Shown here piece after piece: positions 1-57,616 of a DNA stretch of 57,616 bases. The first letter of the stretch is position 1, and each line of letters begins with the position of its first letter. Where the stretch lies: contig JACPGE010000052.1 in the NCBI GenBank assembly GCA_016182605.1, positions 1-57,616 on the forward strand, read 5' to 3'. The position numbers and the translations under genes were made by a program. This DNA is from Candidatus Hydrogenedentota bacterium (lineage in GTDB: Bacteria > Hydrogenedentota > Hydrogenedentia > Hydrogenedentales > JAEUWI01). The notes under the pieces are model-generated. The model had not been told where the DNA came from. It made no database searches and saw only the letters and a program-made list of their open reading frames with translations.

Positions 1-54
1 CATGAGTATCTCGCGTTCTTCGTCGCTGAGGGTAATCTGAGGGGCTATGCGCAT
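1..54 (-). CDS. IS630-type transposase, N-terminal fragment (runs off the window)
   Basis: Only the first 18 codons are in the window. Reading leftward from an ATG at 54 they give MRIAPQITLSDEEREILM. This resembles the opening of IS630-family transposases, whose N-terminus is a helix-turn-helix beginning with a similar Ile-x-Leu-(S/T)-x-Glu-Glu-Arg pattern. The assignment rests on that short stretch alone. It lies directly downstream of a STAND gene that ends early and points the same way. This would fit an insertion that removed the 3' end of that gene, but I could not identify the terminal inverted repeat or a TA target duplication. Confidence 0.5.
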   Translation of the reverse strand, partial: MRIAPQITLSDEEREILM

Positions 55-124
55 CGTTCTCTCTTTTCTGTTGGAAACCAATTATATAGAGAACACAGGC
101 GTTTTCCTTTAAATTCCCTCAACT

Positions 125-1843
125 TCAAATCGAACGACTAGATAGCGATTCGCTTCCTTCGCACCGCAGACCGAACATATGCGCCGCGACCATGCGGTGT
201 AGCCGCGCGATTTCTGGATGGTCGCCGGGGGTGAGCAGGCGCAGGCCTTCGAGGCGGCGACGCAGGGCGGGCCACGAGTCTGGGTAGCCGGGGGGGGCGG
301 CGAAAGCGTCTGGGATTTCCTTTTCCACCAGCGTGCGCAGCCACGGCCACGGGATGCTGTCGGGCGGGAGCAGGGCGGCGTAGTCGAGCGCGGTGCGTTC
401 GGGCGGGGTGAGGCGGGCGAGGGTCTGGTCGAGCACGAGGCAGAGTTGCTTTTCGCGGTGCTGCATCTGCGCGGCCACGTCGGCGTCGGCGAGCAGGGCG
501 TCCACGCTGGGCAGGCCCTCGGCGCGGAGGCGGGCAAGGTAATCGGCGGGGCGAATGTCCGGGTGCAGGCCGAGGTAGATGGCCACGCTCTCGACGGCGA
601 GGGTGAAGCCGCCCAGTTCGCGAGCAATCTCGCGCGCGGCGGCGGTGTCTGCGGCGGCGGTGGCGGCGGGCCAGTGGCCATCGGGCTGGTTGTCTTCGAT
701 GAGCCGGGCAGCGTCGTCCTCGGTGAGTGCGTCCACCGCGATGAAGGTGAGGGATTTCTGGCGCGAGGCGGGGAATCTCTCAGGGCCTTCGCGGGTGGTG
801 ACAACGACGCGCAGCCAGTCCTCGCGCGGGATTTGCGCGAGCTGCGGCTCGGCGAGCAGGAGTGGCTCGGAGACGTTGTCGAGGATGACGAGGCAAGCTG
901 CACCTTTGTCCGGGTCGCGCGGGGCGGCTTCGAGGGCGCGGCGTTTCAATTCGGTGAGCACGCGGCGTCCGCGCTGGTCAGCGCTTTCGTCCGGACCGGT
1001 AGTGAGATGGATTTGGAGTTCCGAGCAGAGTTCGCCGAGCAGTGGCAAGATTTCCGTTTTGTTCTCCGCGCTCAATACCCATAGGCCGGCGGGATAGGAG
1101 TCGGCCCAGCCGTGCGTGTAGGCGGTGGCGAGTTCGGTCTTGCCCTGCCCTCCGAGTCCATGCACGGTAGTGACAACGCCAACAGCGCCGAGGGCGAGGT
1201 TTTCGTGGAGCTGACGCAACTCGGTGTCGCGGCCGATGAAGTGGGGATTGAGCCGGTGGAGATTGCCTGGCACGCTGGTGGCGCGACGGGCGCGCTGGAT
1301 GCGTTCCCACAGGCTCGTGCCGAGGGCGGCGAGTTTTTCGCGCACGGCTGCGTCATGCAACGCCTCGACGCCGCGAGGAAACCACGGGCGCAGGTCCGTG
1401 AAGTTCGGGCGCATCACGCCGTCGAGCCACGGCTTGATTTCGGCGACCCACTTCGCGAACGCGGCGGCGTTGCCGTGCTCGTCGCTACCGGGCGCTTCGA
1501 CAAAATAAACCGGAGCGATACTGTCATGGCCCATGAGCGCGTGGACTTGCCGCTTGAGGTATTCCTCCCATTCCATGCGGCAATACTCGGAACGGAAATA
1601 ATCCGGCGAGAGGCAGACGAGCAGAATACGCGAGTGGCGGAGCGCATCTAGGATGCGATGCCGCCAATCGTCCATGCTCTCGATTTCCTCGGTGTCGAAG
1701 AAGATGCGCAGTGGCTCGGTGGAGAAGCGGCGGTGGTCGGCGAGGATTTCATCGCGCAACGCCATGACCCAGCCCGTGGCGTCGCCAGGCTTTTGAGGGA
1801 CGTTGTCCTTGCGTGAGTAAGAGATAAAGAGTTCGTAGGGCAT
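125..1843 (-). CDS. TIR-NB-ARC (STAND) protein, C-terminally truncated
   Basis: 572 residues. An N-terminal TIR domain (about 1-150) opens with ELFISYSRKDN and carries SEYCRMEWEEYL, where the Glu after Cys-x-x is the usual catalytic position of NAD-cleaving TIRs. An NB-ARC ATPase follows: Walker A GLGGQGKTELA near 230, Walker B-like ACLVILDN near 318, VVVTTRE near 350, then a winged-helix segment. Family members normally continue into TPR or similar sensor repeats; this one stops soon after RLHRMVAAHM, so the sensor is missing. Start: ATG at 1843 behind AGGA. It is the last gene of a minus-strand series of TIR genes, and a transposase fragment follows. Probably an anti-phage STAND NADase in origin; activity is doubtful without repeats. 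Confidence 0.8.
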   Translation of the reverse strand: MPYELFISYSRKDNVPQKPGDATGWVMALRDEILADHRRFSTEPLRIFFDTEEIESMDDWRHRILDALRHSRILLVCLSPDYFRSEYCRMEWEEYLKRQVHALMGHDSIAPVYFVEAPGSDEHGNAAAFAKWVAEIKPWLDGVMRPNFTDLRPWFPRGVEALHDAAVREKLAALGTSLWERIQRARRATSVPGNLHRLNPHFIGRDTELRQLHENLALGAVGVVTTVHGLGGQGKTELATAYTHGWADSYPAGLWVLSAENKTEILPLLGELCSELQIHLTTGPDESADQRGRRVLTELKRRALEAAPRDPDKGAACLVILDNVSEPLLLAEPQLAQIPREDWLRVVVTTREGPERFPASRQKSLTFIAVDALTEDDAARLIEDNQPDGHWPAATAAADTAAAREIARELGGFTLAVESVAIYLGLHPDIRPADYLARLRAEGLPSVDALLADADVAAQMQHREKQLCLVLDQTLARLTPPERTALDYAALLPPDSIPWPWLRTLVEKEIPDAFAAPPGYPDSWPALRRRLEGLRLLTPGDHPEIARLHRMVAAHMFGLRCEGSESLSSRSI

Positions 1844-1854
1844 GGCGAGTCCTG

Positions 1855-2073
1855 TCAGAGACCGAGTCGGGTGTAAACTGAATCGTTGTAGTGCCTGTTT
1901 CCGCGCTGTTCAAGTTCGTTGCGGATTTGGCGGACCTTCTCCAAGTCACGGTTCGAGTGGGAGACGAAAATCCATGCGCCTCTTGATTGGAGTCCCGTCT
2001 TCAGGCGGTCGTACGAGGACGAAGGCTCTCCAGATGCCTCATCCGCTGCGCAAAATGATTTGATGTGGCGCAT
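1855..2073 (-). pseudogene. TIR-domain stub (truncated TIR gene)
   Basis: A 72-codon ORF starting at ATG 2073, 9 nt after the stop of the upstream gene. Residues about 32-58 contain WIFVSHSNRDLEKVRQIRNE, the first beta strand and helix of a TIR domain. The reading frame then runs into NRHYNDSVYTRLGL and stops, so the rest of the TIR fold (including the catalytic Glu) is absent. No other frame between 1855 and 1960 resumes a TIR sequence, so deletion is likelier than a simple frameshift. The next gene (1843) begins 12 nt later and supplies an unrelated second TIR, so the stub sits at a rearrangement joint. Confidence 0.6.
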
Positions 2074-2081
2074 CGTTACTG

Positions 2082-3281
2082 TTACTTCCTAGCAAATCGG
2101 AACTCGAGACCACGCTGCTGCGCCGCTCGCCTCCACTCATGGCATAGCTGATGCACCGCGTCACCAACCGGTTCTGGCTTATTGAGATCTTCAAACGACA
2201 TGTTTTGAGGATCAACGCCAGCAATATGAACATCCAGCAATTCAGAGTTTTCCAGCAGGAACTCGCGCCGCACCATTGCTAATCCGGTCGTTTCAAGATA
2301 GAGGCCGACAAGCTGAGGGTTTCGAGAAAAGTCCCATAACAACTCTATTGAATCATTTGCCGCGTTCTGATCCATTGACGAGAGGGGAACGAGAAGGGCA
2401 ATCAAGCTCTTTTCTGTATTGCGTGCTTGAGCCAACAGGAAGTGCCCATCCAACCCATCAACCAAGCCAATCATCAACACGGAAGGGAGAGAGTCCCAAT
2501 TCTCGGCGACAACGGTTGCGCGATTCTGAGTGCAGGTGGCTCGGTTAGGTTCCGTACTTGCCATGTCCAACAGTCGTAGGACAGCATGCTCCATGTCACC
2601 TGGCTTCGTTACAGGAATTGCGTGTTCGGACGGATCGATTCCCTCCGCCAAAAGCGATGGACAAACGCCATTATCGTCGGAAATGAAAACCGTTCTCCCC
2701 GCACGTTCGGGCGCAAGCATCAGAAACGCCTCGTAGCGAATCGGGGCGGTCCGGTGAACAGTGTCAACAACATAGATTGGGGCTATGTCGATCAGGCGAT
2801 GCACCATACTTTTCCATGTGTTCTCACTTGACGTGCGCATGAGGTCTAACCGAAGCATTTGACCGACAGTCCCCATTCGTTGAGGATCGAGTAACGCCAC
2901 GACGCGCAAGGGAGCAACTGCAAAGTGAAGACGGATCAGCAGCGCATTTCCTCTCTCACCTGATCCAGCAAGGAAAAGCACCGTGGGAGGCAAGGTCATA
3001 CGGAGTAACGGCACCAACACAACAGAAGCCATCATCGCTACAACGACCAGTGGAACCGGCATCCCAAGTGTGCGTATGCAAACTAGAAACCCAATCATGG
3101 CGAACGAAATAACGAGGATACGGAGATTTCCCGTGAATCGACACAGATGGAGCATTTGCCGAATCAGTGTTCTGTCTATGCCTTCCAGCAACGCAAAGGT
3201 CCGCCACCAACTCCGCGCGTGGGGCACGAGAACGAGAAATGCCATCGTCCAACCTATCCATGTGATCGCGGGATGATTCAT
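2082..3281 (-). CDS. Membrane-anchored protein of unknown family in TIR island
   Basis: 399 residues from ATG 3281 (GGAG 11 nt upstream; an in-frame TTG lies six codons earlier). Three hydrophobic segments occupy roughly residues 8-25, 52-72 and 76-97. They are followed by a soluble region that begins TVLFLAGSGERGNALLIRL and continues with alternating strand-helix character (APIYVVDTVHRTAP near 185, RTVFISDDNG near 215). The C-terminal part is mostly soluble, with one moderately hydrophobic strand near 285. I do not recognise the family. The gene is tightly spaced behind the ORF ending at 3318 and in front of a TIR stub. Base composition is visibly less GC-rich than outside the island. A membrane effector or sensor is conceivable, but that is inference from context only. 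Confidence 0.65.
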   Translation of the reverse strand: MNHPAITWIGWTMAFLVLVPHARSWWRTFALLEGIDRTLIRQMLHLCRFTGNLRILVISFAMIGFLVCIRTLGMPVPLVVVAMMASVVLVPLLRMTLPPTVLFLAGSGERGNALLIRLHFAVAPLRVVALLDPQRMGTVGQMLRLDLMRTSSENTWKSMVHRLIDIAPIYVVDTVHRTAPIRYEAFLMLAPERAGRTVFISDDNGVCPSLLAEGIDPSEHAIPVTKPGDMEHAVLRLLDMASTEPNRATCTQNRATVVAENWDSLPSVLMIGLVDGLDGHFLLAQARNTEKSLIALLVPLSSMDQNAANDSIELLWDFSRNPQLVGLYLETTGLAMVRREFLLENSELLDVHIAGVDPQNMSFEDLNKPEPVGDAVHQLCHEWRRAAQQRGLEFRFARK

Positions 3282-3317
3282 TGTGCAAGCGACTCCCAAG
3301 GTTGTTTGCTCTATGCC

Positions 3318-5513
3318 CTACTCCATCCCCAACAAACGACGCCACCACGATGTGCCGCCAATAGGCGAAAAAGGGCTTCTTGCGGATCGCATCTGTTTGT
3401 AACGATCATGTTCTCCTCCATAGAGTGGCTCAACCTCCACCAAGCCATGAATCGGGTCGTTGTCCGCAGCGAGTTCAAAGCCGGACTCCTGAAGCATTCT
3501 GGCATTATCGCGGAGTTCCGAAGACAATTTGTTGCCTGCCGCCACCAGTGATCGCAGGGCTTCCATGCGATAGATCATGCAGTAAGACTGGTCGCTATAC
3601 AGAGCCAATCTGGGTTTTTCCTGAAAGCCACGAAGGATGCGAATCAGTGCCATGATTGTCATTGGTCCAGACAAGCGACTGCCACCCGGCAAAATCCAAA
3701 GAAAGTCACCATGCACATGCCTCAGAAGTGACCCGATATCCAATGGTTCCGGTTTATCCTCAAGGGCATCAATGCCAATTACAGTGACTCCCAACGATGC
3801 AGCGAATTTCTTGGCCTCTGTATCACCAGACGGGTGCTTCAGGCGAGGCCAGATTATCTCACTCATTTTTAGCTGCCATAGTTCACTCAGCCCTCCCGGC
3901 TCTGACATTTGTTTGCGAATGTCAGCAAGCCCCTGAAGAGTTCGCCCGTGTGATGGCAAACGCATGTTCATGAAATGTTCGATCTCGCCCTGAGTAACAG
4001 CATCAGTGGCGGCGGACGTTTCACCTTTTAGGAGACGCGAGCACACTTCCTCTGCTACGTGGAAGTCGTTTCTGAGCCGCTCCACGCAGTTGCGCCATTG
4101 CTGCGGATGGTTGCGTATCACCAATTGCCCCAGAGTTTCTCCGGGTAGCGGCTTTGGGGGACGTAGCCCCGGTGGGAATCCAGTTACGATTACTGAGACG
4201 GTTATTGGGCTCATACTTGTTTCTCCCTTGAAAAAGACCGATTGGCAGGCTGGTTTGGTCAGACGAGAAAAATTCGCGCCTTCGCTCTTTTCCAGGATTT
4301 GCTCCACAAGGCGGTCGGCGTCCGGGCGCTTCTGGAGAGGCGTCGCCAGTTCGCGGCGCAGGTAGTCGCGGATGTCGGCGCGGTTGGATTCGGACTGGGT
4401 GTCGAGCGGGAAAGGATTCAATGCCTGCAACGGAGTTTTGACATCGAACTCCGGCCGGCTGGTGACGACGAGGCCAAGCCAGTCGGGCAGGCGCTGGGCA
4501 TTGCGCGCGAGCATTTCCACCAGCGGGTTGCGCCCGGCCTCGCCAGCTTCATCCAGGGCATCAATCACGATCAGATACCGTTCCCGGCCGCCGTTGATGA
4601 TCGAGCGCAGCGGGTTGGCGAGGAGGTAGTCGAAGAGTTCCGCCGCGTCTTTCCGGTCCAATTCGGCAATCTCCGGCAGGGTCAGCAGGAGCTTGCGGTA
4701 ATCGGGCAGTCGGGTGGCGAGTTGGAAGGCGAGGCTGCGGACGACCCGCGGCGCGTTGCGGTGGTCGGGCTTGTCCCATTCGCAGAACTGGGCGGCAATG
4801 ACCGTGTCGCCGCGCGTGTGGGTCAGTTGGGCGGCAAAGGCGCTCTTGCCGACGCCGGGCGCGCCCATGATCCAGAAGAGCCGGGACTCCGAGCCGGAGG
4901 GGCGTTCAGTCTTCCTATCCTGCCGCCATTGCTCCACGGCCTCGAACAGCCATTGGCGTCCGTAGAACCCCTTGCCGAGCAACTGGCAGATGCGGGCCTC
5001 GGACTTGATGGGTTTGAGAAGGCCGTTGAGCGTTTCGATCTCCCCGGCGAAGCGGCGGCTTTCGTCGCTCTCCACCACCCGGACGATCTCGGCGAGTTTG
5101 GCCTGATACCATGGCTCCCACTCCGCCCCATCCGCGTCGCGCCGTTCCTTCCAGTCGTGCATGTCAAGCCATTGGATGTGACCAATATTGACCGGTGCCT
5201 GCACCTCCAGCTCGCTCTCGACGAGGATCGTCTGGATGTTGCCGCCTTTCACGCCAATAGCGATGGCGATCTCATCGCGGCAAACCCCCGGGTCACGGGT
5301 GGAATGTTTTGAGAGGAAGGACAATACACGGTGGCTGCCGAGGATTCCGTCGGTTATTGAGCGCCGCCAATCGTCTCCGAATTTGATCTCGTTCTTGTCG
5401 AACCAGACATCGTGACCGCGCCCTTCAAGGTCCGACTTGATACGGCAGACCAACTCTTCATTGCCGTCGTGGCCATAGCTGAGAAAGATGCGAAGGGGGG
5501 CGGCGGGGGTCAT
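3318..5513 (-). CDS. TIR-NACHT STAND protein fused in frame to an unrelated C-terminal ORF
   Basis: 731 codons from ATG 5513. TIR domain about 6-150 (RIFLSYGHDGNEELVCRIK; putative catalytic Glu in VCRDEIAIA). NACHT-type ATPase about 205-410: Walker A GAPGVGKS (217-224), Walker B YLIVIDALDEAGEAG (313-327), VVTSRPEFDV. The family continues after about residue 408 with K-S-E-G-N-F-L-Y; here it reads KSEGANFSRLTKP, and resemblance ends abruptly at nucleotides ~4265-4280, where base composition also drops. From codon 434 the ORF is a separate protein with its own ribosome site and ATG (4214). It has 298 residues and weak GT-A glycosyltransferase-like features (HVHGDFLWILPGG). The STAND sensor is therefore lost and the join is probably a deletion scar. 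Transcribed with a 35-codon zinc-ribbon ORF overlapping its start (ATGA). Confidence 0.75.
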   Translation of the reverse strand: MTPAAPLRIFLSYGHDGNEELVCRIKSDLEGRGHDVWFDKNEIKFGDDWRRSITDGILGSHRVLSFLSKHSTRDPGVCRDEIAIAIGVKGGNIQTILVESELEVQAPVNIGHIQWLDMHDWKERRDADGAEWEPWYQAKLAEIVRVVESDESRRFAGEIETLNGLLKPIKSEARICQLLGKGFYGRQWLFEAVEQWRQDRKTERPSGSESRLFWIMGAPGVGKSAFAAQLTHTRGDTVIAAQFCEWDKPDHRNAPRVVRSLAFQLATRLPDYRKLLLTLPEIAELDRKDAAELFDYLLANPLRSIINGGRERYLIVIDALDEAGEAGRNPLVEMLARNAQRLPDWLGLVVTSRPEFDVKTPLQALNPFPLDTQSESNRADIRDYLRRELATPLQKRPDADRLVEQILEKSEGANFSRLTKPACQSVFFKGETSMSPITVSVIVTGFPPGLRPPKPLPGETLGQLVIRNHPQQWRNCVERLRNDFHVAEEVCSRLLKGETSAATDAVTQGEIEHFMNMRLPSHGRTLQGLADIRKQMSEPGGLSELWQLKMSEIIWPRLKHPSGDTEAKKFAASLGVTVIGIDALEDKPEPLDIGSLLRHVHGDFLWILPGGSRLSGPMTIMALIRILRGFQEKPRLALYSDQSYCMIYRMEALRSLVAAGNKLSSELRDNARMLQESGFELAADNDPIHGLVEVEPLYGGEHDRYKQMRSARSPFSPIGGTSWWRRLLGME
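4212..4230 (-). promoter_or_regulatory. Internal ribosome-binding site and ATG of the downstream half of the chimera
   Basis: On the minus strand GGGAGAAACAAGT precedes ATG at 4214, giving a GGAG site at usual spacing inside the long ORF. Translation from here would give the 298-residue protein MSPITVSVIVTGF..., independent of the TIR-NACHT half. This is the best evidence that 3318-4214 was once, and may still be, its own gene. Confidence 0.6.
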
Positions 5514-5617
5514 GGACTAAATCTCGCGCAGACATTCCCGCAAACGTGAAGGCCACGTCCTTGGCTGTGCGTCATTTCGGACGTTCCGCAACGCGGGCAT
5601 TTGGCCTGGTCGCTCAT
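5510..5617 (-). CDS. 35-residue zinc-ribbon peptide upstream of TIR-NACHT gene
   Basis: From ATG 5617 the frame encodes 35 residues beginning MSDQAKCPRCGTSEMTHSQG and ending LHVCGNVCARFSP, so four cysteines form CxxC plus CxxxC knuckles. A regular zinc ribbon has CxxC twice, so the second knuckle is one residue longer. Its stop overlaps the TIR-NACHT start (ATGA, 5513-5510), the usual mark of translational coupling. Small zinc ribbons before STAND genes have been seen by eye in other genomes, but I cannot verify a homologue here. It could be a metal-binding partner or sensor for the TIR protein. Confidence 0.6.
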   Translation of the reverse strand: MSDQAKCPRCGTSEMTHSQGRGLHVCGNVCARFSP

Positions 5618-5910
5618 GCCGCATCCTTATCAACTGCCCTATGGGCCGTGATGAGATACTGCAAGCATGAATCGCGCGAATACATAATGCCTGGCTATCC
5701 TTTGGGTTCCGATACCAAGGTAGACACGACAAGCAATGAAACGACCCGATACCAACACGAATGGTACGGGATTATGGCCGGAAACACAGGTAATCGGCAA
5801 GTAGAAAAAGAATCCGCTTCTCCCGGCGAGCGCCTGCGCCGGTGTGTGGCGCGCCCATGCAGGGTGATACCATGGGCCGCTTGTGCGTTCAGCGCACAGA
5901 GGAGTACTCC
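5618..5910. other. Divergent intergenic region
   Basis: 293 bp between the minus-strand TIR operon and the plus-strand transporter. It must carry both promoters. I see no clean -35/-10 pair on either strand, no repeat and no convincing small ORF. In-frame codons upstream of 5911 exist (from 5842), but they lack a ribosome site. Confidence 0.4.
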
Positions 5911-7116
5911 ATGACTTTCGTGGTGCTTATTTTTGGCGCCGTCTATCTCGGCATGATGCTGGGCCGTTTTCCCCGTCTCGCAATGGATCGCACGGGGATC
6001 GCCCTGCTGGGCGCCGTCGCGCTCATCGCGGGCGCCGCAGTCACACCCGAAGACGCCTGGCGCGCCATCGACCCCGCAACCATCGCCCTGCTCTTTGGCC
6101 TGATGGTGGTCTCCGCCCAGTTCCGGCTGGGTGGCTTCTACAGCGCGGTTACGCGGCTCCTCGCGGAGGTGCCCCTCCAGGCCCCTGCCCTGCTTGCCGC
6201 CGTCCTCGCCGTCGTCGCCGTGCTCTCCGCCCTGCTCACCAACGACATCATCTGTCTTGCCATGGCGCCCCTGCTGGCGGACGGCTGTGCGCGCCGCAAC
6301 CTGAATCCCGTGCCTTTTCTCCTGGGGCTCGCGTGCGCGGCAAACATCGGCTCCGCCGCCACGCTCATCGGCAATCCCCAGAACATCCTCATTGGCCAGG
6401 CCCTCGATCTCTCCTTTGCAGGTTATATGCTCACCGCCATGCCCGTGGTGCTCGCGGGGCTCGCCGTCGTGTGGGGCGTGCTGCTCTTTCACTATCGCAC
6501 CACATGGCGCCTGCCCGTGACCCCCGTGCATCCCCATTCGCCCCCCTTCAACCCCTGGCAAACAGGAAAAGGACTCCTGGTGATCGCGGCGCTCATGGCC
6601 GCCTTCCTCTTCACCTCCTGGCCCCATGACGTGGTGGCGCTCGCAGGAGCGGGCGTCCTGCTTATCAGCCGGCGCCTGCACACGCGCGACATGCTCGGGC
6701 TCGTCGACTGGCAGTTGCTTGTCCTCTTCGCCGGACTCTTCATCGTAAACCACGCCTTTGTGGAGACGGGCGCCATGACCATCCTGCTCGACGAGGCGCG
6801 CGTCCTGGGCATCGATCCCACGTCGCCCCCGTGGCTCTTCACGTTGAGCGCGGTGCTTTCCAACCTGGTCTCCAACGTGCCCGCCACCATGCTCCTCCTA
6901 CCAGCCGCCGTCCACGAACGCGCTGGTGCCATACTCGCACTGAGCAGCACCCTCGCGGGAAACCTCGTGGTCGTGGGCAGCATCGCCAACATCATCGTCG
7001 TGGAGCAGGCCCGCCTCTGCGGTGTCCATATTTCCTGGGGCGAACACGCTAAGACTGGCATCCCGGTGACCCTGCTGACCCTCGGGATCGCCGCCGCCTG
7101 GCTGGCGATGGGCTGA
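5911..7116 (+). CDS. SLC13/ArsB-type (IT superfamily) anion transporter
   Basis: 401 residues, almost entirely hydrophobic, with about 10-11 membrane segments and no soluble domain. Signature stretches are LSALLTNDIICLAMAPL and IGNPQNILIG, which match the paired re-entrant substrate-binding motifs (T-N-D and G-N-P-x-N) of the citrate/arsenite/Na+-anion family. A second copy of the pattern lies in the C-terminal half (SNLVSNVPATMLLLP; SIANIIVVEQA). The start was placed at ATG 5911 because GAGGAG lies 8 nt upstream; the frame is open for 23 more codons without such a site. The substrate cannot be told from sequence: YbiR-like anion transporters and arsenite/organic-anion carriers look alike at this level. 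Standalone gene. Confidence 0.8.
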   Translation: MTFVVLIFGAVYLGMMLGRFPRLAMDRTGIALLGAVALIAGAAVTPEDAWRAIDPATIALLFGLMVVSAQFRLGGFYSAVTRLLAEVPLQAPALLAAVLAVVAVLSALLTNDIICLAMAPLLADGCARRNLNPVPFLLGLACAANIGSAATLIGNPQNILIGQALDLSFAGYMLTAMPVVLAGLAVVWGVLLFHYRTTWRLPVTPVHPHSPPFNPWQTGKGLLVIAALMAAFLFTSWPHDVVALAGAGVLLISRRLHTRDMLGLVDWQLLVLFAGLFIVNHAFVETGAMTILLDEARVLGIDPTSPPWLFTLSAVLSNLVSNVPATMLLLPAAVHERAGAILALSSTLAGNLVVVGSIANIIVVEQARLCGVHISWGEHAKTGIPVTLLTLGIAAAWLAMG

Positions 7117-7117
7117 A

Positions 7118-7135
7118 GTGGCTTGCGCGAGCCAC
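7118..7135 (+). terminator. Hairpin after the transporter gene
   Basis: GTGGCT (7118-7123), loop TGCGCG, AGCCAC (7130-7135): a perfect 6-bp stem starting 2 nt after the stop codon. No T-run follows, so it is either a weak terminator or an RNA 3'-end stabiliser. Confidence 0.35.
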
Positions 7136-7246
7136 AATCACATGCTCACCCCCTGAAAGTCACACTCACAACCATATTATTTTCAACAACTTACAATATT
7201 GCCTTCCTGATCCTGCCCCCTCGTTGCCATTGACAACAATCGTTTC

Positions 7247-7275
7247 TTTACAATTTTGCAATTCAATTGCATAAT
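7247..7275 (+). promoter_or_regulatory. Predicted promoter for the DUF4143 ATPase (near-leaderless)
   Basis: TTTACA (7247-7252), 17-bp spacer, CATAAT (7270-7275), in an AT-rich patch unlike the surroundings. The ATG chosen for the gene (7283) is 7 nt past the -10 box, where transcription would begin, so the mRNA would be leaderless. A TTGACA at 7230 pairs poorly (13-bp spacing to TACAAT). Confidence 0.35.
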
Positions 7276-7282
7276 ATATGCA

Positions 7283-8497
7283 ATGTGGTTTCCAAGAGAC
7301 ATAAGCCCAATCTTGATAAAAGCTTGCGCGCAATTTCCAGCCGTCGTGCTCACCGGCGCGCGGCAAGCCGGTAAGACCTCGCTCGTTCGCCACCTCTTCC
7401 CCGAGGCCGGCTACGTGAGCCTGGATATCCCCCAAGAAGCGGAGTCGGCCCGAATGGATGCGCTTCGGTTCGTAGCGCGCCACCCGGAACCCCTGATTAT
7501 TGATGAGGTCCAGTATGTCCCGGAGTTACTTCGTCATCTGAAGACGCTTATCGACGAGGATCGACGGGCTGGACGGTTCATACTGACGGGATCACAGGAT
7601 TTCAGTTTGATGGAAGGTGCGGCCGAGTCTATGGCGGGCCGTTGTGCCGTGCTCTCCCTTGGAGGCCTGTCCCTGGCGGAGGCAGGACAACACGCTGGCC
7701 CGGACCTGATCGACACGTACTTGTGGCGCGGAGGATATCCGGAGTTGTGGCAGCGCCCTGAACTGGATCGCGACCTCTGGCTCGGCTCGTATCTTGCCAC
7801 CTATCTTGAACGGGACGTGCGCAATATCGTGCAGGTGGGCAGTCTGCGTGACTTCGACCGCTTCTTGCGCGCCGTGGCCTTACGTGCAGGGAAGTTGCTT
7901 TCGGTTTCTGAACTGGCCCGTGACGTCGGCATCTCAGTGAATACCGGAAAAGCCTGGCTTTCTATCTTGGAGGCAAGCCGTCAGATTTTCTTGTTGGAAC
8001 CCTATCATGTAAATGCTGGCAAGCGCCTGGTAAAAACGCCAAAACTGTATTTCCACGATCCCGGGCTGCTGAGCTACTTGCTGGGATTCCTCCATCCCTC
8101 GGCAATACGAAGAAGCGCCGCGTGGGGGCCTATCTGGGAAAATCTCGTGATAGCGGAGGTGTGGAAGTACTTTCAAAACCACGGCAAGCGGCCGCCATGC
8201 TGGTTCTGGCGGGTCAATCAGGGGGAGGAAGTCGACCTACTCATTGAGATCGCTCCAAACGCGTTTGTGGCATTGGAATGCAAGGCCGCAGCCTTCCCGG
8301 AGCGCAGCGCCCTGAAGGGAATACAGGCACTCGGCAAAGCTTACGGTGCACGTGCCATGCGCCACGCGGCGCTTGTCTGTACAACAGGAATGCCCTATCC
8401 GCTGTCGGAGGACGGTCTATCCATGGCGCTGCCGCTCGACGGACAGGAGGGTCTGATACCGTGGCTCGACTCGTTACTGCGCGATGGCGGTTCATGA
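7283..8497 (+). CDS. AAA ATPase with DUF4143 domain
   Basis: 404 residues. N-terminal AAA_14-type ATPase: Walker A LTGARQAGKTSLVRHLF near residue 24, Walker B PLIIDEVQYVPELL near 73, sensor FILTGSQDFSLM near 101. C-terminal DUF4143 region has KTPKLYFHDPGLLSYLLG and the PD-(D/E)xK-like segment EEVDLLIEIAPNAFVALECK, where Asp and the E-x-K Lys match the usual nuclease-fold positions. This is a widespread, often mobile family of unclear role, and many genomes carry several copies. ATG 7283 is used; the in-frame ATG at 7256 lies inside the predicted promoter. Single gene with its own AT-rich upstream patch, consistent with recent acquisition. Confidence 0.85.
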   Translation: MWFPRDISPILIKACAQFPAVVLTGARQAGKTSLVRHLFPEAGYVSLDIPQEAESARMDALRFVARHPEPLIIDEVQYVPELLRHLKTLIDEDRRAGRFILTGSQDFSLMEGAAESMAGRCAVLSLGGLSLAEAGQHAGPDLIDTYLWRGGYPELWQRPELDRDLWLGSYLATYLERDVRNIVQVGSLRDFDRFLRAVALRAGKLLSVSELARDVGISVNTGKAWLSILEASRQIFLLEPYHVNAGKRLVKTPKLYFHDPGLLSYLLGFLHPSAIRRSAAWGPIWENLVIAEVWKYFQNHGKRPPCWFWRVNQGEEVDLLIEIAPNAFVALECKAAAFPERSALKGIQALGKAYGARAMRHAALVCTTGMPYPLSEDGLSMALPLDGQEGLIPWLDSLLRDGGS

Positions 8498-8578
8498 GTG
8501 GACGCCCTTGAAACGCCCCGCCGCAATCGTTATAACTGGGCCTGCAATATCCACGACTACCACCGGAGACCTTTACCG

Positions 8579-9352
8579 ATGTCGACAACGCCTGCCACTG
8601 AACTTTCCCGCCGCGATCTCATTCACCGCGCCTCGGCCCTGGCCGGCGCCGCTGCCGTCCTGGGCGCGGCCACACCAGGCGCCCACGCCGCAACAAGGAA
8701 AGGGACCAGCTTGAAACAGGGCGACGTCATCCTCTTTCAGGGCGATTCCATCACGGACGCCGGCAGGGACAAGGAAAACAAGAATCCGAACAGCGCCGCC
8801 GCCTTTGGCGACGGCTACGCGCTGATGATTGCGTCGCGCCTGCTGGGTGAACATGCCCCGCTGCAATTGAAGTGTTACAACCGCGGCATCAGCGGACACA
8901 AGGTGCCGGACCTCGATGCACGCTGGCAGGCCGACACCCTCGATCTGAAGCCGGCCGTGCTGAGCATACTCATCGGCGTTAACGACATCTGGCACAAGCT
9001 CAATGAAAACTACGCGGGCACAGTAGAGGATTACGAACAGGGTTTCACCGCATTACTCGCGAAGACGCGCGCAGCACTTCCCGAGGTGTTGCTCGTGATC
9101 TGCGACCCCTTCGCACTGCGTTGCGGGGCCGTGAACGACACGTGGTATCCGGAGTTCGACGAACGCCGTGCCGCGGCGCGCCGCGTCTCCGACAATGCCG
9201 GCGCGGTATGGGTTCCCTTCCAGGAGGTCTTTGACAAGGCCGTGAAAGACGGGATCGAACCGGCCTATTGGGCGGCGGACGGCGTGCATCCCACCATGGC
9301 GGGCCACGCGCTCATGGCGGACACGTGGTTTGAAGCCGTGAAACTCCGGTAA
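8579..9352 (+). CDS. SGNH/GDSL-family lipase-acylhydrolase, Tat-exported
   Basis: 257 residues. Twin-arginine signal SRRDLIHRASALAGAAAVLG near residue 10, followed by Ala-rich cleavage region. SGNH blocks: I FQGDSITDAG (Ser nucleophile), II RGISGHKVPD (Gly), III IGVNDIWH (Asn), V DGVHPTMAGH (Asp, His). All four catalytic blocks are intact. Probably an exported esterase acting on acylated carbohydrate, given the other glycan enzymes in the window. Start at ATG 8579 with GGAG 8-9 nt upstream; the frame extends 27 codons to a GTG at 8498 that immediately follows the previous gene's stop and would place residues before the Tat signal. Confidence 0.85.
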   Translation: MSTTPATELSRRDLIHRASALAGAAAVLGAATPGAHAATRKGTSLKQGDVILFQGDSITDAGRDKENKNPNSAAAFGDGYALMIASRLLGEHAPLQLKCYNRGISGHKVPDLDARWQADTLDLKPAVLSILIGVNDIWHKLNENYAGTVEDYEQGFTALLAKTRAALPEVLLVICDPFALRCGAVNDTWYPEFDERRAAARRVSDNAGAVWVPFQEVFDKAVKDGIEPAYWAADGVHPTMAGHALMADTWFEAVKLR

Positions 9353-9461
9353 TCGCCGCGGACGGCGCGCTTAGATGGCACATTTTGTGGATGGCAGGAA
9401 CAAAAGTACCCGCTTCGCCGCAGGCGAACCTGTTGTATACTGATGAACAGGAGACTGGAAA

Positions 9462-9644
9462 ATGAAGGGAATTGAGTTTGTAATTGACGATGCCGGTGAG
9501 CGCAAAGCCGTGTTAATTGACTTGGAAGAGCACGGCGAACTCTGGGAAGACTTCTACGACGCGCTTCTGGCCCAAGAGCGGCGGGACGAGCCCCGGGAGT
9601 CGCTGGCAGAGGTGAAGGAGAAGCTGAGCTTCGGCCGTAACTGA
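9462..9644 (+). CDS. Antitoxin-like protein, now orphaned
   Basis: 60 residues, MKGIEFVIDDAGERKAVLID..., acidic. It resembles the short antitoxins that precede RelE-type toxins in many bacteria: beta hairpin, then a segment with LWEDFYDALLAQERRDEPRE, then a toxin-wrapping tail. A GGAGA ribosome site lies close to the ATG. No toxin gene follows; only a toxin C-terminal scrap remains (9645-9710). It could still act as an anti-addiction module or be neutral. Confidence 0.65.
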   Translation: MKGIEFVIDDAGERKAVLIDLEEHGELWEDFYDALLAQERRDEPRESLAEVKEKLSFGRN

Positions 9645-9710
9645 TTAGAAGATTCACATCGTTTGATCGACATTATCACCGTCAGTCACCGCCAGGACGC
9701 CTACCGTTGA
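9645..9710 (+). pseudogene. RelE/ParE-type toxin C-terminal remnant
   Basis: Immediately after the antitoxin stop, the same frame reads LEDSHRLIDIITVSHRQDAY followed by Arg and a stop (9708-9710). RelE-family toxins end with a strand plus V-x-H-R-(K/R/Q)-x-(V/A)-Y-R, which this matches. About 70 upstream residues of a normal toxin are missing, so the toxin appears internally deleted down to its tail. Confidence 0.55.
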
Positions 9711-9738
9711 GATACTCGGTTCAATCGTGCCGAGAATG

Positions 9739-11640
9739 TTATGGCATTGGAGCGAGGTTGCCCGTGCCTTCCGCGTGCACATCATCGATACAAAAGACCG
9801 CTTCCTCCACGGGATCATCCGCGCCGGGGAGCGGCTCGTGGGGCGTTTCGTTGACGGTCTGGCGCGTGGGGAGATCGCGGAAGGGCCCCGTCCGGAAGGA
9901 GACACGTTCCACCGATTTCACCGCCTCGGCCAGGGGGGCCTCCTTGACCAGCACCGCGCCATTCACCGATAGCGTGTAGTGCCCCAGCGGGAGTTGAGCG
10001 ATCTTCACTTCGACGTGATACCAAATGTCCTGCTCCAGGGGCGCGATCACGGCGTAGTCCGTGCCGTTCCACGCCTTGATCTGGCCGTCGTGCTCAAAGC
10101 GGAGCCGCACCGGTCGATTGCCGAAGCGATCCATGATTTCTGCATCGAGCATACCCTGCCCAAGCTCGGCCGCCTTCACCTTGAACGAAATCGTGGCCTC
10201 CGTGCCCTCCTGGAATACGCGCACCGCGCGGGCGTAGTCGTAGGGATCCTGGTCCCGCAGCACGAGGCTGCGTCCCCCCTCACGATCTTCCACTGCCACG
10301 GGCGCCCACAGCGGCGCATAAACATTCCAGTCCGGTATCGCCGCGCCGGGAACCAGGGCGTCAAAGGTGTCCGCCACGCCGCCCGCCACCGTGTGCTTCA
10401 CCGAAAGGGGAACGCGGCTCACCCACATGTCTTCCTTGTTCACGCTGTACGCCACCCAGAGATCGTCCCCGGGGGGATTGCCGTTGCCGTCGAGAATCCC
10501 ATGCACGTAGCAGGGCCCAAAATCCTTCCACCGCCCAAAAAAACGGCGCGGCGGCACCTCGCTGTGCACCAGCACCATGTCGTCGAAGAGTATGCCATCG
10601 TCACTCGTCACGGCGATGAGTGGATAACGGTGCTCGTCATGAATGGTCGGGTTGTAGAGGATCGCGTAGCGGCCGTCGTCCGTGGCCTGGCCCCATTGCT
10701 TGCCACCCGCCATGGTAAACGTGAGCGGCTTCACCGGCGTCGAGAAGGTCTTGCCCTCATCGAAGGAAAGGGCCGAGGTGCTGCGTTTCCACAGACCGAC
10801 GATAGCGCCGTCCTTCCGCCGGTAGTAGTTGAAGGCCTCGGGACAATCCTCCCCCACCAACTGTTCCTCCTTCGGGTAGAAACCATCGATACCCCGGTCT
10901 TCATCGCGCCATTGAAGGGTCTTCAGGTGGTTCGCAAGAAAGCCGTCGCACGCCGCGGCAAATCCCGCATCCCCCGACTCCCGGTAGAAGGGATAACTCG
11001 TGTTGGTGGCATTCCATGGCGTCTGGCTGCCGTAGCGAATGAAGTAGATGGGGCCGTAGCTGCCATCCCGGTACGCCTCCCGCACCACCCGGCCGATGCC
11101 GCCCTTCTCAAAGGGGTCTTCGGCATGCCCGTAAAACGCGAAGACCAGCAGCCGGTCATCGGGCGTGACATGGAATCCCATCCGCTGGTGCATCATGTAG
11201 CCCTTCGATCCACGCGGCACACGCACCCCACGCGGCGCTTTGTAAGGCGGGAAAACCACCTCCGGCTTGGCCCAGTTGCGGCCATCGGACGAGGTAGCAA
11301 TGAGGGTTTGTCCTGGAGCGATATGCTCGTCGACCGGATTGCTCAAATACTCCACGTAAAACGTGCCGTTCCAATAGGCCATGTCCGGCGCGTGGTTGTA
11401 AGTCCAGCCACTGCCCTCGGCACGTTCCGGATGCGTTCGGTTCACGCGCAGGATCTGCCGGTTCTCCACGCCCACCGCAGGACGAAGCCGCCCTTCATGC
11501 GGCCGCAGATCGACCGACACACCACCGATGTACCGGATGGGCTCATGAACGGATCCCGTCTGGGCCGTGCCCAGCGGCGCAAGACTCATCATGGCCCAAG
11601 CCACGAACCCATACCCTGCCAACACATACTGCTTGTGCAT
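9739..11640 (-). CDS. Secreted sialidase-like beta-propeller protein
   Basis: 633 residues from ATG 11640 (GGAGG 9 nt upstream; the frame is open 27 codons further without support). A hydrophobic signal sequence (YVLAGYGFVAWAMMSLAPLG) is followed by a region with BNR/Asp-box-like strands: MAYWNGTFYVEYL, IATSSDGRNWAKPEVVF, TSDDGILFDDM and SFDEGKTFSTPVKP, as in exo-sialidases and related five- or six-bladed propellers. Residues about 480-630 look like a laminin-G/concanavalin-like jelly roll (EATISFKVKAAEL, IWYHVEVKIAQL). Probably an extracellular glycan-binding or -cleaving protein. Specificity cannot be assigned: I do not see an unambiguous catalytic Arg triad. Confidence 0.65.
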   Translation of the reverse strand: MHKQYVLAGYGFVAWAMMSLAPLGTAQTGSVHEPIRYIGGVSVDLRPHEGRLRPAVGVENRQILRVNRTHPERAEGSGWTYNHAPDMAYWNGTFYVEYLSNPVDEHIAPGQTLIATSSDGRNWAKPEVVFPPYKAPRGVRVPRGSKGYMMHQRMGFHVTPDDRLLVFAFYGHAEDPFEKGGIGRVVREAYRDGSYGPIYFIRYGSQTPWNATNTSYPFYRESGDAGFAAACDGFLANHLKTLQWRDEDRGIDGFYPKEEQLVGEDCPEAFNYYRRKDGAIVGLWKRSTSALSFDEGKTFSTPVKPLTFTMAGGKQWGQATDDGRYAILYNPTIHDEHRYPLIAVTSDDGILFDDMVLVHSEVPPRRFFGRWKDFGPCYVHGILDGNGNPPGDDLWVAYSVNKEDMWVSRVPLSVKHTVAGGVADTFDALVPGAAIPDWNVYAPLWAPVAVEDREGGRSLVLRDQDPYDYARAVRVFQEGTEATISFKVKAAELGQGMLDAEIMDRFGNRPVRLRFEHDGQIKAWNGTDYAVIAPLEQDIWYHVEVKIAQLPLGHYTLSVNGAVLVKEAPLAEAVKSVERVSFRTGPFRDLPTRQTVNETPHEPLPGADDPVEEAVFCIDDVHAEGTGNLAPMP

Positions 11641-11780
11641 CAGCGCGTCCTCCTGTTGATGCCGCCAGCAGTATAGTCGGCCCCACGCTGGGTATCCAGC
11701 CGCGGCTTGCCTCGCGGCCACGGGATTCGTATCCTTTGCCCAAAGTGAACCATGAATGAATTGCCCGGAGAAGAAACACC

Positions 11781-12005
11781 ATGAAATTGCGCCCCGGCGC
11801 GCAGCGCATCGAAGTCTACAACGAAGGACTCACGGTCTATCTTCACGACCCGGCAAACGCGCAGGCCATCCTGGAGGCCAACCCGCAGAGCATCTTGTAC
11901 CCCAACTCCGATGTGGAGGCCACCAAGGACAAAGCGCTCAAGAAACTCCTGGGACAAGGCGCCATCGTCGTCGATGTGCTGATGAGACCGCGCTGTGCGG
12001 CATGA
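11781..12005 (+). CDS. Small hypothetical protein
   Basis: 74 residues, MKLRPGAQRIEVYNEGLTVY..., with GGAGA 8-10 nt before the ATG. It has an alpha/beta look (YPNSDVEATKDKALKKLLGQ, then a hydrophobic strand GAIVVDVLM). No signal, membrane segment or recognised family. It lies between the divergently oriented sialidase-like gene and the end of the cytochrome gene. Confidence 0.5.
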   Translation: MKLRPGAQRIEVYNEGLTVYLHDPANAQAILEANPQSILYPNSDVEATKDKALKKLLGQGAIVVDVLMRPRCAA

Positions 12006-12103
12006 TTCGCGATCATTGGGACGGCCCGGAATTCCCAGACCCTCTCCTGCCGGCCCATAGCCTTTCCCGGCAGGAACCCGTTCAACGCCGTCCCGCGAAC
12101 CCT

Positions 12104-14176
12104 CTACTCCTTGTCTTTGGCGGACGAGGACTGATCGGGTTTCCCATCGGCCGCATCAGGATCGGCATGCCGTCCAGCTTTCCCCATCACCCGCTCGTAT
12201 TCCAGCGGATGGTGGCGCTTCAAATCGTCCTCGGTGATCGTGCCCGTAATCCACGACATATTCATGGGGTAGGCTCCGGGCGAGAGGACAATGAAATACA
12301 TGTGCCAGATGAGAATGGTGCCCACCGCGAGCCAGGCTTCGTAGAAGTGAATGATGGCGAGGATGTCGAGAACGATCTTCGGGAAATAGTGAAGGAAGTC
12401 CGAGGCATACCACATGGCCAGACCGGTGACCGCCATGAGAACCGTGCCCCACCACAGGCCCCAATACTCCAGCTTTTCGGCGTATCCATAACGGTCGAAC
12501 CTGGGTTGCTGATTCGTCACCCGGAGACCATAGGCGAGTCCCTGGAAGCCGTCCTTCACATCTTTCCACCGGAACATGAGTGAACCGAGTTCCTTGCGGC
12601 CCCCTCGGGTGAAGATGACGTACAGGCAGTTCACCACGGTTAATGCGATGAGGACGGCTCCCGCGTACCGGTGCACCGATGAGCGTATCTCGAAACCCGG
12701 ACCGCCAAAGATGAGTTTGGACCACCACGCGTCGGGATAGCGCAACGCAAAGCCCGATATGGCCAGCACAATAAAGGAGACCGCGAGAATAAAGTGCCCG
12801 ATGACCAGCCCCCGGTTAAAACGTTTGTAGATGGCTTGGCCTCTTCGCAGCTTCTTGTATTTTTCCCGCATGTGGCGCAGCATCAGCAGGCCGTTATGGA
12901 GGAACATGCCGCCCAGCACCACCGCGATGAGCCAGAGATAGGCAATGCGCACGATGCCCAGCGCCTTCTGCCCCGGATCCGTGGGCATGATGTGCACCTT
13001 GCCAACCGCAAAGTTCGGGCCCGCATCCTCATGGCACTGCGCGCAAGTCTGCGGGAGATTCGCGTGGTTCACGCTCGAACGCGGGTCGGCCTCCGGCAGG
13101 ATGTTATGCACGCCATGGCAGCTCACGCAGTTCGCCACCACCTCGGATCCCGCATCACTCGCCATCCCGTGGTAACTGTCCATGTAACTGGCTTGGCGGA
13201 GCACTTCAATGCCGTACTTCACCATGACCTTCTCATCGTCGTGACAGCGCGAGCAGGTCTCGCGCGATACCGCCTCCCGCCCCACGCTGGAGGCGCCGGC
13301 GCCAGGGCCTTCTATATCGTGTTCGCCGTGGCAGTCGGTGCAGGTGGGCGCGTCCGGAATGCCCTTCGCAAACGCGATACCGTGAATACTCGTTTCGTAT
13401 TCCGCCAGCGCCTCCGCATGGCACGTGCCGCAGGTCTGCGCAATATTGCGGCCGTAGGCGGGCGATGCAGGATCGAATGCCGGAAGAATCTCGTGGCTTC
13501 CATGACAGTCGCTGCACACCGCGGCGTGCCCCGTGCCGTCCTGATTGACCTTGGCATGAACGCTCTTCATATACGCGTCCGAAGGGCTGCCAATGGAGAT
13601 CATGTGCCGCTCCACCAGCGCCGGATCGGAGTGGCACTTCCCGCACGTCGCAGGCATATTCAGCGCATGCGTGTGCGACAACACATCCTCCGACGGACGT
13701 ATGTCGTGCACTCCATGGCAATCCGCGCACCCCGACACGTCGCCATCGCCAAGCGCCAGGGCCTTGCCATGCACGCTGTTCGCATAAACGGCGGCGTCCT
13801 CATGACAGATAACACAGTTCGCCGGCTTGAGCGTCTCGGCATGCGGCATCTCCGTAATATCGCTGTGACACGACACGCACCCCAGAATCGCATGAATGGT
13901 CTCGTTGTACATTTCCTGGTCCACATACAGAGAAACCACCTTTCCGGTGGGCGTGATCGTGGCAAACTCGGGATCGCCGTGGCAGACAAAGCACCCTTCG
14001 TCGCTTAAATCCACCGCGTCCGCAGGCCCGATCGGAACAGTCGCCGCAGCGCCCTCGGGAGAGGCAGTGTCAGGCGCCTCTGCCGCTGGAGCCTCCGCTT
14101 CCTCCTGGGCCCGGGCGCCCAGCCCTGGCAGCATCAGGCCAAGCAATAACAGCGACGAAAAGGCTACACGCTTCAT
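12104..14176 (-). CDS. Multihaem c-type cytochrome fused to a di-haem b-type membrane domain
   Basis: 690 residues. Signal peptide FSSLLLLGLMLPGLGARA, an Ala/Glu-rich linker, then eleven CxxCH haem sites in the periplasmic half (CFVCH, CVSCH, CVICH, CADCH, CGKCH, CSDCH, CGTCH, CTDCH, CSRCH, CVSCH, CAQCH). From about residue 430 there are four to five membrane helices with His residues positioned as in formate-dehydrogenase-gamma/NapC-partner cytochrome b561 types (FNRGLVIGHFILAVSF, SSVHRYAGAVLIALTVVNC, AIIHFYEAWLAVG, LIWHMYFIVLSPG). The C-terminus is cytoplasmic and charged. Probable role: quinol oxidation coupled to a multihaem electron conduit. Start at ATG 14176 because it opens the signal peptide; upstream codons (to 14587) do not look coding. 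No other respiratory gene adjoins it. Confidence 0.85.
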   Translation of the reverse strand: MKRVAFSSLLLLGLMLPGLGARAQEEAEAPAAEAPDTASPEGAAATVPIGPADAVDLSDEGCFVCHGDPEFATITPTGKVVSLYVDQEMYNETIHAILGCVSCHSDITEMPHAETLKPANCVICHEDAAVYANSVHGKALALGDGDVSGCADCHGVHDIRPSEDVLSHTHALNMPATCGKCHSDPALVERHMISIGSPSDAYMKSVHAKVNQDGTGHAAVCSDCHGSHEILPAFDPASPAYGRNIAQTCGTCHAEALAEYETSIHGIAFAKGIPDAPTCTDCHGEHDIEGPGAGASSVGREAVSRETCSRCHDDEKVMVKYGIEVLRQASYMDSYHGMASDAGSEVVANCVSCHGVHNILPEADPRSSVNHANLPQTCAQCHEDAGPNFAVGKVHIMPTDPGQKALGIVRIAYLWLIAVVLGGMFLHNGLLMLRHMREKYKKLRRGQAIYKRFNRGLVIGHFILAVSFIVLAISGFALRYPDAWWSKLIFGGPGFEIRSSVHRYAGAVLIALTVVNCLYVIFTRGGRKELGSLMFRWKDVKDGFQGLAYGLRVTNQQPRFDRYGYAEKLEYWGLWWGTVLMAVTGLAMWYASDFLHYFPKIVLDILAIIHFYEAWLAVGTILIWHMYFIVLSPGAYPMNMSWITGTITEDDLKRHHPLEYERVMGKAGRHADPDAADGKPDQSSSAKDKE

Positions 14177-14650
14177 AACAGGAACAAGGCTCCCTTGCGC
14201 CTCGTGCAGTTTGAGGGCCCCTCCAACCGGACTGGACTGGACTATATTTTTCGCCACCATGGAAGTCATCTTTTCTGGTTTGCGCTCTGGCGGTGGCCCT
14301 CCGCCCGGCGCGGCAACACGGATTGGGACCAAAACCAGTGGCCGGGATTCATCGGCACGGCTACGCTCCATCGCTCTGGCGTGCGTAAAAGCAAGAGTTA
14401 TTCCTGAATTTGATGCCCCGTAGAGCGGCCCTTTGTGCGTCTTGGAGCGACTCCGGCCCTCCAACAATGAGCGCTTCCGATCAATTTGAACAGATGCGTT
14501 CCGCTGCGCATTCCTGTCCGATACTGCAAGATGAAACGCAAGGACGCGCTTGGGCGCGCCTGACGAAAGCCTGCCACCGCGCTGCACAAGGCTTGACGCG
14601 GCGGCTCATTGCTGCTATTCTTTAAATCAATTGAATATGGATGCTGCGAC
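14177..14650. other. Divergent intergenic region between cytochrome and ArsR-rhodanese genes
   Basis: About 470 bp without a believable gene; open frames on both strands here lack ribosome sites. The right end carries the promoter at 14593-14621. Nothing repeat-like was seen. Confidence 0.45.
14593..14634 (+). promoter_or_regulatory. Promoter and possible ArsR-type operator
   Basis: TTGACG (14593-14598), 17-bp spacer, TATTCT (14616-14621). Just past the -10 box is the palindrome TCAATTGA (14627-14634) in AT-rich DNA, the kind of short dyad ArsR-family repressors bind. The adjacent gene encodes an ArsR-type regulator, so autoregulation is plausible. Confidence 0.45.
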
Positions 14651-15316
14651 ATGCCCGATGATAATAGACTCCTGGCGGAGTCCCTCTACGAACAATTCAG
14701 CCGGATCGGAAAAGCCCTCGCGAGCCCAAAGCGCCTGGAACTGCTCTACATGCTGGGGCAAGGCGAGCGATCCGTGGAGGCGCTGGCCAAGGCCACCGAT
14801 AGCCCCGTTGCGAATATCTCCCAGCATCTCCAAGTCTTGCGCAGGGCGCGGCTCGTGGAAACCAGGCGAACGGGCGCACGGATCTGGTACCGCCTCGCCG
14901 GCCCGGCCGTGAGCAATCTGGTTGTGAGCCTTCAGGCCGTGGCGGAACAGAGGCTGGCGGAGGTCGGGCAGATAGCACGCACCTTCTTGAACGATGCGGA
15001 TGCGCTCGAGCCCGTCGACCGCGAAGAACTGTTGCGCCGGGTCCGGGACGGCAGCGTCACCGTACTCGATGTGCGCCCGCATACGGAGTACGGCGAAGGA
15101 CGTTTGCCGCGCGCCTTGTCCGTGCCCCTGGAGGAATTGACGGCGCGGCTGGCGGAAGTCCCCAGGAATCGCGAAGTGGTGGCCTACTGCCGCGGGCCCT
15201 ATTGCGTCCTGGCCTTGAAGGCCGTCGAAATACTCCGCGCTAACGGTTACCGGGCGCTTCGCCTCGACCTGGGCGTTGTGGAATGGCGATCGCGAGGCTG
15301 GCAGCTCGAGATCTAG
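14651..15316 (+). CDS. ArsR-family winged-helix regulator fused to a rhodanese domain
   Basis: 221 residues. N-terminal ArsR winged helix (about 1-100): ALASPKRLELLYMLGQGERS, then recognition helix NISQHLQVLRRARLVETRR. C-terminal rhodanese domain (about 120-221): VLDVRPHTEYGEGRLPRALS and the active-site loop YCRGPYC, where the first Cys is the persulfide-forming residue. Such fusions are thought to couple reactive-sulfur sensing to repression. Start at ATG 14651; an in-frame TTG at 14609 lies inside the promoter. First gene of a three-gene operon with DsrE and a methyltransferase. Confidence 0.85.
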   Translation: MPDDNRLLAESLYEQFSRIGKALASPKRLELLYMLGQGERSVEALAKATDSPVANISQHLQVLRRARLVETRRTGARIWYRLAGPAVSNLVVSLQAVAEQRLAEVGQIARTFLNDADALEPVDREELLRRVRDGSVTVLDVRPHTEYGEGRLPRALSVPLEELTARLAEVPRNREVVAYCRGPYCVLALKAVEILRANGYRALRLDLGVVEWRSRGWQLEI

Positions 15317-15347
15317 TGGGAATCCCCGGCAAAAAGGAGTCTGCTTC

Positions 15348-15668
15348 ATGAAACTGGGCCTGGTCATAAGCACCACCGACGGAGAAACGGTTTTCAATGC
15401 CTTGCGCCTTGCCAATTACAGTGCGGGTGAAGGCGACCAGGTAAAAGTATTCCTGCTGGGCAAGGGCGTGGAATTGGAGGAAATCCGAGACCCGCGCTTT
15501 GACGTGCGCGGCCAGGCCGCCTCTCTGGTCGATTCGGGAGGGGAGATCCTCGCCTGTGGAACCTGCCTGAAACTGCGCTCATCGCAAGCTTCCGATCTCT
15601 GTCCCATGTCGACCATGAAAGACCTGTACGCCCTGATACGTGAATCCGACCGGCTCTTGGCGTTTTGA
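15348..15668 (+). CDS. DsrE-family sulfur-relay protein
   Basis: 106 residues, MKLGLVISTTDGETVFNALR, with GGAG 9 nt before ATG 15348. DsrE/DsrF-like Rossmannoid fold: N-terminal LGLVISTTD strand, KVFLLGKGVELEEI, and the cysteine loop ILACGTCLKLR near residue 70, where one or both Cys can carry persulfide. Forty nucleotides or fewer separate it from the rhodanese-regulator gene, so the two probably handle sulfane sulfur together. Confidence 0.8.
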   Translation: MKLGLVISTTDGETVFNALRLANYSAGEGDQVKVFLLGKGVELEEIRDPRFDVRGQAASLVDSGGEILACGTCLKLRSSQASDLCPMSTMKDLYALIRESDRLLAF

Positions 15669-15855
15669 TGGCGCTATCGGCCACTAAACCCAAGTCGCAA
15701 CGGAAACCTGCTCCGTCAGCCGGCCCGCTTTCGGCTCAATACGAATGGAACGCCCCTGTGCATGTCCTGCCTTCCCCGCCTGCCCATATCCGGACACAGA
15801 CCTGCCACAAGCCGCCCGCACCCCATCGACAGGGCAACGGCTCGGGGAGACGGCC

Positions 15856-16431
15856 ATGAAAGGGCGTGAAAGCGGCATGCCGGAAGAGGCAATGTGGGCG
15901 GACTTCTTCGACCCGCCCCGCATCCTGGAATTGCTGGGCCTGGGAACGGAAATCCGGGACATTGTGGAATTCGGATGCGGTTACGGCACGTTTACCCTTC
16001 CTGCCGCCCGCATGATCCAGGGTACTGTGCACGCCCTGGATATCGAAGCGGAGATGCTCGAAGCAACCCGGATAAAAGCGGCGGCTGCGGGCCTGAAAAA
16101 CGTGCAGCTGCACCAGCGCGACTTCATCGCCAACGGATGCGGTCTGGCGGCGGAATCCATAGACTACGCCATGCTGTTCAATATCCTTCACGTCGAAAAC
16201 CCGGTAGCTCTCTTGCACGAGGCAAAGCGGATTCTCGCCCCTGGTGGACGCGCCGGGATCATCCATTGGAACCATGACCCCGCCACACCGCGCGGCCCGT
16301 CGATGGCAATACGGCCCCGGCCGGCGCAGTGTATCGAATGGGTCCTGTGCAGCGGGTTGGAATTGCCGAAACCGTCGATTATCGATCTCCCGCCCTATCA
16401 CTACGGGCTGGTGGCACTCCGGCCAAGTTGA
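15856..16431 (+). CDS. Class I SAM-dependent methyltransferase
   Basis: 191 residues. Motif I IVEFGCGYGTFTLPAARMI, acidic end of strand 2 VHALDIEAEMLE, motif IV-like DYAMLFNILHVENPVALL and post-motif ILAPGGRAGIIHWN are all present, giving a complete Rossmann methyltransferase. The target is unknown. Third gene of the ArsR-rhodanese/DsrE operon, 187 nt downstream. Start at ATG 15856 behind GGGGAG; the frame opens earlier (15745) but that part is proline/arginine-rich and unlike a protein start. Confidence 0.75.
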   Translation: MKGRESGMPEEAMWADFFDPPRILELLGLGTEIRDIVEFGCGYGTFTLPAARMIQGTVHALDIEAEMLEATRIKAAAAGLKNVQLHQRDFIANGCGLAAESIDYAMLFNILHVENPVALLHEAKRILAPGGRAGIIHWNHDPATPRGPSMAIRPRPAQCIEWVLCSGLELPKPSIIDLPPYHYGLVALRPS

Positions 16432-16495
16432 AACGATAGCGCTGGGCAAGGACACAAGATTCTTCCTGCCGAAACCGCCACGCTGGCCCGGATCC

Positions 16496-17296
16496 TCATC
16501 TCGCGCCACGCTGGAGAAGAAACCGCACCAGTGCCTCCGACTGGAAAAACTCCGGGCACACTTCATGCCCTTTGCCGGGCACCACGATAAGCGCGCCCGG
16601 CCCCCCGGCGGCCACGTAGCGTTTCATCCATTCCCCGGCATTCTTTTCGACGGGGACCACCGTATCCGCATCCCCATGTATGAAGAGCGCGGGCACCCTC
16701 GCCTTCGCCAGGGCCTCCACACGCGCAATCGGGTTGTGCTGCGCAAGTGCCGCGCCCAGTCCCGCGGCATCCAGGCCATACGCGCCACACGCCTTCTCCA
16801 CTCCGGGGTAACTCTCCAGATTGCACACGGCGTAGATGCCCGCAATGCACTGCACCCGCTCCGCATTCTCCGCGGCCCAGTTCAACAACATCAGCCCGCC
16901 ACGGCTCTGTGGAAGCAGACACGCCTTGGCATCAAGCCCGTAGGTGCGCACAACGTGCTCGTAGTACCGCGAGTAGAGGGCACGCCCCGCCGGACTGCCA
17001 TACGACTCCCCCACCTCGATCCCGCCCAAGGCGAATCCCGCGTCAAGCAGTTGCCGCGCCATCCATTCATGACTCGGATCGGGGTGCTGCCCAATAAAGG
17101 TGGGCGCATACCAGACCCAGGGTTTCGTGCCATCCGCCGCGGGTTGCGTGGGGAGCAGGAGGAAAGCCCTGGCCTCGTCAACCAGGAATTCGAGGCGGGG
17201 GACACCGTACTGTGTGGAACCTGGGGCGGGTTCCGCACCGCAAACCGATGCCGCAACGAGGATCGCGGCGCACAGAATCAACCGGTATCGAAACAT
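16496..17296 (-). CDS. Secreted alpha/beta hydrolase
   Basis: 266 residues from ATG 17296 (GGAGAA 6-7 nt upstream). Signal sequence LILCAAILVAASVCGAEP. Hydrolase core with nucleophile elbow LLPQSRGGLMLLNW (Ser in Q-S-R-G-G, a variant of G-x-S-x-G), Asp on HGDADTVVPVEK, and catalytic His in VPGKGHEVCPE. Probably an exported esterase or dienelactone-hydrolase-like enzyme; substrate unknown. The hydrolase converges with the methyltransferase operon and leaves about 65 bp between stop codons. Confidence 0.75.
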   Translation of the reverse strand: MFRYRLILCAAILVAASVCGAEPAPGSTQYGVPRLEFLVDEARAFLLLPTQPAADGTKPWVWYAPTFIGQHPDPSHEWMARQLLDAGFALGGIEVGESYGSPAGRALYSRYYEHVVRTYGLDAKACLLPQSRGGLMLLNWAAENAERVQCIAGIYAVCNLESYPGVEKACGAYGLDAAGLGAALAQHNPIARVEALAKARVPALFIHGDADTVVPVEKNAGEWMKRYVAAGGPGALIVVPGKGHEVCPEFFQSEALVRFLLQRGAR

Positions 17297-17424
17297 GGGC
17301 GTTCTCCAGTATTGCGTGTCGCGCTGCAGGCACACAACGTAGCGTAGCGGCGAAACAGCGCGAAACACAATCACAATCTTCGCGCCACCTGACACGAAGC
17401 CGTTGACAGCCGCGCGAACACAGC

Positions 17425-17637
17425 TTAGCCTGGATAAATCACGGGCTCCAAGCGTCTGTTCCGTAACTCCTTCTTACATCCACAATTGCCACGACATGCA
17501 CGGTGGCATCGCCAGACAGCCGTGATTTAGCCTGCCCAGTGAACGCCAGCACCATCGTCACGCTGAGCATAGTTCACCACCTCTCAAGAAGAGCGTGTTG
17601 CAAGAAAACCTTGAAGTGGTGAAATATGCGGGTTAGC
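17425..17637 (+). repeat. 213-bp palindromic MITE-like element, copy 1
   Basis: Nearly identical over its full length to 20691-20903, in the same orientation. Outer ends are imperfect inverted repeats of a TA(A/G)CC(C/T)G-type motif. Internally, GGATAAATCACGGGCT near the left end pairs with a GTGATTTAGCC block in the centre, and a TTCACCAC block pairs with GTGGTGAAATATG near the right end. RNA or single-stranded DNA would form two hairpins. It lacks any ORF. Its right end is 25 nt before the ATG of the Tat-exported protein, so it may carry that gene's promoter. IS1380-type ends look somewhat similar, but I cannot confirm parentage. Confidence 0.75.
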
Positions 17638-17662
17638 ATGAGGGCAGGCAGGAGCAGCAATC

Positions 17663-18535
17663 ATGACCCGTATACTTGGACAACCGTTTTCCCGAAGGGC
17701 CTTTCTCGCGACTGCGGGAGCGCTGGCCCTCACCCCGTCGATCTCCGCGAAGGAACCCGAAAAGGAAACCTATGAGAACCAAGCCAGGGGCATCCGCATC
17801 CTGCCCGGGCAGTGGCGGCCCCATTACCCATGGGAACACATCGCCTGGATCAGCCCCGCCTGGCCCAGTCAGGACTACCTCTGGTTCGATTTTCCGGAGG
17901 CCATCTTCAGCAGCCAGGGCCTGCTCTTTCTCAGCCACATCAATCCCCCCTTCCCCACCGTGTTTCAGGAACTGCCCGCCGTGCCGTGGGAGAAGGTGGA
18001 GCACGGCATCCGCTTTGAGCGCGCCCTGCCGAACCGCATCGTCTTTGGAGGCAGCCTGACAAAAGCAAGCGAGACTCGGGTGGCCACGGAGCTGTTCCTC
18101 CGCAATGGCAGCGCGGAACCGCTCCGGGACATCACACTGCAAACGTGCGTCTTTCTGCGGGCGGCAAAAGAATTCGCCGCATACACCGCGGAAAACAAAT
18201 TCGTTCACGTCCCCGAGCGAGGCTGGATCCCCTTCACCGAAGCGAAGGACGCACCGGAAAAAGAAGGGCTCTACCGCGCCGGATGGCGCCAGTCGGGCCG
18301 GCCCGTCGCAGATTGGCCGCTCATGGCAACGCGTTCGAGCGACGCGGAACGCTACGTGCTGGTCTCATGGGGCGAACACACCCTCTCCATGGTCTCCAAT
18401 CCCAAACACCCCTGCATGCACGCCGATCCCCGGTTCCCCGACCTGGAGCCCGGAGAATCCGCATCGATCCAGGGGGCGCTCATCTTTCACGAGGGCCCGC
18501 TGGAGGAGATTAAAGGCACCGGAAATCCAGGATGA
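17663..18535 (+). CDS. Tat-exported protein of unknown function
   Basis: 290 residues. Twin-arginine signal FSRRAFLATAGALALTP at the N-terminus; AGGAG 7 nt before ATG 17663. The mature part is a single beta-rich region (HYPWEHIAWISPAWPSQDYL; RFERALPNRIVFGGSLTK; ERYVLVSWGEHTLSMV) without recognisable catalytic motifs. It looks like an exported carbohydrate- or lipid-related beta-sandwich, but I do not recognise a family. It stands alone between a MITE-like repeat and the convergent DUF4276 gene. Confidence 0.65.
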   Translation: MTRILGQPFSRRAFLATAGALALTPSISAKEPEKETYENQARGIRILPGQWRPHYPWEHIAWISPAWPSQDYLWFDFPEAIFSSQGLLFLSHINPPFPTVFQELPAVPWEKVEHGIRFERALPNRIVFGGSLTKASETRVATELFLRNGSAEPLRDITLQTCVFLRAAKEFAAYTAENKFVHVPERGWIPFTEAKDAPEKEGLYRAGWRQSGRPVADWPLMATRSSDAERYVLVSWGEHTLSMVSNPKHPCMHADPRFPDLEPGESASIQGALIFHEGPLEEIKGTGNPG

Positions 18536-18565
18536 CAGGCTACAACGCTGCAAGCCTTCTTAGCG

Positions 18566-19147
18566 CTATGCAAGCAACCTTCTCAATCGGACGACAAATT
18601 GCTTGAACGACGCGTCGTTCCTGATGCAATGTTCTATATCCAAACACGAGACGATTGACTCGGCGTGTTCCATTCCGCCCAACTGCGGCGTTACCCCAGA
18701 AGCACAAATCTGAGAGAACAACTGGTCTTTATATCTGTCCCGATCGCATTTTGTTCCGGGCGCATTGCACCCTTGGCCGAACTGTTGCTTGAAAGCATGG
18801 GAATCCACAAGCATCCACCGTTCAATATGGGGATCCGGTATCGCATAGGCCGTAAATTCCCGGAACTTCTCCGGTATCCGCTTCTCAATCTCTTTCTGGC
18901 GCTCCAATTGCCCTTTGCAGTTGGCGTCTGTTCCCACCACAAATAGATCCGGCATGCCAACAGCCTTGCCGCTTTCCAGATCCTTGAGGAATTGCCCGAG
19001 TTCAGACAACATCCGTCCGCGCCCGCCTCGCACACTCCTGGATTCAACGTTCACAACGACGGACCTGTCCCCGGCAATCCGTTCCACCAACGGTATGAGA
19101 AATAGCTCGTGGGCGAGATCCTCCACGAAAAGCATGACCTTAAGCAT
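18566..19147 (-). CDS. DUF4276-type (Toprim-like) protein, partner of AAA ATPase
   Basis: 193 residues, MLKVMLFVEDLAHELFLIPL. The start matches the V-E-(G/D)-x-x-(D/E)-E motif of DUF4276/Toprim-like proteins. DLFVVGTDANCKG (about 82-94) matches the D-x-D element, and the conserved AIPDPHIERWMLVD follows. Such folds often act as metal-dependent nucleases beside OLD- or AAA15-type ATPases. The ATG overlaps the ATPase stop by 8 nt (19147-19140), indicating coupled translation. Codons further upstream (to 19204) overlap the ATPase and are not needed. Likely effector of a two-gene defence module; the target is unknown. Confidence 0.7.
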   Translation of the reverse strand: MLKVMLFVEDLAHELFLIPLVERIAGDRSVVVNVESRSVRGGRGRMLSELGQFLKDLESGKAVGMPDLFVVGTDANCKGQLERQKEIEKRIPEKFREFTAYAIPDPHIERWMLVDSHAFKQQFGQGCNAPGTKCDRDRYKDQLFSQICASGVTPQLGGMEHAESIVSCLDIEHCIRNDASFKQFVVRLRRLLA

Positions 19148-20453
19148 CGAAGTCGCCCCGGAGAATGCGATCGGACACAGAAGTGACCTTTTCATCGTCT
19201 TCATTCATTGCCAAGTCTACTTCGGCTTCTTTCAGCAATTCCCCCATGGATTCGAACGCTTGTATAGTGGTTGTCGCATCCCGTTTGCGGCAAACGAACA
19301 GGCACGCGGGACTTACCAGATCGGGAAAGATAAGGGAATGGGTCGTCACTATAATTTGAGAATCCCCCGCTCTGGTCCTGTTCTTCAACATCTCCGCAAT
19401 GAGTTGAATCCGCCGAGGGTGAATCCCGTTCTCCGGCTCTTCGAATCCCACCAGCGACGGCGGTTCTTTGGCGCCGCCCAATGCCAATAACCCCAGGACA
19501 CGGAGCGTACCTTCCGATACGACACGCGCCGGTACAGAAAGCTCGCCTTCGCGAATTCGCAGTTCGACTTCCCCAAGGTCATTGACGTCAACATCCAACC
19601 CTGTTACGGACGGGATGATTGCGTGCAGCGACTTCTCCAAGCTCCTGAACTGGGCTTCATCAAGTACCTTCAACGTGTTAAGAAAAGACGGAAGCTCTTC
19701 GCCCATCAGTCCAATATGACGAACTTCCTTTACAGGGCTGGCCGTGCGCATCCGTTCTCTTGGCTCGAAATAAAAGAATCGCCAGCTTTCCAGTTCCAAC
19801 TGCACCGCAACCATGTGTGGGTAGTGCGGCGCGTAGTGAGGCCGGGAGAGAATGCAATGGTCCAGCCCAATGTCATAGTAAGTTGGATGGGATTGCCCCT
19901 CCATCCGCACGTGAATGCGGTTTTGCATGGTCTCCAGGAAAGGCTTTCGCTTCCTTGAAACCTGCCCCTCGGCATTCAACGCGGCCAGGTATTCTTCAGC
20001 AATTCGCAAAACGCCCGACTTGGGCAATATCTCCACCACGACCTTGTATCGCAAGTACCTCTCGCGAATAGGCCCGGCCGATGCCCCCCCATTTTTTGGG
20101 GCAGGATCATCGGGGCTGCGTTTCATTTCAAGCACCTGTTTCTCGACGGCCCCGACCGTTGCAGAAGACAACTCAATATCTACTTCAACACTAAAACGTG
20201 CGCTATCCCGCTTGAGGAGCCCACGCATACCATCACTGCCGAAACTGTAGGATTCCAGTGGTTGGCCCCGATATGGAGGGGCAAATGCTTCCTTGAGGGT
20301 ACGGCTCGTCACCATTCGCGACAACAATTGCAGAATGTCCAGAAAGTTGCTCTTGCCGGCGGCATTCGGCCCAAAGAGAATCGAGAGCGGCTGCAGATTG
20401 ATCTCTACATCGCGAAGCGACTTATAGCCCTGGACTCTTATTCTTCTTAACAT
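19140..20453 (-). CDS. AAA ATPase (AAA15/AAA21, OLD/SMC-like)
   Basis: 437 residues. N-terminal SMC-like start IRVQGYKSLRDVEINL, Walker A LFGPNAAGKSNFLDIL (29-44), signature-like VVSEGTLRVLGLLAL near 320, Walker B SLVGFEEPENGIHP near 343, H-loop IIVTTHSLIF near 373. This is the domain order of RecF/OLD-family single-chain ATPases. ATG 20453 is used; an in-frame start 16 codons upstream lacks a ribosome site. First gene of a two-gene unit with the DUF4276 gene and flanked beyond both ends by 213-bp repeats. An anti-phage role is inferred from the pairing, as in PARIS-like systems where an AAA15 ATPase partners a nuclease. Confidence 0.8.
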   Translation of the reverse strand: MLRRIRVQGYKSLRDVEINLQPLSILFGPNAAGKSNFLDILQLLSRMVTSRTLKEAFAPPYRGQPLESYSFGSDGMRGLLKRDSARFSVEVDIELSSATVGAVEKQVLEMKRSPDDPAPKNGGASAGPIRERYLRYKVVVEILPKSGVLRIAEEYLAALNAEGQVSRKRKPFLETMQNRIHVRMEGQSHPTYYDIGLDHCILSRPHYAPHYPHMVAVQLELESWRFFYFEPRERMRTASPVKEVRHIGLMGEELPSFLNTLKVLDEAQFRSLEKSLHAIIPSVTGLDVDVNDLGEVELRIREGELSVPARVVSEGTLRVLGLLALGGAKEPPSLVGFEEPENGIHPRRIQLIAEMLKNRTRAGDSQIIVTTHSLIFPDLVSPACLFVCRKRDATTTIQAFESMGELLKEAEVDLAMNEDDEKVTSVSDRILRGDFDA

Positions 20454-20690
20454 TGATAGTTGCTCTCGCCATGCATGGGGACCACGCTGCCTTCGCGTCA
20501 CAAAGTGCCACTTTCACGAAAGACCTTAACAGGAAATGCCGACGGGGCTGCAATGTAGAAGGGTATCAGAATGCCGCATCCAAGCCAAACGACGACTCCT
20601 CAACTCCCGTCGTCAGACTTGGCTGCATTGACAACGAATTACCGAGGCAATCCCTTCAATGGTTAAAATCGAGTAGGTGAAACCACTCTC
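20454..20690. other. Spacer upstream of the AAA gene
   Basis: About 240 bp to the edge of the second 213-bp repeat. It is visibly less GC-rich than flanking genes and must hold the AAA-gene promoter on the minus strand. I see no convincing ORF or repeat. Confidence 0.35.
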
Positions 20691-20903
20691 TAACCCGGAT
20701 AAATCACGGGCTCCACGCGTCTGTTCCGTAACTCCTTCTTCGACCCACAATTGCCACAACATGCAGGGCGCTATCGCCAGACAGCCCGTGATTTAGCCTG
20801 CCCGGTGAACGCCAGCACCATCGTCACGCTGAGCATATTTCACCACGTTCCAAGATGAGAGCGTTGCCAGAAAGCTTTGAAGTGGTGAAATATGCGGGCT
20901 AAC
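20691..20903 (+). repeat. 213-bp palindromic MITE-like element, copy 2
   Basis: Second copy, same orientation as 17425-17637. Here the internal dyads are perfect: GCATATTTCACCAC (20833-20846) with GTGGTGAAATATGC (20882-20895), and AAATCACGGGCT (20701-20712) with AGCCCGTGATTT (20783-20794). The right end is 3 nt from the stop of the GH127-like gene (20907-20909), so if transcribed it would shape that mRNA's 3' end. No ORF inside. Confidence 0.75.
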
Positions 20904-20906
20904 GCG

Positions 20907-22853
20907 TCACGGCGCCAACACCGGGAACTCCGTGATACGCAGCTTCGCAGCGCCGTAGGGCAGAAGGCGCAGGTTTTCGAGCGGCTCTGTGGAATCCACC
21001 GGGCTTTGCGGCGGCGCGTCTGCGGCATCGTTCTTAAGCTGCCATTCAGCAATACGGCGTCCCGCTACGCTGGCGCGCACTGGCGTGTACTCCGCCGCAA
21101 ACACGTTGCCCGCCACGGGCCCAACTTCAAAGTCAATGGCCCCCTCCCCTCCTTCCAGCGCGAGCCCATAGTTCCAGGGTGTTTGGGGGAAGACCTCCCA
21201 ATCCGCGTGCGGCAACTCCCCGCGCAATTGCCGCCATTCCTGGGCAATCTCCAGCGCGAAAACCAGCGGGCCTCGATGAATCGAAACCGCGCCGTTGAAG
21301 CGCTTTCCCATGCGCGCCTTCATGGGAAACCGAAGCTCGATGCGCCCTCCGGCGCGCCAATCTTCCTCCAATACAAGAAAGGTTCCGGGGACTCCTGCAA
21401 CCGCCTTGCCAGACACGAGCGCGGTCGCGCCCTCGGCCCACGCCGGAATGCGCAACGCGATCGGAAAGTGCTGCGTCGCGGATGTCTCAATCTTTATCGA
21501 AATGCGCTCTCCGAACGGATAATCCGTCGTCACCACGATCTTCACCGGCGCGCCCCCGGCCGCCGTCTGCACGGTGCAGGGCGCGTACGCCACCGCGGCA
21601 AGCCCGCCCGTGGGCGTGGCCATCCACAGATGACTGACAAACTTTGGCCAGCCCTGATGCATGTTTGCCAGACAACACCCGTAATTGGGCTCCAGTCCAA
21701 AAAGATTCGCCTCGCCGCCATTCGTGGCAAAAACCGGACGCTTCGAAACGCACACGATGGCCTGGTTCGCCTGTTGATCGTACTGGTGGGCCCACATATC
21801 CGCCGTGAAGGTCGCGGGCAATGCGTTGAAGGCAAGGCTCTCGAGGCGATCTGCAAGCGCAGCATCCCCCGACACGGCTATCGCGTGTTCCAGGCTGTAC
21901 ATGTATTCAACCACCGCGCAAAGCTCGGATCCCTGCGAAGGGTGCAGGCCTGCCAGGTGCTCGTCGCAACTGAACATGCCCGTGGCCTGTCCGTGAAAAC
22001 GATCCAGATTGCGCACACCGTCGAAGGTGCCCTGGAGTGTGGCGGCCTCTCCTGACTGGCGGTACCAGATCGCCGGCGCTTTTACGCCCATGGCGTTGTT
22101 CACCCCGTGCGTGGCGAGGCTGGCGCCCGTGATCAGCACCCGGCGCTCCAGCGTGAAATCCGTGAAGTGCTTCTGCCAGTCGTAGCCCTGTGCATGCAGC
22201 TTGGCCGCCAGATCAAGCAGCCACGCCTCCGGATGATGATCGTAATAGTGGTGCACCGTGAGTACGCCGTCCGCCCAGCGGAACTGGCCCCACTCGAAGA
22301 GGGGCGTCTCGTCCACCACCTGGTTGAGCCGCTCCAGCACCCGGCGTACCGCGGGCCACACGCGCGGATCGCCTGTGGCTTCTTCATACTGGGAAAGCGC
22401 CTTCAACATGATGAAGATGGGCCACGGGTCATACTTGTTCTTCGAGACCTTGCTGTCGCGCTCGCCGTGCACCGGACCCAGCCAGCCGTCTTCGTGCTGG
22501 TGCGCCAGGATGTACTCCACCCAACGGACCACCTTCGCCTTCAACGCGTCGTCGTCGAGCAGATAGGCCATCGGTACGAGCCCGTCCAGCCAGTAGGGCG
22601 CGCGCTCCCATCCCTCCGTCTCCCCGCCGATCCAGCCGCTCTCCTTCACGTCGGGCCAGAATTCATCCAGATGTCCTGAGAGCCCATCGGCCTGAATGCG
22701 AAGCTGTTCCAGGATCCAGCCCTCCGGGCGAATCGCACCGAGAGGCAAGGGCTGAAATGCCAGAGGCTTCAGGGACGGCGTGTCCTGCGCGTGTACCGTG
22801 TGCGTGCCAAGTAACAAGAGGGCGAGAAGCAGATGAATCGCGGGCCTGCGCAT
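20907..22853 (-). CDS. Secreted DUF1680/GH127-like glycosidase
   Basis: 648 residues from ATG 22853. Signal IHLLLALLLLGTHTVHAQ. The body is an (alpha/alpha)6 barrel typical of DUF1680 proteins (GH127 beta-L-arabinofuranosidases and relatives): GWLGPVHGERD, WPIFIMLKALSQYEEATGD, YDHHPEAWLLDLA. GSELCAVVEYMYSLE supplies the Glu and first Cys, and YGCCLANMHQGWPKF the vicinal Cys pair that together bind zinc and act catalytically in GH127. Ordinary GH127 enzymes read C-C-P-P-N here, so this is a divergent branch and the sugar is uncertain. C-terminal beta-sandwiches follow (about 430-648). Confidence 0.75.
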   Translation of the reverse strand: MRRPAIHLLLALLLLGTHTVHAQDTPSLKPLAFQPLPLGAIRPEGWILEQLRIQADGLSGHLDEFWPDVKESGWIGGETEGWERAPYWLDGLVPMAYLLDDDALKAKVVRWVEYILAHQHEDGWLGPVHGERDSKVSKNKYDPWPIFIMLKALSQYEEATGDPRVWPAVRRVLERLNQVVDETPLFEWGQFRWADGVLTVHHYYDHHPEAWLLDLAAKLHAQGYDWQKHFTDFTLERRVLITGASLATHGVNNAMGVKAPAIWYRQSGEAATLQGTFDGVRNLDRFHGQATGMFSCDEHLAGLHPSQGSELCAVVEYMYSLEHAIAVSGDAALADRLESLAFNALPATFTADMWAHQYDQQANQAIVCVSKRPVFATNGGEANLFGLEPNYGCCLANMHQGWPKFVSHLWMATPTGGLAAVAYAPCTVQTAAGGAPVKIVVTTDYPFGERISIKIETSATQHFPIALRIPAWAEGATALVSGKAVAGVPGTFLVLEEDWRAGGRIELRFPMKARMGKRFNGAVSIHRGPLVFALEIAQEWRQLRGELPHADWEVFPQTPWNYGLALEGGEGAIDFEVGPVAGNVFAAEYTPVRASVAGRRIAEWQLKNDAADAPPQSPVDSTEPLENLRLLPYGAAKLRITEFPVLAP

Positions 22854-22998
22854 GTGGTGTCTCCCCGGGTGTCGATGATGCACACGATAACATGGGCGGG
22901 CGGAGCAGCGAAAGCGCAAGCCACAGGTTTGCGTGCGCGCTGACTGCCGGATACACTGGCAGCCTTCTCTGGACCACACGCTACAACGGGAGCCGCCA

Positions 22999-23796
22999 AT
23001 GCTATCGATACCGAACGACGCCGCCGCCACCTACCGGCAACAGGGCTACTACTTCTACCGGCAATCCGTGCTCCCGCCGGAATTGCTCGACGCCAGCATC
23101 CAGGCGATGGATGACGTCCGGAACGGCGTCTATGAGACCGGCCTCGCGCCGGAGGATTCGCCTTGGACCCCGGGCGCCCCCCTCGACCGCCTCTGCAAAA
23201 TCGAAATGCCGCAGTTCGCCAACCGCACCATCGCAGAGATCGTCGGCCACGCCAATCTGGGACGCCTGGCCGCGGCCATCACCGGCGCCCAATGGGTGCA
23301 GGCCTGGTGGGTCCAGTTGCTCATCAAGCCCTCCCTGCCGCCGGGCCAATCCGCACCCACCGCTGTGGGCTGGCATCAGGACTTGCAGTACTGGGACGCT
23401 TGGGAGGAAGACAGCGAACTCTTCACCGCCTGGGTCGCCCTCTCCGACGTCACCATAGACGCCGGACCCGTACGCTTTGTGCCCGGGTCGCACACTTGGG
23501 GCCTGCAAGACTTCGGCGACTTCTACGAGCAGAACCACGGCGATCAGGTTCTCAAGGCGCGCGTACCGGAAGGACACGTCTGGCAGGAAGAGGCCGCCGT
23601 CCTGCCCCCCGGCGGAGTCAGCTTCCACCACAAACTCAACATGCACGCCAGCGGCCACAACACCTCCGGTCACCCCCGCCGGAGCTTTGCCATCCACTTG
23701 CGGACAGAAAAATCCACACCCAAAGACGGCGTACGGCAGGGGCTGGCGAAGCATATAGACGACCTCCAGAAGTGCCCCGTCCTCTTCGGCGGCTAG
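22999..23796 (+). CDS. Phytanoyl-CoA dioxygenase (PhyH) family protein
   Basis: 265 residues from ATG 22999 (GGGAG 6-7 nt upstream). Fe(II)/2-oxoglutarate dioxygenase core: iron-binding HxD in VGWHQDLQYWD (near 128-138), PVRFVPGSHTWG strand, distal His in HKLNMHASGHNTSGHPRRSF, with the Arg of RRSFAIHL placed to bind 2-oxoglutarate. No signal peptide, so cytoplasmic. The small-molecule substrate is unknown: the family hydroxylates lipids, amino acids and secondary metabolites. It is divergent from the glycosidase gene, with about 145 bp between. Confidence 0.85.
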   Translation: MLSIPNDAAATYRQQGYYFYRQSVLPPELLDASIQAMDDVRNGVYETGLAPEDSPWTPGAPLDRLCKIEMPQFANRTIAEIVGHANLGRLAAAITGAQWVQAWWVQLLIKPSLPPGQSAPTAVGWHQDLQYWDAWEEDSELFTAWVALSDVTIDAGPVRFVPGSHTWGLQDFGDFYEQNHGDQVLKARVPEGHVWQEEAAVLPPGGVSFHHKLNMHASGHNTSGHPRRSFAIHLRTEKSTPKDGVRQGLAKHIDDLQKCPVLFGG

Positions 23797-23810
23797 TCGG
23801 TCACCCCTTC

Positions 23811-23837
23811 CATAGTGTCCATTCAGTCCATACGGCC
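23811..23837 (+). repeat. Three 9-bp tandem units (CATNNNGNC)
   Basis: CATAGTGTC, CATTCAGTC, CATACGGCC in tandem, the same 9-bp family as the longer array at 24584-24646. It lies between the PhyH stop and the TetR promoter. Confidence 0.5.
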
Positions 23838-23874
23838 CACCCTGCACGGCCCGCCATCGCCCCAAAAACAAGAA

Positions 23875-23924
23875 TTGACATTCCGGAAAAAGAATGCTTA
23901 TTATGGAACCCTACTGGGTTTTCC
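23875..23924 (+). promoter_or_regulatory. TetR-gene promoter with candidate operator
   Basis: TTGACA (23875-23880), 18-bp spacer, TATTAT (23899-23904). Transcription should start near 23911. The imperfect dyad GGAACCC-TACT-GGGTTTTCC begins at 23905 and covers the predicted start site, as expected for a TetR-type operator. This also argues that translation starts at 23942 and not at the in-frame ATGs of 23894 or 23903. Confidence 0.5.
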
Positions 23925-23941
23925 CAAAGGGCTCCGCGCAC

Positions 23942-24580
23942 ATGGCTACCGAAACCGCCCCCTCTACGCGACGCAATCGCAATAAACTGCGCCACCGCCA
24001 GGAAATTACCGCCGCGGCCCTCGTGATTTTCGCCGAAAAAGGCTACCGCGAGGCCTCCATCCAGGAAATCGCCGACCGGGCCGACTTCGCCGTCAGCACC
24101 ATCTACGCCCTCTTCGAAAACAAGGAGGACCTCTACCGCAGCGTGTCGCGCTATGTGGCCAAGTACTGCGGCGACTTGTTTGACCGGGCGATGTCGGGCG
24201 GCACAAACGAATACGAGAAACTCCTCCTCTTTGCCCGCGCCAAGGGCCAGGCCTGCCGCGAATTGCCGGACGGCGTGCGCCTGCTCAACAACGAACAGCA
24301 CGGCCCGCTCTTCCGGCCTGTGCTTAACACGCGCGAAGGCATCACGCAGTTCTACGAGGGCTTCATCCTTCGCATCCGCGACCTCTTCGCGGCCGGCATA
24401 AAGAAGGGCCTGTTCGTGGAGGCGGATCCGGAGTTGCTCGCCATCGGCCTGGAAGGCATCACCAATGCGCTGGTGCTGCGCTCCTTCTCCGAGCAGGCCC
24501 AGTATACCTACGAAGATCGCATCGACGAGATCCTGGCGGTGTTTTTCGGACCCGTGCTGAAGGACAAACAGAAACAGTAG
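23942..24580 (+). CDS. TetR-family regulator of the acyl-CoA carboxylase operon
   Basis: 212 residues. N-terminal helix-turn-helix (about 15-65): AALVIFAEKGYREASIQEIA, ADFAVSTIYALFENKEDLYR. The all-alpha ligand domain follows. The gene lies 92 bp before a Liu/Atu-type catabolic operon on the same strand, in the position of AtuR/LiuR-like controllers. An acyl-CoA intermediate is the likely ligand (inference). Start at ATG 23942, the first in-frame ATG downstream of the predicted promoter. Confidence 0.8.
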   Translation: MATETAPSTRRNRNKLRHRQEITAAALVIFAEKGYREASIQEIADRADFAVSTIYALFENKEDLYRSVSRYVAKYCGDLFDRAMSGGTNEYEKLLLFARAKGQACRELPDGVRLLNNEQHGPLFRPVLNTREGITQFYEGFILRIRDLFAAGIKKGLFVEADPELLAIGLEGITNALVLRSFSEQAQYTYEDRIDEILAVFFGPVLKDKQKQ

Positions 24581-24583
24581 GCC

Positions 24584-24646
24584 CATACGACCCATTCGAC
24601 CTATACGATCTATATGACCTATACGACCCATACGACCCATACGACC
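24584..24646 (+). repeat. Seven tandem 9-bp units (CATACGACC consensus)
   Basis: Units: CATACGACC, CATTCGACC, TATACGATC, TATATGACC, TATACGACC, CATACGACC, CATACGACC. The array fills most of the gap between the TetR gene and the carboxylase gene. Short relatives occur at 23811 and 57177, so it is a dispersed class. It may be inert or may act as spacer or attenuator in the operon leader. Confidence 0.8.
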
Positions 24647-24672
24647 TGCGAGCAGACCAAAGGAATTTTCAC

Positions 24673-26292
24673 ATGGCTCGATTTGAAAGCCGCGTAAACG
24701 AGCGTTCGGAAGAATATCGCGCAAACCGCGAGGCACACTTGAAACTCATCGAAGAGTTTCGTGCCCTCGAAGCCAAGGTCGTCGCCAGCTCCGCGCGCGC
24801 CCTGCCGAAGTTCCGCAGCCGCGGACAGTTGCTCCCGCGCGAACGCATCAACCTGCTGCTGGACCGCGGCTCTCCTTTTGTGCAAATCTCCACGCTCTGC
24901 GGCCTCAACATGCACGACGACGACGGCGACCGCAACATCTCGGGTGGCGGCGGCATCTCGGGCATCGGCTTCGTCTCCGGGGTGCGCTGCATGATCTCCG
25001 CGAGCGATTCCGGCATACGTGGCGGCGCGGTCACTCCCATGGGCGTCGAGAAGGCCCTGCGCGCCCAGGCCATCGCCATGGAGAACAAGCTCCCCAACAT
25101 CCAGCTCATCGAAAGCGCGGGCGCAAACCTCTTCCGCCAGGCAGACATGTTCATCCCCGGCGGACGCAGCTTCGCGAACATGGCGCGCATGTCTGCTAAG
25201 GGCCTCCCCGTCATCGGCGTAACCCACGGATCCTCCACCGCCGGCGGCGCCTACCAGTCCGGCCTTTGCGACTACCTTGTCGTCGTCCGCGGCCAGTCCA
25301 AGATTTTCCTTGCGGGTCCGCCACTCTTAAAGGCCGCCACAGGCGAGATTGCCACCGACGAAGAACTGGGCGGCGCCGAAATGCACTACACCCTGCCCGG
25401 CACCGCGGAATACATGGCCGAGAACGACGCCGACGGCATCCGCATCTGCCGGGACATCGTCTCGCGCCTACACTGGAACGACAACCTGCCGCCCCAATCC
25501 CCGCGCACCTTCGAGGAGCCCCGCTACGGCGCCGAATCCCTCCTCGGGGTGGTGCCCGTGGACTACCGCAAACCCTACGACGCGCGCGAGGTCATCGCGC
25601 GCATCGTAGACGGCTCCGGCTTCCTCGACTTCAAGCCCGTCTACGGCCCGCACACCGTCACGGTGCAGGCCGAGATCGAGGGCTATCCCGTGGGCATCCT
25701 CGCCAACAACGGCCCCATCGACGTCGCCGGCTCCACGAAGGCGGCCCAGTTCATCCAACTCTGCTGCCAGAGCAACATTCCCCTCATCTTCCTCCAGAAC
25801 ACCACCGGCTACATGGTCGGCACCGACGCGGAACGCAACGGCATCGTGAAACACGGCTCGAAAATGATCCAGGCCGTGACCAATGCCACCGTGCCCAAGC
25901 TCACCCTGCACATCGGCGCCTCCTTCGGCGCGGGCAACTACGGCATGTGCGGCCGCGCCTACGATCCGCGTTTCATCTTCGCCTGGCCCAACAACCAGAT
26001 CTCCGTCATGGGCGGACAACAGGCCGCCAAGACCATGACCATCGTGGCCGAGGGCAGCGCCAAGGCCAAGGGCGAAGAGCCCAACTACGACGCGCTCAAG
26101 GCCATGGAACAGCACGTCATCGACACCTACGACCGTGAAGGCAAGGCCCTTTACGCCACCGCGCGGCTGTGGGACGACGGTCTCATCGATCCGCGCGACA
26201 GCCGCAAAATCCTCGCGTTCTGCCTGGCCACCTGCCGCGAGGCAGACGCGCGCACCCTCTACCCGAATGTTTTTGGCGTGGCGAGAATGTAA
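24673..26292 (+). CDS. Acyl-CoA carboxylase carboxyltransferase (beta) subunit, methylcrotonyl/geranyl-CoA type
   Basis: 539 residues, the usual length of LiuB/AtuC/MccB. Crotonase-fold double domain with LLPRERINLLLDRGSPFVQI, the acyl-CoA oxyanion segment GGSSTAGG-like (THGSSTAGGAYQSGLCDY), and the carboxybiotin side FLQNTTGYMVGTDAERNGIV and GASFGAGNYGMCGRAYDPRF. Transfers CO2 from biotin to a 3-methyl-branched enoyl-CoA. GGA lies before ATG 24673. First catabolic gene of the operon; its biotin-bearing partner is at 28318. Confidence 0.9.
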   Translation: MARFESRVNERSEEYRANREAHLKLIEEFRALEAKVVASSARALPKFRSRGQLLPRERINLLLDRGSPFVQISTLCGLNMHDDDGDRNISGGGGISGIGFVSGVRCMISASDSGIRGGAVTPMGVEKALRAQAIAMENKLPNIQLIESAGANLFRQADMFIPGGRSFANMARMSAKGLPVIGVTHGSSTAGGAYQSGLCDYLVVVRGQSKIFLAGPPLLKAATGEIATDEELGGAEMHYTLPGTAEYMAENDADGIRICRDIVSRLHWNDNLPPQSPRTFEEPRYGAESLLGVVPVDYRKPYDAREVIARIVDGSGFLDFKPVYGPHTVTVQAEIEGYPVGILANNGPIDVAGSTKAAQFIQLCCQSNIPLIFLQNTTGYMVGTDAERNGIVKHGSKMIQAVTNATVPKLTLHIGASFGAGNYGMCGRAYDPRFIFAWPNNQISVMGGQQAAKTMTIVAEGSAKAKGEEPNYDALKAMEQHVIDTYDREGKALYATARLWDDGLIDPRDSRKILAFCLATCREADARTLYPNVFGVARM

Positions 26293-26315
26293 TTCCGCCG
26301 GAAAAGGAGCCGCCA

Positions 26316-27497
26316 ATGAAATTGACCCCGGAACACGAAGAAATACGGCGAACCGTCATCAAGTTCGTCGAAAATGAAATCAATCCCTACGTCGAAGAAT
26401 GGGAAGAGGCGGAAATCTTTCCCGCCCACGAACTCTTCAGAAAGCTCGGCAATCTCGGCATGCTCGGCATCACCAAGCCCGAGGCCTACGGCGGACTGGG
26501 ACTCGACTATTCCTACCAGGCCGTGATGAACGAGGCCCTCGGACACGCCCATTGCGGCGGCGTGCCCATGGCCATCGGCGTGCAGACCGACATGGCCACG
26601 CCCTCGCTCGCGCGCTTCGGCTCCGACGAACTCCGCGCGCGCTTCCTCGCCCCCACCATCGCCGGCGAGGCCGTAGCCTGCATCGGGGTCTCCGAAACCG
26701 GCGCCGGATCCGATGTCGCTTCGATCAAAACCTACGCAGTCAAGGATGGCGGCGACTACATCGTCAATGGCGGCAAAATGTGGATCACCAACGGCGTGCA
26801 GGGCGACTGGATATGCCTCCTGTGCAACACCGCACACGATGGCAAGCCGCACACGAACAAGAGCATCATCTGCGTGCCCCTCATGGAAGACGGCAAGCGC
26901 TTCCCCGGCGTTACCGTGGAACGCAAACTCAAAAAAATGGGCATGAGAAGCTCCGACACCGCCGAGCTGCACTTCGAAGACGTGCGCGTGCCGCAAAGCT
27001 ACCGCATTGGCGACGAAGGCGCGGGCTTTATGTATCAGATGCTTCAGTTCCAGGAAGAGCGCATGTATTCTGCCCTCTCCGCCACGCCCGGCATGCTCAA
27101 TGCCATCCAGGAAACGATCGCCTACACCGGCCAGCGCGAGGCCTTCGGGCAGCCTATCCTCCACAACCAGGTTGTCCATTACCGCCTCGCCGAACTCCTC
27201 ACCGAAGTCGAGTGCCTGCGCGCACTGACCTGGAAGGCGGTCGAGATGCACGTGAACGGCGAAGACTGCACCATTCTCGCGTCCATGGCCAAACTCAAGA
27301 GCGGACGCCTCGCGCGGGAAGTCGCCGACTCCTGCCTCCAGTACTGGGGCGGCATGGGCTTCATGGAGGAAACGCACATCAGCCGCTTCTTCCGCGATGG
27401 CCGCCTCGGCTCCATCGGCGGCGGCGCCGACGAGGTCATGCTGGGCATTATCTGCAAACTCATGGGCACCCTGCCTACGCGGAGGAAACCCGCATGA
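26316..27497 (+). CDS. Acyl-CoA dehydrogenase (isovaleryl/citronellyl-CoA type)
   Basis: 393 residues. FAD flavoprotein with CIGVSETGAGSDVASIKT and YIVNGGKMWITNGVQGDWI (substrate/FAD-binding strands) and the C-terminal QYWGGMGFMEETHISRFFRD. Introduces the 2,3-double bond before carboxylation. AAAGGAG precedes ATG 26316. Its stop overlaps the next start (ATGA, 27494-27497). Whether the substrate is short (isovaleryl-CoA, Liu) or longer (citronellyl-CoA, Atu) is not decidable by eye. Confidence 0.88.
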   Translation: MKLTPEHEEIRRTVIKFVENEINPYVEEWEEAEIFPAHELFRKLGNLGMLGITKPEAYGGLGLDYSYQAVMNEALGHAHCGGVPMAIGVQTDMATPSLARFGSDELRARFLAPTIAGEAVACIGVSETGAGSDVASIKTYAVKDGGDYIVNGGKMWITNGVQGDWICLLCNTAHDGKPHTNKSIICVPLMEDGKRFPGVTVERKLKKMGMRSSDTAELHFEDVRVPQSYRIGDEGAGFMYQMLQFQEERMYSALSATPGMLNAIQETIAYTGQREAFGQPILHNQVVHYRLAELLTEVECLRALTWKAVEMHVNGEDCTILASMAKLKSGRLAREVADSCLQYWGGMGFMEETHISRFFRDGRLGSIGGGADEVMLGIICKLMGTLPTRRKPA

Positions 27498-28318
27498 CGA
27501 CCGCACTCCCCGGCTGCAAATCCCTGCTCCTGCGTGCCGACGGCTCCGTGCTGCACGCCACCATCAACCGGCCCGAATCGCGTAACGCCCTCTCACAGGA
27601 GGTGGTGGAAGAATTGGACGGCGTGGCCGCAGCGCTGGAAACCTCCCTCGACTTCCGCGTGCTCGTGTTGCGCGGCGCCGGAGGCACCTTTTGCGCGGGC
27701 GGCGACATCAAGGGTTTCATGGAGGCCCTCGCTGCCGATGCCCCCGCCAACCCGAAAGACGATCCCGTCGCGAAGAACAACCGCCGTTACGGCGACCTGC
27801 TCCTGCGCCTGAACGGACTCCCGCAGACCCTCATTGCCGTCGTCGAGGGCGCGGCCTTCGGCGGGGGTCTGGGCCTCATCTGCATCTCCGACATCGCCAT
27901 CTGCATGGCCTCCGCAAAATTTGCGCTCAGCGAAACCGGCCTGGGCATTCCCCCCGCGCAGATCGCGCCGTTTGTCGTGCAGCGCATCGGCCTCACCGCC
28001 ACGCGCAATATCGCCCTTTCGGGTGCGCGCTTCAAGGGCGGCTTCGCGAAGGAACTCGGACTCGTCCATCATCTGGCTGAAGACGAGGCCGCACTCGAAG
28101 CGCGCCTCGCACAGGTCCTCACCGACATCAGCAAGTGCGCCCCCTACGCCAATGCCGCGACCAAGCAGATCCTCATGGAATCGCTGCACCGGCCCGTTGG
28201 CGCCGTGCTCGACGATGCCGCCGCCGCCTTCGCGAAACAGCTTCGCGGCCCGGAAGGCCAGGAGGGGGTCATCGCCTTTGTGGAAAAACGTTCGCCTTAC
28301 TGGGTGGAGAGGTTCTAA
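27494..28318 (+). CDS. Enoyl-CoA hydratase/isomerase (LiuC/AtuE-like)
   Basis: 274 residues. Crotonase fold: NRPESRNALSQEVVEELDG, oxyanion loop GTFCAGGDIKGFMEALA, second oxyanion block EGAAFGGGLGLICISDIAIC, and SETGLGIPPAQIAPFVVQR. Hydrates the carboxylated enoyl-CoA product (methylglutaconyl- or carboxygeranoyl-type). Coupled at both ends: ATGA with the dehydrogenase, TAATG with the carboxylase. Confidence 0.87.
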   Translation: MTTALPGCKSLLLRADGSVLHATINRPESRNALSQEVVEELDGVAAALETSLDFRVLVLRGAGGTFCAGGDIKGFMEALAADAPANPKDDPVAKNNRRYGDLLLRLNGLPQTLIAVVEGAAFGGGLGLICISDIAICMASAKFALSETGLGIPPAQIAPFVVQRIGLTATRNIALSGARFKGGFAKELGLVHHLAEDEAALEARLAQVLTDISKCAPYANAATKQILMESLHRPVGAVLDDAAAAFAKQLRGPEGQEGVIAFVEKRSPYWVERF

Positions 28319-30285
28319 TGTCACAACGCTTTTCGACCGTCCTCGTCGCCAATCGCGGGGAAATCGCCTGCCGCATTCTGCGCACCGCGCGCCACCAGGG
28401 CTACCGCACCGTCGCCGTCTACAGCGACGCCGACGCGAATGCGCTCCATACACGCTGCGCCGGCGAGGCCATCCGTCTCGGTGGCCCCCAGCTCGCGGAG
28501 TCCTATCTCAACGCAGCGCGCATTCTCGAGATCGCCTCGGCCATCCCCGGCTGCGCCATCCATCCCGGCTACGGCTTCCTGAGCGAGAACGCCGCCTTCG
28601 CGCAAGCCTGTGCCGATGCGGGCGTGATCTTCATCGGCCCGCCGCCCGGCGCGATCACGCTGATGGGCAACAAGGGCGAGGCAAAACGTGAAATGTTGAA
28701 GGCCGGTGTGCCATGCGTGCCCGGCTACGAAGATCCCAATCAGGACGATGCCGTGTTGCTGCGCGCCGCAGAGAAGATCGGCTTCCCCGTGCTGCTCAAG
28801 GCCACTGCGGGCGGCGGCGGACGGGGCATGCGGCGCGTCCCCTCGGAAGAGGCCTTCGCCTCCGCGCTCTCCGAGGCCCGCACCGAAGCCGCCAACGCCT
28901 TCGGTTCGCCCGAACTCATCATTGAGAAGCTCGTGGAAAACGCGCGTCATATCGAAGTGCAGGTCATGGCCGACACCCACGGCAATTGCATCCATCTCGG
29001 TGAGCGCGACTGCTCCGTCCAGCGCCGCCATCAGAAGGTCATCGAGGAAGCGCCCGCGCCCGGTCTCTCGCAGAAACTGCGCGACGCACTCGGCGCCGCG
29101 GCCGTGGCCGCCGCGAAAGCCTCCAGCTACGTCAACGCAGGCACCGTGGAGTTCCTCGTTGAGGACAGCGGCGATTTCTACTTCCTCGAAATGAACACGC
29201 GCCTCCAGGTCGAGCATCCCGTCACCGAACTGGTCACTGGCCTGGATCTCGTCGCGATTCAACTTGCCGTGGCCCAGGGTGAGGCCCTGCCTGTCGCGCA
29301 GAGCGATGTCCAACTCCGTGGTCATGCCATTGAAGCCCGGCTCTACGCCGAGAATCCGCTCCAGGGCTTCGCGCCGCAAACCGGCACCGTCGTCCACTGG
29401 CACCCTGCCACCGGCGAGGGTATCCGCATCGACCACGGCCTCGCAGACGGCTATGAAATCACCCCCTTCTACGACGCCATGCTCGCGAAGTTGATCGCCT
29501 GGGGCCCAACGCGCGATGTGGCCCGCGAACGTCTTCTCGCAGCGATCCGCAATTCGCACGCCTTCGGTGTGGAAACCAACAGCGCCTTCCTCGGGCACAT
29601 CGTGGCGCACCGCGTCTTCGCCGAGGGCAATGCGAAGACCTCCTTCCTCGACACGTCGGGACTCCTGGACGCCGAGCCGGTGAAGCCCTCCCGCGATGCC
29701 CTGCTGTTGGCGGCGTCCGTATTGATCGAACGCGACTCCGCCGCCCTGCACACCACACTCAAGGGCTGGCGCAGTACGGGCCGCGCCATCGTGCCGGTGA
29801 AACTCGCCTTCGGCGACGAAGTGCACGCCCTGGACGTGACCATGCTGGGCGATGAATTCGGACTCCGCGATGACAATGGAGAATCCATCCTCTTCGTCGA
29901 ATGTATCGAGGGCGACACCCTCCGCTACCGGGAAAACGGCGCCCTGAAGACGTGCCGCTTTGCGGTGAGCGGACCACATCTCTTTCTCGCCTTCGAAGGA
30001 CATGTCCTGCATTTTGAAGACATCACCTATGCGCCGCCAAAGAGCGCGGATGCCGGCGGCGGTGGCGTCTTGCGCGCCCCCATGATTGGCCAGGTCGTGG
30101 AACTCCTCGTGGCGCAAGGCGACCGCGTGGCGGAAGGCCAGGTACTGCTCGTGCTTGAGGCGATGAAAATGGTCAACCAGATCATCGCCCCCGCGGCAGG
30201 CGTCGTCGCGTCGCTGAACGTGGGCGTCGGCGACCGTGTCCTGACCAACGGCATATTGTTGACTCTGGCAACGGATGAAGCGTGA
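28318..30285 (+). CDS. Acyl-CoA carboxylase biotin carboxylase/BCCP (alpha) subunit
   Basis: 655 residues, as for LiuD/AtuF. Biotin carboxylase N-terminus VLVANRGEIACRILRTAR, ATP-grasp glycine loop KATAGGGGRGMRRVPSEE, FLEMNTRLQVEHPVTELVTG, then a linker and C-terminal biotinyl domain with VLEAMKMVNQ (the biotinylated Lys). Loads CO2 on biotin for the beta subunit at 24673. Starts on the A of the hydratase stop (TAATG). Confidence 0.92.
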   Translation: MSQRFSTVLVANRGEIACRILRTARHQGYRTVAVYSDADANALHTRCAGEAIRLGGPQLAESYLNAARILEIASAIPGCAIHPGYGFLSENAAFAQACADAGVIFIGPPPGAITLMGNKGEAKREMLKAGVPCVPGYEDPNQDDAVLLRAAEKIGFPVLLKATAGGGGRGMRRVPSEEAFASALSEARTEAANAFGSPELIIEKLVENARHIEVQVMADTHGNCIHLGERDCSVQRRHQKVIEEAPAPGLSQKLRDALGAAAVAAAKASSYVNAGTVEFLVEDSGDFYFLEMNTRLQVEHPVTELVTGLDLVAIQLAVAQGEALPVAQSDVQLRGHAIEARLYAENPLQGFAPQTGTVVHWHPATGEGIRIDHGLADGYEITPFYDAMLAKLIAWGPTRDVARERLLAAIRNSHAFGVETNSAFLGHIVAHRVFAEGNAKTSFLDTSGLLDAEPVKPSRDALLLAASVLIERDSAALHTTLKGWRSTGRAIVPVKLAFGDEVHALDVTMLGDEFGLRDDNGESILFVECIEGDTLRYRENGALKTCRFAVSGPHLFLAFEGHVLHFEDITYAPPKSADAGGGGVLRAPMIGQVVELLVAQGDRVAEGQVLLVLEAMKMVNQIIAPAAGVVASLNVGVGDRVLTNGILLTLATDEA

Positions 30286-30306
30286 GGCCTGTGGTATTCT
30301 CGTATT

Positions 30307-30340
30307 CTCGTTCCCACGATCCTCCGTGGGAATGCATATG
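30307..30340 (+). repeat. Dispersed GTTCCCACG...CGTGGGAATGCAT hairpin element
   Basis: CCCACG (30313-30318), loop ATCCTC, CGTGGG (30325-30330), followed by AATGCATATG. This small palindrome, with the GTTCCCACG/AATGCAT ends, is known as a dispersed repeat in many bacterial genomes. It sits in the gap between the carboxylase alpha and AtuA genes and could form an RNA hairpin in the operon mRNA. Confidence 0.55.
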
Positions 30341-30470
30341 AAATTCGGGCGCAAATTACGTATAGCTGGGCTTCAAGTGGCGCCCCCCACGGCGGCCCAA
30401 CTGACAATCAAGTTATCTCGCGTCATACCCGTCCGGGTGGGTCAACCCGGTGAACAGGAGCGTATTCGCA

Positions 30471-32246
30471 ATGGAAAATAAAATCATTCGCATCGGTTGT
30501 GCATCGGGCTTCTGGGGCGATTCCAACATGGCGGCGCCCCAATTGCTCGCAAGCAAGCAGCTCGATTACCTCGTCTTCGACTATCTCGCGGAAATCACCA
30601 TGTCCATTCTCGCCCGCGCGCGCGCGCAAAACCCCGAAGAGGGCTACGCGCTGGACTTCGTCAGCGTCACCATGCGCCACAACCTCGCCGAGATCGCGAA
30701 GCAGGGCGTCAAAGTCGTTTCGAATGCCGGTGGCGTGAACCCCCTCGCCTGCGCGCGCGCCATCGAAGCGTTAGTGAAGGAGATGGGACTCAATCTGAAG
30801 GTCGCCGCCGTCACCGGAGACGACCTCCTCCCCCAGGCAGACGCACTGCGCGCCGCCGACACGCGGGAAATGTTTTCCAACGAGGCCATGCCCGCCGCCT
30901 TCATGAGCGTCAATGCCTATCTCGGCGCCTTTCCCATTGCCCAGGCCCTTTCCGAAGGAGCCGACATCGTCATCACCGGGCGCTGCGTGGACAGCGCCGT
31001 TACGCTCGGCCCCTGCATCCACGAGTTCGGCTGGACCCGCGCCGACTACCACCAGCTCGCGGGTGGCAGTCTCGCCGGACACATCATCGAATGCGGCGCA
31101 CAGGCCACCGGCGGACTCTTCACCGATTGGGACCAGGTCGAAGGCTGGGAGAACATTGGTTATCCCATCGTGGAAGTCGATGTGAAGGGCGAATTCGTCC
31201 TCACCAAGCCCGAAAACACCGGCGGCCTCGTCAACCGCTTCACCGCCGCCGAACAACTGGTCTATGAAATCGGCGATCCGCGCGCCTATATCCTGCCCGA
31301 TGCCGTCTGCGACTTTTCCGAAGTCCGCATTGAAGACATCTCCAAGGACCGCGTTCGCATCCACGGCGCGCGCGGCAGCCAGCCCACAAACTCCCTGAAG
31401 GTCTCCGCCACCTGCCGCGATGGCTACCGCATCGGCGCCTACGTCTCCATCCGCGGACGCGACGCCGGGCCCAAGGCGCAGAAGGTCGCCAACGCCGCCG
31501 TCCGCCGCAGTTCCGGCATGTTCAAACGCATCGGCCTGCCCGCGTTCAAGGAAGTCAGTATCGAAGTGCTCGGTGTCGAATCCGGCTATGGTCCCCACGC
31601 CAAAACGGCTGACAGCCGCGAAGTCGTCCTCAAGATCGCGGCAAAGCATGATCTGGCCGAAGCCCTCATGCTTTTCCTCCGCGAACTCACCTCTTCCGGC
31701 ACCTCCATGGCCCCCGGCATCTCCGGCATGGGCGGCAACCGCCCCAAGCCCAGCCCGGTCATCCGCCTCTTCTCCTTCCTCGTTCCCCGCGACAGCGTCA
31801 CCCCCCAGGTCACACTGCGCGATCAGGTCACCGATGTGCCCTTCGCCCCCGGCGCCAGCTTTAGCATGCAGGCTACCGTCATGTCCCGCAACGAAAAGCC
31901 GAAAGAGGACGCCGAACTCGTGGAAGTGCCGCTCATTCAAATTGCCTGCGGACGCAGCGGCGACAAGGGCGCCCATGCCAACGTGGGGATTGTCGCGCGC
32001 AAACCCGCCTTCTATCCCGTACTCAAGCAAGTCCTCACTGCGAATACCGTCAAGGCCCACCTGGCCCATGTCGTCAAAGGCGAAGTGCGGCGCTTCGAAC
32101 TGCCAGGCATTCAAGCACTCAACTTCGAACTCTTGGATTCCCTCGAAGGCGGCGGCATGGCCAGCCTCCTCAACGATCCCCAAGGCAAGGCCTACGCACA
32201 GATCCTGCTCGACATGCCCGTGTTCGTTCCCCGGGATCTGCTGTAA
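30471..32246 (+). CDS. atuA: AtuA-like protein (DUF1446)
   Basis: 591 residues: IGCASGFWGDSNMAAPQLLA, VSNAGGVNPLACARAIEALV and ITGRCVDSAVTLGPCIHEFG are hallmark DUF1446 stretches, and the C-terminal part is LIQIACGRSGDKGAHANVGI. AtuA is required for acyclic terpene use in Pseudomonas, but homologues also occur in branched-chain acyl-CoA clusters; its biochemical role is unsettled. GGAG lies 11 nt before ATG 30471. Last gene of the operon, 185 nt after the carboxylase and after the hairpin repeat. Confidence 0.88.
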   Translation: MENKIIRIGCASGFWGDSNMAAPQLLASKQLDYLVFDYLAEITMSILARARAQNPEEGYALDFVSVTMRHNLAEIAKQGVKVVSNAGGVNPLACARAIEALVKEMGLNLKVAAVTGDDLLPQADALRAADTREMFSNEAMPAAFMSVNAYLGAFPIAQALSEGADIVITGRCVDSAVTLGPCIHEFGWTRADYHQLAGGSLAGHIIECGAQATGGLFTDWDQVEGWENIGYPIVEVDVKGEFVLTKPENTGGLVNRFTAAEQLVYEIGDPRAYILPDAVCDFSEVRIEDISKDRVRIHGARGSQPTNSLKVSATCRDGYRIGAYVSIRGRDAGPKAQKVANAAVRRSSGMFKRIGLPAFKEVSIEVLGVESGYGPHAKTADSREVVLKIAAKHDLAEALMLFLRELTSSGTSMAPGISGMGGNRPKPSPVIRLFSFLVPRDSVTPQVTLRDQVTDVPFAPGASFSMQATVMSRNEKPKEDAELVEVPLIQIACGRSGDKGAHANVGIVARKPAFYPVLKQVLTANTVKAHLAHVVKGEVRRFELPGIQALNFELLDSLEGGGMASLLNDPQGKAYAQILLDMPVFVPRDLL

Positions 32247-32264
32247 TACCTGGCATCAGACTCG

Positions 32265-32286
32265 GACGCCTCCTGGAGCAGGCGTC
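32265..32286 (+). terminator. Hairpin after the AtuA gene
   Basis: GACGCCT (32265-32271), 8-nt loop, AGGCGTC (32280-32286), then TATT. A perfect 7-bp GC-rich stem 18 nt past the stop, but with a poor U-tract, so termination may be partial. Confidence 0.45.
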
Positions 32287-32391
32287 TATTCCGCGCGTTC
32301 ACGTACTTGCCGCCGCAAATGACACCGCAGCGGAGGGAGGCGGGTCTGAAGATTCGAATCCCGGTCTATAATCCCCGCGAAAGGCCCTCCC

Positions 32392-34047
32392 ATGTTGTCT
32401 CGATGCGTACTGACGCTCCTGTCCACCTGCCTGCTCCTCGCCGCCACGGCAACCGCTGAATCTGAAGGCTTCGTTCACGTCTCCGGCATGCACTTCCGTG
32501 ACGGCGCGGGGCGGCAGCTTATCCCCCACGGCATGGCGGTGATCAACAAGTCCAAGGCCGAGGGCTACACCTCCTGGCACACCGAAGCGGACTTCGAGCG
32601 CATGCGTGACTGGGGCATGAACTGTATTCGTCTTGGCATCATTTGGGACGGACTGGAGCCGGAGCCGGGAAAGTACGACGAGGCCTATCTGAAACGGATT
32701 GACGCGCAGATCGCCATGGCGAAGCGCCAGGGGCTCTACGTCTTCCTCGACATGCACCAGGATCTTTTCAGCGTCCAATATTCCGATGGCGCCCCGCCCT
32801 GGGCCACCCTCTCCGGGGGCAAACAGCATCTCTCCGGACCCGTCTGGAGCGATTCCTACCTCATCAGCCCTGCCGTGCAACAGAGCTTCGACAGCTTCTG
32901 GGCCGATGCGCCCGCGCCCGATGGCATCGGTATCCAGGAACACTACGTGCGCCTCTGGCGCATGCTCGCCGATCGCTACAAAGACGAAACCGCCATCCTC
33001 GGCTTCGATCTCATGAACGAGCCCTTCATGGGGTCGTCCGTCAACACAATTAATCCCGTGCTCCTTGCCAGTCCCTTCGCGGCCATGGCCGTCGCTCGGC
33101 TGGAGGGAAAGGTTTCCCAGCCCGAAGATTTGCTCGCCATGTGGCTCACGCCGGAGGGCCGCGAGACGATCATGGGGCTCATGGAGGACAAGGAACTCTA
33201 CGCGGCCTTTGTCGATGCCCACACCGAGATCTGCGGCGCCTTCGAGCGCGAACACTTGATGCCCATGTTCCAGCGCATAGCCCACGCCATCCGCGAAGTG
33301 AACCCGCGCCACATCCTCCTGCTGGAGACGAATTACCACGCCAACATGGGCGTCTACAGTGCGATCGAGCCCCTGAAATTGAAGGACGGCTCGCGCGACC
33401 CGCAGGTGGCCTACGCGCCCCACGCCTACGACATCGTCGTCGACACGCCCGCGCTCAGCAAGGCGAACTTCGGCCGGCTGGAAGTCATTCTGGGGCGCCA
33501 CGGCGAAACGGCACAACGCCTCAACATGCCGCTGCTCATTGGGGAATGGGGTGCCTTCGGCGATGCAGGCAAAGGCGTGCTGCCGGGCGCGGAATTTGTG
33601 GTGCGGCAGTTCGAACGCCTGCAGGCCGGCGACACCTATTGGGAGTATGGCAAGTACGTGGAGAACAGCGCCTACCTGCGCGTCCTCCAACGCCCCATGC
33701 CGCTGGCGGTATGCGGAACCCTGACGCAATACAGCTTTGACCCGGAGACGGGCCGCTTCGAATGCGACTGGATCGACGGCGCCGAGACGGCCGGGCCGAC
33801 GCGGATCTACGTGCCAGCGTGGTTGGGCGCGGATGAAACGAATACCAACCTGGATCCGCATGTGCCGCGCGTCACCTGGCCGGAACCTGGCAAGCCCGCT
33901 GCAACGCCAGCACCTGGAATCGCATCCATGATCCGTGCGGTGAAGGACTCAAAGAACCTCTATTGGGAAATTCCCTCTACCGGTGAAGGCAACAAACGCG
34001 GCTTCGTGGTAAAAGGTAAGCCAGAGAAAAAGCTTCAGGCACAATAG
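32392..34047 (+). CDS. Secreted GH5-like glycoside hydrolase (endoglycoceramidase/cellulase-like)
   Basis: 551 residues. Signal LTLLSTCLLLAATATAES. TIM-barrel markers in order: MNCIRLGIIWDGLEPEPG, LYVFLDMHQDLFSVQY, acid/base Glu in ILGFDLMNEPFMG near 205, nucleophile Glu in LLIGEWGAFGDAG near 385. The order and DMHQD stretch recall endoglycoceramidase-like GH5 members. C-terminal beta-sandwich about 430-530. Acts outside the cytoplasm on a beta-glycoside; exact sugar unknown. ATG 32392 with AAAGG nearby. Confidence 0.8.
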   Translation: MLSRCVLTLLSTCLLLAATATAESEGFVHVSGMHFRDGAGRQLIPHGMAVINKSKAEGYTSWHTEADFERMRDWGMNCIRLGIIWDGLEPEPGKYDEAYLKRIDAQIAMAKRQGLYVFLDMHQDLFSVQYSDGAPPWATLSGGKQHLSGPVWSDSYLISPAVQQSFDSFWADAPAPDGIGIQEHYVRLWRMLADRYKDETAILGFDLMNEPFMGSSVNTINPVLLASPFAAMAVARLEGKVSQPEDLLAMWLTPEGRETIMGLMEDKELYAAFVDAHTEICGAFEREHLMPMFQRIAHAIREVNPRHILLLETNYHANMGVYSAIEPLKLKDGSRDPQVAYAPHAYDIVVDTPALSKANFGRLEVILGRHGETAQRLNMPLLIGEWGAFGDAGKGVLPGAEFVVRQFERLQAGDTYWEYGKYVENSAYLRVLQRPMPLAVCGTLTQYSFDPETGRFECDWIDGAETAGPTRIYVPAWLGADETNTNLDPHVPRVTWPEPGKPAATPAPGIASMIRAVKDSKNLYWEIPSTGEGNKRGFVVKGKPEKKLQAQ

Positions 34048-34067
34048 TCCCCCCGCCTCCCCTGTCA

Positions 34068-34120
34068 TCTCGAACGAAGTGAGAGATCTCCGTCTTCTCG
34101 AACGAAGTGAGAGATCTCCG
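34068..34120 (+). repeat. Two tandem copies of the TCGAACGAAGTGAGAGATCT repeat
   Basis: Identical units TCTCGAACGAAGTGAGAGAT-CTCCG at 34068-34092 and 34096-34120. A near-identical single copy is at 56803-56830. This is the TGTCAT-TCGA-(G/A)CGAAG(T/C)GAG class of extragenic repeats seen in many phyla. It lies between convergent stop codons (34047 and 34141). Confidence 0.7.
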
Positions 34121-34140
34121 TCCTCCGAGTCCGTCCTGTC

Positions 34141-35532
34141 CTACTCCACCCCGGCCGCAGGCCCAAAGCCCAGGCGCTCCAAATCCTCATTGCTCACCCC
34201 GCTGCGGCCCGCGTGGAAAATATTATTCACCACACGCACATTCACCGGCGCGTGCGGGTCGTCCAGCTTCGGCGCAATATACACCGCGTATCGGTGCCGC
34301 GGCGCCTCCGCCGGCGATGCATCCCGGCCCGCGTCATACACCAGGTTCCCCTCGATGAGTATGTCCGAGAGCCGCGGGTTCTGTTCGGGCAACTGCGCCT
34401 CGAGTATCGCGATCGGAAAGCTGCTCCCGCCGTCCTCATGCTTGCCACCCCAGTTCCAGTACTCATCCCCATAGCCGAAGTCGGTGATCTGGTTCCCTGA
34501 AATGAGTATGCCGCTGTCGTGATTCGAGGGCTGCGCAGGCGTCTCCCCCGTGGCCGCCGCCGCAAACGACGAAGCCGCCCCCGGATTCACCAATATGCCC
34601 CAGAGATCGATGTGCGTGAGCAGATTGTTCTTCACGATGATATTGCGCGATCCATGGGTCATCTTCACCCCCATCATGCCGTGGTCCACAATATTGTCCG
34701 CACAGATCACCATGTCCGAGTGAATGTCGATCCCCTGCGCGCAATGCTGCAGCACGTTCCCGCGGATGATTGTGTGGTGCGTCGCCTTCGGACTCGTCAC
34801 CACTATGGCCGACCCCTGGTGCCAGTTGCTCACATAGTTTTGCTCCCACGCCTCCTGCGGCATAAGCCGCCCACGCTCCGCGGGGCGCACCGTAACCTCG
34901 CCCAGCCCATACTGATCGTGCTGCGCCTTCGTGGGCAGATACCGATCCTCTATCACGCGATTGGACTCGATGATCGTGCCCGTGCTCTCCTGCACAAGGA
35001 TGCCCGTGCCGTCTATCGCGCGGAACGCATAGCCATAAAGTTCCGACGCCGTCCGATCGTCGATCGCAATGCACTTGTAGTTGTGCACCAGGCACCCGCG
35101 TATCGTGACGTTCTCGCTGCTCCGCACCTCGATCGCCGCATTGCGCGCGCGGTGATTGCGCACCGTCACGTTGCTGAGCGTCGCACGGCGCGCACCGTCG
35201 ATGAGCACCGACGGCTCCGTCGCATTCTCTTCATGAACCCGCTCCACGATGAGATCCTGCAGGGATACATCGTCCGCGTGGTCGATGCGCACCACCGCCG
35301 CACCGGGATTGGATTGTTGCAGCGTGCCTGGACCATAGAGGCCACTACCGGCTGTACGCAACATCACCGGCTGATCCAACTTCCACACCCCCGCGGGCAA
35401 AAACACCCGCATGCCCGGATGCGCATCCAGCGCTGCCTGCACCGTGGGATAGTCCCCCACCGATGGCGTGGCCGCCTGTGCCACCCAAGCAAACATCCAA
35501 GTCATTACGAACCAGGCGCTAATTCTCTTCAT
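34141..35532 (-). CDS. Secreted right-handed parallel beta-helix protein
   Basis: 463 residues from ATG 35532 (GGGAG upstream). Signal FVMTWMFAWVAQAAT. Then YPTVQAALDAHPGMRVFLP, the pectate-lyase/NosD-type opening, followed by repeated coils with N-x-V/I and I-x-N patterns (NVTIRGCLVHNYKCIAID, TGTIIESNRVIEDRY, HTIIRGNVLQHCAQGIDIHS, NIIVKNNLLTHIDLWGI). Probable polysaccharide-binding or lyase-type surface enzyme. No catalytic Arg/Asp set can be picked out safely. Confidence 0.75.
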   Translation of the reverse strand: MKRISAWFVMTWMFAWVAQAATPSVGDYPTVQAALDAHPGMRVFLPAGVWKLDQPVMLRTAGSGLYGPGTLQQSNPGAAVVRIDHADDVSLQDLIVERVHEENATEPSVLIDGARRATLSNVTVRNHRARNAAIEVRSSENVTIRGCLVHNYKCIAIDDRTASELYGYAFRAIDGTGILVQESTGTIIESNRVIEDRYLPTKAQHDQYGLGEVTVRPAERGRLMPQEAWEQNYVSNWHQGSAIVVTSPKATHHTIIRGNVLQHCAQGIDIHSDMVICADNIVDHGMMGVKMTHGSRNIIVKNNLLTHIDLWGILVNPGAASSFAAAATGETPAQPSNHDSGILISGNQITDFGYGDEYWNWGGKHEDGGSSFPIAILEAQLPEQNPRLSDILIEGNLVYDAGRDASPAEAPRHRYAVYIAPKLDDPHAPVNVRVVNNIFHAGRSGVSNEDLERLGFGPAAGVE

Positions 35533-35705
35533 AAAGATAGACTCCCGCTTGGGTCATTTGAAGCGTACTCGCCAAACCAATGTAGAACCTGTCCGCCAAA
35601 GTAGGCCTTCGCTCGCCGAGCGTAGGCATCCCCGCATGTAGCACCCGTACCGCACCCTTTCAGTCTCCTCACACGCCGGAACGCGAAGCACCAGTTTCGA
35701 AGTCT

Positions 35706-36152
35706 TCACTCCATGTCGAAAGCCCCTCCCTTGCGCATCGCAGTTACCTGCTCACAGAGACCATCGAAGAAATGATGTAAATCGATGTTGTCCCCCTGTT
35801 CAATGCGCTTGGACAACATGGTCATAGGAAACAGCACAATGGTAGTTCCGGGCGCAACAAGGCATGGATCTCGAAATCCTTCTTCTTCCACCACCTGCCA
35901 TTCCAGACCGAGTCTGTCGGCAAGCGCATCTCCAAATATGATTCCAAGGCACTGCCATTCATACACCATTTCCGCCGAAAGTAATTGCTGAGAAATTACG
36001 GAATCGATGAAGAGCAAGCGGCCTGCGATCGTGTCTAGCGCGCGCACGAGGTCAGGATTATGTGCAATCCATGATCGTACGAGGGCGCGGCGCACCTCAA
36101 TCTCTGCCAAGTCATGTTGATTAAGCTTTTCGAATCGTTGTTCGCTTGCCAA
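35706..36152 (-). CDS. DUF3806 protein
   Basis: 148 residues. The segment CLGIIFGDALADRLGLEWQV through RDPCLVAPGTTIVLFPMTML and SKRIEQGDNIDLHHFFDGL is typical of DUF3806, a soluble domain of unknown role. The start codon is TTG at 36152, with AAAGGA about 9-10 nt upstream; no ATG fits. Same strand as, and 43 nt downstream of, the rhamnulokinase gene. Confidence 0.75.
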   Translation of the reverse strand: MASEQRFEKLNQHDLAEIEVRRALVRSWIAHNPDLVRALDTIAGRLLFIDSVISQQLLSAEMVYEWQCLGIIFGDALADRLGLEWQVVEEEGFRDPCLVAPGTTIVLFPMTMLSKRIEQGDNIDLHHFFDGLCEQVTAMRKGGAFDME

Positions 36153-36194
36153 AAAACGAGTCCTTTATTCGGGGCCGTTCCCCCAGGTCGCCTT

Positions 36195-37670
36195 CTACAA
36201 CCGCCCCGCAACCGCGTCCCACGCCGCGCTGTCCGTGGGTTCTATACGCTCCGTGGCGAACGACCGCGCGATCGCAGCACGCATCTCCGCCAGACTGCCA
36301 ATCGCCCCCGTCGCCATCGCCTGCACGCCCAGATTGCCGAGCACCGTTGCCTCCACCGGACCCGTAATCACGGGCACACCACAGGCGTTCGCCGTCATCT
36401 CGCACAGGAGCCGGTTCTGCACGCCGCCGCCAATAATATGCAGCTTCTCCGTGCGGCGGCCAAGCACCCGATCCATGTCGCGCAGGGTCTTGCGGTACTT
36501 GAGCGCCAGACTCTCCAGCGCGCAGCGCACGATCTGGCCACGCGTCTCCGGCGCCGGCTGCTGCCGCTCGCGGCACAATGTCTGAATGAGCGCGGGCATG
36601 TTCTCCGGCGCAAAGAGCCGCGGATCGTCCAGATCGATGATGCTGCGGAACGCAGCGCTCTCCCGGGCCTCGCGGGTCATCGTTTCGTAGTCCACCGTCT
36701 GCCCCTCGCGCTCCCACGTGCGCCGGCATTCCTGCACCAGCCACAATCCAAAAATGTTCTTGAGAAAACGAATCGTGCCCTGGACCCCGCCTTCATTCGT
36801 GAAATCGAGTTGCAGGCTCTCCTCCGTAATGCAGGGTTGCGCCAGTTCCGCTCCCAGCAACGACCAGGTCCCGCTGGAAAGATAGGCCCACGGCTGATCG
36901 GCGCCCGTAACCGGAACCGCCGCAACTGCAGATCCCGTGTCGTGGGTCGCGGGGGCGATCACCGGTGTCGATGCGCCGATGCCCGTGAGCGCGGCAACTG
37001 CCGGCAGCAGCGTCCCAATCGCGTGCCCCGGCGCCACGATGGGCAAGAACAGATGCCGCGGAATCCCGAGCCGTGCGATCAGGTCTTCATTCCATGTCCG
37101 TGTATGCGGATCGAGCAACTGGGTCGTGGAGGCGTTCGTGTATTCGCAGACCATCTTCCCCGTGAGCAGATAGGCCAGTAGATCCGGCATGAGCAGCAGC
37201 TTGTCCGCGATCTGGAGCACCGCCGCTTCCCGTTCCACCAGGCTGAGCAACTGAAAACTCGTGTTGAAAGGGAGAAATTGAATCCCGCTGGCCCGGTACA
37301 AATCCGCCCGTGGCACCTTGCGGAACGCGGCGTCAAACATGCCCTCGGTCCGGCTGTCGCGATAGTGAATCGGGTTGCCCACCAACTGACCATCCTGCCC
37401 GATCAGCCCGAAATCCACCCCCCACGTGTCGATGCCGATCGCATCCAGCTCGGGCGTGAATTCCTGGGCACAGCGCCGCAGCGCCGTAATAAACTCTTCG
37501 TAGATGCGCGCCAAATCCCACTGACGCACGCCGAGCATGATCAGCCCTTCCGTGCGGAAACGATGTATCTCCTGAAGTGTAAAAGTATGGCCATCGTAGG
37601 TGCCCAAAATGGCGCGGCCGCTTTCCGCACCCAGGTCAAAGGCCAGATAACGGCCTGTTCTTTCGCCCAT
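36195..37670 (-). CDS. rhaB: Rhamnulokinase
   Basis: 491 residues from ATG 37670 (AGAGGA upstream). FGGY-kinase with N-terminal YLAFDLGAESGRAILG, catalytic WGVDFGLIGQDG, PATHDTGSAVAAVPVTG and ATP-binding KLHIIGGGVQNRLLCEMTA. SSGTWSLLGAELAQP and GIDTWGVDF are characteristic of RhaB. Phosphorylates L-rhamnulose. Its isomerase partner (rhaA) is about 10 kb away at 47551, same strand, so the rha genes are scattered. An in-frame start 18 codons upstream lacks support. Confidence 0.88.
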   Translation of the reverse strand: MGERTGRYLAFDLGAESGRAILGTYDGHTFTLQEIHRFRTEGLIMLGVRQWDLARIYEEFITALRRCAQEFTPELDAIGIDTWGVDFGLIGQDGQLVGNPIHYRDSRTEGMFDAAFRKVPRADLYRASGIQFLPFNTSFQLLSLVEREAAVLQIADKLLLMPDLLAYLLTGKMVCEYTNASTTQLLDPHTRTWNEDLIARLGIPRHLFLPIVAPGHAIGTLLPAVAALTGIGASTPVIAPATHDTGSAVAAVPVTGADQPWAYLSSGTWSLLGAELAQPCITEESLQLDFTNEGGVQGTIRFLKNIFGLWLVQECRRTWEREGQTVDYETMTREARESAAFRSIIDLDDPRLFAPENMPALIQTLCRERQQPAPETRGQIVRCALESLALKYRKTLRDMDRVLGRRTEKLHIIGGGVQNRLLCEMTANACGVPVITGPVEATVLGNLGVQAMATGAIGSLAEMRAAIARSFATERIEPTDSAAWDAVAGRL

Positions 37671-37894
37671 GAATTGACGTCCTCTCTTCGAAATTTTTCC
37701 GCTTGACCGCCGCAAGTTCCGCACTTCCCGTGCATGATACCCGCGGATAATGTGAATTCTAGAACATAGCCACCAAGAAACGGAAACCAGACCCCTTCGA
37801 AGCCCCCTCCAGATACCGATTCTTGCGGAAATCGGGTATACTTTGTAACCATCTGTGCGTACTTAAATGTTGGGTTGGAAGTGGAGGATCAGGC

Positions 37895-40102
37895 ATGCAG
37901 TCAGTGGGGCATATTCGAAGGATTGCCTTTTTTACCGTGTTCGTGGCAGTCCTGTTTGCCGTCATGCCCAGTTGCCAGCCCCCCGGCACGGGCGACGGCA
38001 ACCTCAAACTCTTGCTAACCGCTGGCTTCTCCGATCCCGGCAAGGCCATCCTTCCCGAGGGCGCCACACCGGTCGCCGATGTGGATGTCCTCCACCTCTA
38101 TGTCACCATCGCTTCCGTCGGGCTGATCGCGGCAGACGGCGTCGTCCCCGTCTTCACCGGCCCTGTCGAGATCGATCTTGTCGGACTCACCGAAGTCTCC
38201 AACCTCATCGACGAGGTCGCCGCCCCGCCCGGCGTCTACACCGGCGTGCGCGTCGCCGTCAGCAGTGCGACCCTCATCCATTCCGCCGCCCCGCGTTTTG
38301 TGCAAAATCTGGCTATCTCCAATGGCGGCGTCTTCAACATCGATCTGGACCTGGAAGTGCTCGCCGCAAGCGATGGCCTGCTCCATATCGACTGGGGCGG
38401 CTTCGGCGCTTTCGCCCTGGACGCCACGTCCTATGCCTTCATTCCCGTTCCCACGGCCTCCCTGCGCACCTCGGCGCCGTCCGTGCGCGTGGAAGGCGTC
38501 ATCGCCGACGTCGACCCCATCGCACAGTCCCTCATCCTCGCCGGCGAAAGCGCCATGTATCTCGTCGATTTCGCCACGGCGGACATCTTCCTTCCCGAAG
38601 ATATGCTCGAAGCCACCGGTACCCCCGATAACCTCGCCCTGCAGGCGCGCGCCGCCGTCTACGCCACCGCCGGACTCACCGGCAATCTCACCGCGGACCG
38701 TATCGAACTGCTCGGCAATGGCGAGGATGCCGGCCTCGTGGATCTCTGCCACATCCATCAGGGTCTCCCCCCCAACGCCTTCACCATCTCCGTGCCCCGC
38801 GCCGCAGCCCAGGACCACCTCGATCATGGCGACTTCATGGGGCCCTGCGACGGCGGAGACCCCTTCACATTCACCTATCTCGCCGGCCCCGGCGGCAGCC
38901 TCACCGGCACAAGCACCCAGATCGTGGTTCCCGGTTCGGACACCTCCGCCGTTACCGCCGTGCCCGATACCGGCTACTTCTTCGTGAAGTGGAGCGACGG
39001 CTCTACGCAAAATCCGCGCATCGACACAAGCACAAACACGGATATCACGGTCACTGCGGAATTCGTCCGCCGTTTCAACCTGACCTATGCGGCCGGCGCC
39101 GGTGGTACCCTCACCGGCAATACGGCACAGTTGGTCGACATTGGAAAAAATGGCGCTGCCGTCACCGCCGTGCCCAATTCCGGCTTCGCCTTTGTCAACT
39201 GGAGCGACGGCTCCACGCAAAATCCGCGCACCGACGCCAATGTGATGGCACACATCAACGTCACCGCAACCTTCATACAGCGCTTCACCCTCGCCTATGC
39301 GGCCGGCGCCAACGGCGCCCTGACCGGCGCCACCGCACAGACCGTCGACAAGGGCGCCAGCGGCTCGCCCGTCGACGCCGTGCCCAACATCGGCTTTGCC
39401 TTCAGCGCCTGGAGCGACGGCTCCACGCAAGACCCGCGCACCGACGCCAATGTGATGGCCAACGTCAACGTCACCGCAACCTTCGTCACGCGGCAATACA
39501 TACTCACGTACACCGCGGGTGAGGGCGGCACCATCACCGGCAACCCCCTGCAATCGATCCCTGCGGGTGCAGACGGCTCGGAAGTGCGCGCCCGGGCGAA
39601 CCAGGGCTTCACCTTTGTGGAATGGAGCGACGGCTCCACCGTCAACCCCCGCAGGGACTTCGATGTGATGGACGATATCACCGTCACCGCCTCCTTCATT
39701 CCCGTCTACACCGTGCGCTACTCCGCCGGCGCCAACGGCGCCCTCCAGGGAACTTCCCCCCAGACCATCGCGCAAGGCGGCGCTTCCACGCCCGTTACGA
39801 TCGTGCCCAACGTGGGTTACGCCTTCGTCCAGTGGAGCGACGGACGGACAATCCCCGCTCCGACACCAATGTACAAGCCGGCATCTCCGTCAGCGCAACC
39901 TACAAACGGCAATACACCCTCACCTACCTCGCCGGCACAGGCGGCGCCATCTCCGGCGCCGCCCTCCAGGTGGTCAACGCCGCCGAAAATGGCTCCCCCG
40001 TCACCGCAGTCCCGAGCGAAGGCTTCGTCTTCTTCCAATGGAGCGACGGCAACACCAGCAATCCCCGCACCGACACCAATGTCAACGCCAACATCACCGT
40101 GA
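37895..40102 (+). CDS. DUF4382/B-repeat lipoprotein, N-terminal part (frameshifted)
   Basis: Starts at ATG 37895 behind GGAGG. Lipoprotein signal with lipobox-like AVMPSCQPPG (Cys about residue 29). DUF4382-type domain (about 40-200: VGLTEVSNLIDEVAAPPGVY, YTGVRVAVSSATLIHSA). From about residue 325, InlB-like B-repeats of roughly 70 residues, each with [F/Y]-x-x-W-S-D-G-x-x-x-N-P-R-x-D and ending V-T-A-x-F. The fifth copy breaks at nucleotide ~39847, and the remaining codons to 40102 are out of frame (proline-rich). The intended frame continues in the next entry; together they would encode about 1,440 residues. Confidence 0.75.
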   Translation: MQSVGHIRRIAFFTVFVAVLFAVMPSCQPPGTGDGNLKLLLTAGFSDPGKAILPEGATPVADVDVLHLYVTIASVGLIAADGVVPVFTGPVEIDLVGLTEVSNLIDEVAAPPGVYTGVRVAVSSATLIHSAAPRFVQNLAISNGGVFNIDLDLEVLAASDGLLHIDWGGFGAFALDATSYAFIPVPTASLRTSAPSVRVEGVIADVDPIAQSLILAGESAMYLVDFATADIFLPEDMLEATGTPDNLALQARAAVYATAGLTGNLTADRIELLGNGEDAGLVDLCHIHQGLPPNAFTISVPRAAAQDHLDHGDFMGPCDGGDPFTFTYLAGPGGSLTGTSTQIVVPGSDTSAVTAVPDTGYFFVKWSDGSTQNPRIDTSTNTDITVTAEFVRRFNLTYAAGAGGTLTGNTAQLVDIGKNGAAVTAVPNSGFAFVNWSDGSTQNPRTDANVMAHINVTATFIQRFTLAYAAGANGALTGATAQTVDKGASGSPVDAVPNIGFAFSAWSDGSTQDPRTDANVMANVNVTATFVTRQYILTYTAGEGGTITGNPLQSIPAGADGSEVRARANQGFTFVEWSDGSTVNPRRDFDVMDDITVTASFIPVYTVRYSAGANGALQGTSPQTIAQGGASTPVTIVPNVGYAFVQWSDGRTIPAPTPMYKPASPSAQPTNGNTPSPTSPAQAAPSPAPPSRWSTPPKMAPPSPQSRAKASSSSNGATATPAIPAPTPMSTPTSP
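39839..39849 (+). repeat. GGAC microsatellite at the frameshift
   Basis: The sequence is GAC-GGAC-GGAC before AAT. All neighbouring repeats read W-S-D-G-x-T-x-N-P-R; inserting one more GGAC here restores exactly that (W-S-D-G-R-T-D-N-P-R). A missing 4-bp unit therefore explains the break. Confidence 0.7.
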
Positions 40103-42213
40103 CGGCCGAGTTCCTCGACCACTTTACGCTCACCTATACCGCCGGCGTAAATGGCGCCATCGACGGAACCTCGCCACAAGCCGTCAGCCCCGGCGCGGAC
40201 GGCGCCCCGGTCACCGCCGTCCCCAACACGGGCTATATTTTCTCCGGATGGAGCGACGGCAACACCGATAACCCACGCACCGACACCAACGTCATGGCCA
40301 ACGTCAACGTAACGGCCAATTTCGCCTCCATGCCCTTCACCCTGCTTTACACGGCGGGACCAGGGGGCGTCATCACGGGAACCGCCGAGCAAACAGTACA
40401 GACCGGAGGCAACGGATCGCAGGTCCGCGCCAAGCCAGATTCGGGTTTTGCCTTCAAGATGTGGAGCGACGGCAGCACCGTGAATCCGCGCACCGACACC
40501 AACGTCACCGCCAACATCGACGTGACCGCCATCTTTGTGCCCCTCTATACCGTGCGCTACATCAGCGGCCCCAATGGCACCCTCCTGGGCGCCTCCCCGC
40601 AGTCCATTCCCGAGGGCGGAAACAGCACCCCGGTCACCATCGTACCCAATCCCGGCTACGCCTTCGTGAAATGGAGCGATGAGCGCACCGACAATCCGCG
40701 CATGGATACCAACATCACCGCCCCGCTTTCCGTCGATGCGATATACAAACGCCAATTCACCCTCACCTACACCGCCGGCGAAAATGGTTCCATCACCGGC
40801 GATTCCCCCCAGATCGTCGATCAAGGCGCCGACGGCACAGCCGTTACCGCCGTGCCCGATGAAAACTTCGCCTTCCTCCGATGGAGTGACGGCGTCTTCC
40901 AGAATCCGCGCACCGACCTCAATCTCCAGGCGGACGTCAACGCGATCGCCATTTTCGTCGACCACTTCACCCTCACCTATCTCGCCGATCCAAACGGTTC
41001 CATCGCCGGTGAAACTCAGCAATCCGTCCTCCCCGGTGCAGACGGAGCCCCGGTGACCGCAGTGCCCAATGATGGACATATCTTCCTCCAATGGAGCGAC
41101 GGCTCCACACAAAACCCCCGGACCGACACCGGCCTAAGCACCAACATCATCGTCACCGCGCAATTCGTCGGCAAGCCCGAGATGATTCCCGTGGCCGAAT
41201 CCACCTTCACCATGGGAAGTGCCGACTTCGGAGATGACCTGCAACATGGCATGGACGACGAACTGCCCCGCCACGAGGTCACCTTGTCCGCCTACGAAAT
41301 CAGCAAGTTTGAAGTGACCAACCAGCAGCTCTGCGACTTCCTGAACGACTACTACGAACGTGGCCTCCTGCGGCGCGCCGCGGGAGCCCCGTGGTCCGGT
41401 CAAATCGAGGGCATTTATGCCGGCGCCACCCCAAAGCGGATCGTCGCCTACAACCTCAAAGAATGCAACGTCACCTTCTCGAACGGAAAAATCATCCCAA
41501 AAACCAAAATCGGTCTACCCGGCGCCACCGTCTACAGCATGGGCAACCATCCCGCCACCAACATCACCTGGTTTGGCGCCGTCCTCTATGCCAATTGGCT
41601 CTCTGAGGCCGAAGGATTGACCCCCGTCTACGAAGAGGTCCTGTGGTCTGCAAACCTCGCCAACGACGGCTATCACCTCCCCACCGAAGCCCAGTGGGAA
41701 CGCGCCGCCGCATGGGATGGCACAAAGCACTGGATCTACAGTCTCACCGCCGACTCCATGAACGACATGAGTGCCAATGTGCGCAGGGATCGCGCCAACT
41801 TCGAAGTCGTCACCGACGATTTCATCAATCCCATCGGCCTGGTACAGGATGGCATCTCCCCCTACACCTCGCCCGTGGGATGGTTCAACGGCCTCAATAT
41901 TTCGCCCAATGGCAACCTCCAGACCGTGGACAGCAAGAGCCCCATCGGCGCCTACGACATGTCCGGCAACGTGATCGAATGGTGCCACGACCGCTATTCC
42001 GCCACCTATTACAGCGCAAGCCCCGCCTTGAACCCCGACGGCCCGCCTTCCGGCATCAGCAATGCCGCACGCGGGGGCGCCTGGGGCCGCACGCGCAACG
42101 CCAGAAACGTCCGCGCGGCCGTGCGCTTCAACTTCGCGCCCGATTTCACGGACGGCATCATCGGCTTCCGCATCGCACGGGGCGGCGGCCTGGAGGGAGA
42201 CGTGGGCGAATAA
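39847..42213 (+). CDS. B-repeat lipoprotein, C-terminal part with FGE-like domain (continuation after frameshift)
   Basis: In the frame shifted by one base, repeats resume at DNPRSDTNVQAGISVSATY and six more follow (WSDGNTSNP, WSDGNTDNP, WSDGSTVNP, WSDERTDNP, WSDGVFQNP, WSDGSTQNP). From about 41180 a formylglycine-generating-enzyme/sulfatase-modifying (DUF323-like) domain begins: FTMGSADFGDDLQHGMDDEL, PRHEVTLSAYEISKFEVTNQ, and YHLPTEAQWERAAAW, GAYDMSGNVIEWCHDRYS, GIIGFRIARGG. The two catalytic cysteines that true FGE carries in its RGGS-x-x-C-x-x-x-x-C segment are replaced (ARGGAWGRTRNARNVR), so this is likely a binding domain and not a modifying enzyme. No independent start is evident. Confidence 0.7.
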   Translation, partial: DNPRSDTNVQAGISVSATYKRQYTLTYLAGTGGAISGAALQVVNAAENGSPVTAVPSEGFVFFQWSDGNTSNPRTDTNVNANITVTAEFLDHFTLTYTAGVNGAIDGTSPQAVSPGADGAPVTAVPNTGYIFSGWSDGNTDNPRTDTNVMANVNVTANFASMPFTLLYTAGPGGVITGTAEQTVQTGGNGSQVRAKPDSGFAFKMWSDGSTVNPRTDTNVTANIDVTAIFVPLYTVRYISGPNGTLLGASPQSIPEGGNSTPVTIVPNPGYAFVKWSDERTDNPRMDTNITAPLSVDAIYKRQFTLTYTAGENGSITGDSPQIVDQGADGTAVTAVPDENFAFLRWSDGVFQNPRTDLNLQADVNAIAIFVDHFTLTYLADPNGSIAGETQQSVLPGADGAPVTAVPNDGHIFLQWSDGSTQNPRTDTGLSTNIIVTAQFVGKPEMIPVAESTFTMGSADFGDDLQHGMDDELPRHEVTLSAYEISKFEVTNQQLCDFLNDYYERGLLRRAAGAPWSGQIEGIYAGATPKRIVAYNLKECNVTFSNGKIIPKTKIGLPGATVYSMGNHPATNITWFGAVLYANWLSEAEGLTPVYEEVLWSANLANDGYHLPTEAQWERAAAWDGTKHWIYSLTADSMNDMSANVRRDRANFEVVTDDFINPIGLVQDGISPYTSPVGWFNGLNISPNGNLQTVDSKSPIGAYDMSGNVIEWCHDRYSATYYSASPALNPDGPPSGISNAARGGAWGRTRNARNVRAAVRFNFAPDFTDGIIGFRIARGGGLEGDVGE

Positions 42214-42265
42214 GTATAAAACCGGAAAGCCTTGCTTTTGGATTCGAAGCAGCCGCGCGCCGGAA

Positions 42266-43279
42266 TCACTTCCCGTGATTGTCCGGCCGCGCCAAGTCAT
42301 AGGCGCCAAGCACACCTGCAACGTATTGGTTGGCGGGCGGCTTGCCCTCCTGCTCATAACGCAGGAAACGCACATGCCCGTCCATGTACAACACGTTGCT
42401 CCCGCCAGGCACATGGGCATAGCCGTCGATCCGGGTGCTCAGCCGATCGCACATCACGAAAATCTCGCTTTGCCCCCGCGCTGAGCCGGCGGGATTGTTG
42501 ATGTCGGTGATGAGAAAACGCTCGATGCCTTCGCGCAGCCGGTAGATGATGTCGCCGCCCGCGTTGCCGAGCGGTTCGGGAAAATCCGCCGGATCCAGAA
42601 CGATGTCGTTCTGCGCCGCATACAGATTTCCCCCGAAAAGATCCAGAACGAGATGCTCAAAGGCCTCTCCGATTTGCGCGGCGCCCAGCCCGGGCGCTTC
42701 CGCGCCGGAGCCCAGGCCAGGCGGCACATACTCCGTGGCAGGCGCGGAAGGATCTTCCGGGCCCGTCCGATCGAATACCCACCCCATGTAAAAGTAGCAG
42801 TTGTTCGCAACGTTCATTCCGCGCTCGTCACTGCTCGTCGTGGGGCCGCCTTCCGGATCATGGCACATCCGGTTCACTTCCCACTCACCGGACACCGGAT
42901 TCTTCAAATCATCTATCCCCACGCTGATATTCGACGGGCAAATGAGCGCACGGGGGTCGCTCAAATACTCCGGGTACACCGCGTCCACGCGCGCAAAAGG
43001 CGACATCGCCGCCGTGTTGTACCCCGTCGGCGCGGGCGGATTCGCATCGCAGTCCAGCAGCGGCACGATCCCCAGTTGCATCGGCGGGAAATACCCGCTG
43101 TGCTCGTCCGCATACATCTTGTAGACGAGCCCCCATTGCTTCAGATTGTTTTGACAGCTTGCACGGCGGGCCGCCTCCCGCGCGCGGGCCAGTGCTGGCA
43201 GCAGTAGCGCCGCCAATATGCCGATGATGGCAATCACCGTCAGCAGTTCTATCAGGGTGAAACCGTGTCGCGATTTCAT
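42266..43279 (-). CDS. Type II pseudopilin-like protein (DUF1559/H-X9-DG type)
   Basis: 337 residues from ATG 43279 (GGAGGC upstream). Prepilin cleavage and helix: [20 protein letters not shown], then [20 protein letters not shown]. The C-terminal [18 protein letters not shown] is the display tag typical of planctomycete/verrucomicrobial DUF1559-like proteins. Probably a secreted pilin-like subunit or surface display protein. No secretion-machinery genes adjoin it. Confidence 0.85.
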
Positions 43280-43383
43280 GGGGCGTGCCTCCAAAATAAC
43301 CCGGTTCTGTGTCCATGCGTGGAAGCTTCTGCTGGCCGGGCACAGCCGCCCGGCCAGCACGATTCAAGAGAGTGCGCTATCGG

Positions 43384-44784
43384 TCAGGACTTGATCGTCT
43401 TGCGGATTCCGGCTATCCCGGCGAGCGCCGTCAGCAACACGAGGCCGCCAAGACCCGCGGCGGGCAAGACCGACGCCGCTTCGGATCCGCTCAAGAGCGG
43501 GTTCGTCGCTGCGGCAATGTAGTCCTCAAGCGTGAGCGAAGCCGCAACCGCATTCTCGAACTCTTCGAGATTCGTCAGGCCATCGCCGTCCAAATCGCCA
43601 TCGGCGGAGAAGGGCTCTCCCACCGCTTTCCCCGCCGCTCCCGCCACGCCGTAGCCGCCCGTGAGACCCAGGCTGCCCAAGCTCGCCTGGCCATCCGAAC
43701 TCAGCGTGAGCAACGCCGTGATGATGTTCTCGTACGGCGCAAAACCGAAGTAGGCCGGCTCCGAACGGAATTCCACGCGGTTCGCTTCATACGTGCAAAC
43801 CAGCTCCGCGTCAAGCGCGCTTCCACCGTGGCAAAGCACGTGTGCAAGCAGCCCGATTTCCCAACTGTCAATGATCCCGTTTCCAGTCAAATCCGTGCCC
43901 GCCCAGGTGACCGGCGGCCCCGGTATAACCGTGTCGAGAAAGCTGTACAGGGCCTGGCCTTCCATCGCAATCTCCGGACAGCCCTCGCTCAAACCGCCCA
44001 TGCATTCTCCTTCGCCTTCGCCTTCTCCCTCCCCTTCACCGCCGGAGATCTCGCAAGGACCCGTTCCATTGTTTACCGTGTCAATCGCGTCGCCGCATAC
44101 GGAAATCTGTTCCACCTGGAAATCGTTCGCAAGGCTCCCAAAGGTGTTGGTCGACGACACCTTGAAGGTCATGGCGTCCTCACTCACGTCGATGTCCATT
44201 GAGCCGGCGCTGCCAAGATCGATCGTCGCCAGCGAAACCGTCTCCTCTTCGTCTGTATCGAACTCAATCGCCACGGAGTCGCCCGTCCGTATGAACCGGA
44301 TCGCCCGCAGATCCGCCGTCACCGGACTCGCGCTCTGCGCCACCACGCCCTGGCCGCTCAACGCCGGAAAAAAGACCGCCGCAACGGTATACACGTTGAA
44401 AGAAGCGCCCCACGCCACCGAAAGATCGCCGCCCGCGAAAGAAAGCGTTATGCCGCAGGTCACCCCGCTCGGCGCGCTCACCTCACTCCCGGCTGTCGCC
44501 GGCGTTTGGCCGGGCACAAAACGCATTTCATAAATCACGTCGCCCGGCGCCACCGGGTCAAGGCCGGGAAGCGCAACCTCTACCAGGCTTCCCCGGGGGG
44601 GCGCATCCTCATTCGGACCCGCCGTAATCGTGATGGTGCCGCCATCATAATCCACGTTGGGATCGACGATTTGATCGGCGTCGCTGTCCCCCGTGTAAAT
44701 GGCCGTACCCGCAAAAACCGGCATCGCGGCCAAAACGGTCACGAGCCCGAGCAAACACATGCGATACATCGGTGAAATACTCAT
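43384..44784 (-). CDS. Secreted surface protein with GEGEG linker, EF-hand-like repeats and C-terminal sorting tail
   Basis: 466 residues from ATG 44784. Signal peptide CLLGLVTVLAAMPVFAGTA. A beta-rich N-terminal domain, a run of Gly-Glu pairs (near 265), a dockerin-like/EF-hand segment GTDLTGNGIIDSWEIGLL, and a second one DGDLDGDGLTNLEEFEN near the C-terminus. It ends with a hydrophobic helix preceded by SVLPAAGLGG and followed by a short basic tail (RKTIKS), the tripartite plan of PEP-CTERM/IPTL-type sorting signals. Divergent relatives share the Gly-Glu linker. Cell-surface anchoring is inferred. Same strand as, and 104 nt upstream of, the pseudopilin gene. Confidence 0.7.
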   Translation of the reverse strand: MSISPMYRMCLLGLVTVLAAMPVFAGTAIYTGDSDADQIVDPNVDYDGGTITITAGPNEDAPPRGSLVEVALPGLDPVAPGDVIYEMRFVPGQTPATAGSEVSAPSGVTCGITLSFAGGDLSVAWGASFNVYTVAAVFFPALSGQGVVAQSASPVTADLRAIRFIRTGDSVAIEFDTDEEETVSLATIDLGSAGSMDIDVSEDAMTFKVSSTNTFGSLANDFQVEQISVCGDAIDTVNNGTGPCEISGGEGEGEGEGEGECMGGLSEGCPEIAMEGQALYSFLDTVIPGPPVTWAGTDLTGNGIIDSWEIGLLAHVLCHGGSALDAELVCTYEANRVEFRSEPAYFGFAPYENIITALLTLSSDGQASLGSLGLTGGYGVAGAAGKAVGEPFSADGDLDGDGLTNLEEFENAVAASLTLEDYIAAATNPLLSGSEAASVLPAAGLGGLVLLTALAGIAGIRKTIKS

Positions 44785-45054
44785 GGAAGAAAACCTTTCC
44801 TTAAACGCTTGCTGTAATCTGCATGGGCCCCGGTACCGGGAGAGATTCCCGCGTGCCGGCGGCAGGGGCGCTCTGCAAAACACCCCGCTGCATGCTCAAT
44901 TGCATGTCCCGATGTTCAGTATACTAAACTGTTTTGCATGGTGCAAGAACTTTCGCTGCGGCAAATCACCCCTCCCCCGCCCCAATCGCGTCCGCCCAGT
45001 GCGCCGCACTCAAATGCAAGCAAAATCAATAAAATTTTGCCTGTTGTAATCGAT
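44785..45054. other. Intergenic region before the hybrid kinase
   Basis: About 270 bp separating divergent genes. It becomes AT-rich toward the kinase promoter (runs such as AAATCAATAAAATTTTG near 45025-45040). No gene or repeat seen. Confidence 0.35.
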
Positions 45055-45084
45055 TTGCGTTAACCGCGCATTATTCGATATAAT
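45055..45084 (+). promoter_or_regulatory. Predicted kinase promoter
   Basis: TTGCGT (45055-45060), 18-bp spacer, perfect TATAAT (45079-45084). The first ATG of the frame (45083) overlaps the -10 box, so it cannot be the real start. Confidence 0.45.
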
Positions 45085-45214
45085 GTATTCATCGCAAACC
45101 CTGCCCGCAGCATGCGCTTACGCCGTCGTGTACGACACCGGGAGCTATAATGGGCCGAATCACTCCTCTGAAAGCCACCTCTATCTCCAGCACGCCGTGC
45201 GCAAGAACCACCTC

Positions 45215-47584
45215 ATGATCGATCATGATGTGACCCACAAGGGCTCCCTGCACAGTGTGCTCTTCGAACATTCGAAAGACGGCATCCTTGTGCTTTCGCT
45301 AGGCGGCCAAGTCTGTGAGACCAACGCCGCCTTTGCCCAGCACCTGGGCTACTCAGTGAAGGAGTGTCTTCGCCTGAACATGTGGGACTGGGATGCCCAA
45401 TGGAATCAGAGCGAGTTGCTGGAATTGCTCCGGGCAACCCCCGAATCGGGCCGCACCTTCGAAACGGTGCACCGGCGCAGCGATGGCAGCCTGCGTGACG
45501 TGGAAGTGACGGCGAACCTCATCGAACTGGACGGACAACGCCAAGTGATCTGCGTGCACCGGGACATCACCGCGCGCAAGGCGGCGGTACGCGCCCTCCG
45601 GGAAAGCGAAAGCCGCCTCGAAAGCGCGTTGGCCGGCACCCGCGCCGGTCTCTGGGACTGGAACATTCAAACAGGCTCGTTGGTACTCAACGAGCGCTGG
45701 GCGGAGATCGTGGGCTACACCCTCTCCGAACTGGGCGCGCCTTCCATCGAAACGTGGAAGCGCCTGTGCCACGCCCGCGATCTGGAAAACGCCATGGCGC
45801 AGCTTGATCGGCACTTCCGCGGCGGCTCACGCTACTACGAATGCGAGTTCCGCATGCGCCACAAGGCCGGTCATTGGGTCTGGGTGCAGGATCGCGGGCA
45901 AGTCACCGAGTGGTCCGCCACGGGCGATCCCTTGCGCATGATCGGCACCCATCTGGACGTTACCGAGCGCGTAAACGCCGAAGCGCAGATCCGGGAGAGC
46001 GAGGCCCATTTCCGCAGCTACTTCGAGATGGGGCTCATCGGCATGGCCTCCTCAACACCCGGCAAACGCTGGATTCAGTTCAACGAGTGTCTGTGCGCCA
46101 TGCTCGGCTACACACGCGAAGAACTCCACGCCCTTTCATGGGATGCTTTGTCCCATCCCGATGACTTGAAACTCGAAGAGGCTTATTTCAATCTCGTGCT
46201 TCAGGGCGTGACCGATTCCTACACCCTCGAAAAACGCTTCCTGCGCAAAGACGGCGCCATCCTGCACACCCTGCTGTCCGCCGGCTGCATCCGGAACGAA
46301 GACGCCTCCGTAAACCGGTTCGTCGCCATGATTCAAGACCTCTCCGAGCGCAAGCAGGCCGAATCGCTCCGCCTGGACATGGAGCGGCGTATCCACCAGG
46401 CCCAAAAACTGGAAAGCCTGGGCGTGCTCGCCGGCGGCATCGCCCATGACTTCAACAATATTCTGACCGCCATCATGGGCCACGTCTCCATGGCCGTCGA
46501 TGTGCTCCCGCCAGACGCCGCCATCCGTCTCAACCTGGAGGAGAGCCTCAAAGCCTCACGGAAAGCCGCGGACCTCTGCCAGCAAATGCTCGCCTACGCC
46601 GGACGCGGACGGACGCACTACGAGCGCCTCCCGCTTGGGGGGCTCCTGCAAGATATGCTCGCCCTGCTGCGCCTCTCCATCTCCAAAAAGGCCGAACTTA
46701 ATATCTCGCTCGCGGAGGAACTCCCCCCCATTCTCGGCGATGCCACCCAATTGCGGCAGGTGATCATGAATCTGCTGATCAACGCCTCGGAAGCGCTTCA
46801 GGAAAAAAACGGGCAGATTACCGTGTCCGTTCAGGAAGAACTTTGCGCCCGGGACTTCCTCGCGCACATCGCGCCGCAGGAATTCCTTCAAGAAGGCCCC
46901 TACCTCCATCTGTGCATTGCGGACACCGGATGCGGAATGAGCGAAGAATCGCGGCAGCGGATCTTCGACCCCTTCTACACCACCAAATTCACCGGCCGCG
47001 GCCTGGGCATGTCCGCCGTCCAGGGCATCGTACGCGGGCACCGCGGCGCCATTCACATCGAATCCACACCCGGCCGCGGCACCTCCATTTCCATTTTCCT
47101 GCCTGCGAGCACCGCGGAAGCGGCACCGGAAGCAGCGCCGCCTGGACTGGAACCCGCGGCCGTGGCGCCAGGCGCCTGCATATTGCTCGTCGACGATGAA
47201 GAATCCATTCGCAATCTCGGGGCAACGCTGCTGCAACACATGGGCATGAATGTGTTGCTCGCCGCGGATGGTATCGAAGCCCTCGGCATCTTCAAAAAAC
47301 ACCGGCGCCAGATCGACGCGATCATCCTGGATCTGACCATGCCCAAGATGGACGGCGTGGAGACGCTCCGTGCTTTGCGCGAGATCGATGGCGCGGTGCC
47401 TGTGCTGCTTTCCAGCGGCTACAACGAGGAGGAAACCAACGCCCTCTTCGAAGGCGCCTCCGTCACCGGCTTCCTCCAAAAACCGTACACCTGCGGCGAG
47501 TTGTCTGCCCATCTGCGCAAGGTGCTGGAACCCGGAGCCGGCGCGCCCGCTCAGAATCGCTTCCCGGTCACCTCCCGTTCATAA
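45215..47584 (+). CDS. Hybrid sensor histidine kinase (PAS-PAS-PAS-HisKA-HATPase-REC)
   Basis: 789 residues counted from ATG 45215, the first in-frame ATG downstream of the predicted promoter (weak ribosome site; alternatives exist). Three PAS domains (about 10-120, 135-255, 260-375). HisKA H-box LGVLAGGIAHDFNNILTAIM, N-box VIMNLLINASEALQ, G1 CIADTGCGMSEESRQRIFDP, G2 GRGLGMSAVQGIV, then a receiver domain CILLVDDEESIRNLG with phospho-acceptor in IILDLTMPKMDG and Lys in FLQKPYT. No transmembrane helix, so a cytoplasmic sensor. Its stop overlaps the convergent rhaA 3' end by 34 nt. Confidence 0.88.
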   Translation: MIDHDVTHKGSLHSVLFEHSKDGILVLSLGGQVCETNAAFAQHLGYSVKECLRLNMWDWDAQWNQSELLELLRATPESGRTFETVHRRSDGSLRDVEVTANLIELDGQRQVICVHRDITARKAAVRALRESESRLESALAGTRAGLWDWNIQTGSLVLNERWAEIVGYTLSELGAPSIETWKRLCHARDLENAMAQLDRHFRGGSRYYECEFRMRHKAGHWVWVQDRGQVTEWSATGDPLRMIGTHLDVTERVNAEAQIRESEAHFRSYFEMGLIGMASSTPGKRWIQFNECLCAMLGYTREELHALSWDALSHPDDLKLEEAYFNLVLQGVTDSYTLEKRFLRKDGAILHTLLSAGCIRNEDASVNRFVAMIQDLSERKQAESLRLDMERRIHQAQKLESLGVLAGGIAHDFNNILTAIMGHVSMAVDVLPPDAAIRLNLEESLKASRKAADLCQQMLAYAGRGRTHYERLPLGGLLQDMLALLRLSISKKAELNISLAEELPPILGDATQLRQVIMNLLINASEALQEKNGQITVSVQEELCARDFLAHIAPQEFLQEGPYLHLCIADTGCGMSEESRQRIFDPFYTTKFTGRGLGMSAVQGIVRGHRGAIHIESTPGRGTSISIFLPASTAEAAPEAAPPGLEPAAVAPGACILLVDDEESIRNLGATLLQHMGMNVLLAADGIEALGIFKKHRRQIDAIILDLTMPKMDGVETLRALREIDGAVPVLLSSGYNEEETNALFEGASVTGFLQKPYTCGELSAHLRKVLEPGAGAPAQNRFPVTSRS

Positions 47585-48816
47585 CTCAAAACCTCCTCTA
47601 TCCAGCCCGCTCCCGCGGGCACATTGTGCATCGCGCAATATTGATTCCACACCGCCCCGAAAGGAAGCGTCTTCGCCGTTTCCAGCAGCCCCAGCTTCTT
47701 GAAGCCGTTGCCGCTTTCCTCCGCCTCCAGCAGCAGCGCGCGCGGCTCCAGCAGCCCCAGCAGCAAGCCCTGAAGCGTCGCGCGTATCCCCGTCACATAG
47801 GCGCCAACCCGGTTGATACTCGCATCAAAAAAATCCAGCGCGACACGAAAATTCGCGCTGCCGCCGCAACGCACTATCTCCAGCGCAAGCTCCCGGATCG
47901 AATCGTCCAGCACCACCACGTGATCGCTGTCCCACCGGACCGGCCGGCTCACGTGAAGCAGCAGCTCGTCCGTGTATTGAAGGATAGACGAGAGTTTGTC
48001 CGCCACGGACTCCGTGGGATGGAAATGCCCCATGTCCAGACACAACAGTTTGCCGCGGGTGATCGCGTAGCCCAAATAAAACTCGTGCGAACCCGCCACG
48101 AAGCTTTCGCTCCCAATACCAAAAAGCTTGGACTCCACCGCGTCGATCAGGTGCGCCTCGTCATGGTCCTCCGCGAAACAGGCATCCAGCGACGCTGCCA
48201 AAATCCGCCGGTGCCCCATCCGATCCATCGTGAAATCTTTCGCACCGTCCGGAATCCACACGTTGTGGACACAGGCGCTTTTCTGCTGCACGCCCATGGC
48301 CGCGCCAATTTCGCGGCACCGTTTCACATGCTCGATCCAGAACTCCCGTGTCCCGGCGTCCTTGCTGCTCAGGGTAAAGCCCGATTCCGCCTTGGGGTGC
48401 GAAAAGCACGTCGAATTAAAGTCCAGCGGCACGCCCTGCTCCCGCCCCCAATCCAGCCATCCCTGAAATTGCGTTATGGAAATCGCGTCGCGATCGACCG
48501 GCTGCGAAAACTCCCCGTAGCTCGCATGCAGATTCAACCGGTGTTTCCCCGGCACCAGCGTAAACACCTTCTCGTAATCCTGGCGCGCCTCCGCGATGCT
48601 CCGCGCCTTGCCGGGATAATTCCCCGTCGTCTGTATGCCGCCGCCGCCCAGTGTGGCCCCGGCACGCTCAAATCCCCCCACATCGTCCGCCTGCCAGCAA
48701 TGAATCGAAATGGGGAACTTCGGCAGCGTGCGCAGCGCGTGCTCCGTGTCGACGCCAAGCGCGGCGTACTGCTCTTGCGCGCGCAGATAATCGGAAGCAA
48801 TGGTCGAGGCGGACAT
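47551..48816 (-). CDS. rhaA: L-rhamnose isomerase
   Basis: 421 residues, against about 419 in E. coli. FPISIHCWQADDVGGFERAG, HLINAH-like RLNLHASYGE, GVPLDFNSTCFSHPKAESGF, VHNVWIPDGAKDFTMDRMG, YLGYAITRGKLLCLDMGHFH and LHVSRPVRWDSDHVVVLDD are the conserved RhaA blocks, including the metal-binding Glu, Asp and His residues. Converts rhamnose to rhamnulose for RhaB at 36195. AAGGA precedes ATG 48816. Confidence 0.93.
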   Translation of the reverse strand: MSASTIASDYLRAQEQYAALGVDTEHALRTLPKFPISIHCWQADDVGGFERAGATLGGGGIQTTGNYPGKARSIAEARQDYEKVFTLVPGKHRLNLHASYGEFSQPVDRDAISITQFQGWLDWGREQGVPLDFNSTCFSHPKAESGFTLSSKDAGTREFWIEHVKRCREIGAAMGVQQKSACVHNVWIPDGAKDFTMDRMGHRRILAASLDACFAEDHDEAHLIDAVESKLFGIGSESFVAGSHEFYLGYAITRGKLLCLDMGHFHPTESVADKLSSILQYTDELLLHVSRPVRWDSDHVVVLDDSIRELALEIVRCGGSANFRVALDFFDASINRVGAYVTGIRATLQGLLLGLLEPRALLLEAEESGNGFKKLGLLETAKTLPFGAVWNQYCAMHNVPAGAGWIEEVLSYEREVTGKRF

Positions 48817-48968
48817 GCAAGGATTCCTTCACGTTGGGGTTGGTCTTGAATCGGCGGACGCTAGTATACTGAATTCATACTGCCAAAGGCGCACTGCGAT
48901 GGCGCCGGCCGTGCCGCAGTTGCCCGGGCCTGCTCCGGGCCGGGGCGCACCTCAAAAACGGAGACGCC

Positions 48969-49757
48969 ATGATTCTCGATCCCATCGGCATTTTCCATTG
49001 CGCCGCAAAATACCCCTACGACGCCGCGCGCCAGGGAAGCCTCGCCCCGGACAAGCGCGGCACGGTGGAACTCCATCCCGGCCACAACTACGAACAGGCC
49101 CTGCAGGGCATCGAAGGCTTCTCGCACCTCTGGCTCCTCTTTCAATTCCACCAGAACGCCCATTGGAAACCCCTGGTACAGCCACCGCGCGGTCACACCA
49201 AAATCGGCGTCTTCGCTTCGCGCGCACCCTACCGGCCCAATCCCATCGGCATCTCCTGCGTGCGCCTCCTCGCCGTCTCGGGCCGGCGCCTGGACGTGGC
49301 CGGCCACGATCTGCTCGACGCCACACCCATCCTCGATATCAAACCCTACCTCCCCTACGCCGACGCCTTTCCAGAGGCCACGCCAGGATGGACCGGACCG
49401 CTCAAAGGCGCATCCTGGCAGGTGCTGCTTTCAGAAATGGCGCGGGAACAATGCGGCTGGCTGCGGGAACAGGGCCTGGAATGCCTGGAAGACTTCGCCC
49501 TCCAGCAACTCTCCGCCGATCCGCTGGAAACCGCGCGCAAACGCGTGCGCCCGCGTGGCGGCGATCGATGGACGCTGGCCTACCGCACCTGGCGCATCCG
49601 CTTCACCGCCGCGCACGAAGAGAAAACCATCCTCGTGGAATCGATCGGTTCCGGTTATTCCCCCGGCGAACGGGACGATCCCGACGACCACTATAAAGAC
49701 AAAGCGGTGCACCGCGCATTCGTCGCGCGCTACCCCACGGACGACGAAACGCCATGA
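48969..49757 (+). CDS. trmO: tRNA (N6-threonylcarbamoyladenosine37-N6)-methyltransferase TrmO
   Basis: 262 residues. TsaA/YaeB-type beta-barrel: GIFHCAAKYPYDAARQGSLA, the substrate motif GHNYEQALQGIEGFSHLWLL, FASRAPYRPNPIGISCVRLL and DATPILDIKPYLPYAD, all hallmark stretches. The C-terminal lobe is present. Methylates t6A37 in threonine tRNAs. GGAG lies before ATG 48969. A short ORF begins on its stop (ATGA at 49754) but loses protein-like character after about 20 codons. Confidence 0.9.
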   Translation: MILDPIGIFHCAAKYPYDAARQGSLAPDKRGTVELHPGHNYEQALQGIEGFSHLWLLFQFHQNAHWKPLVQPPRGHTKIGVFASRAPYRPNPIGISCVRLLAVSGRRLDVAGHDLLDATPILDIKPYLPYADAFPEATPGWTGPLKGASWQVLLSEMAREQCGWLREQGLECLEDFALQQLSADPLETARKRVRPRGGDRWTLAYRTWRIRFTAAHEEKTILVESIGSGYSPGERDDPDDHYKDKAVHRAFVARYPTDDETP

Positions 49758-49950
49758 TCCCCGAGGACATCTTCCTGTTCCAGAAGCAGATCGCCAAGAG
49801 TTCCTCCAATGCAGTCCGAAGGGCTGTCCGGCGATGCGTGGTGGACTCACCACGTCTCGCTATTCACGAGTCTCCAGGGGCGCGCGTTTCTCGCTCCTTG
49901 CACGTTCTGCATTCACACCCCAACGCGAAGACCATGAAACGGTGCTGTCC

Positions 49951-51444
49951 TCAGGACCGTTTCCCGGTCCTCGTACGCGCCAACACGGCACGCCCAGAAT
50001 CCGTGAGGCGGTACTTCTGCAGTCCGCTCGTGGGTTTGTCGGGAATGGTCATTTCTATCAGGCCTGCATTCAAAGCGGGCTGGAGATATTCGAGACGAAA
50101 ATGTTCTCGATCACGTAGTTCCAGAATTCTCATCAAATCGCCTCTGGAGTGCGCTCCCTGAATTCCACCAAGCAAGGCCGCAACTTGTGCGGTGACTTGT
50201 ACTGTATCTTGCGGGGTATCTTGCGGGGTATCTTGCGGGGTATCTTGCGGGGTATCCTGATGGGTATCTTGAGGGGTCGTGTCCGAACTGGAAAGGGGTT
50301 CCGCCAAGCGAATGATGAACCGGAGACCCATCCCGCCCTCGACAATCTCCGGTTCAGGGAGCCCCAGCTTCTCGGCCTCCTCAAACATGCGGCGAACCCC
50401 GCTGCCCCATTGCTCGATCAAGCCCAGTTCCCGGAAGATGCGGCCAATAACACGGTTTCGCAGCTTGGAAACGCCTTGCCGCACATCCTCCAAGGTCAAT
50501 CCGGGCAACAAAATACCCGGATTGTCTATCTCCACCCGGTCATCATAGATGGCCACGCGCAACGGCGCCCCCATCTGGGAATAGTCCGCGTGTACCACCG
50601 CGTTGATCACCGCTTCGCGCACCATCCCCTGCGGGATACTCCACACATCCCGCCGCCGCACCCCGGAGAGATCTGCCCGGCGCATCGCGTGTTTCTTCAC
50701 GAACTCAATGGCCTTCTCGACCGCCACCGGCAGGGGCTCGTGAAATTCTGCATGGTCCAGGATCACGCTCTTGGTCTTCCCTTCGAAGCGTCCGCATTGA
50801 ATCCAGGCATCGGAAAAGTGTGCTTCCCGATCCACGCCAAAGAGCAGCAGGCCGCCTACAGTCGGCACGAGCCGTCCCTGGCTGCGCACGAGCACTTTCA
50901 GATTGGTCAGTTCCTTTTCGCCCAGCGCCCGCTCCTTGCCGAACAGGCCTCTTGCCGTCTCGAGATCCAGCGCCTCCGCATTGAGATCTGCAAGCGGCAA
51001 CTCATCGAAGCCCATGCCCGTGGTGCTCCGCTTCAACTCCTCGATAAGCGCCGAATCCGCCTTCCGGTTCGTGGAACCCAGCCGCACGTAGACCCCATGC
51101 TCCGGGCCCTCCGCCTTCAGCCAGTGCGGGCGGCTTCCACTCGGGTAAACCTCCACCACCAAGAGCGACTTTTCTTCGAAGGGAATCAATTCGACGTTGG
51201 GCACCAGTCGCGGCTCAATGGCGTCCGCGATCAAGCTGCACAGCCGTTCTTCCTCGTCCAGGGGCTTCGCCACTCCCACAACCTGCCTGTTCTTGTCCTC
51301 CACCCCGATCACCAGCAAGCCGCCCGCCGCATTGGCATAGGCCACCAGTGTCTTTAGCATGTTCTTTGTGGAGGAGAGATCACGCTTGAATTCCAGCGTC
51401 TTTCCTTCCGGACGGGCAAGGAGTTCTTGTAGTAACGGCGTCAT
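49951..51444 (-). CDS. Schlafen/AlbA_2-HATPase-type regulator with QDTP repeats
   Basis: 497 residues from ATG 51444 (an in-frame TTG lies two codons earlier). N-terminal AlbA_2/Schlafen domain (EGKTLEFKRDLSSTKN, AYANAAGGLLVIGVEDKN), then a helix-turn-helix/HATPase_c_4-like region (EAVINAVVHADYSQMG, VEIDNPGILLPGLTLEDVRQ, IEQWGSGVRRMFEEA). Between about 393 and 417 a run of Gln-Asp-Thr-Pro/His units forms an acidic linker, then a winged-helix end. Such genes often act as accessory regulators in mobile or defence contexts. Here it follows trmO in convergent orientation. Confidence 0.75.
   Translation of the reverse strand: MTPLLQELLARPEGKTLEFKRDLSSTKNMLKTLVAYANAAGGLLVIGVEDKNRQVVGVAKPLDEEERLCSLIADAIEPRLVPNVELIPFEEKSLLVVEVYPSGSRPHWLKAEGPEHGVYVRLGSTNRKADSALIEELKRSTTGMGFDELPLADLNAEALDLETARGLFGKERALGEKELTNLKVLVRSQGRLVPTVGGLLLFGVDREAHFSDAWIQCGRFEGKTKSVILDHAEFHEPLPVAVEKAIEFVKKHAMRRADLSGVRRRDVWSIPQGMVREAVINAVVHADYSQMGAPLRVAIYDDRVEIDNPGILLPGLTLEDVRQGVSKLRNRVIGRIFRELGLIEQWGSGVRRMFEEAEKLGLPEPEIVEGGMGLRFIIRLAEPLSSSDTTPQDTHQDTPQDTPQDTPQDTPQDTVQVTAQVAALLGGIQGAHSRGDLMRILELRDREHFRLEYLQPALNAGLIEMTIPDKPTSGLQKYRLTDSGRAVLARTRTGKRS
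50200..50271 (-). repeat. 12-bp minisatellite encoding QDTP/QDTH
   Basis: Six tandem 12-bp units (GATACCCCGCAA-type in the coding strand), encoding the QDT(P/H/V) linker of the AlbA_2 gene. Length changes would be in frame, so repeat number could vary without loss of the protein. Confidence 0.65.
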
Positions 51445-51631
51445 CTTCAAGTCCGAGTCCCTCTATGCATTCCTTGCACACCCCCATCGTTATTCCTTCG
51501 CATCGCAAAATACAACGGTTTCGATCCCAACGAGGAGGCCGCCGAATCATGCATTGTTGACCTTGCCGGCGCCGGCGCCGCGTAAAACACCACCCGCGAG
51601 CCCGGACTCCAGCGTTTGGCTTCCCTCCCCC

Positions 51632-52501
51632 CTACCGCTCCACGTAAAACGGCTGGGTCCAGGCGCGCGCGTCGCCCTGTCCCCAGCATTCGAAGCGGAT
51701 ATAGGTTCCGGTAAAATCGTCCGGCAGCGTGAGCTTCATGCGGCCCGTGTCGACCGTCATCACGCGGCGGCCATAGTTGGCGACGGCCGCGATGCGCTGG
51801 ACCTTGTCGCCCCGTATGGTGAAGACCTTGCCCTCCACGGCAATCTGGTCGAGCATCACGCCCGTGCTGCAATAGCTGCTGCCCGTGCGCAGCGCCTCCA
51901 TCACCGCCTCCAGGCTCCGCACCCGCGCCCAGATCATGTTCCACGCGCGGCCCTCGTCCACGTCGGGGCGGTGCGTGTCGTCGTTCGCATAGGCCCACGC
52001 GCGCCGGCCATCCCCCAGGAGCCGGTCCCACTTGTTGGTGGCGAGGGGATCGCCGGGATGCCGCTCGCAGACGCCATTGTAAATCTCGACGCCGTGATAG
52101 CCCTGCCAGGTTTGCAGCAGCGCATACGGGCAATGATCGAAGCTCGATTCCCAGTTGGGATGGTTGATTATGGCAAGCCCGCCCGCGGCGTTGATCTGAT
52201 CGATCGCGCGCTGCCGTTCGGGCTCGGGCGCTATCGCCGTTGCCGCGCCGATGTGGCAGATGTGCACGCCGTTCGCCGTGATCTCGTTGCCGCCGATCAG
52301 AATCAGGCCATGCCCCTGCAAGTCCTCCAGCGGCGTCACCTGATCGTGATCCGAGATCATCAGCACGTCGTAGCCCAGCTCGCGGTAGATGTCCACCAGC
52401 GCCTGCGGCGTGCGGCGCCCATCGCTCCGCGTCGTATGCGCGTGCAGGTTCGCACGCAGCCACACACCGTCCGTCAATGCATAGGGATTCTCTATGTGCA
52501 T
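51632..52501 (-). CDS. PHP-domain metallohydrolase (CehA/McbA-like)
   Basis: 289 residues. PHP pattern with WLRANLHAHTTRSDGRRTP (metal His-x-His and Asp), DVLMISDHDQVTPLE, ILIGGNEITANGVHICHIG, AIINHPNWESSFDH and WAYANDDTHRP. Metal-dependent phosphoesterase-like enzyme without a signal peptide. AAAGGGCC precedes ATG 52501. It lies 50 nt downstream of the MATE gene on the same strand. Confidence 0.8.
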   Translation of the reverse strand: MHIENPYALTDGVWLRANLHAHTTRSDGRRTPQALVDIYRELGYDVLMISDHDQVTPLEDLQGHGLILIGGNEITANGVHICHIGAATAIAPEPERQRAIDQINAAGGLAIINHPNWESSFDHCPYALLQTWQGYHGVEIYNGVCERHPGDPLATNKWDRLLGDGRRAWAYANDDTHRPDVDEGRAWNMIWARVRSLEAVMEALRTGSSYCSTGVMLDQIAVEGKVFTIRGDKVQRIAAVANYGRRVMTVDTGRMKLTLPDDFTGTYIRFECWGQGDARAWTQPFYVER

Positions 52502-52551
52502 GTCGACTGGCCCTTTCGCTCCGGCTCCCCCCGCAAGCGCCTATTATGTGA

Positions 52552-54039
52552 TCAGTCCCGGGCCGTCTCGCAAGCAACGGGCACAGGGCGCACATCGCCG
52601 GCGATCGTCTCCATATCGGCCAGCGATTCGGCGGAGAAAATATTGATGTTGCGCCAGCGCTCCCCCTGGAAACGCGCAAACATGATGCCGGAAAGCGCGA
52701 TGATATAGATCGCCGCGCCGATCCAGGCGCCGAGCGCCTGCCCGTTCAATACAAAGGCCATCACGCTGGCAATCGGCAGGAAGAAACAGTACGCGGCCAC
52801 CAGCGTGGTGAACATAAGCCAGCGCGTGTCGCCCGCACCGCGCAGCGCGCCCTGACACACAATACAGATCGCGTCAAAACACTGGAAGATGGCCGCCAGA
52901 ATCAGGAGCTGTCCCCCCAGGCGCAGCACATCCGGATCCGCGCTGAAAAACGGCATGAGATAACGGCCAAAGACCGCCATGAACAAACCCATGGAGATCA
53001 TGTACGCCATGGCCATCTTGATCGCTGTGTAGGTGCGGGCCTTGGCGCGCGGTATGTCGCGGCGCCCGATCCACTGGCCCACGATCGGCGCGATCCCCTG
53101 GTTCAACCCCACCACGGGCATGAAGCTGACCATCATGAAGCTCAGCGCGATGTTGTTCGCGGCAAGCGACGCCGCGCCAAAACGGCCCACGACAAAACTG
53201 ATGAAGATGCCCCAGGTCGCCACGTCCACAAACATGCTGAGCCCCGCGGGAATCCCAATCCGGATCAATTCCCGGCAGCGCACGGGATGAAAGGCCCAGT
53301 GGGCACGGGTCTGAAAAGCCGCATTGAACGACGGGCGCAGGAATACCGCGAAGAGTATGAGAAACTGAAACAACTGCGAAACGGAAGTCGCAATCGCCGC
53401 CCCGGCAATGCCGAACTGCGGCACATACAGCGCCAGATCGCCCAGGTAATACACCGGTATCCCCAGCCGTTCGGTGCCAAAAATCAGAAAGAGATTGAGC
53501 ACAACGTTCATCGCATTGACGATGATCGCCACGTTCATCGGAATCGCCGGACGGTTCACCGCCTGGAAAAAGGGCGCCAGGGCCGACGCCGCCGCGAGCG
53601 GCAGATACCCGAAAAGGCGCATGTGAAAATAACTGATCTCAAGCTGCCTTACCTCGTCCGTATGCCCCATGAGCCCAAAGAGCAGCGACGACAACGGCCA
53701 CAAGACCACCGCGAGCGCCAGCGCCAGGAACGACATGTAGATGCCCTGCCACGCATAGCTCGCGCACCGATCGAACTGCTCCTTGCCGTAACACTGCGAA
53801 ACGAAAGTGCTTACGCAGCCGCATATGCCGATAATGAGCACGCCCAAAGTCCAAGACCAGATGCTCGCCGACCCCACCGCCGCGAGCGATTCCGTGCCCA
53901 AGTACGACACCATGAAGCGGTCGGAAAACTCCATCGCGGTATACGAGACCGAGCCCAGGATGATCGGCCCGGACATCGCCAGCACTTCACGGACACCCGT
54001 ACCCCGGGGTTCGTCTATTTTGGAAAATGAGAAGAGCAC
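52552..54039 (-). CDS. MATE-family multidrug/Na+ antiporter
   Basis: 495 residues with twelve hydrophobic segments and the two-fold MatE pattern: SGPIILGSVSYTAMEFSDRF and IGIPAGLSMFVDVATWGIFI begin the two halves. GTG 54039 is chosen because CAGGAA lies 8 nt upstream; an earlier GTG (54084) falls inside a terminator-like hairpin. Exports a small molecule at the expense of Na+ or H+; the substrate is unknown. Confidence 0.85.
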   Translation of the reverse strand: MLFSFSKIDEPRGTGVREVLAMSGPIILGSVSYTAMEFSDRFMVSYLGTESLAAVGSASIWSWTLGVLIIGICGCVSTFVSQCYGKEQFDRCASYAWQGIYMSFLALALAVVLWPLSSLLFGLMGHTDEVRQLEISYFHMRLFGYLPLAAASALAPFFQAVNRPAIPMNVAIIVNAMNVVLNLFLIFGTERLGIPVYYLGDLALYVPQFGIAGAAIATSVSQLFQFLILFAVFLRPSFNAAFQTRAHWAFHPVRCRELIRIGIPAGLSMFVDVATWGIFISFVVGRFGAASLAANNIALSFMMVSFMPVVGLNQGIAPIVGQWIGRRDIPRAKARTYTAIKMAMAYMISMGLFMAVFGRYLMPFFSADPDVLRLGGQLLILAAIFQCFDAICIVCQGALRGAGDTRWLMFTTLVAAYCFFLPIASVMAFVLNGQALGAWIGAAIYIIALSGIMFARFQGERWRNINIFSAESLADMETIAGDVRPVPVACETARD

Positions 54040-54054
54040 GTCGCCGGATTCCTG

Positions 54055-54080
54055 AAAAAAAGAGGCCCCGCCCGGGCCGC
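54055..54080 (-). terminator. GC-rich hairpin with U-run in the MATE leader (possible attenuator)
   Basis: On the minus strand GGCCC-GGGCG-GGGCC is followed by TCTTTTTTT, which is terminator-like. It precedes the MATE start by about 15 nt, and no minus-strand gene ends nearby. It could be a transcription attenuator for the exporter. Confidence 0.5.
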
Positions 54081-54184
54081 TCACGTCAAAATCGTATCAT
54101 ATAGACCTTGGGCAATGCGCATATTTGCGCACCGCGGCAGGGTTTTTTCTGGTAAAATACGCCTCAAGGGTGTAGATTGCAATT

Positions 54185-54670
54185 ATGGCCCGCGTTACGC
54201 TCGACATAGCCGACATGGCAAATCGTCTGACCCTCAAGGGACTCCTTGAGCGCAGCGGCCACCAGATCGTGGACCGCGATGCCCAGGTCTTCATCGCCGA
54301 TACGCCCGCGGAGGCCCTGCGCCGCGTCGGCGTCCTCCCGGTACTCCTCCTCTCCGGTGTCGCCTCCCTTTCCGAAACCCTCCTCGCCATGGAAAAGGGC
54401 GTCTTCGGCTACATCCTCCTGCCCTTCCAGCCGGGCGAAGCCAATCTCATGGTCGCCCGCGCGCTCCAGTCCGCCCCAATCTCCACACCGCATACCGAGC
54501 CCACCACCGAAAACCTGCGCTCCCTGCAGGCCGTCGAGGCAGACCACATCCTCAACGCGCTTCGCGTCTGCAAGAACAACCAGGCCAAGGCGGCCAAAAT
54601 CCTCGGCATCGGCCGCAACACCCTCTGGCGCAAGCTCAAAAAAATCGAGGCCACCCGCCGCGACGAGTGA
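54185..54670 (+). CDS. Degenerate receiver plus Fis-type helix-turn-helix regulator
   Basis: 161 residues. The first ~100 have a CheY-like alternation (VTLDIADMANRLTLKGLLER, VLPVLLLSGVASLSETLLAM) but lack the phosphorylatable Asp after strand 3. The C-terminus is a Fis-type HTH: LNALRVCKNNQAKAAKILGI, GRNTLWRKLKKIEA. Likely a DNA-binding regulator without a kinase input. AGGG lies before ATG 54185. Next gene is thrS on the same strand. Confidence 0.7.
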   Translation: MARVTLDIADMANRLTLKGLLERSGHQIVDRDAQVFIADTPAEALRRVGVLPVLLLSGVASLSETLLAMEKGVFGYILLPFQPGEANLMVARALQSAPISTPHTEPTTENLRSLQAVEADHILNALRVCKNNQAKAAKILGIGRNTLWRKLKKIEATRRDE

Positions 54671-54821
54671 CTGGCGTATGCATCTTTTCCCGTTCCAGCG
54701 GGAAAGGTCCATGGATCCGGCCCCACACCGCTTGCTATGCTATGGCTCTGGGCGCGCACTGGCTTTCCCCTTGCGGACCTTGCGCCCTATCCCTCTCGTT
54801 TAACAGGATTTGGACTCGATT

Positions 54822-56624
54822 ATGTGCAGTGTGCTTGCCAGCGAAAAACAGACCTTCATCTACCGGCTGCGCCACTCCTTGGCCCACATCATGGCCCAGG
54901 CCGTGCTCCAGATCCGGCCCGGCGCGAAGATGGCCTTCGGCCCGCCGGTGGAATCGGGCTTCTATTACGATTTCGATTTTCAGGGCGAACCCCTCGGTGA
55001 GCGCGACCTGGAAAATGTCGAAAATATTATGCGCCGCATCATCAAGGAAAAGCAGCCCTTTGCCCAGGCCTACAAGACCCTGGACGAAGCCCGGGCCTTC
55101 CTGGCGCAGACCGATCAAAACTACAAAATCGAGTATGCCGAAGAACTCGTTGAGACTGGAAAGGCCGGCGGCGAAGGGCTCGGCTTCTACACCAACGGCC
55201 CCTTCACCGACATGTGTGAAGGCCCCCATCTGGAGCATACCGGCGAGGTGCCCAAGGCCTGCTTCAAACTCGACCGCATCTCCGGCAGCTACTGGCGCGG
55301 CGATGAAAAGCGCCCCATGCTCACCCGCATCTACGGCCTCGCCTTCGAGACCAAAGACGCGCTGGACGACTTCATCGCGCGGCGCAAGCTCGCCATGGAG
55401 CGCGACCACCGAAAACTCGGCGAAGAACTCGACCTCTTCATGATGGACGCCGAAGTGGGCGTGGGCCTGCCCATGTGGATGCCGAACGGCGCCGTGGTCC
55501 GCGACGAACTCGAACAGTGGGCGCGGGAATCGGAGTTCCGGGCGGGCTATCAGCGCGTGAGCACTCCCGCCATTACCCGCAGCGAACTCTACCACCGCTC
55601 GGGCCACCTCCCCTACTATGCGGAGTCCATGTATCCCCCCATGATCGTGGACGAGAACGACGAATACTACCTGCGCCCCATGAACTGCCCGCACCACCAC
55701 AAGATTTTCGGAGCGCGGCCCCGCTCCTACCGCGACCTGCCCCTGCGCCTGGCGGAATACGGCAACACCTACCGCTACGAGAAACACGGCTCCCTCGCGG
55801 GCCTGCTCCGCGTGCGCGCCATGTGCATGAACGACGCCCACATCTACTGCACCCCGGAACAGGTCGAGGGCGAATTTCGCGCGATCATGGCCATGTACCG
55901 CATGTACTATGACCACCTGCGTATGGGGAACTTCCGCGTGCGCCTCAGCCTCCACGATCCCAAGAGCGACAAGTTCGTGGGCAACGAAGAGGCCTGGAAC
56001 CGCTCGGAAGACATCGTGCGCACCGTGCTCGCCAACCTCGGCATCGAGTTTGAAGAAGAGACCGGCGAAGCCGCCTTCTACGGCCCGAAGGTCGACATCC
56101 AGGTGAAGAACCTCCTCGGCCGCGAAGAGACCGTCTCCACCTGCCAGCTCGACTTCGTCGTGGCAGAGCGCTTCAACCTCGAGTACACCGGTAACGACGG
56201 CGAAAAGAAGACCCCCTACATCATTCACCGCGCGCCCCTCTCCACCCACGAGCGCATGATCAGCTTCCTCATCGAACTCTACGGCGGCGCCTTCCCCACC
56301 TGGATGGCCCCCATGCAGGTCCAGATCGTGCCCGTGAAAGACGAGGTGCTCCCCTGCGCCCACGAAATCGCCGGCCGGCTGCGCGGCGGACTCTTCCGCG
56401 CCCACGTGGATGAGAGCAGTGAGAGCTTCAACAAGAAAATCCGCAACGCCGTCACCCACAAGATCCCCAACATCTGGATCCTCGGCATGAAGGAAATGGA
56501 AAACCGCAACATCACCTGGCGCCGCTACGCCGTCCAGGAACAACAGACGATCCCTCTCGACGACGCCATCGCAAAGCTCGAAGTGCTCCGCAAAGACCGC
56601 GTGATGGACAACTTCGCGGAGTAA
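54822..56624 (+). CDS. thrS: Threonine--tRNA ligase (TGS domain missing)
   Basis: 600 residues. The protein opens directly with the N2 editing domain (HSLAHIMAQAVLQ; CEGPHLEHTG), then the class II core: GVGLPMWMPNGAVVRDEL, zinc Cys in YYLRPMNCPHHHKI, motif 2 RYEKHGSLAGLLRVRAMCMN, motif 3 PLSTHERMISFLIELYGGAF, and the anticodon-binding domain (VQIVPVKDEVLPCAHEIAGR). The usual ~60-residue N-terminal TGS domain is absent, as in some other bacterial lineages. ATG 54822 is used; a TTG four codons upstream is possible. AGGA upstream. Confidence 0.93.
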   Translation: MCSVLASEKQTFIYRLRHSLAHIMAQAVLQIRPGAKMAFGPPVESGFYYDFDFQGEPLGERDLENVENIMRRIIKEKQPFAQAYKTLDEARAFLAQTDQNYKIEYAEELVETGKAGGEGLGFYTNGPFTDMCEGPHLEHTGEVPKACFKLDRISGSYWRGDEKRPMLTRIYGLAFETKDALDDFIARRKLAMERDHRKLGEELDLFMMDAEVGVGLPMWMPNGAVVRDELEQWARESEFRAGYQRVSTPAITRSELYHRSGHLPYYAESMYPPMIVDENDEYYLRPMNCPHHHKIFGARPRSYRDLPLRLAEYGNTYRYEKHGSLAGLLRVRAMCMNDAHIYCTPEQVEGEFRAIMAMYRMYYDHLRMGNFRVRLSLHDPKSDKFVGNEEAWNRSEDIVRTVLANLGIEFEEETGEAAFYGPKVDIQVKNLLGREETVSTCQLDFVVAERFNLEYTGNDGEKKTPYIIHRAPLSTHERMISFLIELYGGAFPTWMAPMQVQIVPVKDEVLPCAHEIAGRLRGGLFRAHVDESSESFNKKIRNAVTHKIPNIWILGMKEMENRNITWRRYAVQEQQTIPLDDAIAKLEVLRKDRVMDNFAE

Positions 56625-56802
56625 CATCCCACTGCGCAGAGGCGAAGCATCCCCGGCCCAGGAACCATTTCAGGTACAAATCATTTCAATTTCAGGGAGG
56701 AGTTATTCCCCCGAAAGCTCTGGCATTGGAAAAGATGCCCTGCACCGGACGCTTACCGTAATGCCCCCTTGGCTGTACGGGGAGAGGCCACCTGAAACGC
56801 AC

Positions 56803-56830
56803 TGTCATGTCGAACAAAGTGAGAGATCTA
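56803..56830 (+). repeat. Single TGTCATGTCGAACAAAGTGAG-type repeat
   Basis: One copy, GTCGAACAAAGTGAGAGATC, of the class found twice at 34068-34120 (two mismatches). Confidence 0.6.
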
Positions 56831-57176
56831 CAGGGGTCTGTCCCCGCCGACGCTACAACCTTCCACCCCGCAGCTCCATCCCACACCGGCGAGGCGCTGT
56901 CCCCGATAACTCGAGTGCAATATGCCCCACGCCCGTGCCGATAGTCGAGTCTGCATTCCCGGGGCCGTGGCTGCATGCGGCAGGCCGCGCACGTTGACCC
57001 CAATCACGACGCTCATCGAGCGACGTGCTACTCCATAGGTGCCTGGCCGAGTTCAACTCGGCGATCCCAGGAAAACGATTCCCGCTAAGTCACAACGCTT
57101 ACCCTCCACTCCACGCGCCCTTTCCCCCGCCGTTATCACCCAGCAAACTCCACCGCAACACGCAATCTCCACCGAC

Positions 57177-57203
57177 TATATGACCCATTCGCCCTATGAG
57201 TCC
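57177..57203 (+). repeat. Three 9-bp tandem units
   Basis: TATATGACC, CATTCGCCC, TATGAGTCC: the same unit family as the array at 24584, degenerate. Confidence 0.45.
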
Positions 57204-57598
57204 TTTTCCGCCGCTCCCAACGCCAATCCACAGTCCCAAGCTGTACTTATAATAAGCAAAATGATATTAGCTATTGCCTGCGTCACCTAAATCCCCCTCG
57301 TTCCGAAAGGCGAATCTCCCCTCCGTTTCGTGACTCCTGTGTCCATCCGTGCTTGCAACTAATCCCCGACCCCGTTTCGCAAGGTCCATGTTGTTCATCC
57401 CATCGCACCCCTCGTTTCGCGACTACCTCTCCGACTCCACATTCTCCTTTCCCCTCCCCATCCTCTTCCGTGTGATCCGTGTGCTCCGTGGTACGCGAAG
57501 CGCCTTTTTTCCTCTCCCCGAGTGCAACGTCCGTGCTTATAGGTAAAGGCACATTTCGCTTTTTACGTTTCGCCCTCCCCTTCGAAAGGATCCCCCCC

Positions 57599-57616
57599 AT
57601 GGAACTGCGCACCACC
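57599..57616 (+). CDS. Start of an unidentified gene (runs off the window)
   Basis: ATG 57599 follows AAGGATCCCCCCC, giving MELRTT before the window ends. AAGGA at 7-8 nt spacing supports a true start. Six residues are too few to name a family. Confidence 0.5.

What the first reader, a model, noticed from the sequence alone, without database searches (positions are those of the whole stretch)
37895..42213. Frameshift in a GGAC microsatellite splits a large B-repeat lipoprotein
The break falls exactly at GAC-GGAC-GGAC; adding one GGAC restores the conserved motif and the whole 1,440-residue frame. This could be phase variation (on/off switch) or an assembly error.
Basis: seen in the sequence. 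Interest (0 to 1): 0.6.

Follow-up and report, generated by a model that had tools for sequence, protein, structure and literature searches.

The report
Recently frameshifted repeat-rich lipoprotein gene
A large surface-protein gene of an uncultured environmental bacterium is split by a single four-base length change inside one of its repeats; this looks like an ordinary recent loss-of-function mutation (or a local assembly error), not a purpose-built on/off switch.

Summary
A single gene from 37895 to 42210 is broken at 39839-39849 (GACGGACGGAC). The eleven B-repeat units are 210 or 213 bp apart except across the break, where the spacing is 206 bp. Upstream is a 651-aa exported N-terminal part with five B-repeats. 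Downstream is a 787-aa part with six more and an FGE-sulfatase-fold domain, open and with no sign of decay. A relative in the same family (G006) has the same architecture in one intact 1259-codon frame.

The phase-variation reading is not supported. The tract is only 2.75 units. Tracts this long are no commoner in 818 kb of the same genome than a Markov model predicts. The only other identical 11-mer in the genome lies in-frame in rpoC. The intact relative encodes the same motif without a GGAC tract. Both published tetranucleotide thresholds I checked (3 and 5 units) are missed.

It was the only convincing intragenic frameshift in 731 kb of modelled coding sequence, so a generally error-ridden assembly is unlikely. 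A local error or population variant cannot be excluded without reads. Best reading: a recent one-unit deletion truncating a dispensable lipoprotein in a Hydrogenedentota-type MAG. Ordinary.

The parts
37895..40102 (+). Truncated ORF as it stands: 651 native residues, then about 84 out-of-frame Pro/Ser-rich residues to a TGA
37895..37975 (+). Signal peptide with a lipobox-like end (AVMPSC); the start is preceded by a GGAGG Shine-Dalgarno-like sequence
   Evidence: Sequence; strict lipobox pattern not matched here but matched in ortholog L015; Shine-Dalgarno-like sequence
38081..38356 (+). DUF4382-like N-terminal domain (weak, below Pfam cut-off)
   Evidence: PF14321, 22.7 bits against a cut-off of 25, residues 63-154
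38858..39847 (+). First five divergent InlB B-repeats (PF18998), the fifth interrupted by the break
   Evidence: spacing
39839..39849 (+). GACGGACGGAC, the place of the frame change; unit spacing across it is 206 bp instead of 210
39850..42210 (+). Downstream part in the other frame, 787 codons without a stop: six more PF18998 repeats and the FGE-sulfatase-fold domain
41176..42180 (+). FGE-sulfatase (SUMF1-like, PF03781) domain, without the Cys pair that lies in the aligned stretch of true FGEs; conserved family columns largely kept

Best explanation
The locus is one gene for a large exported, probably lipid-anchored protein: signal peptide, DUF4382-like domain, eleven InlB-type B-repeats and a C-terminal FGE/C-lectin-fold domain. 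A single small deletion has recently put the second half out of frame; most simply it was the loss of one 4-bp unit by strand slippage at a short chance GGAC tandem created by the codons of a conserved repeat motif. The product is truncated within the fifth repeat and loses six repeats and the whole C-terminal domain; the downstream part has no ribosome-binding site or signal peptide of its own. Shown: the frame change, its 4-bp size relative to the sibling repeats, the intact relative and the lack of decay. Inferred: that it is a real genomic mutation, that it arose by slippage, and that the gene is dispensable.
For: Only one of ten unit spacings is off-register, by 4 bp. Ortholog L015 in G006 has the same order of parts in one 1259-codon open frame, 43% (N part) and 50% (C part) identical. 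The downstream 787 codons have no stop and no further frame break; if neutral, less than about 0.7-2% divergence has accrued since the break (under assumed indel/substitution ratios). The FGE part departs at 5 of 73 near-invariant columns, within the 0-9 range of 20 relatives. This was the only convincing intragenic frame switch in 731 kb of modelled coding sequence of the same genome; the five other flagged switches are gene boundaries or a hexanucleotide-repeat ambiguity. No in-frame start near the break has a Shine-Dalgarno-like sequence. The gene is patchy: of six same-family genomes only G006 has a close full-length match, and nothing else in 40 kb around it is syntenic, which fits a dispensable gene.
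Against: No reads and no second genome of the species were available, so a local assembly or consensus error cannot be separated from a real deletion. The slippage step is inferred from the tandem only. A lack of decay is also what an assembly error would give.
Confidence: 0.62

Rival explanations
1. Assembly or consensus error (or a minority strain variant taken into the consensus) at a short tandem inside a long repeat array; the gene is intact in the organism.
For: The contig is from a 130-contig assembly of what is most likely an uncultured organism; the break is at a short tandem within a repetitive gene; the downstream part shows no decay.
Against: No other convincing intragenic frame switch in 731 kb of modelled coding sequence, so indel errors are not common in this assembly. 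An 11-15 bp tandem is shorter than usual assembly k-mers, and the repeats differ enough in DNA not to collapse (inference).
Confidence: 0.27
2. Phase variation: the GGAC tract is a hypermutable switch that turns the full-length surface protein on and off.
For: Tetranucleotide slippage in a surface-protein gene is the classical kind of contingency locus; both sides are intact.
Against: 2.75 units only. Tetranucleotide tracts of 11 bp or more number 23 in 818 kb against about 45 in a fifth-order Markov model, and none reaches 15 bp. The identical 11-mer is in rpoC. The 11-mer occurs 2 times in the genome against 4 for its reversed control. The tract is absent in the intact relative. Published cut-offs of 5 units (PMC5953494) or 3 units (PMC2651432) are not met.
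Confidence: 0.06
3. Programmed ribosomal frameshifting or transcriptional slippage joins the two frames.
For: Both frames are well conserved; a -1 shift near the tract would join them.
Against: No X XXY YYZ slippery heptamer and no homopolymer at the site (sequence). Downstream RNA folding is unremarkable (z = -1.4). A -1 shift would still leave the motif one residue short, whereas all 42 other motifs are 10 residues long. No frame break in the relative.
Confidence: 0.02
4. Two real genes: a truncated lipoprotein and a separately translated FGE-domain protein.
For: An ORF of 863 codons starting at ATG 39622 exists.
Against: None of the candidate starts has a Shine-Dalgarno-like sequence, and that start lies inside a repeat of the first gene. 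The relative is a single frame.
Confidence: 0.03

Closest known systems
InlB B-repeat / List_Bact repeat surface proteins (PF18998, PF09479)
   Same: Tandem ~70-residue repeats with a W-S-D-G core in an exported protein
   Different: Array of eleven units joined to an FGE-fold domain; broken in the fifth unit in this assembly
SUMF1/FGE-sulfatase-fold proteins (PF03781), as in GldK/PorK, GldJ, Treponema denticola variable protein
   Same: C-terminal fold, with the order of conserved blocks kept
   Different: No Cys where true formylglycine-generating enzymes have their Cys pair, and joined to B-repeats
G006:C30 lipoprotein (L015), same family of bacteria
   Same: Same domain order and motif, 43-50% identity
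   Different: Intact in one frame; no GGAC tandem
Simple-sequence contingency loci of Haemophilus and Neisseria (PMC2651432, PMC5953494)
   Same: 4-bp unit, intragenic, frame-changing, surface protein
   Different: 2.75 units against at least 3 to 5 required; no genome-wide excess of such tracts; tract not conserved

Membership tests
Simple-sequence-repeat phase-variable (contingency) locus | Uninterrupted tetranucleotide tract of at least 3 (permissive) or 5 units | tested here: not met
   11 bp = 2.75 units; cut-offs from PMC2651432 and PMC5953494
Simple-sequence-repeat phase-variable (contingency) locus | Tract over-represented against chance in the genome | tested here: not met
   23 tracts of 11 bp or more in 818 kb against about 45 modelled; 2 against 4 for the 11-mer and its reversed control
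Simple-sequence-repeat phase-variable (contingency) locus | Tract present at the same place in relatives, with variable length | tested here: not met
   Intact G006 ortholog encodes the motif with other codons; only one ortholog was available
Simple-sequence-repeat phase-variable (contingency) locus | Length variation within a population | not testable with these tools
   No reads, no second genome of the species
Pseudogene by recent frameshift | Frame broken relative to intact homologs | tested here: met
Pseudogene by recent frameshift | Further decay (more stops, indels, lost conserved residues); expected only of old pseudogenes | tested here: inconclusive
   None seen: either recent or not real; this is why assembly error stays open
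InlB B-repeat protein (PF18998) | Matches above Pfam cut-off | tested here: met
   5 + 6 stretches, 145.8 and 195.6 bits against a cut-off of 23.6
Formylglycine-generating enzyme | FGE-sulfatase fold profile | tested here: met
   PF03781 126.6 bits against a cut-off of 23.3
Formylglycine-generating enzyme | Catalytic/copper-binding Cys pair near the C terminus | tested here: not met
   Aligned stretch ARGGAWGRTRNARNVRAAVRF has no Cys
Bacterial lipoprotein | Signal peptide with lipobox | tested here: inconclusive
   AVMPSC fails the strict pattern at -2 (Pro); the ortholog's IALTSC passes
Target of a diversity-generating retroelement | Near-identical template repeat elsewhere in the genome | tested here: not met
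   Last 194 bp matches only itself in the genome

The most novel reading that the evidence does not exclude
A slow, low-copy GGAC slippage switch acts on a giant B-repeat/FGE-fold lipoprotein in Hydrogenedentota, a phylum in which I recall no described phase variation of this kind.
Probability: 0.05. Interest if true: 0.45.

Novelty: new member of a known kind. Interest (0 to 1): 0.14.

Why it matters
Mostly as a caution: a frame break at a short tandem within a long repeat gene suggests phase variation, but composition and copy-number controls and the same tract in rpoC argue against it. It also documents a large B-repeat/FGE-fold lipoprotein with patchy presence among close relatives. If reads showed mixed lengths, it would be a first lead to surface-protein switching in this uncultured group.

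Tried and rejected
Programmed frameshifting was rejected: no slippery site, unremarkable downstream fold, and the motif would still be one residue short. Separate downstream gene: no usable start. DGR target: no template repeat; a search for reverse transcriptases found one with an open frame and one split RT elsewhere in the genome. Frameshift-rich assembly: not seen. Apparent second broken FGE paralog at G000:C26: its 'inside stop' is simply the gene's own end. Searches failed through a frame slip in my coordinates and were repeated. The literature search for Hydrogenedentota with these domains found nothing, and one for frameshift errors in MAGs found nothing useful.

Full report
What is there. 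The window is a whole contig (C106, 57,616 bp) of a 6.76-Mb, 130-contig, 97.9% complete assembly. The best named relatives found by protein are mostly Candidatus Hydrogenedentota MAGs, so the host is most likely of that phylum (inferred; the window's own record is unnamed). At 37895 an ATG preceded by GGAGG opens a frame with a signal peptide and a lipobox-like Cys, a weak DUF4382 match and five divergent InlB B-repeats. From 39850 another frame carries six more B-repeats and an FGE-sulfatase-fold domain to a TAA at 42211-42213.

The frame break is real in the given sequence. A Viterbi parse with a codon model trained on the window, run without being told the position, passes directly from one frame to the other at 39841/39842. 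A model trained on 818 kb of the same genome does the same. One caveat: the first training set included the two parts of this gene in their own frames, but the second took only long stop-free frames genome-wide. The W-S-D anchors of the repeat array are spaced 210, 210, 213, 210, 206, 210, 213, 210, 210 and 210 bp. The only spacing that is not a multiple of three is the one that starts at the GACGGACGGAC tract, and it is four bases short. All 42 intact copies of the motif found in the window and the loci then held are ten residues long.

It was one gene. A same-family genome (G006:C30, L015) has the same order of parts (signal peptide with a proper lipobox, N-terminal domain, B-repeats, FGE domain) in one 1259-codon open frame. 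Identity is 43% for the upstream part and 50% for the downstream part, and nothing else in 40 kb around it is syntenic. The gene is patchy: the other five same-family genomes examined have no comparable match.

Age of the break. The 787 downstream codons contain no stop and no second frame break. Under neutrality and indel/substitution ratios of 0.05 to 0.2, this allows at most about 0.7-2% divergence since the break (a model estimate). The FGE part departs from 5 of 73 near-invariant family columns; 20 relatives depart from 0 to 9. So the break is recent, or not in the organism at all.

Is it a switch? The tract is 11 bp, i.e. 2.75 units. In 818 kb of the same genome, tetranucleotide tracts of 11 bp or more number 23 against about 45 in fifth-order Markov sequence, and none reaches 15 bp. 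The exact 11-mer occurs twice in the genome, against four times for the reversed control. Its other copy lies in-frame in a gene whose translation I recognise as rpoC (recognised from knowledge of the sequence, not by a profile search), an essential gene that is no candidate for on/off switching. The intact relative writes the same D-G-R-T-D-N-P-R motif with other codons and has no GGAC tandem. Published surveys use at least five units (PMC5953494) or, most permissively, three units (PMC2651432). Phase variation is therefore unlikely, although only read data can exclude length variation.

Is it an assembly error? The same frame-switch scan over 731 kb of modelled coding sequence raised six candidates. 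Five are ordinary gene boundaries or a hexanucleotide array whose frames are ambiguous; the sixth is this one. The scan only sees switches with at least 240 bp of coding signal on each side. Sequencing indels are thus rare in this assembly, which favours a true mutation, but a local error or a minority variant in the consensus remains possible (about one in four by my judgement). Elsewhere in the genome a reverse transcriptase on C92 is also split between two frames, so broken genes do occur, there in what looks like a mobile element.

Mechanism. The simplest route is loss of one 4-bp unit by slippage at a short tandem that exists only because the codons of the conserved motif happen to repeat. 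The product would end about 84 residues later in a Pro/Ser-rich out-of-frame tail, without six repeats and without the FGE-fold domain. No start codon near the break in the downstream frame has a Shine-Dalgarno-like sequence, and no slippery site or strong RNA structure suggests recoding.

The C-terminal domain is not a functional formylglycine-generating enzyme by sequence. Aligned to true FGEs, the stretch that carries their Cys pair has no Cys here. It is better regarded as the FGE/C-lectin fold used in lipoproteins such as GldK/PorK. It is not a DGR target by the test made: its last 194 bp has no second copy in the genome.

Verdict. Observation confirmed; phase-variation interpretation not supported; most likely an ordinary, recent frameshift in an accessory surface-protein gene, with assembly error the main rival.

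Noticed in passing
window 24582-24646: About seven imperfect copies of a 9-bp unit (CCCATACGA) fill the gap between a TetR-family gene and a carboxyltransferase gene, about 26 bp before the latter's start; a better candidate for length variation than the GGAC tract.
   Followed up: partly
window 34064-34122 and 56805-56829: Copies of TCATCTCGAACGAAGTGAGAGATCT, a dispersed repeat with 36 matches (up to 2 mismatches) in the genome and none for the reversed control.
   Followed up: partly
window 50204-50277 (gene 49951-51450, - strand): 12-bp repeat encoding a DTPQ-DTPQ linker in a Schlafen/AlbA_2 plus RecG-C-like protein; frame-neutral.
   Followed up: no
L097/L098 (G000:C92:24369-24948): Reverse transcriptase resembling group II intron RTs, split between two frames: a second frame-broken gene in the genome.
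   Followed up: partly
G000:C2:174025-174150 (L073): 126-bp perfect TCACCT hexanucleotide array, 21 units, coding for a long EG or KV dipeptide run; the longest simple repeat in the 818 kb examined.
   Followed up: no
L065 1-24 (G000:C2 start): A 24-base homopolymer at the very start of a contig, probably an assembly-end artefact.
   Followed up: no
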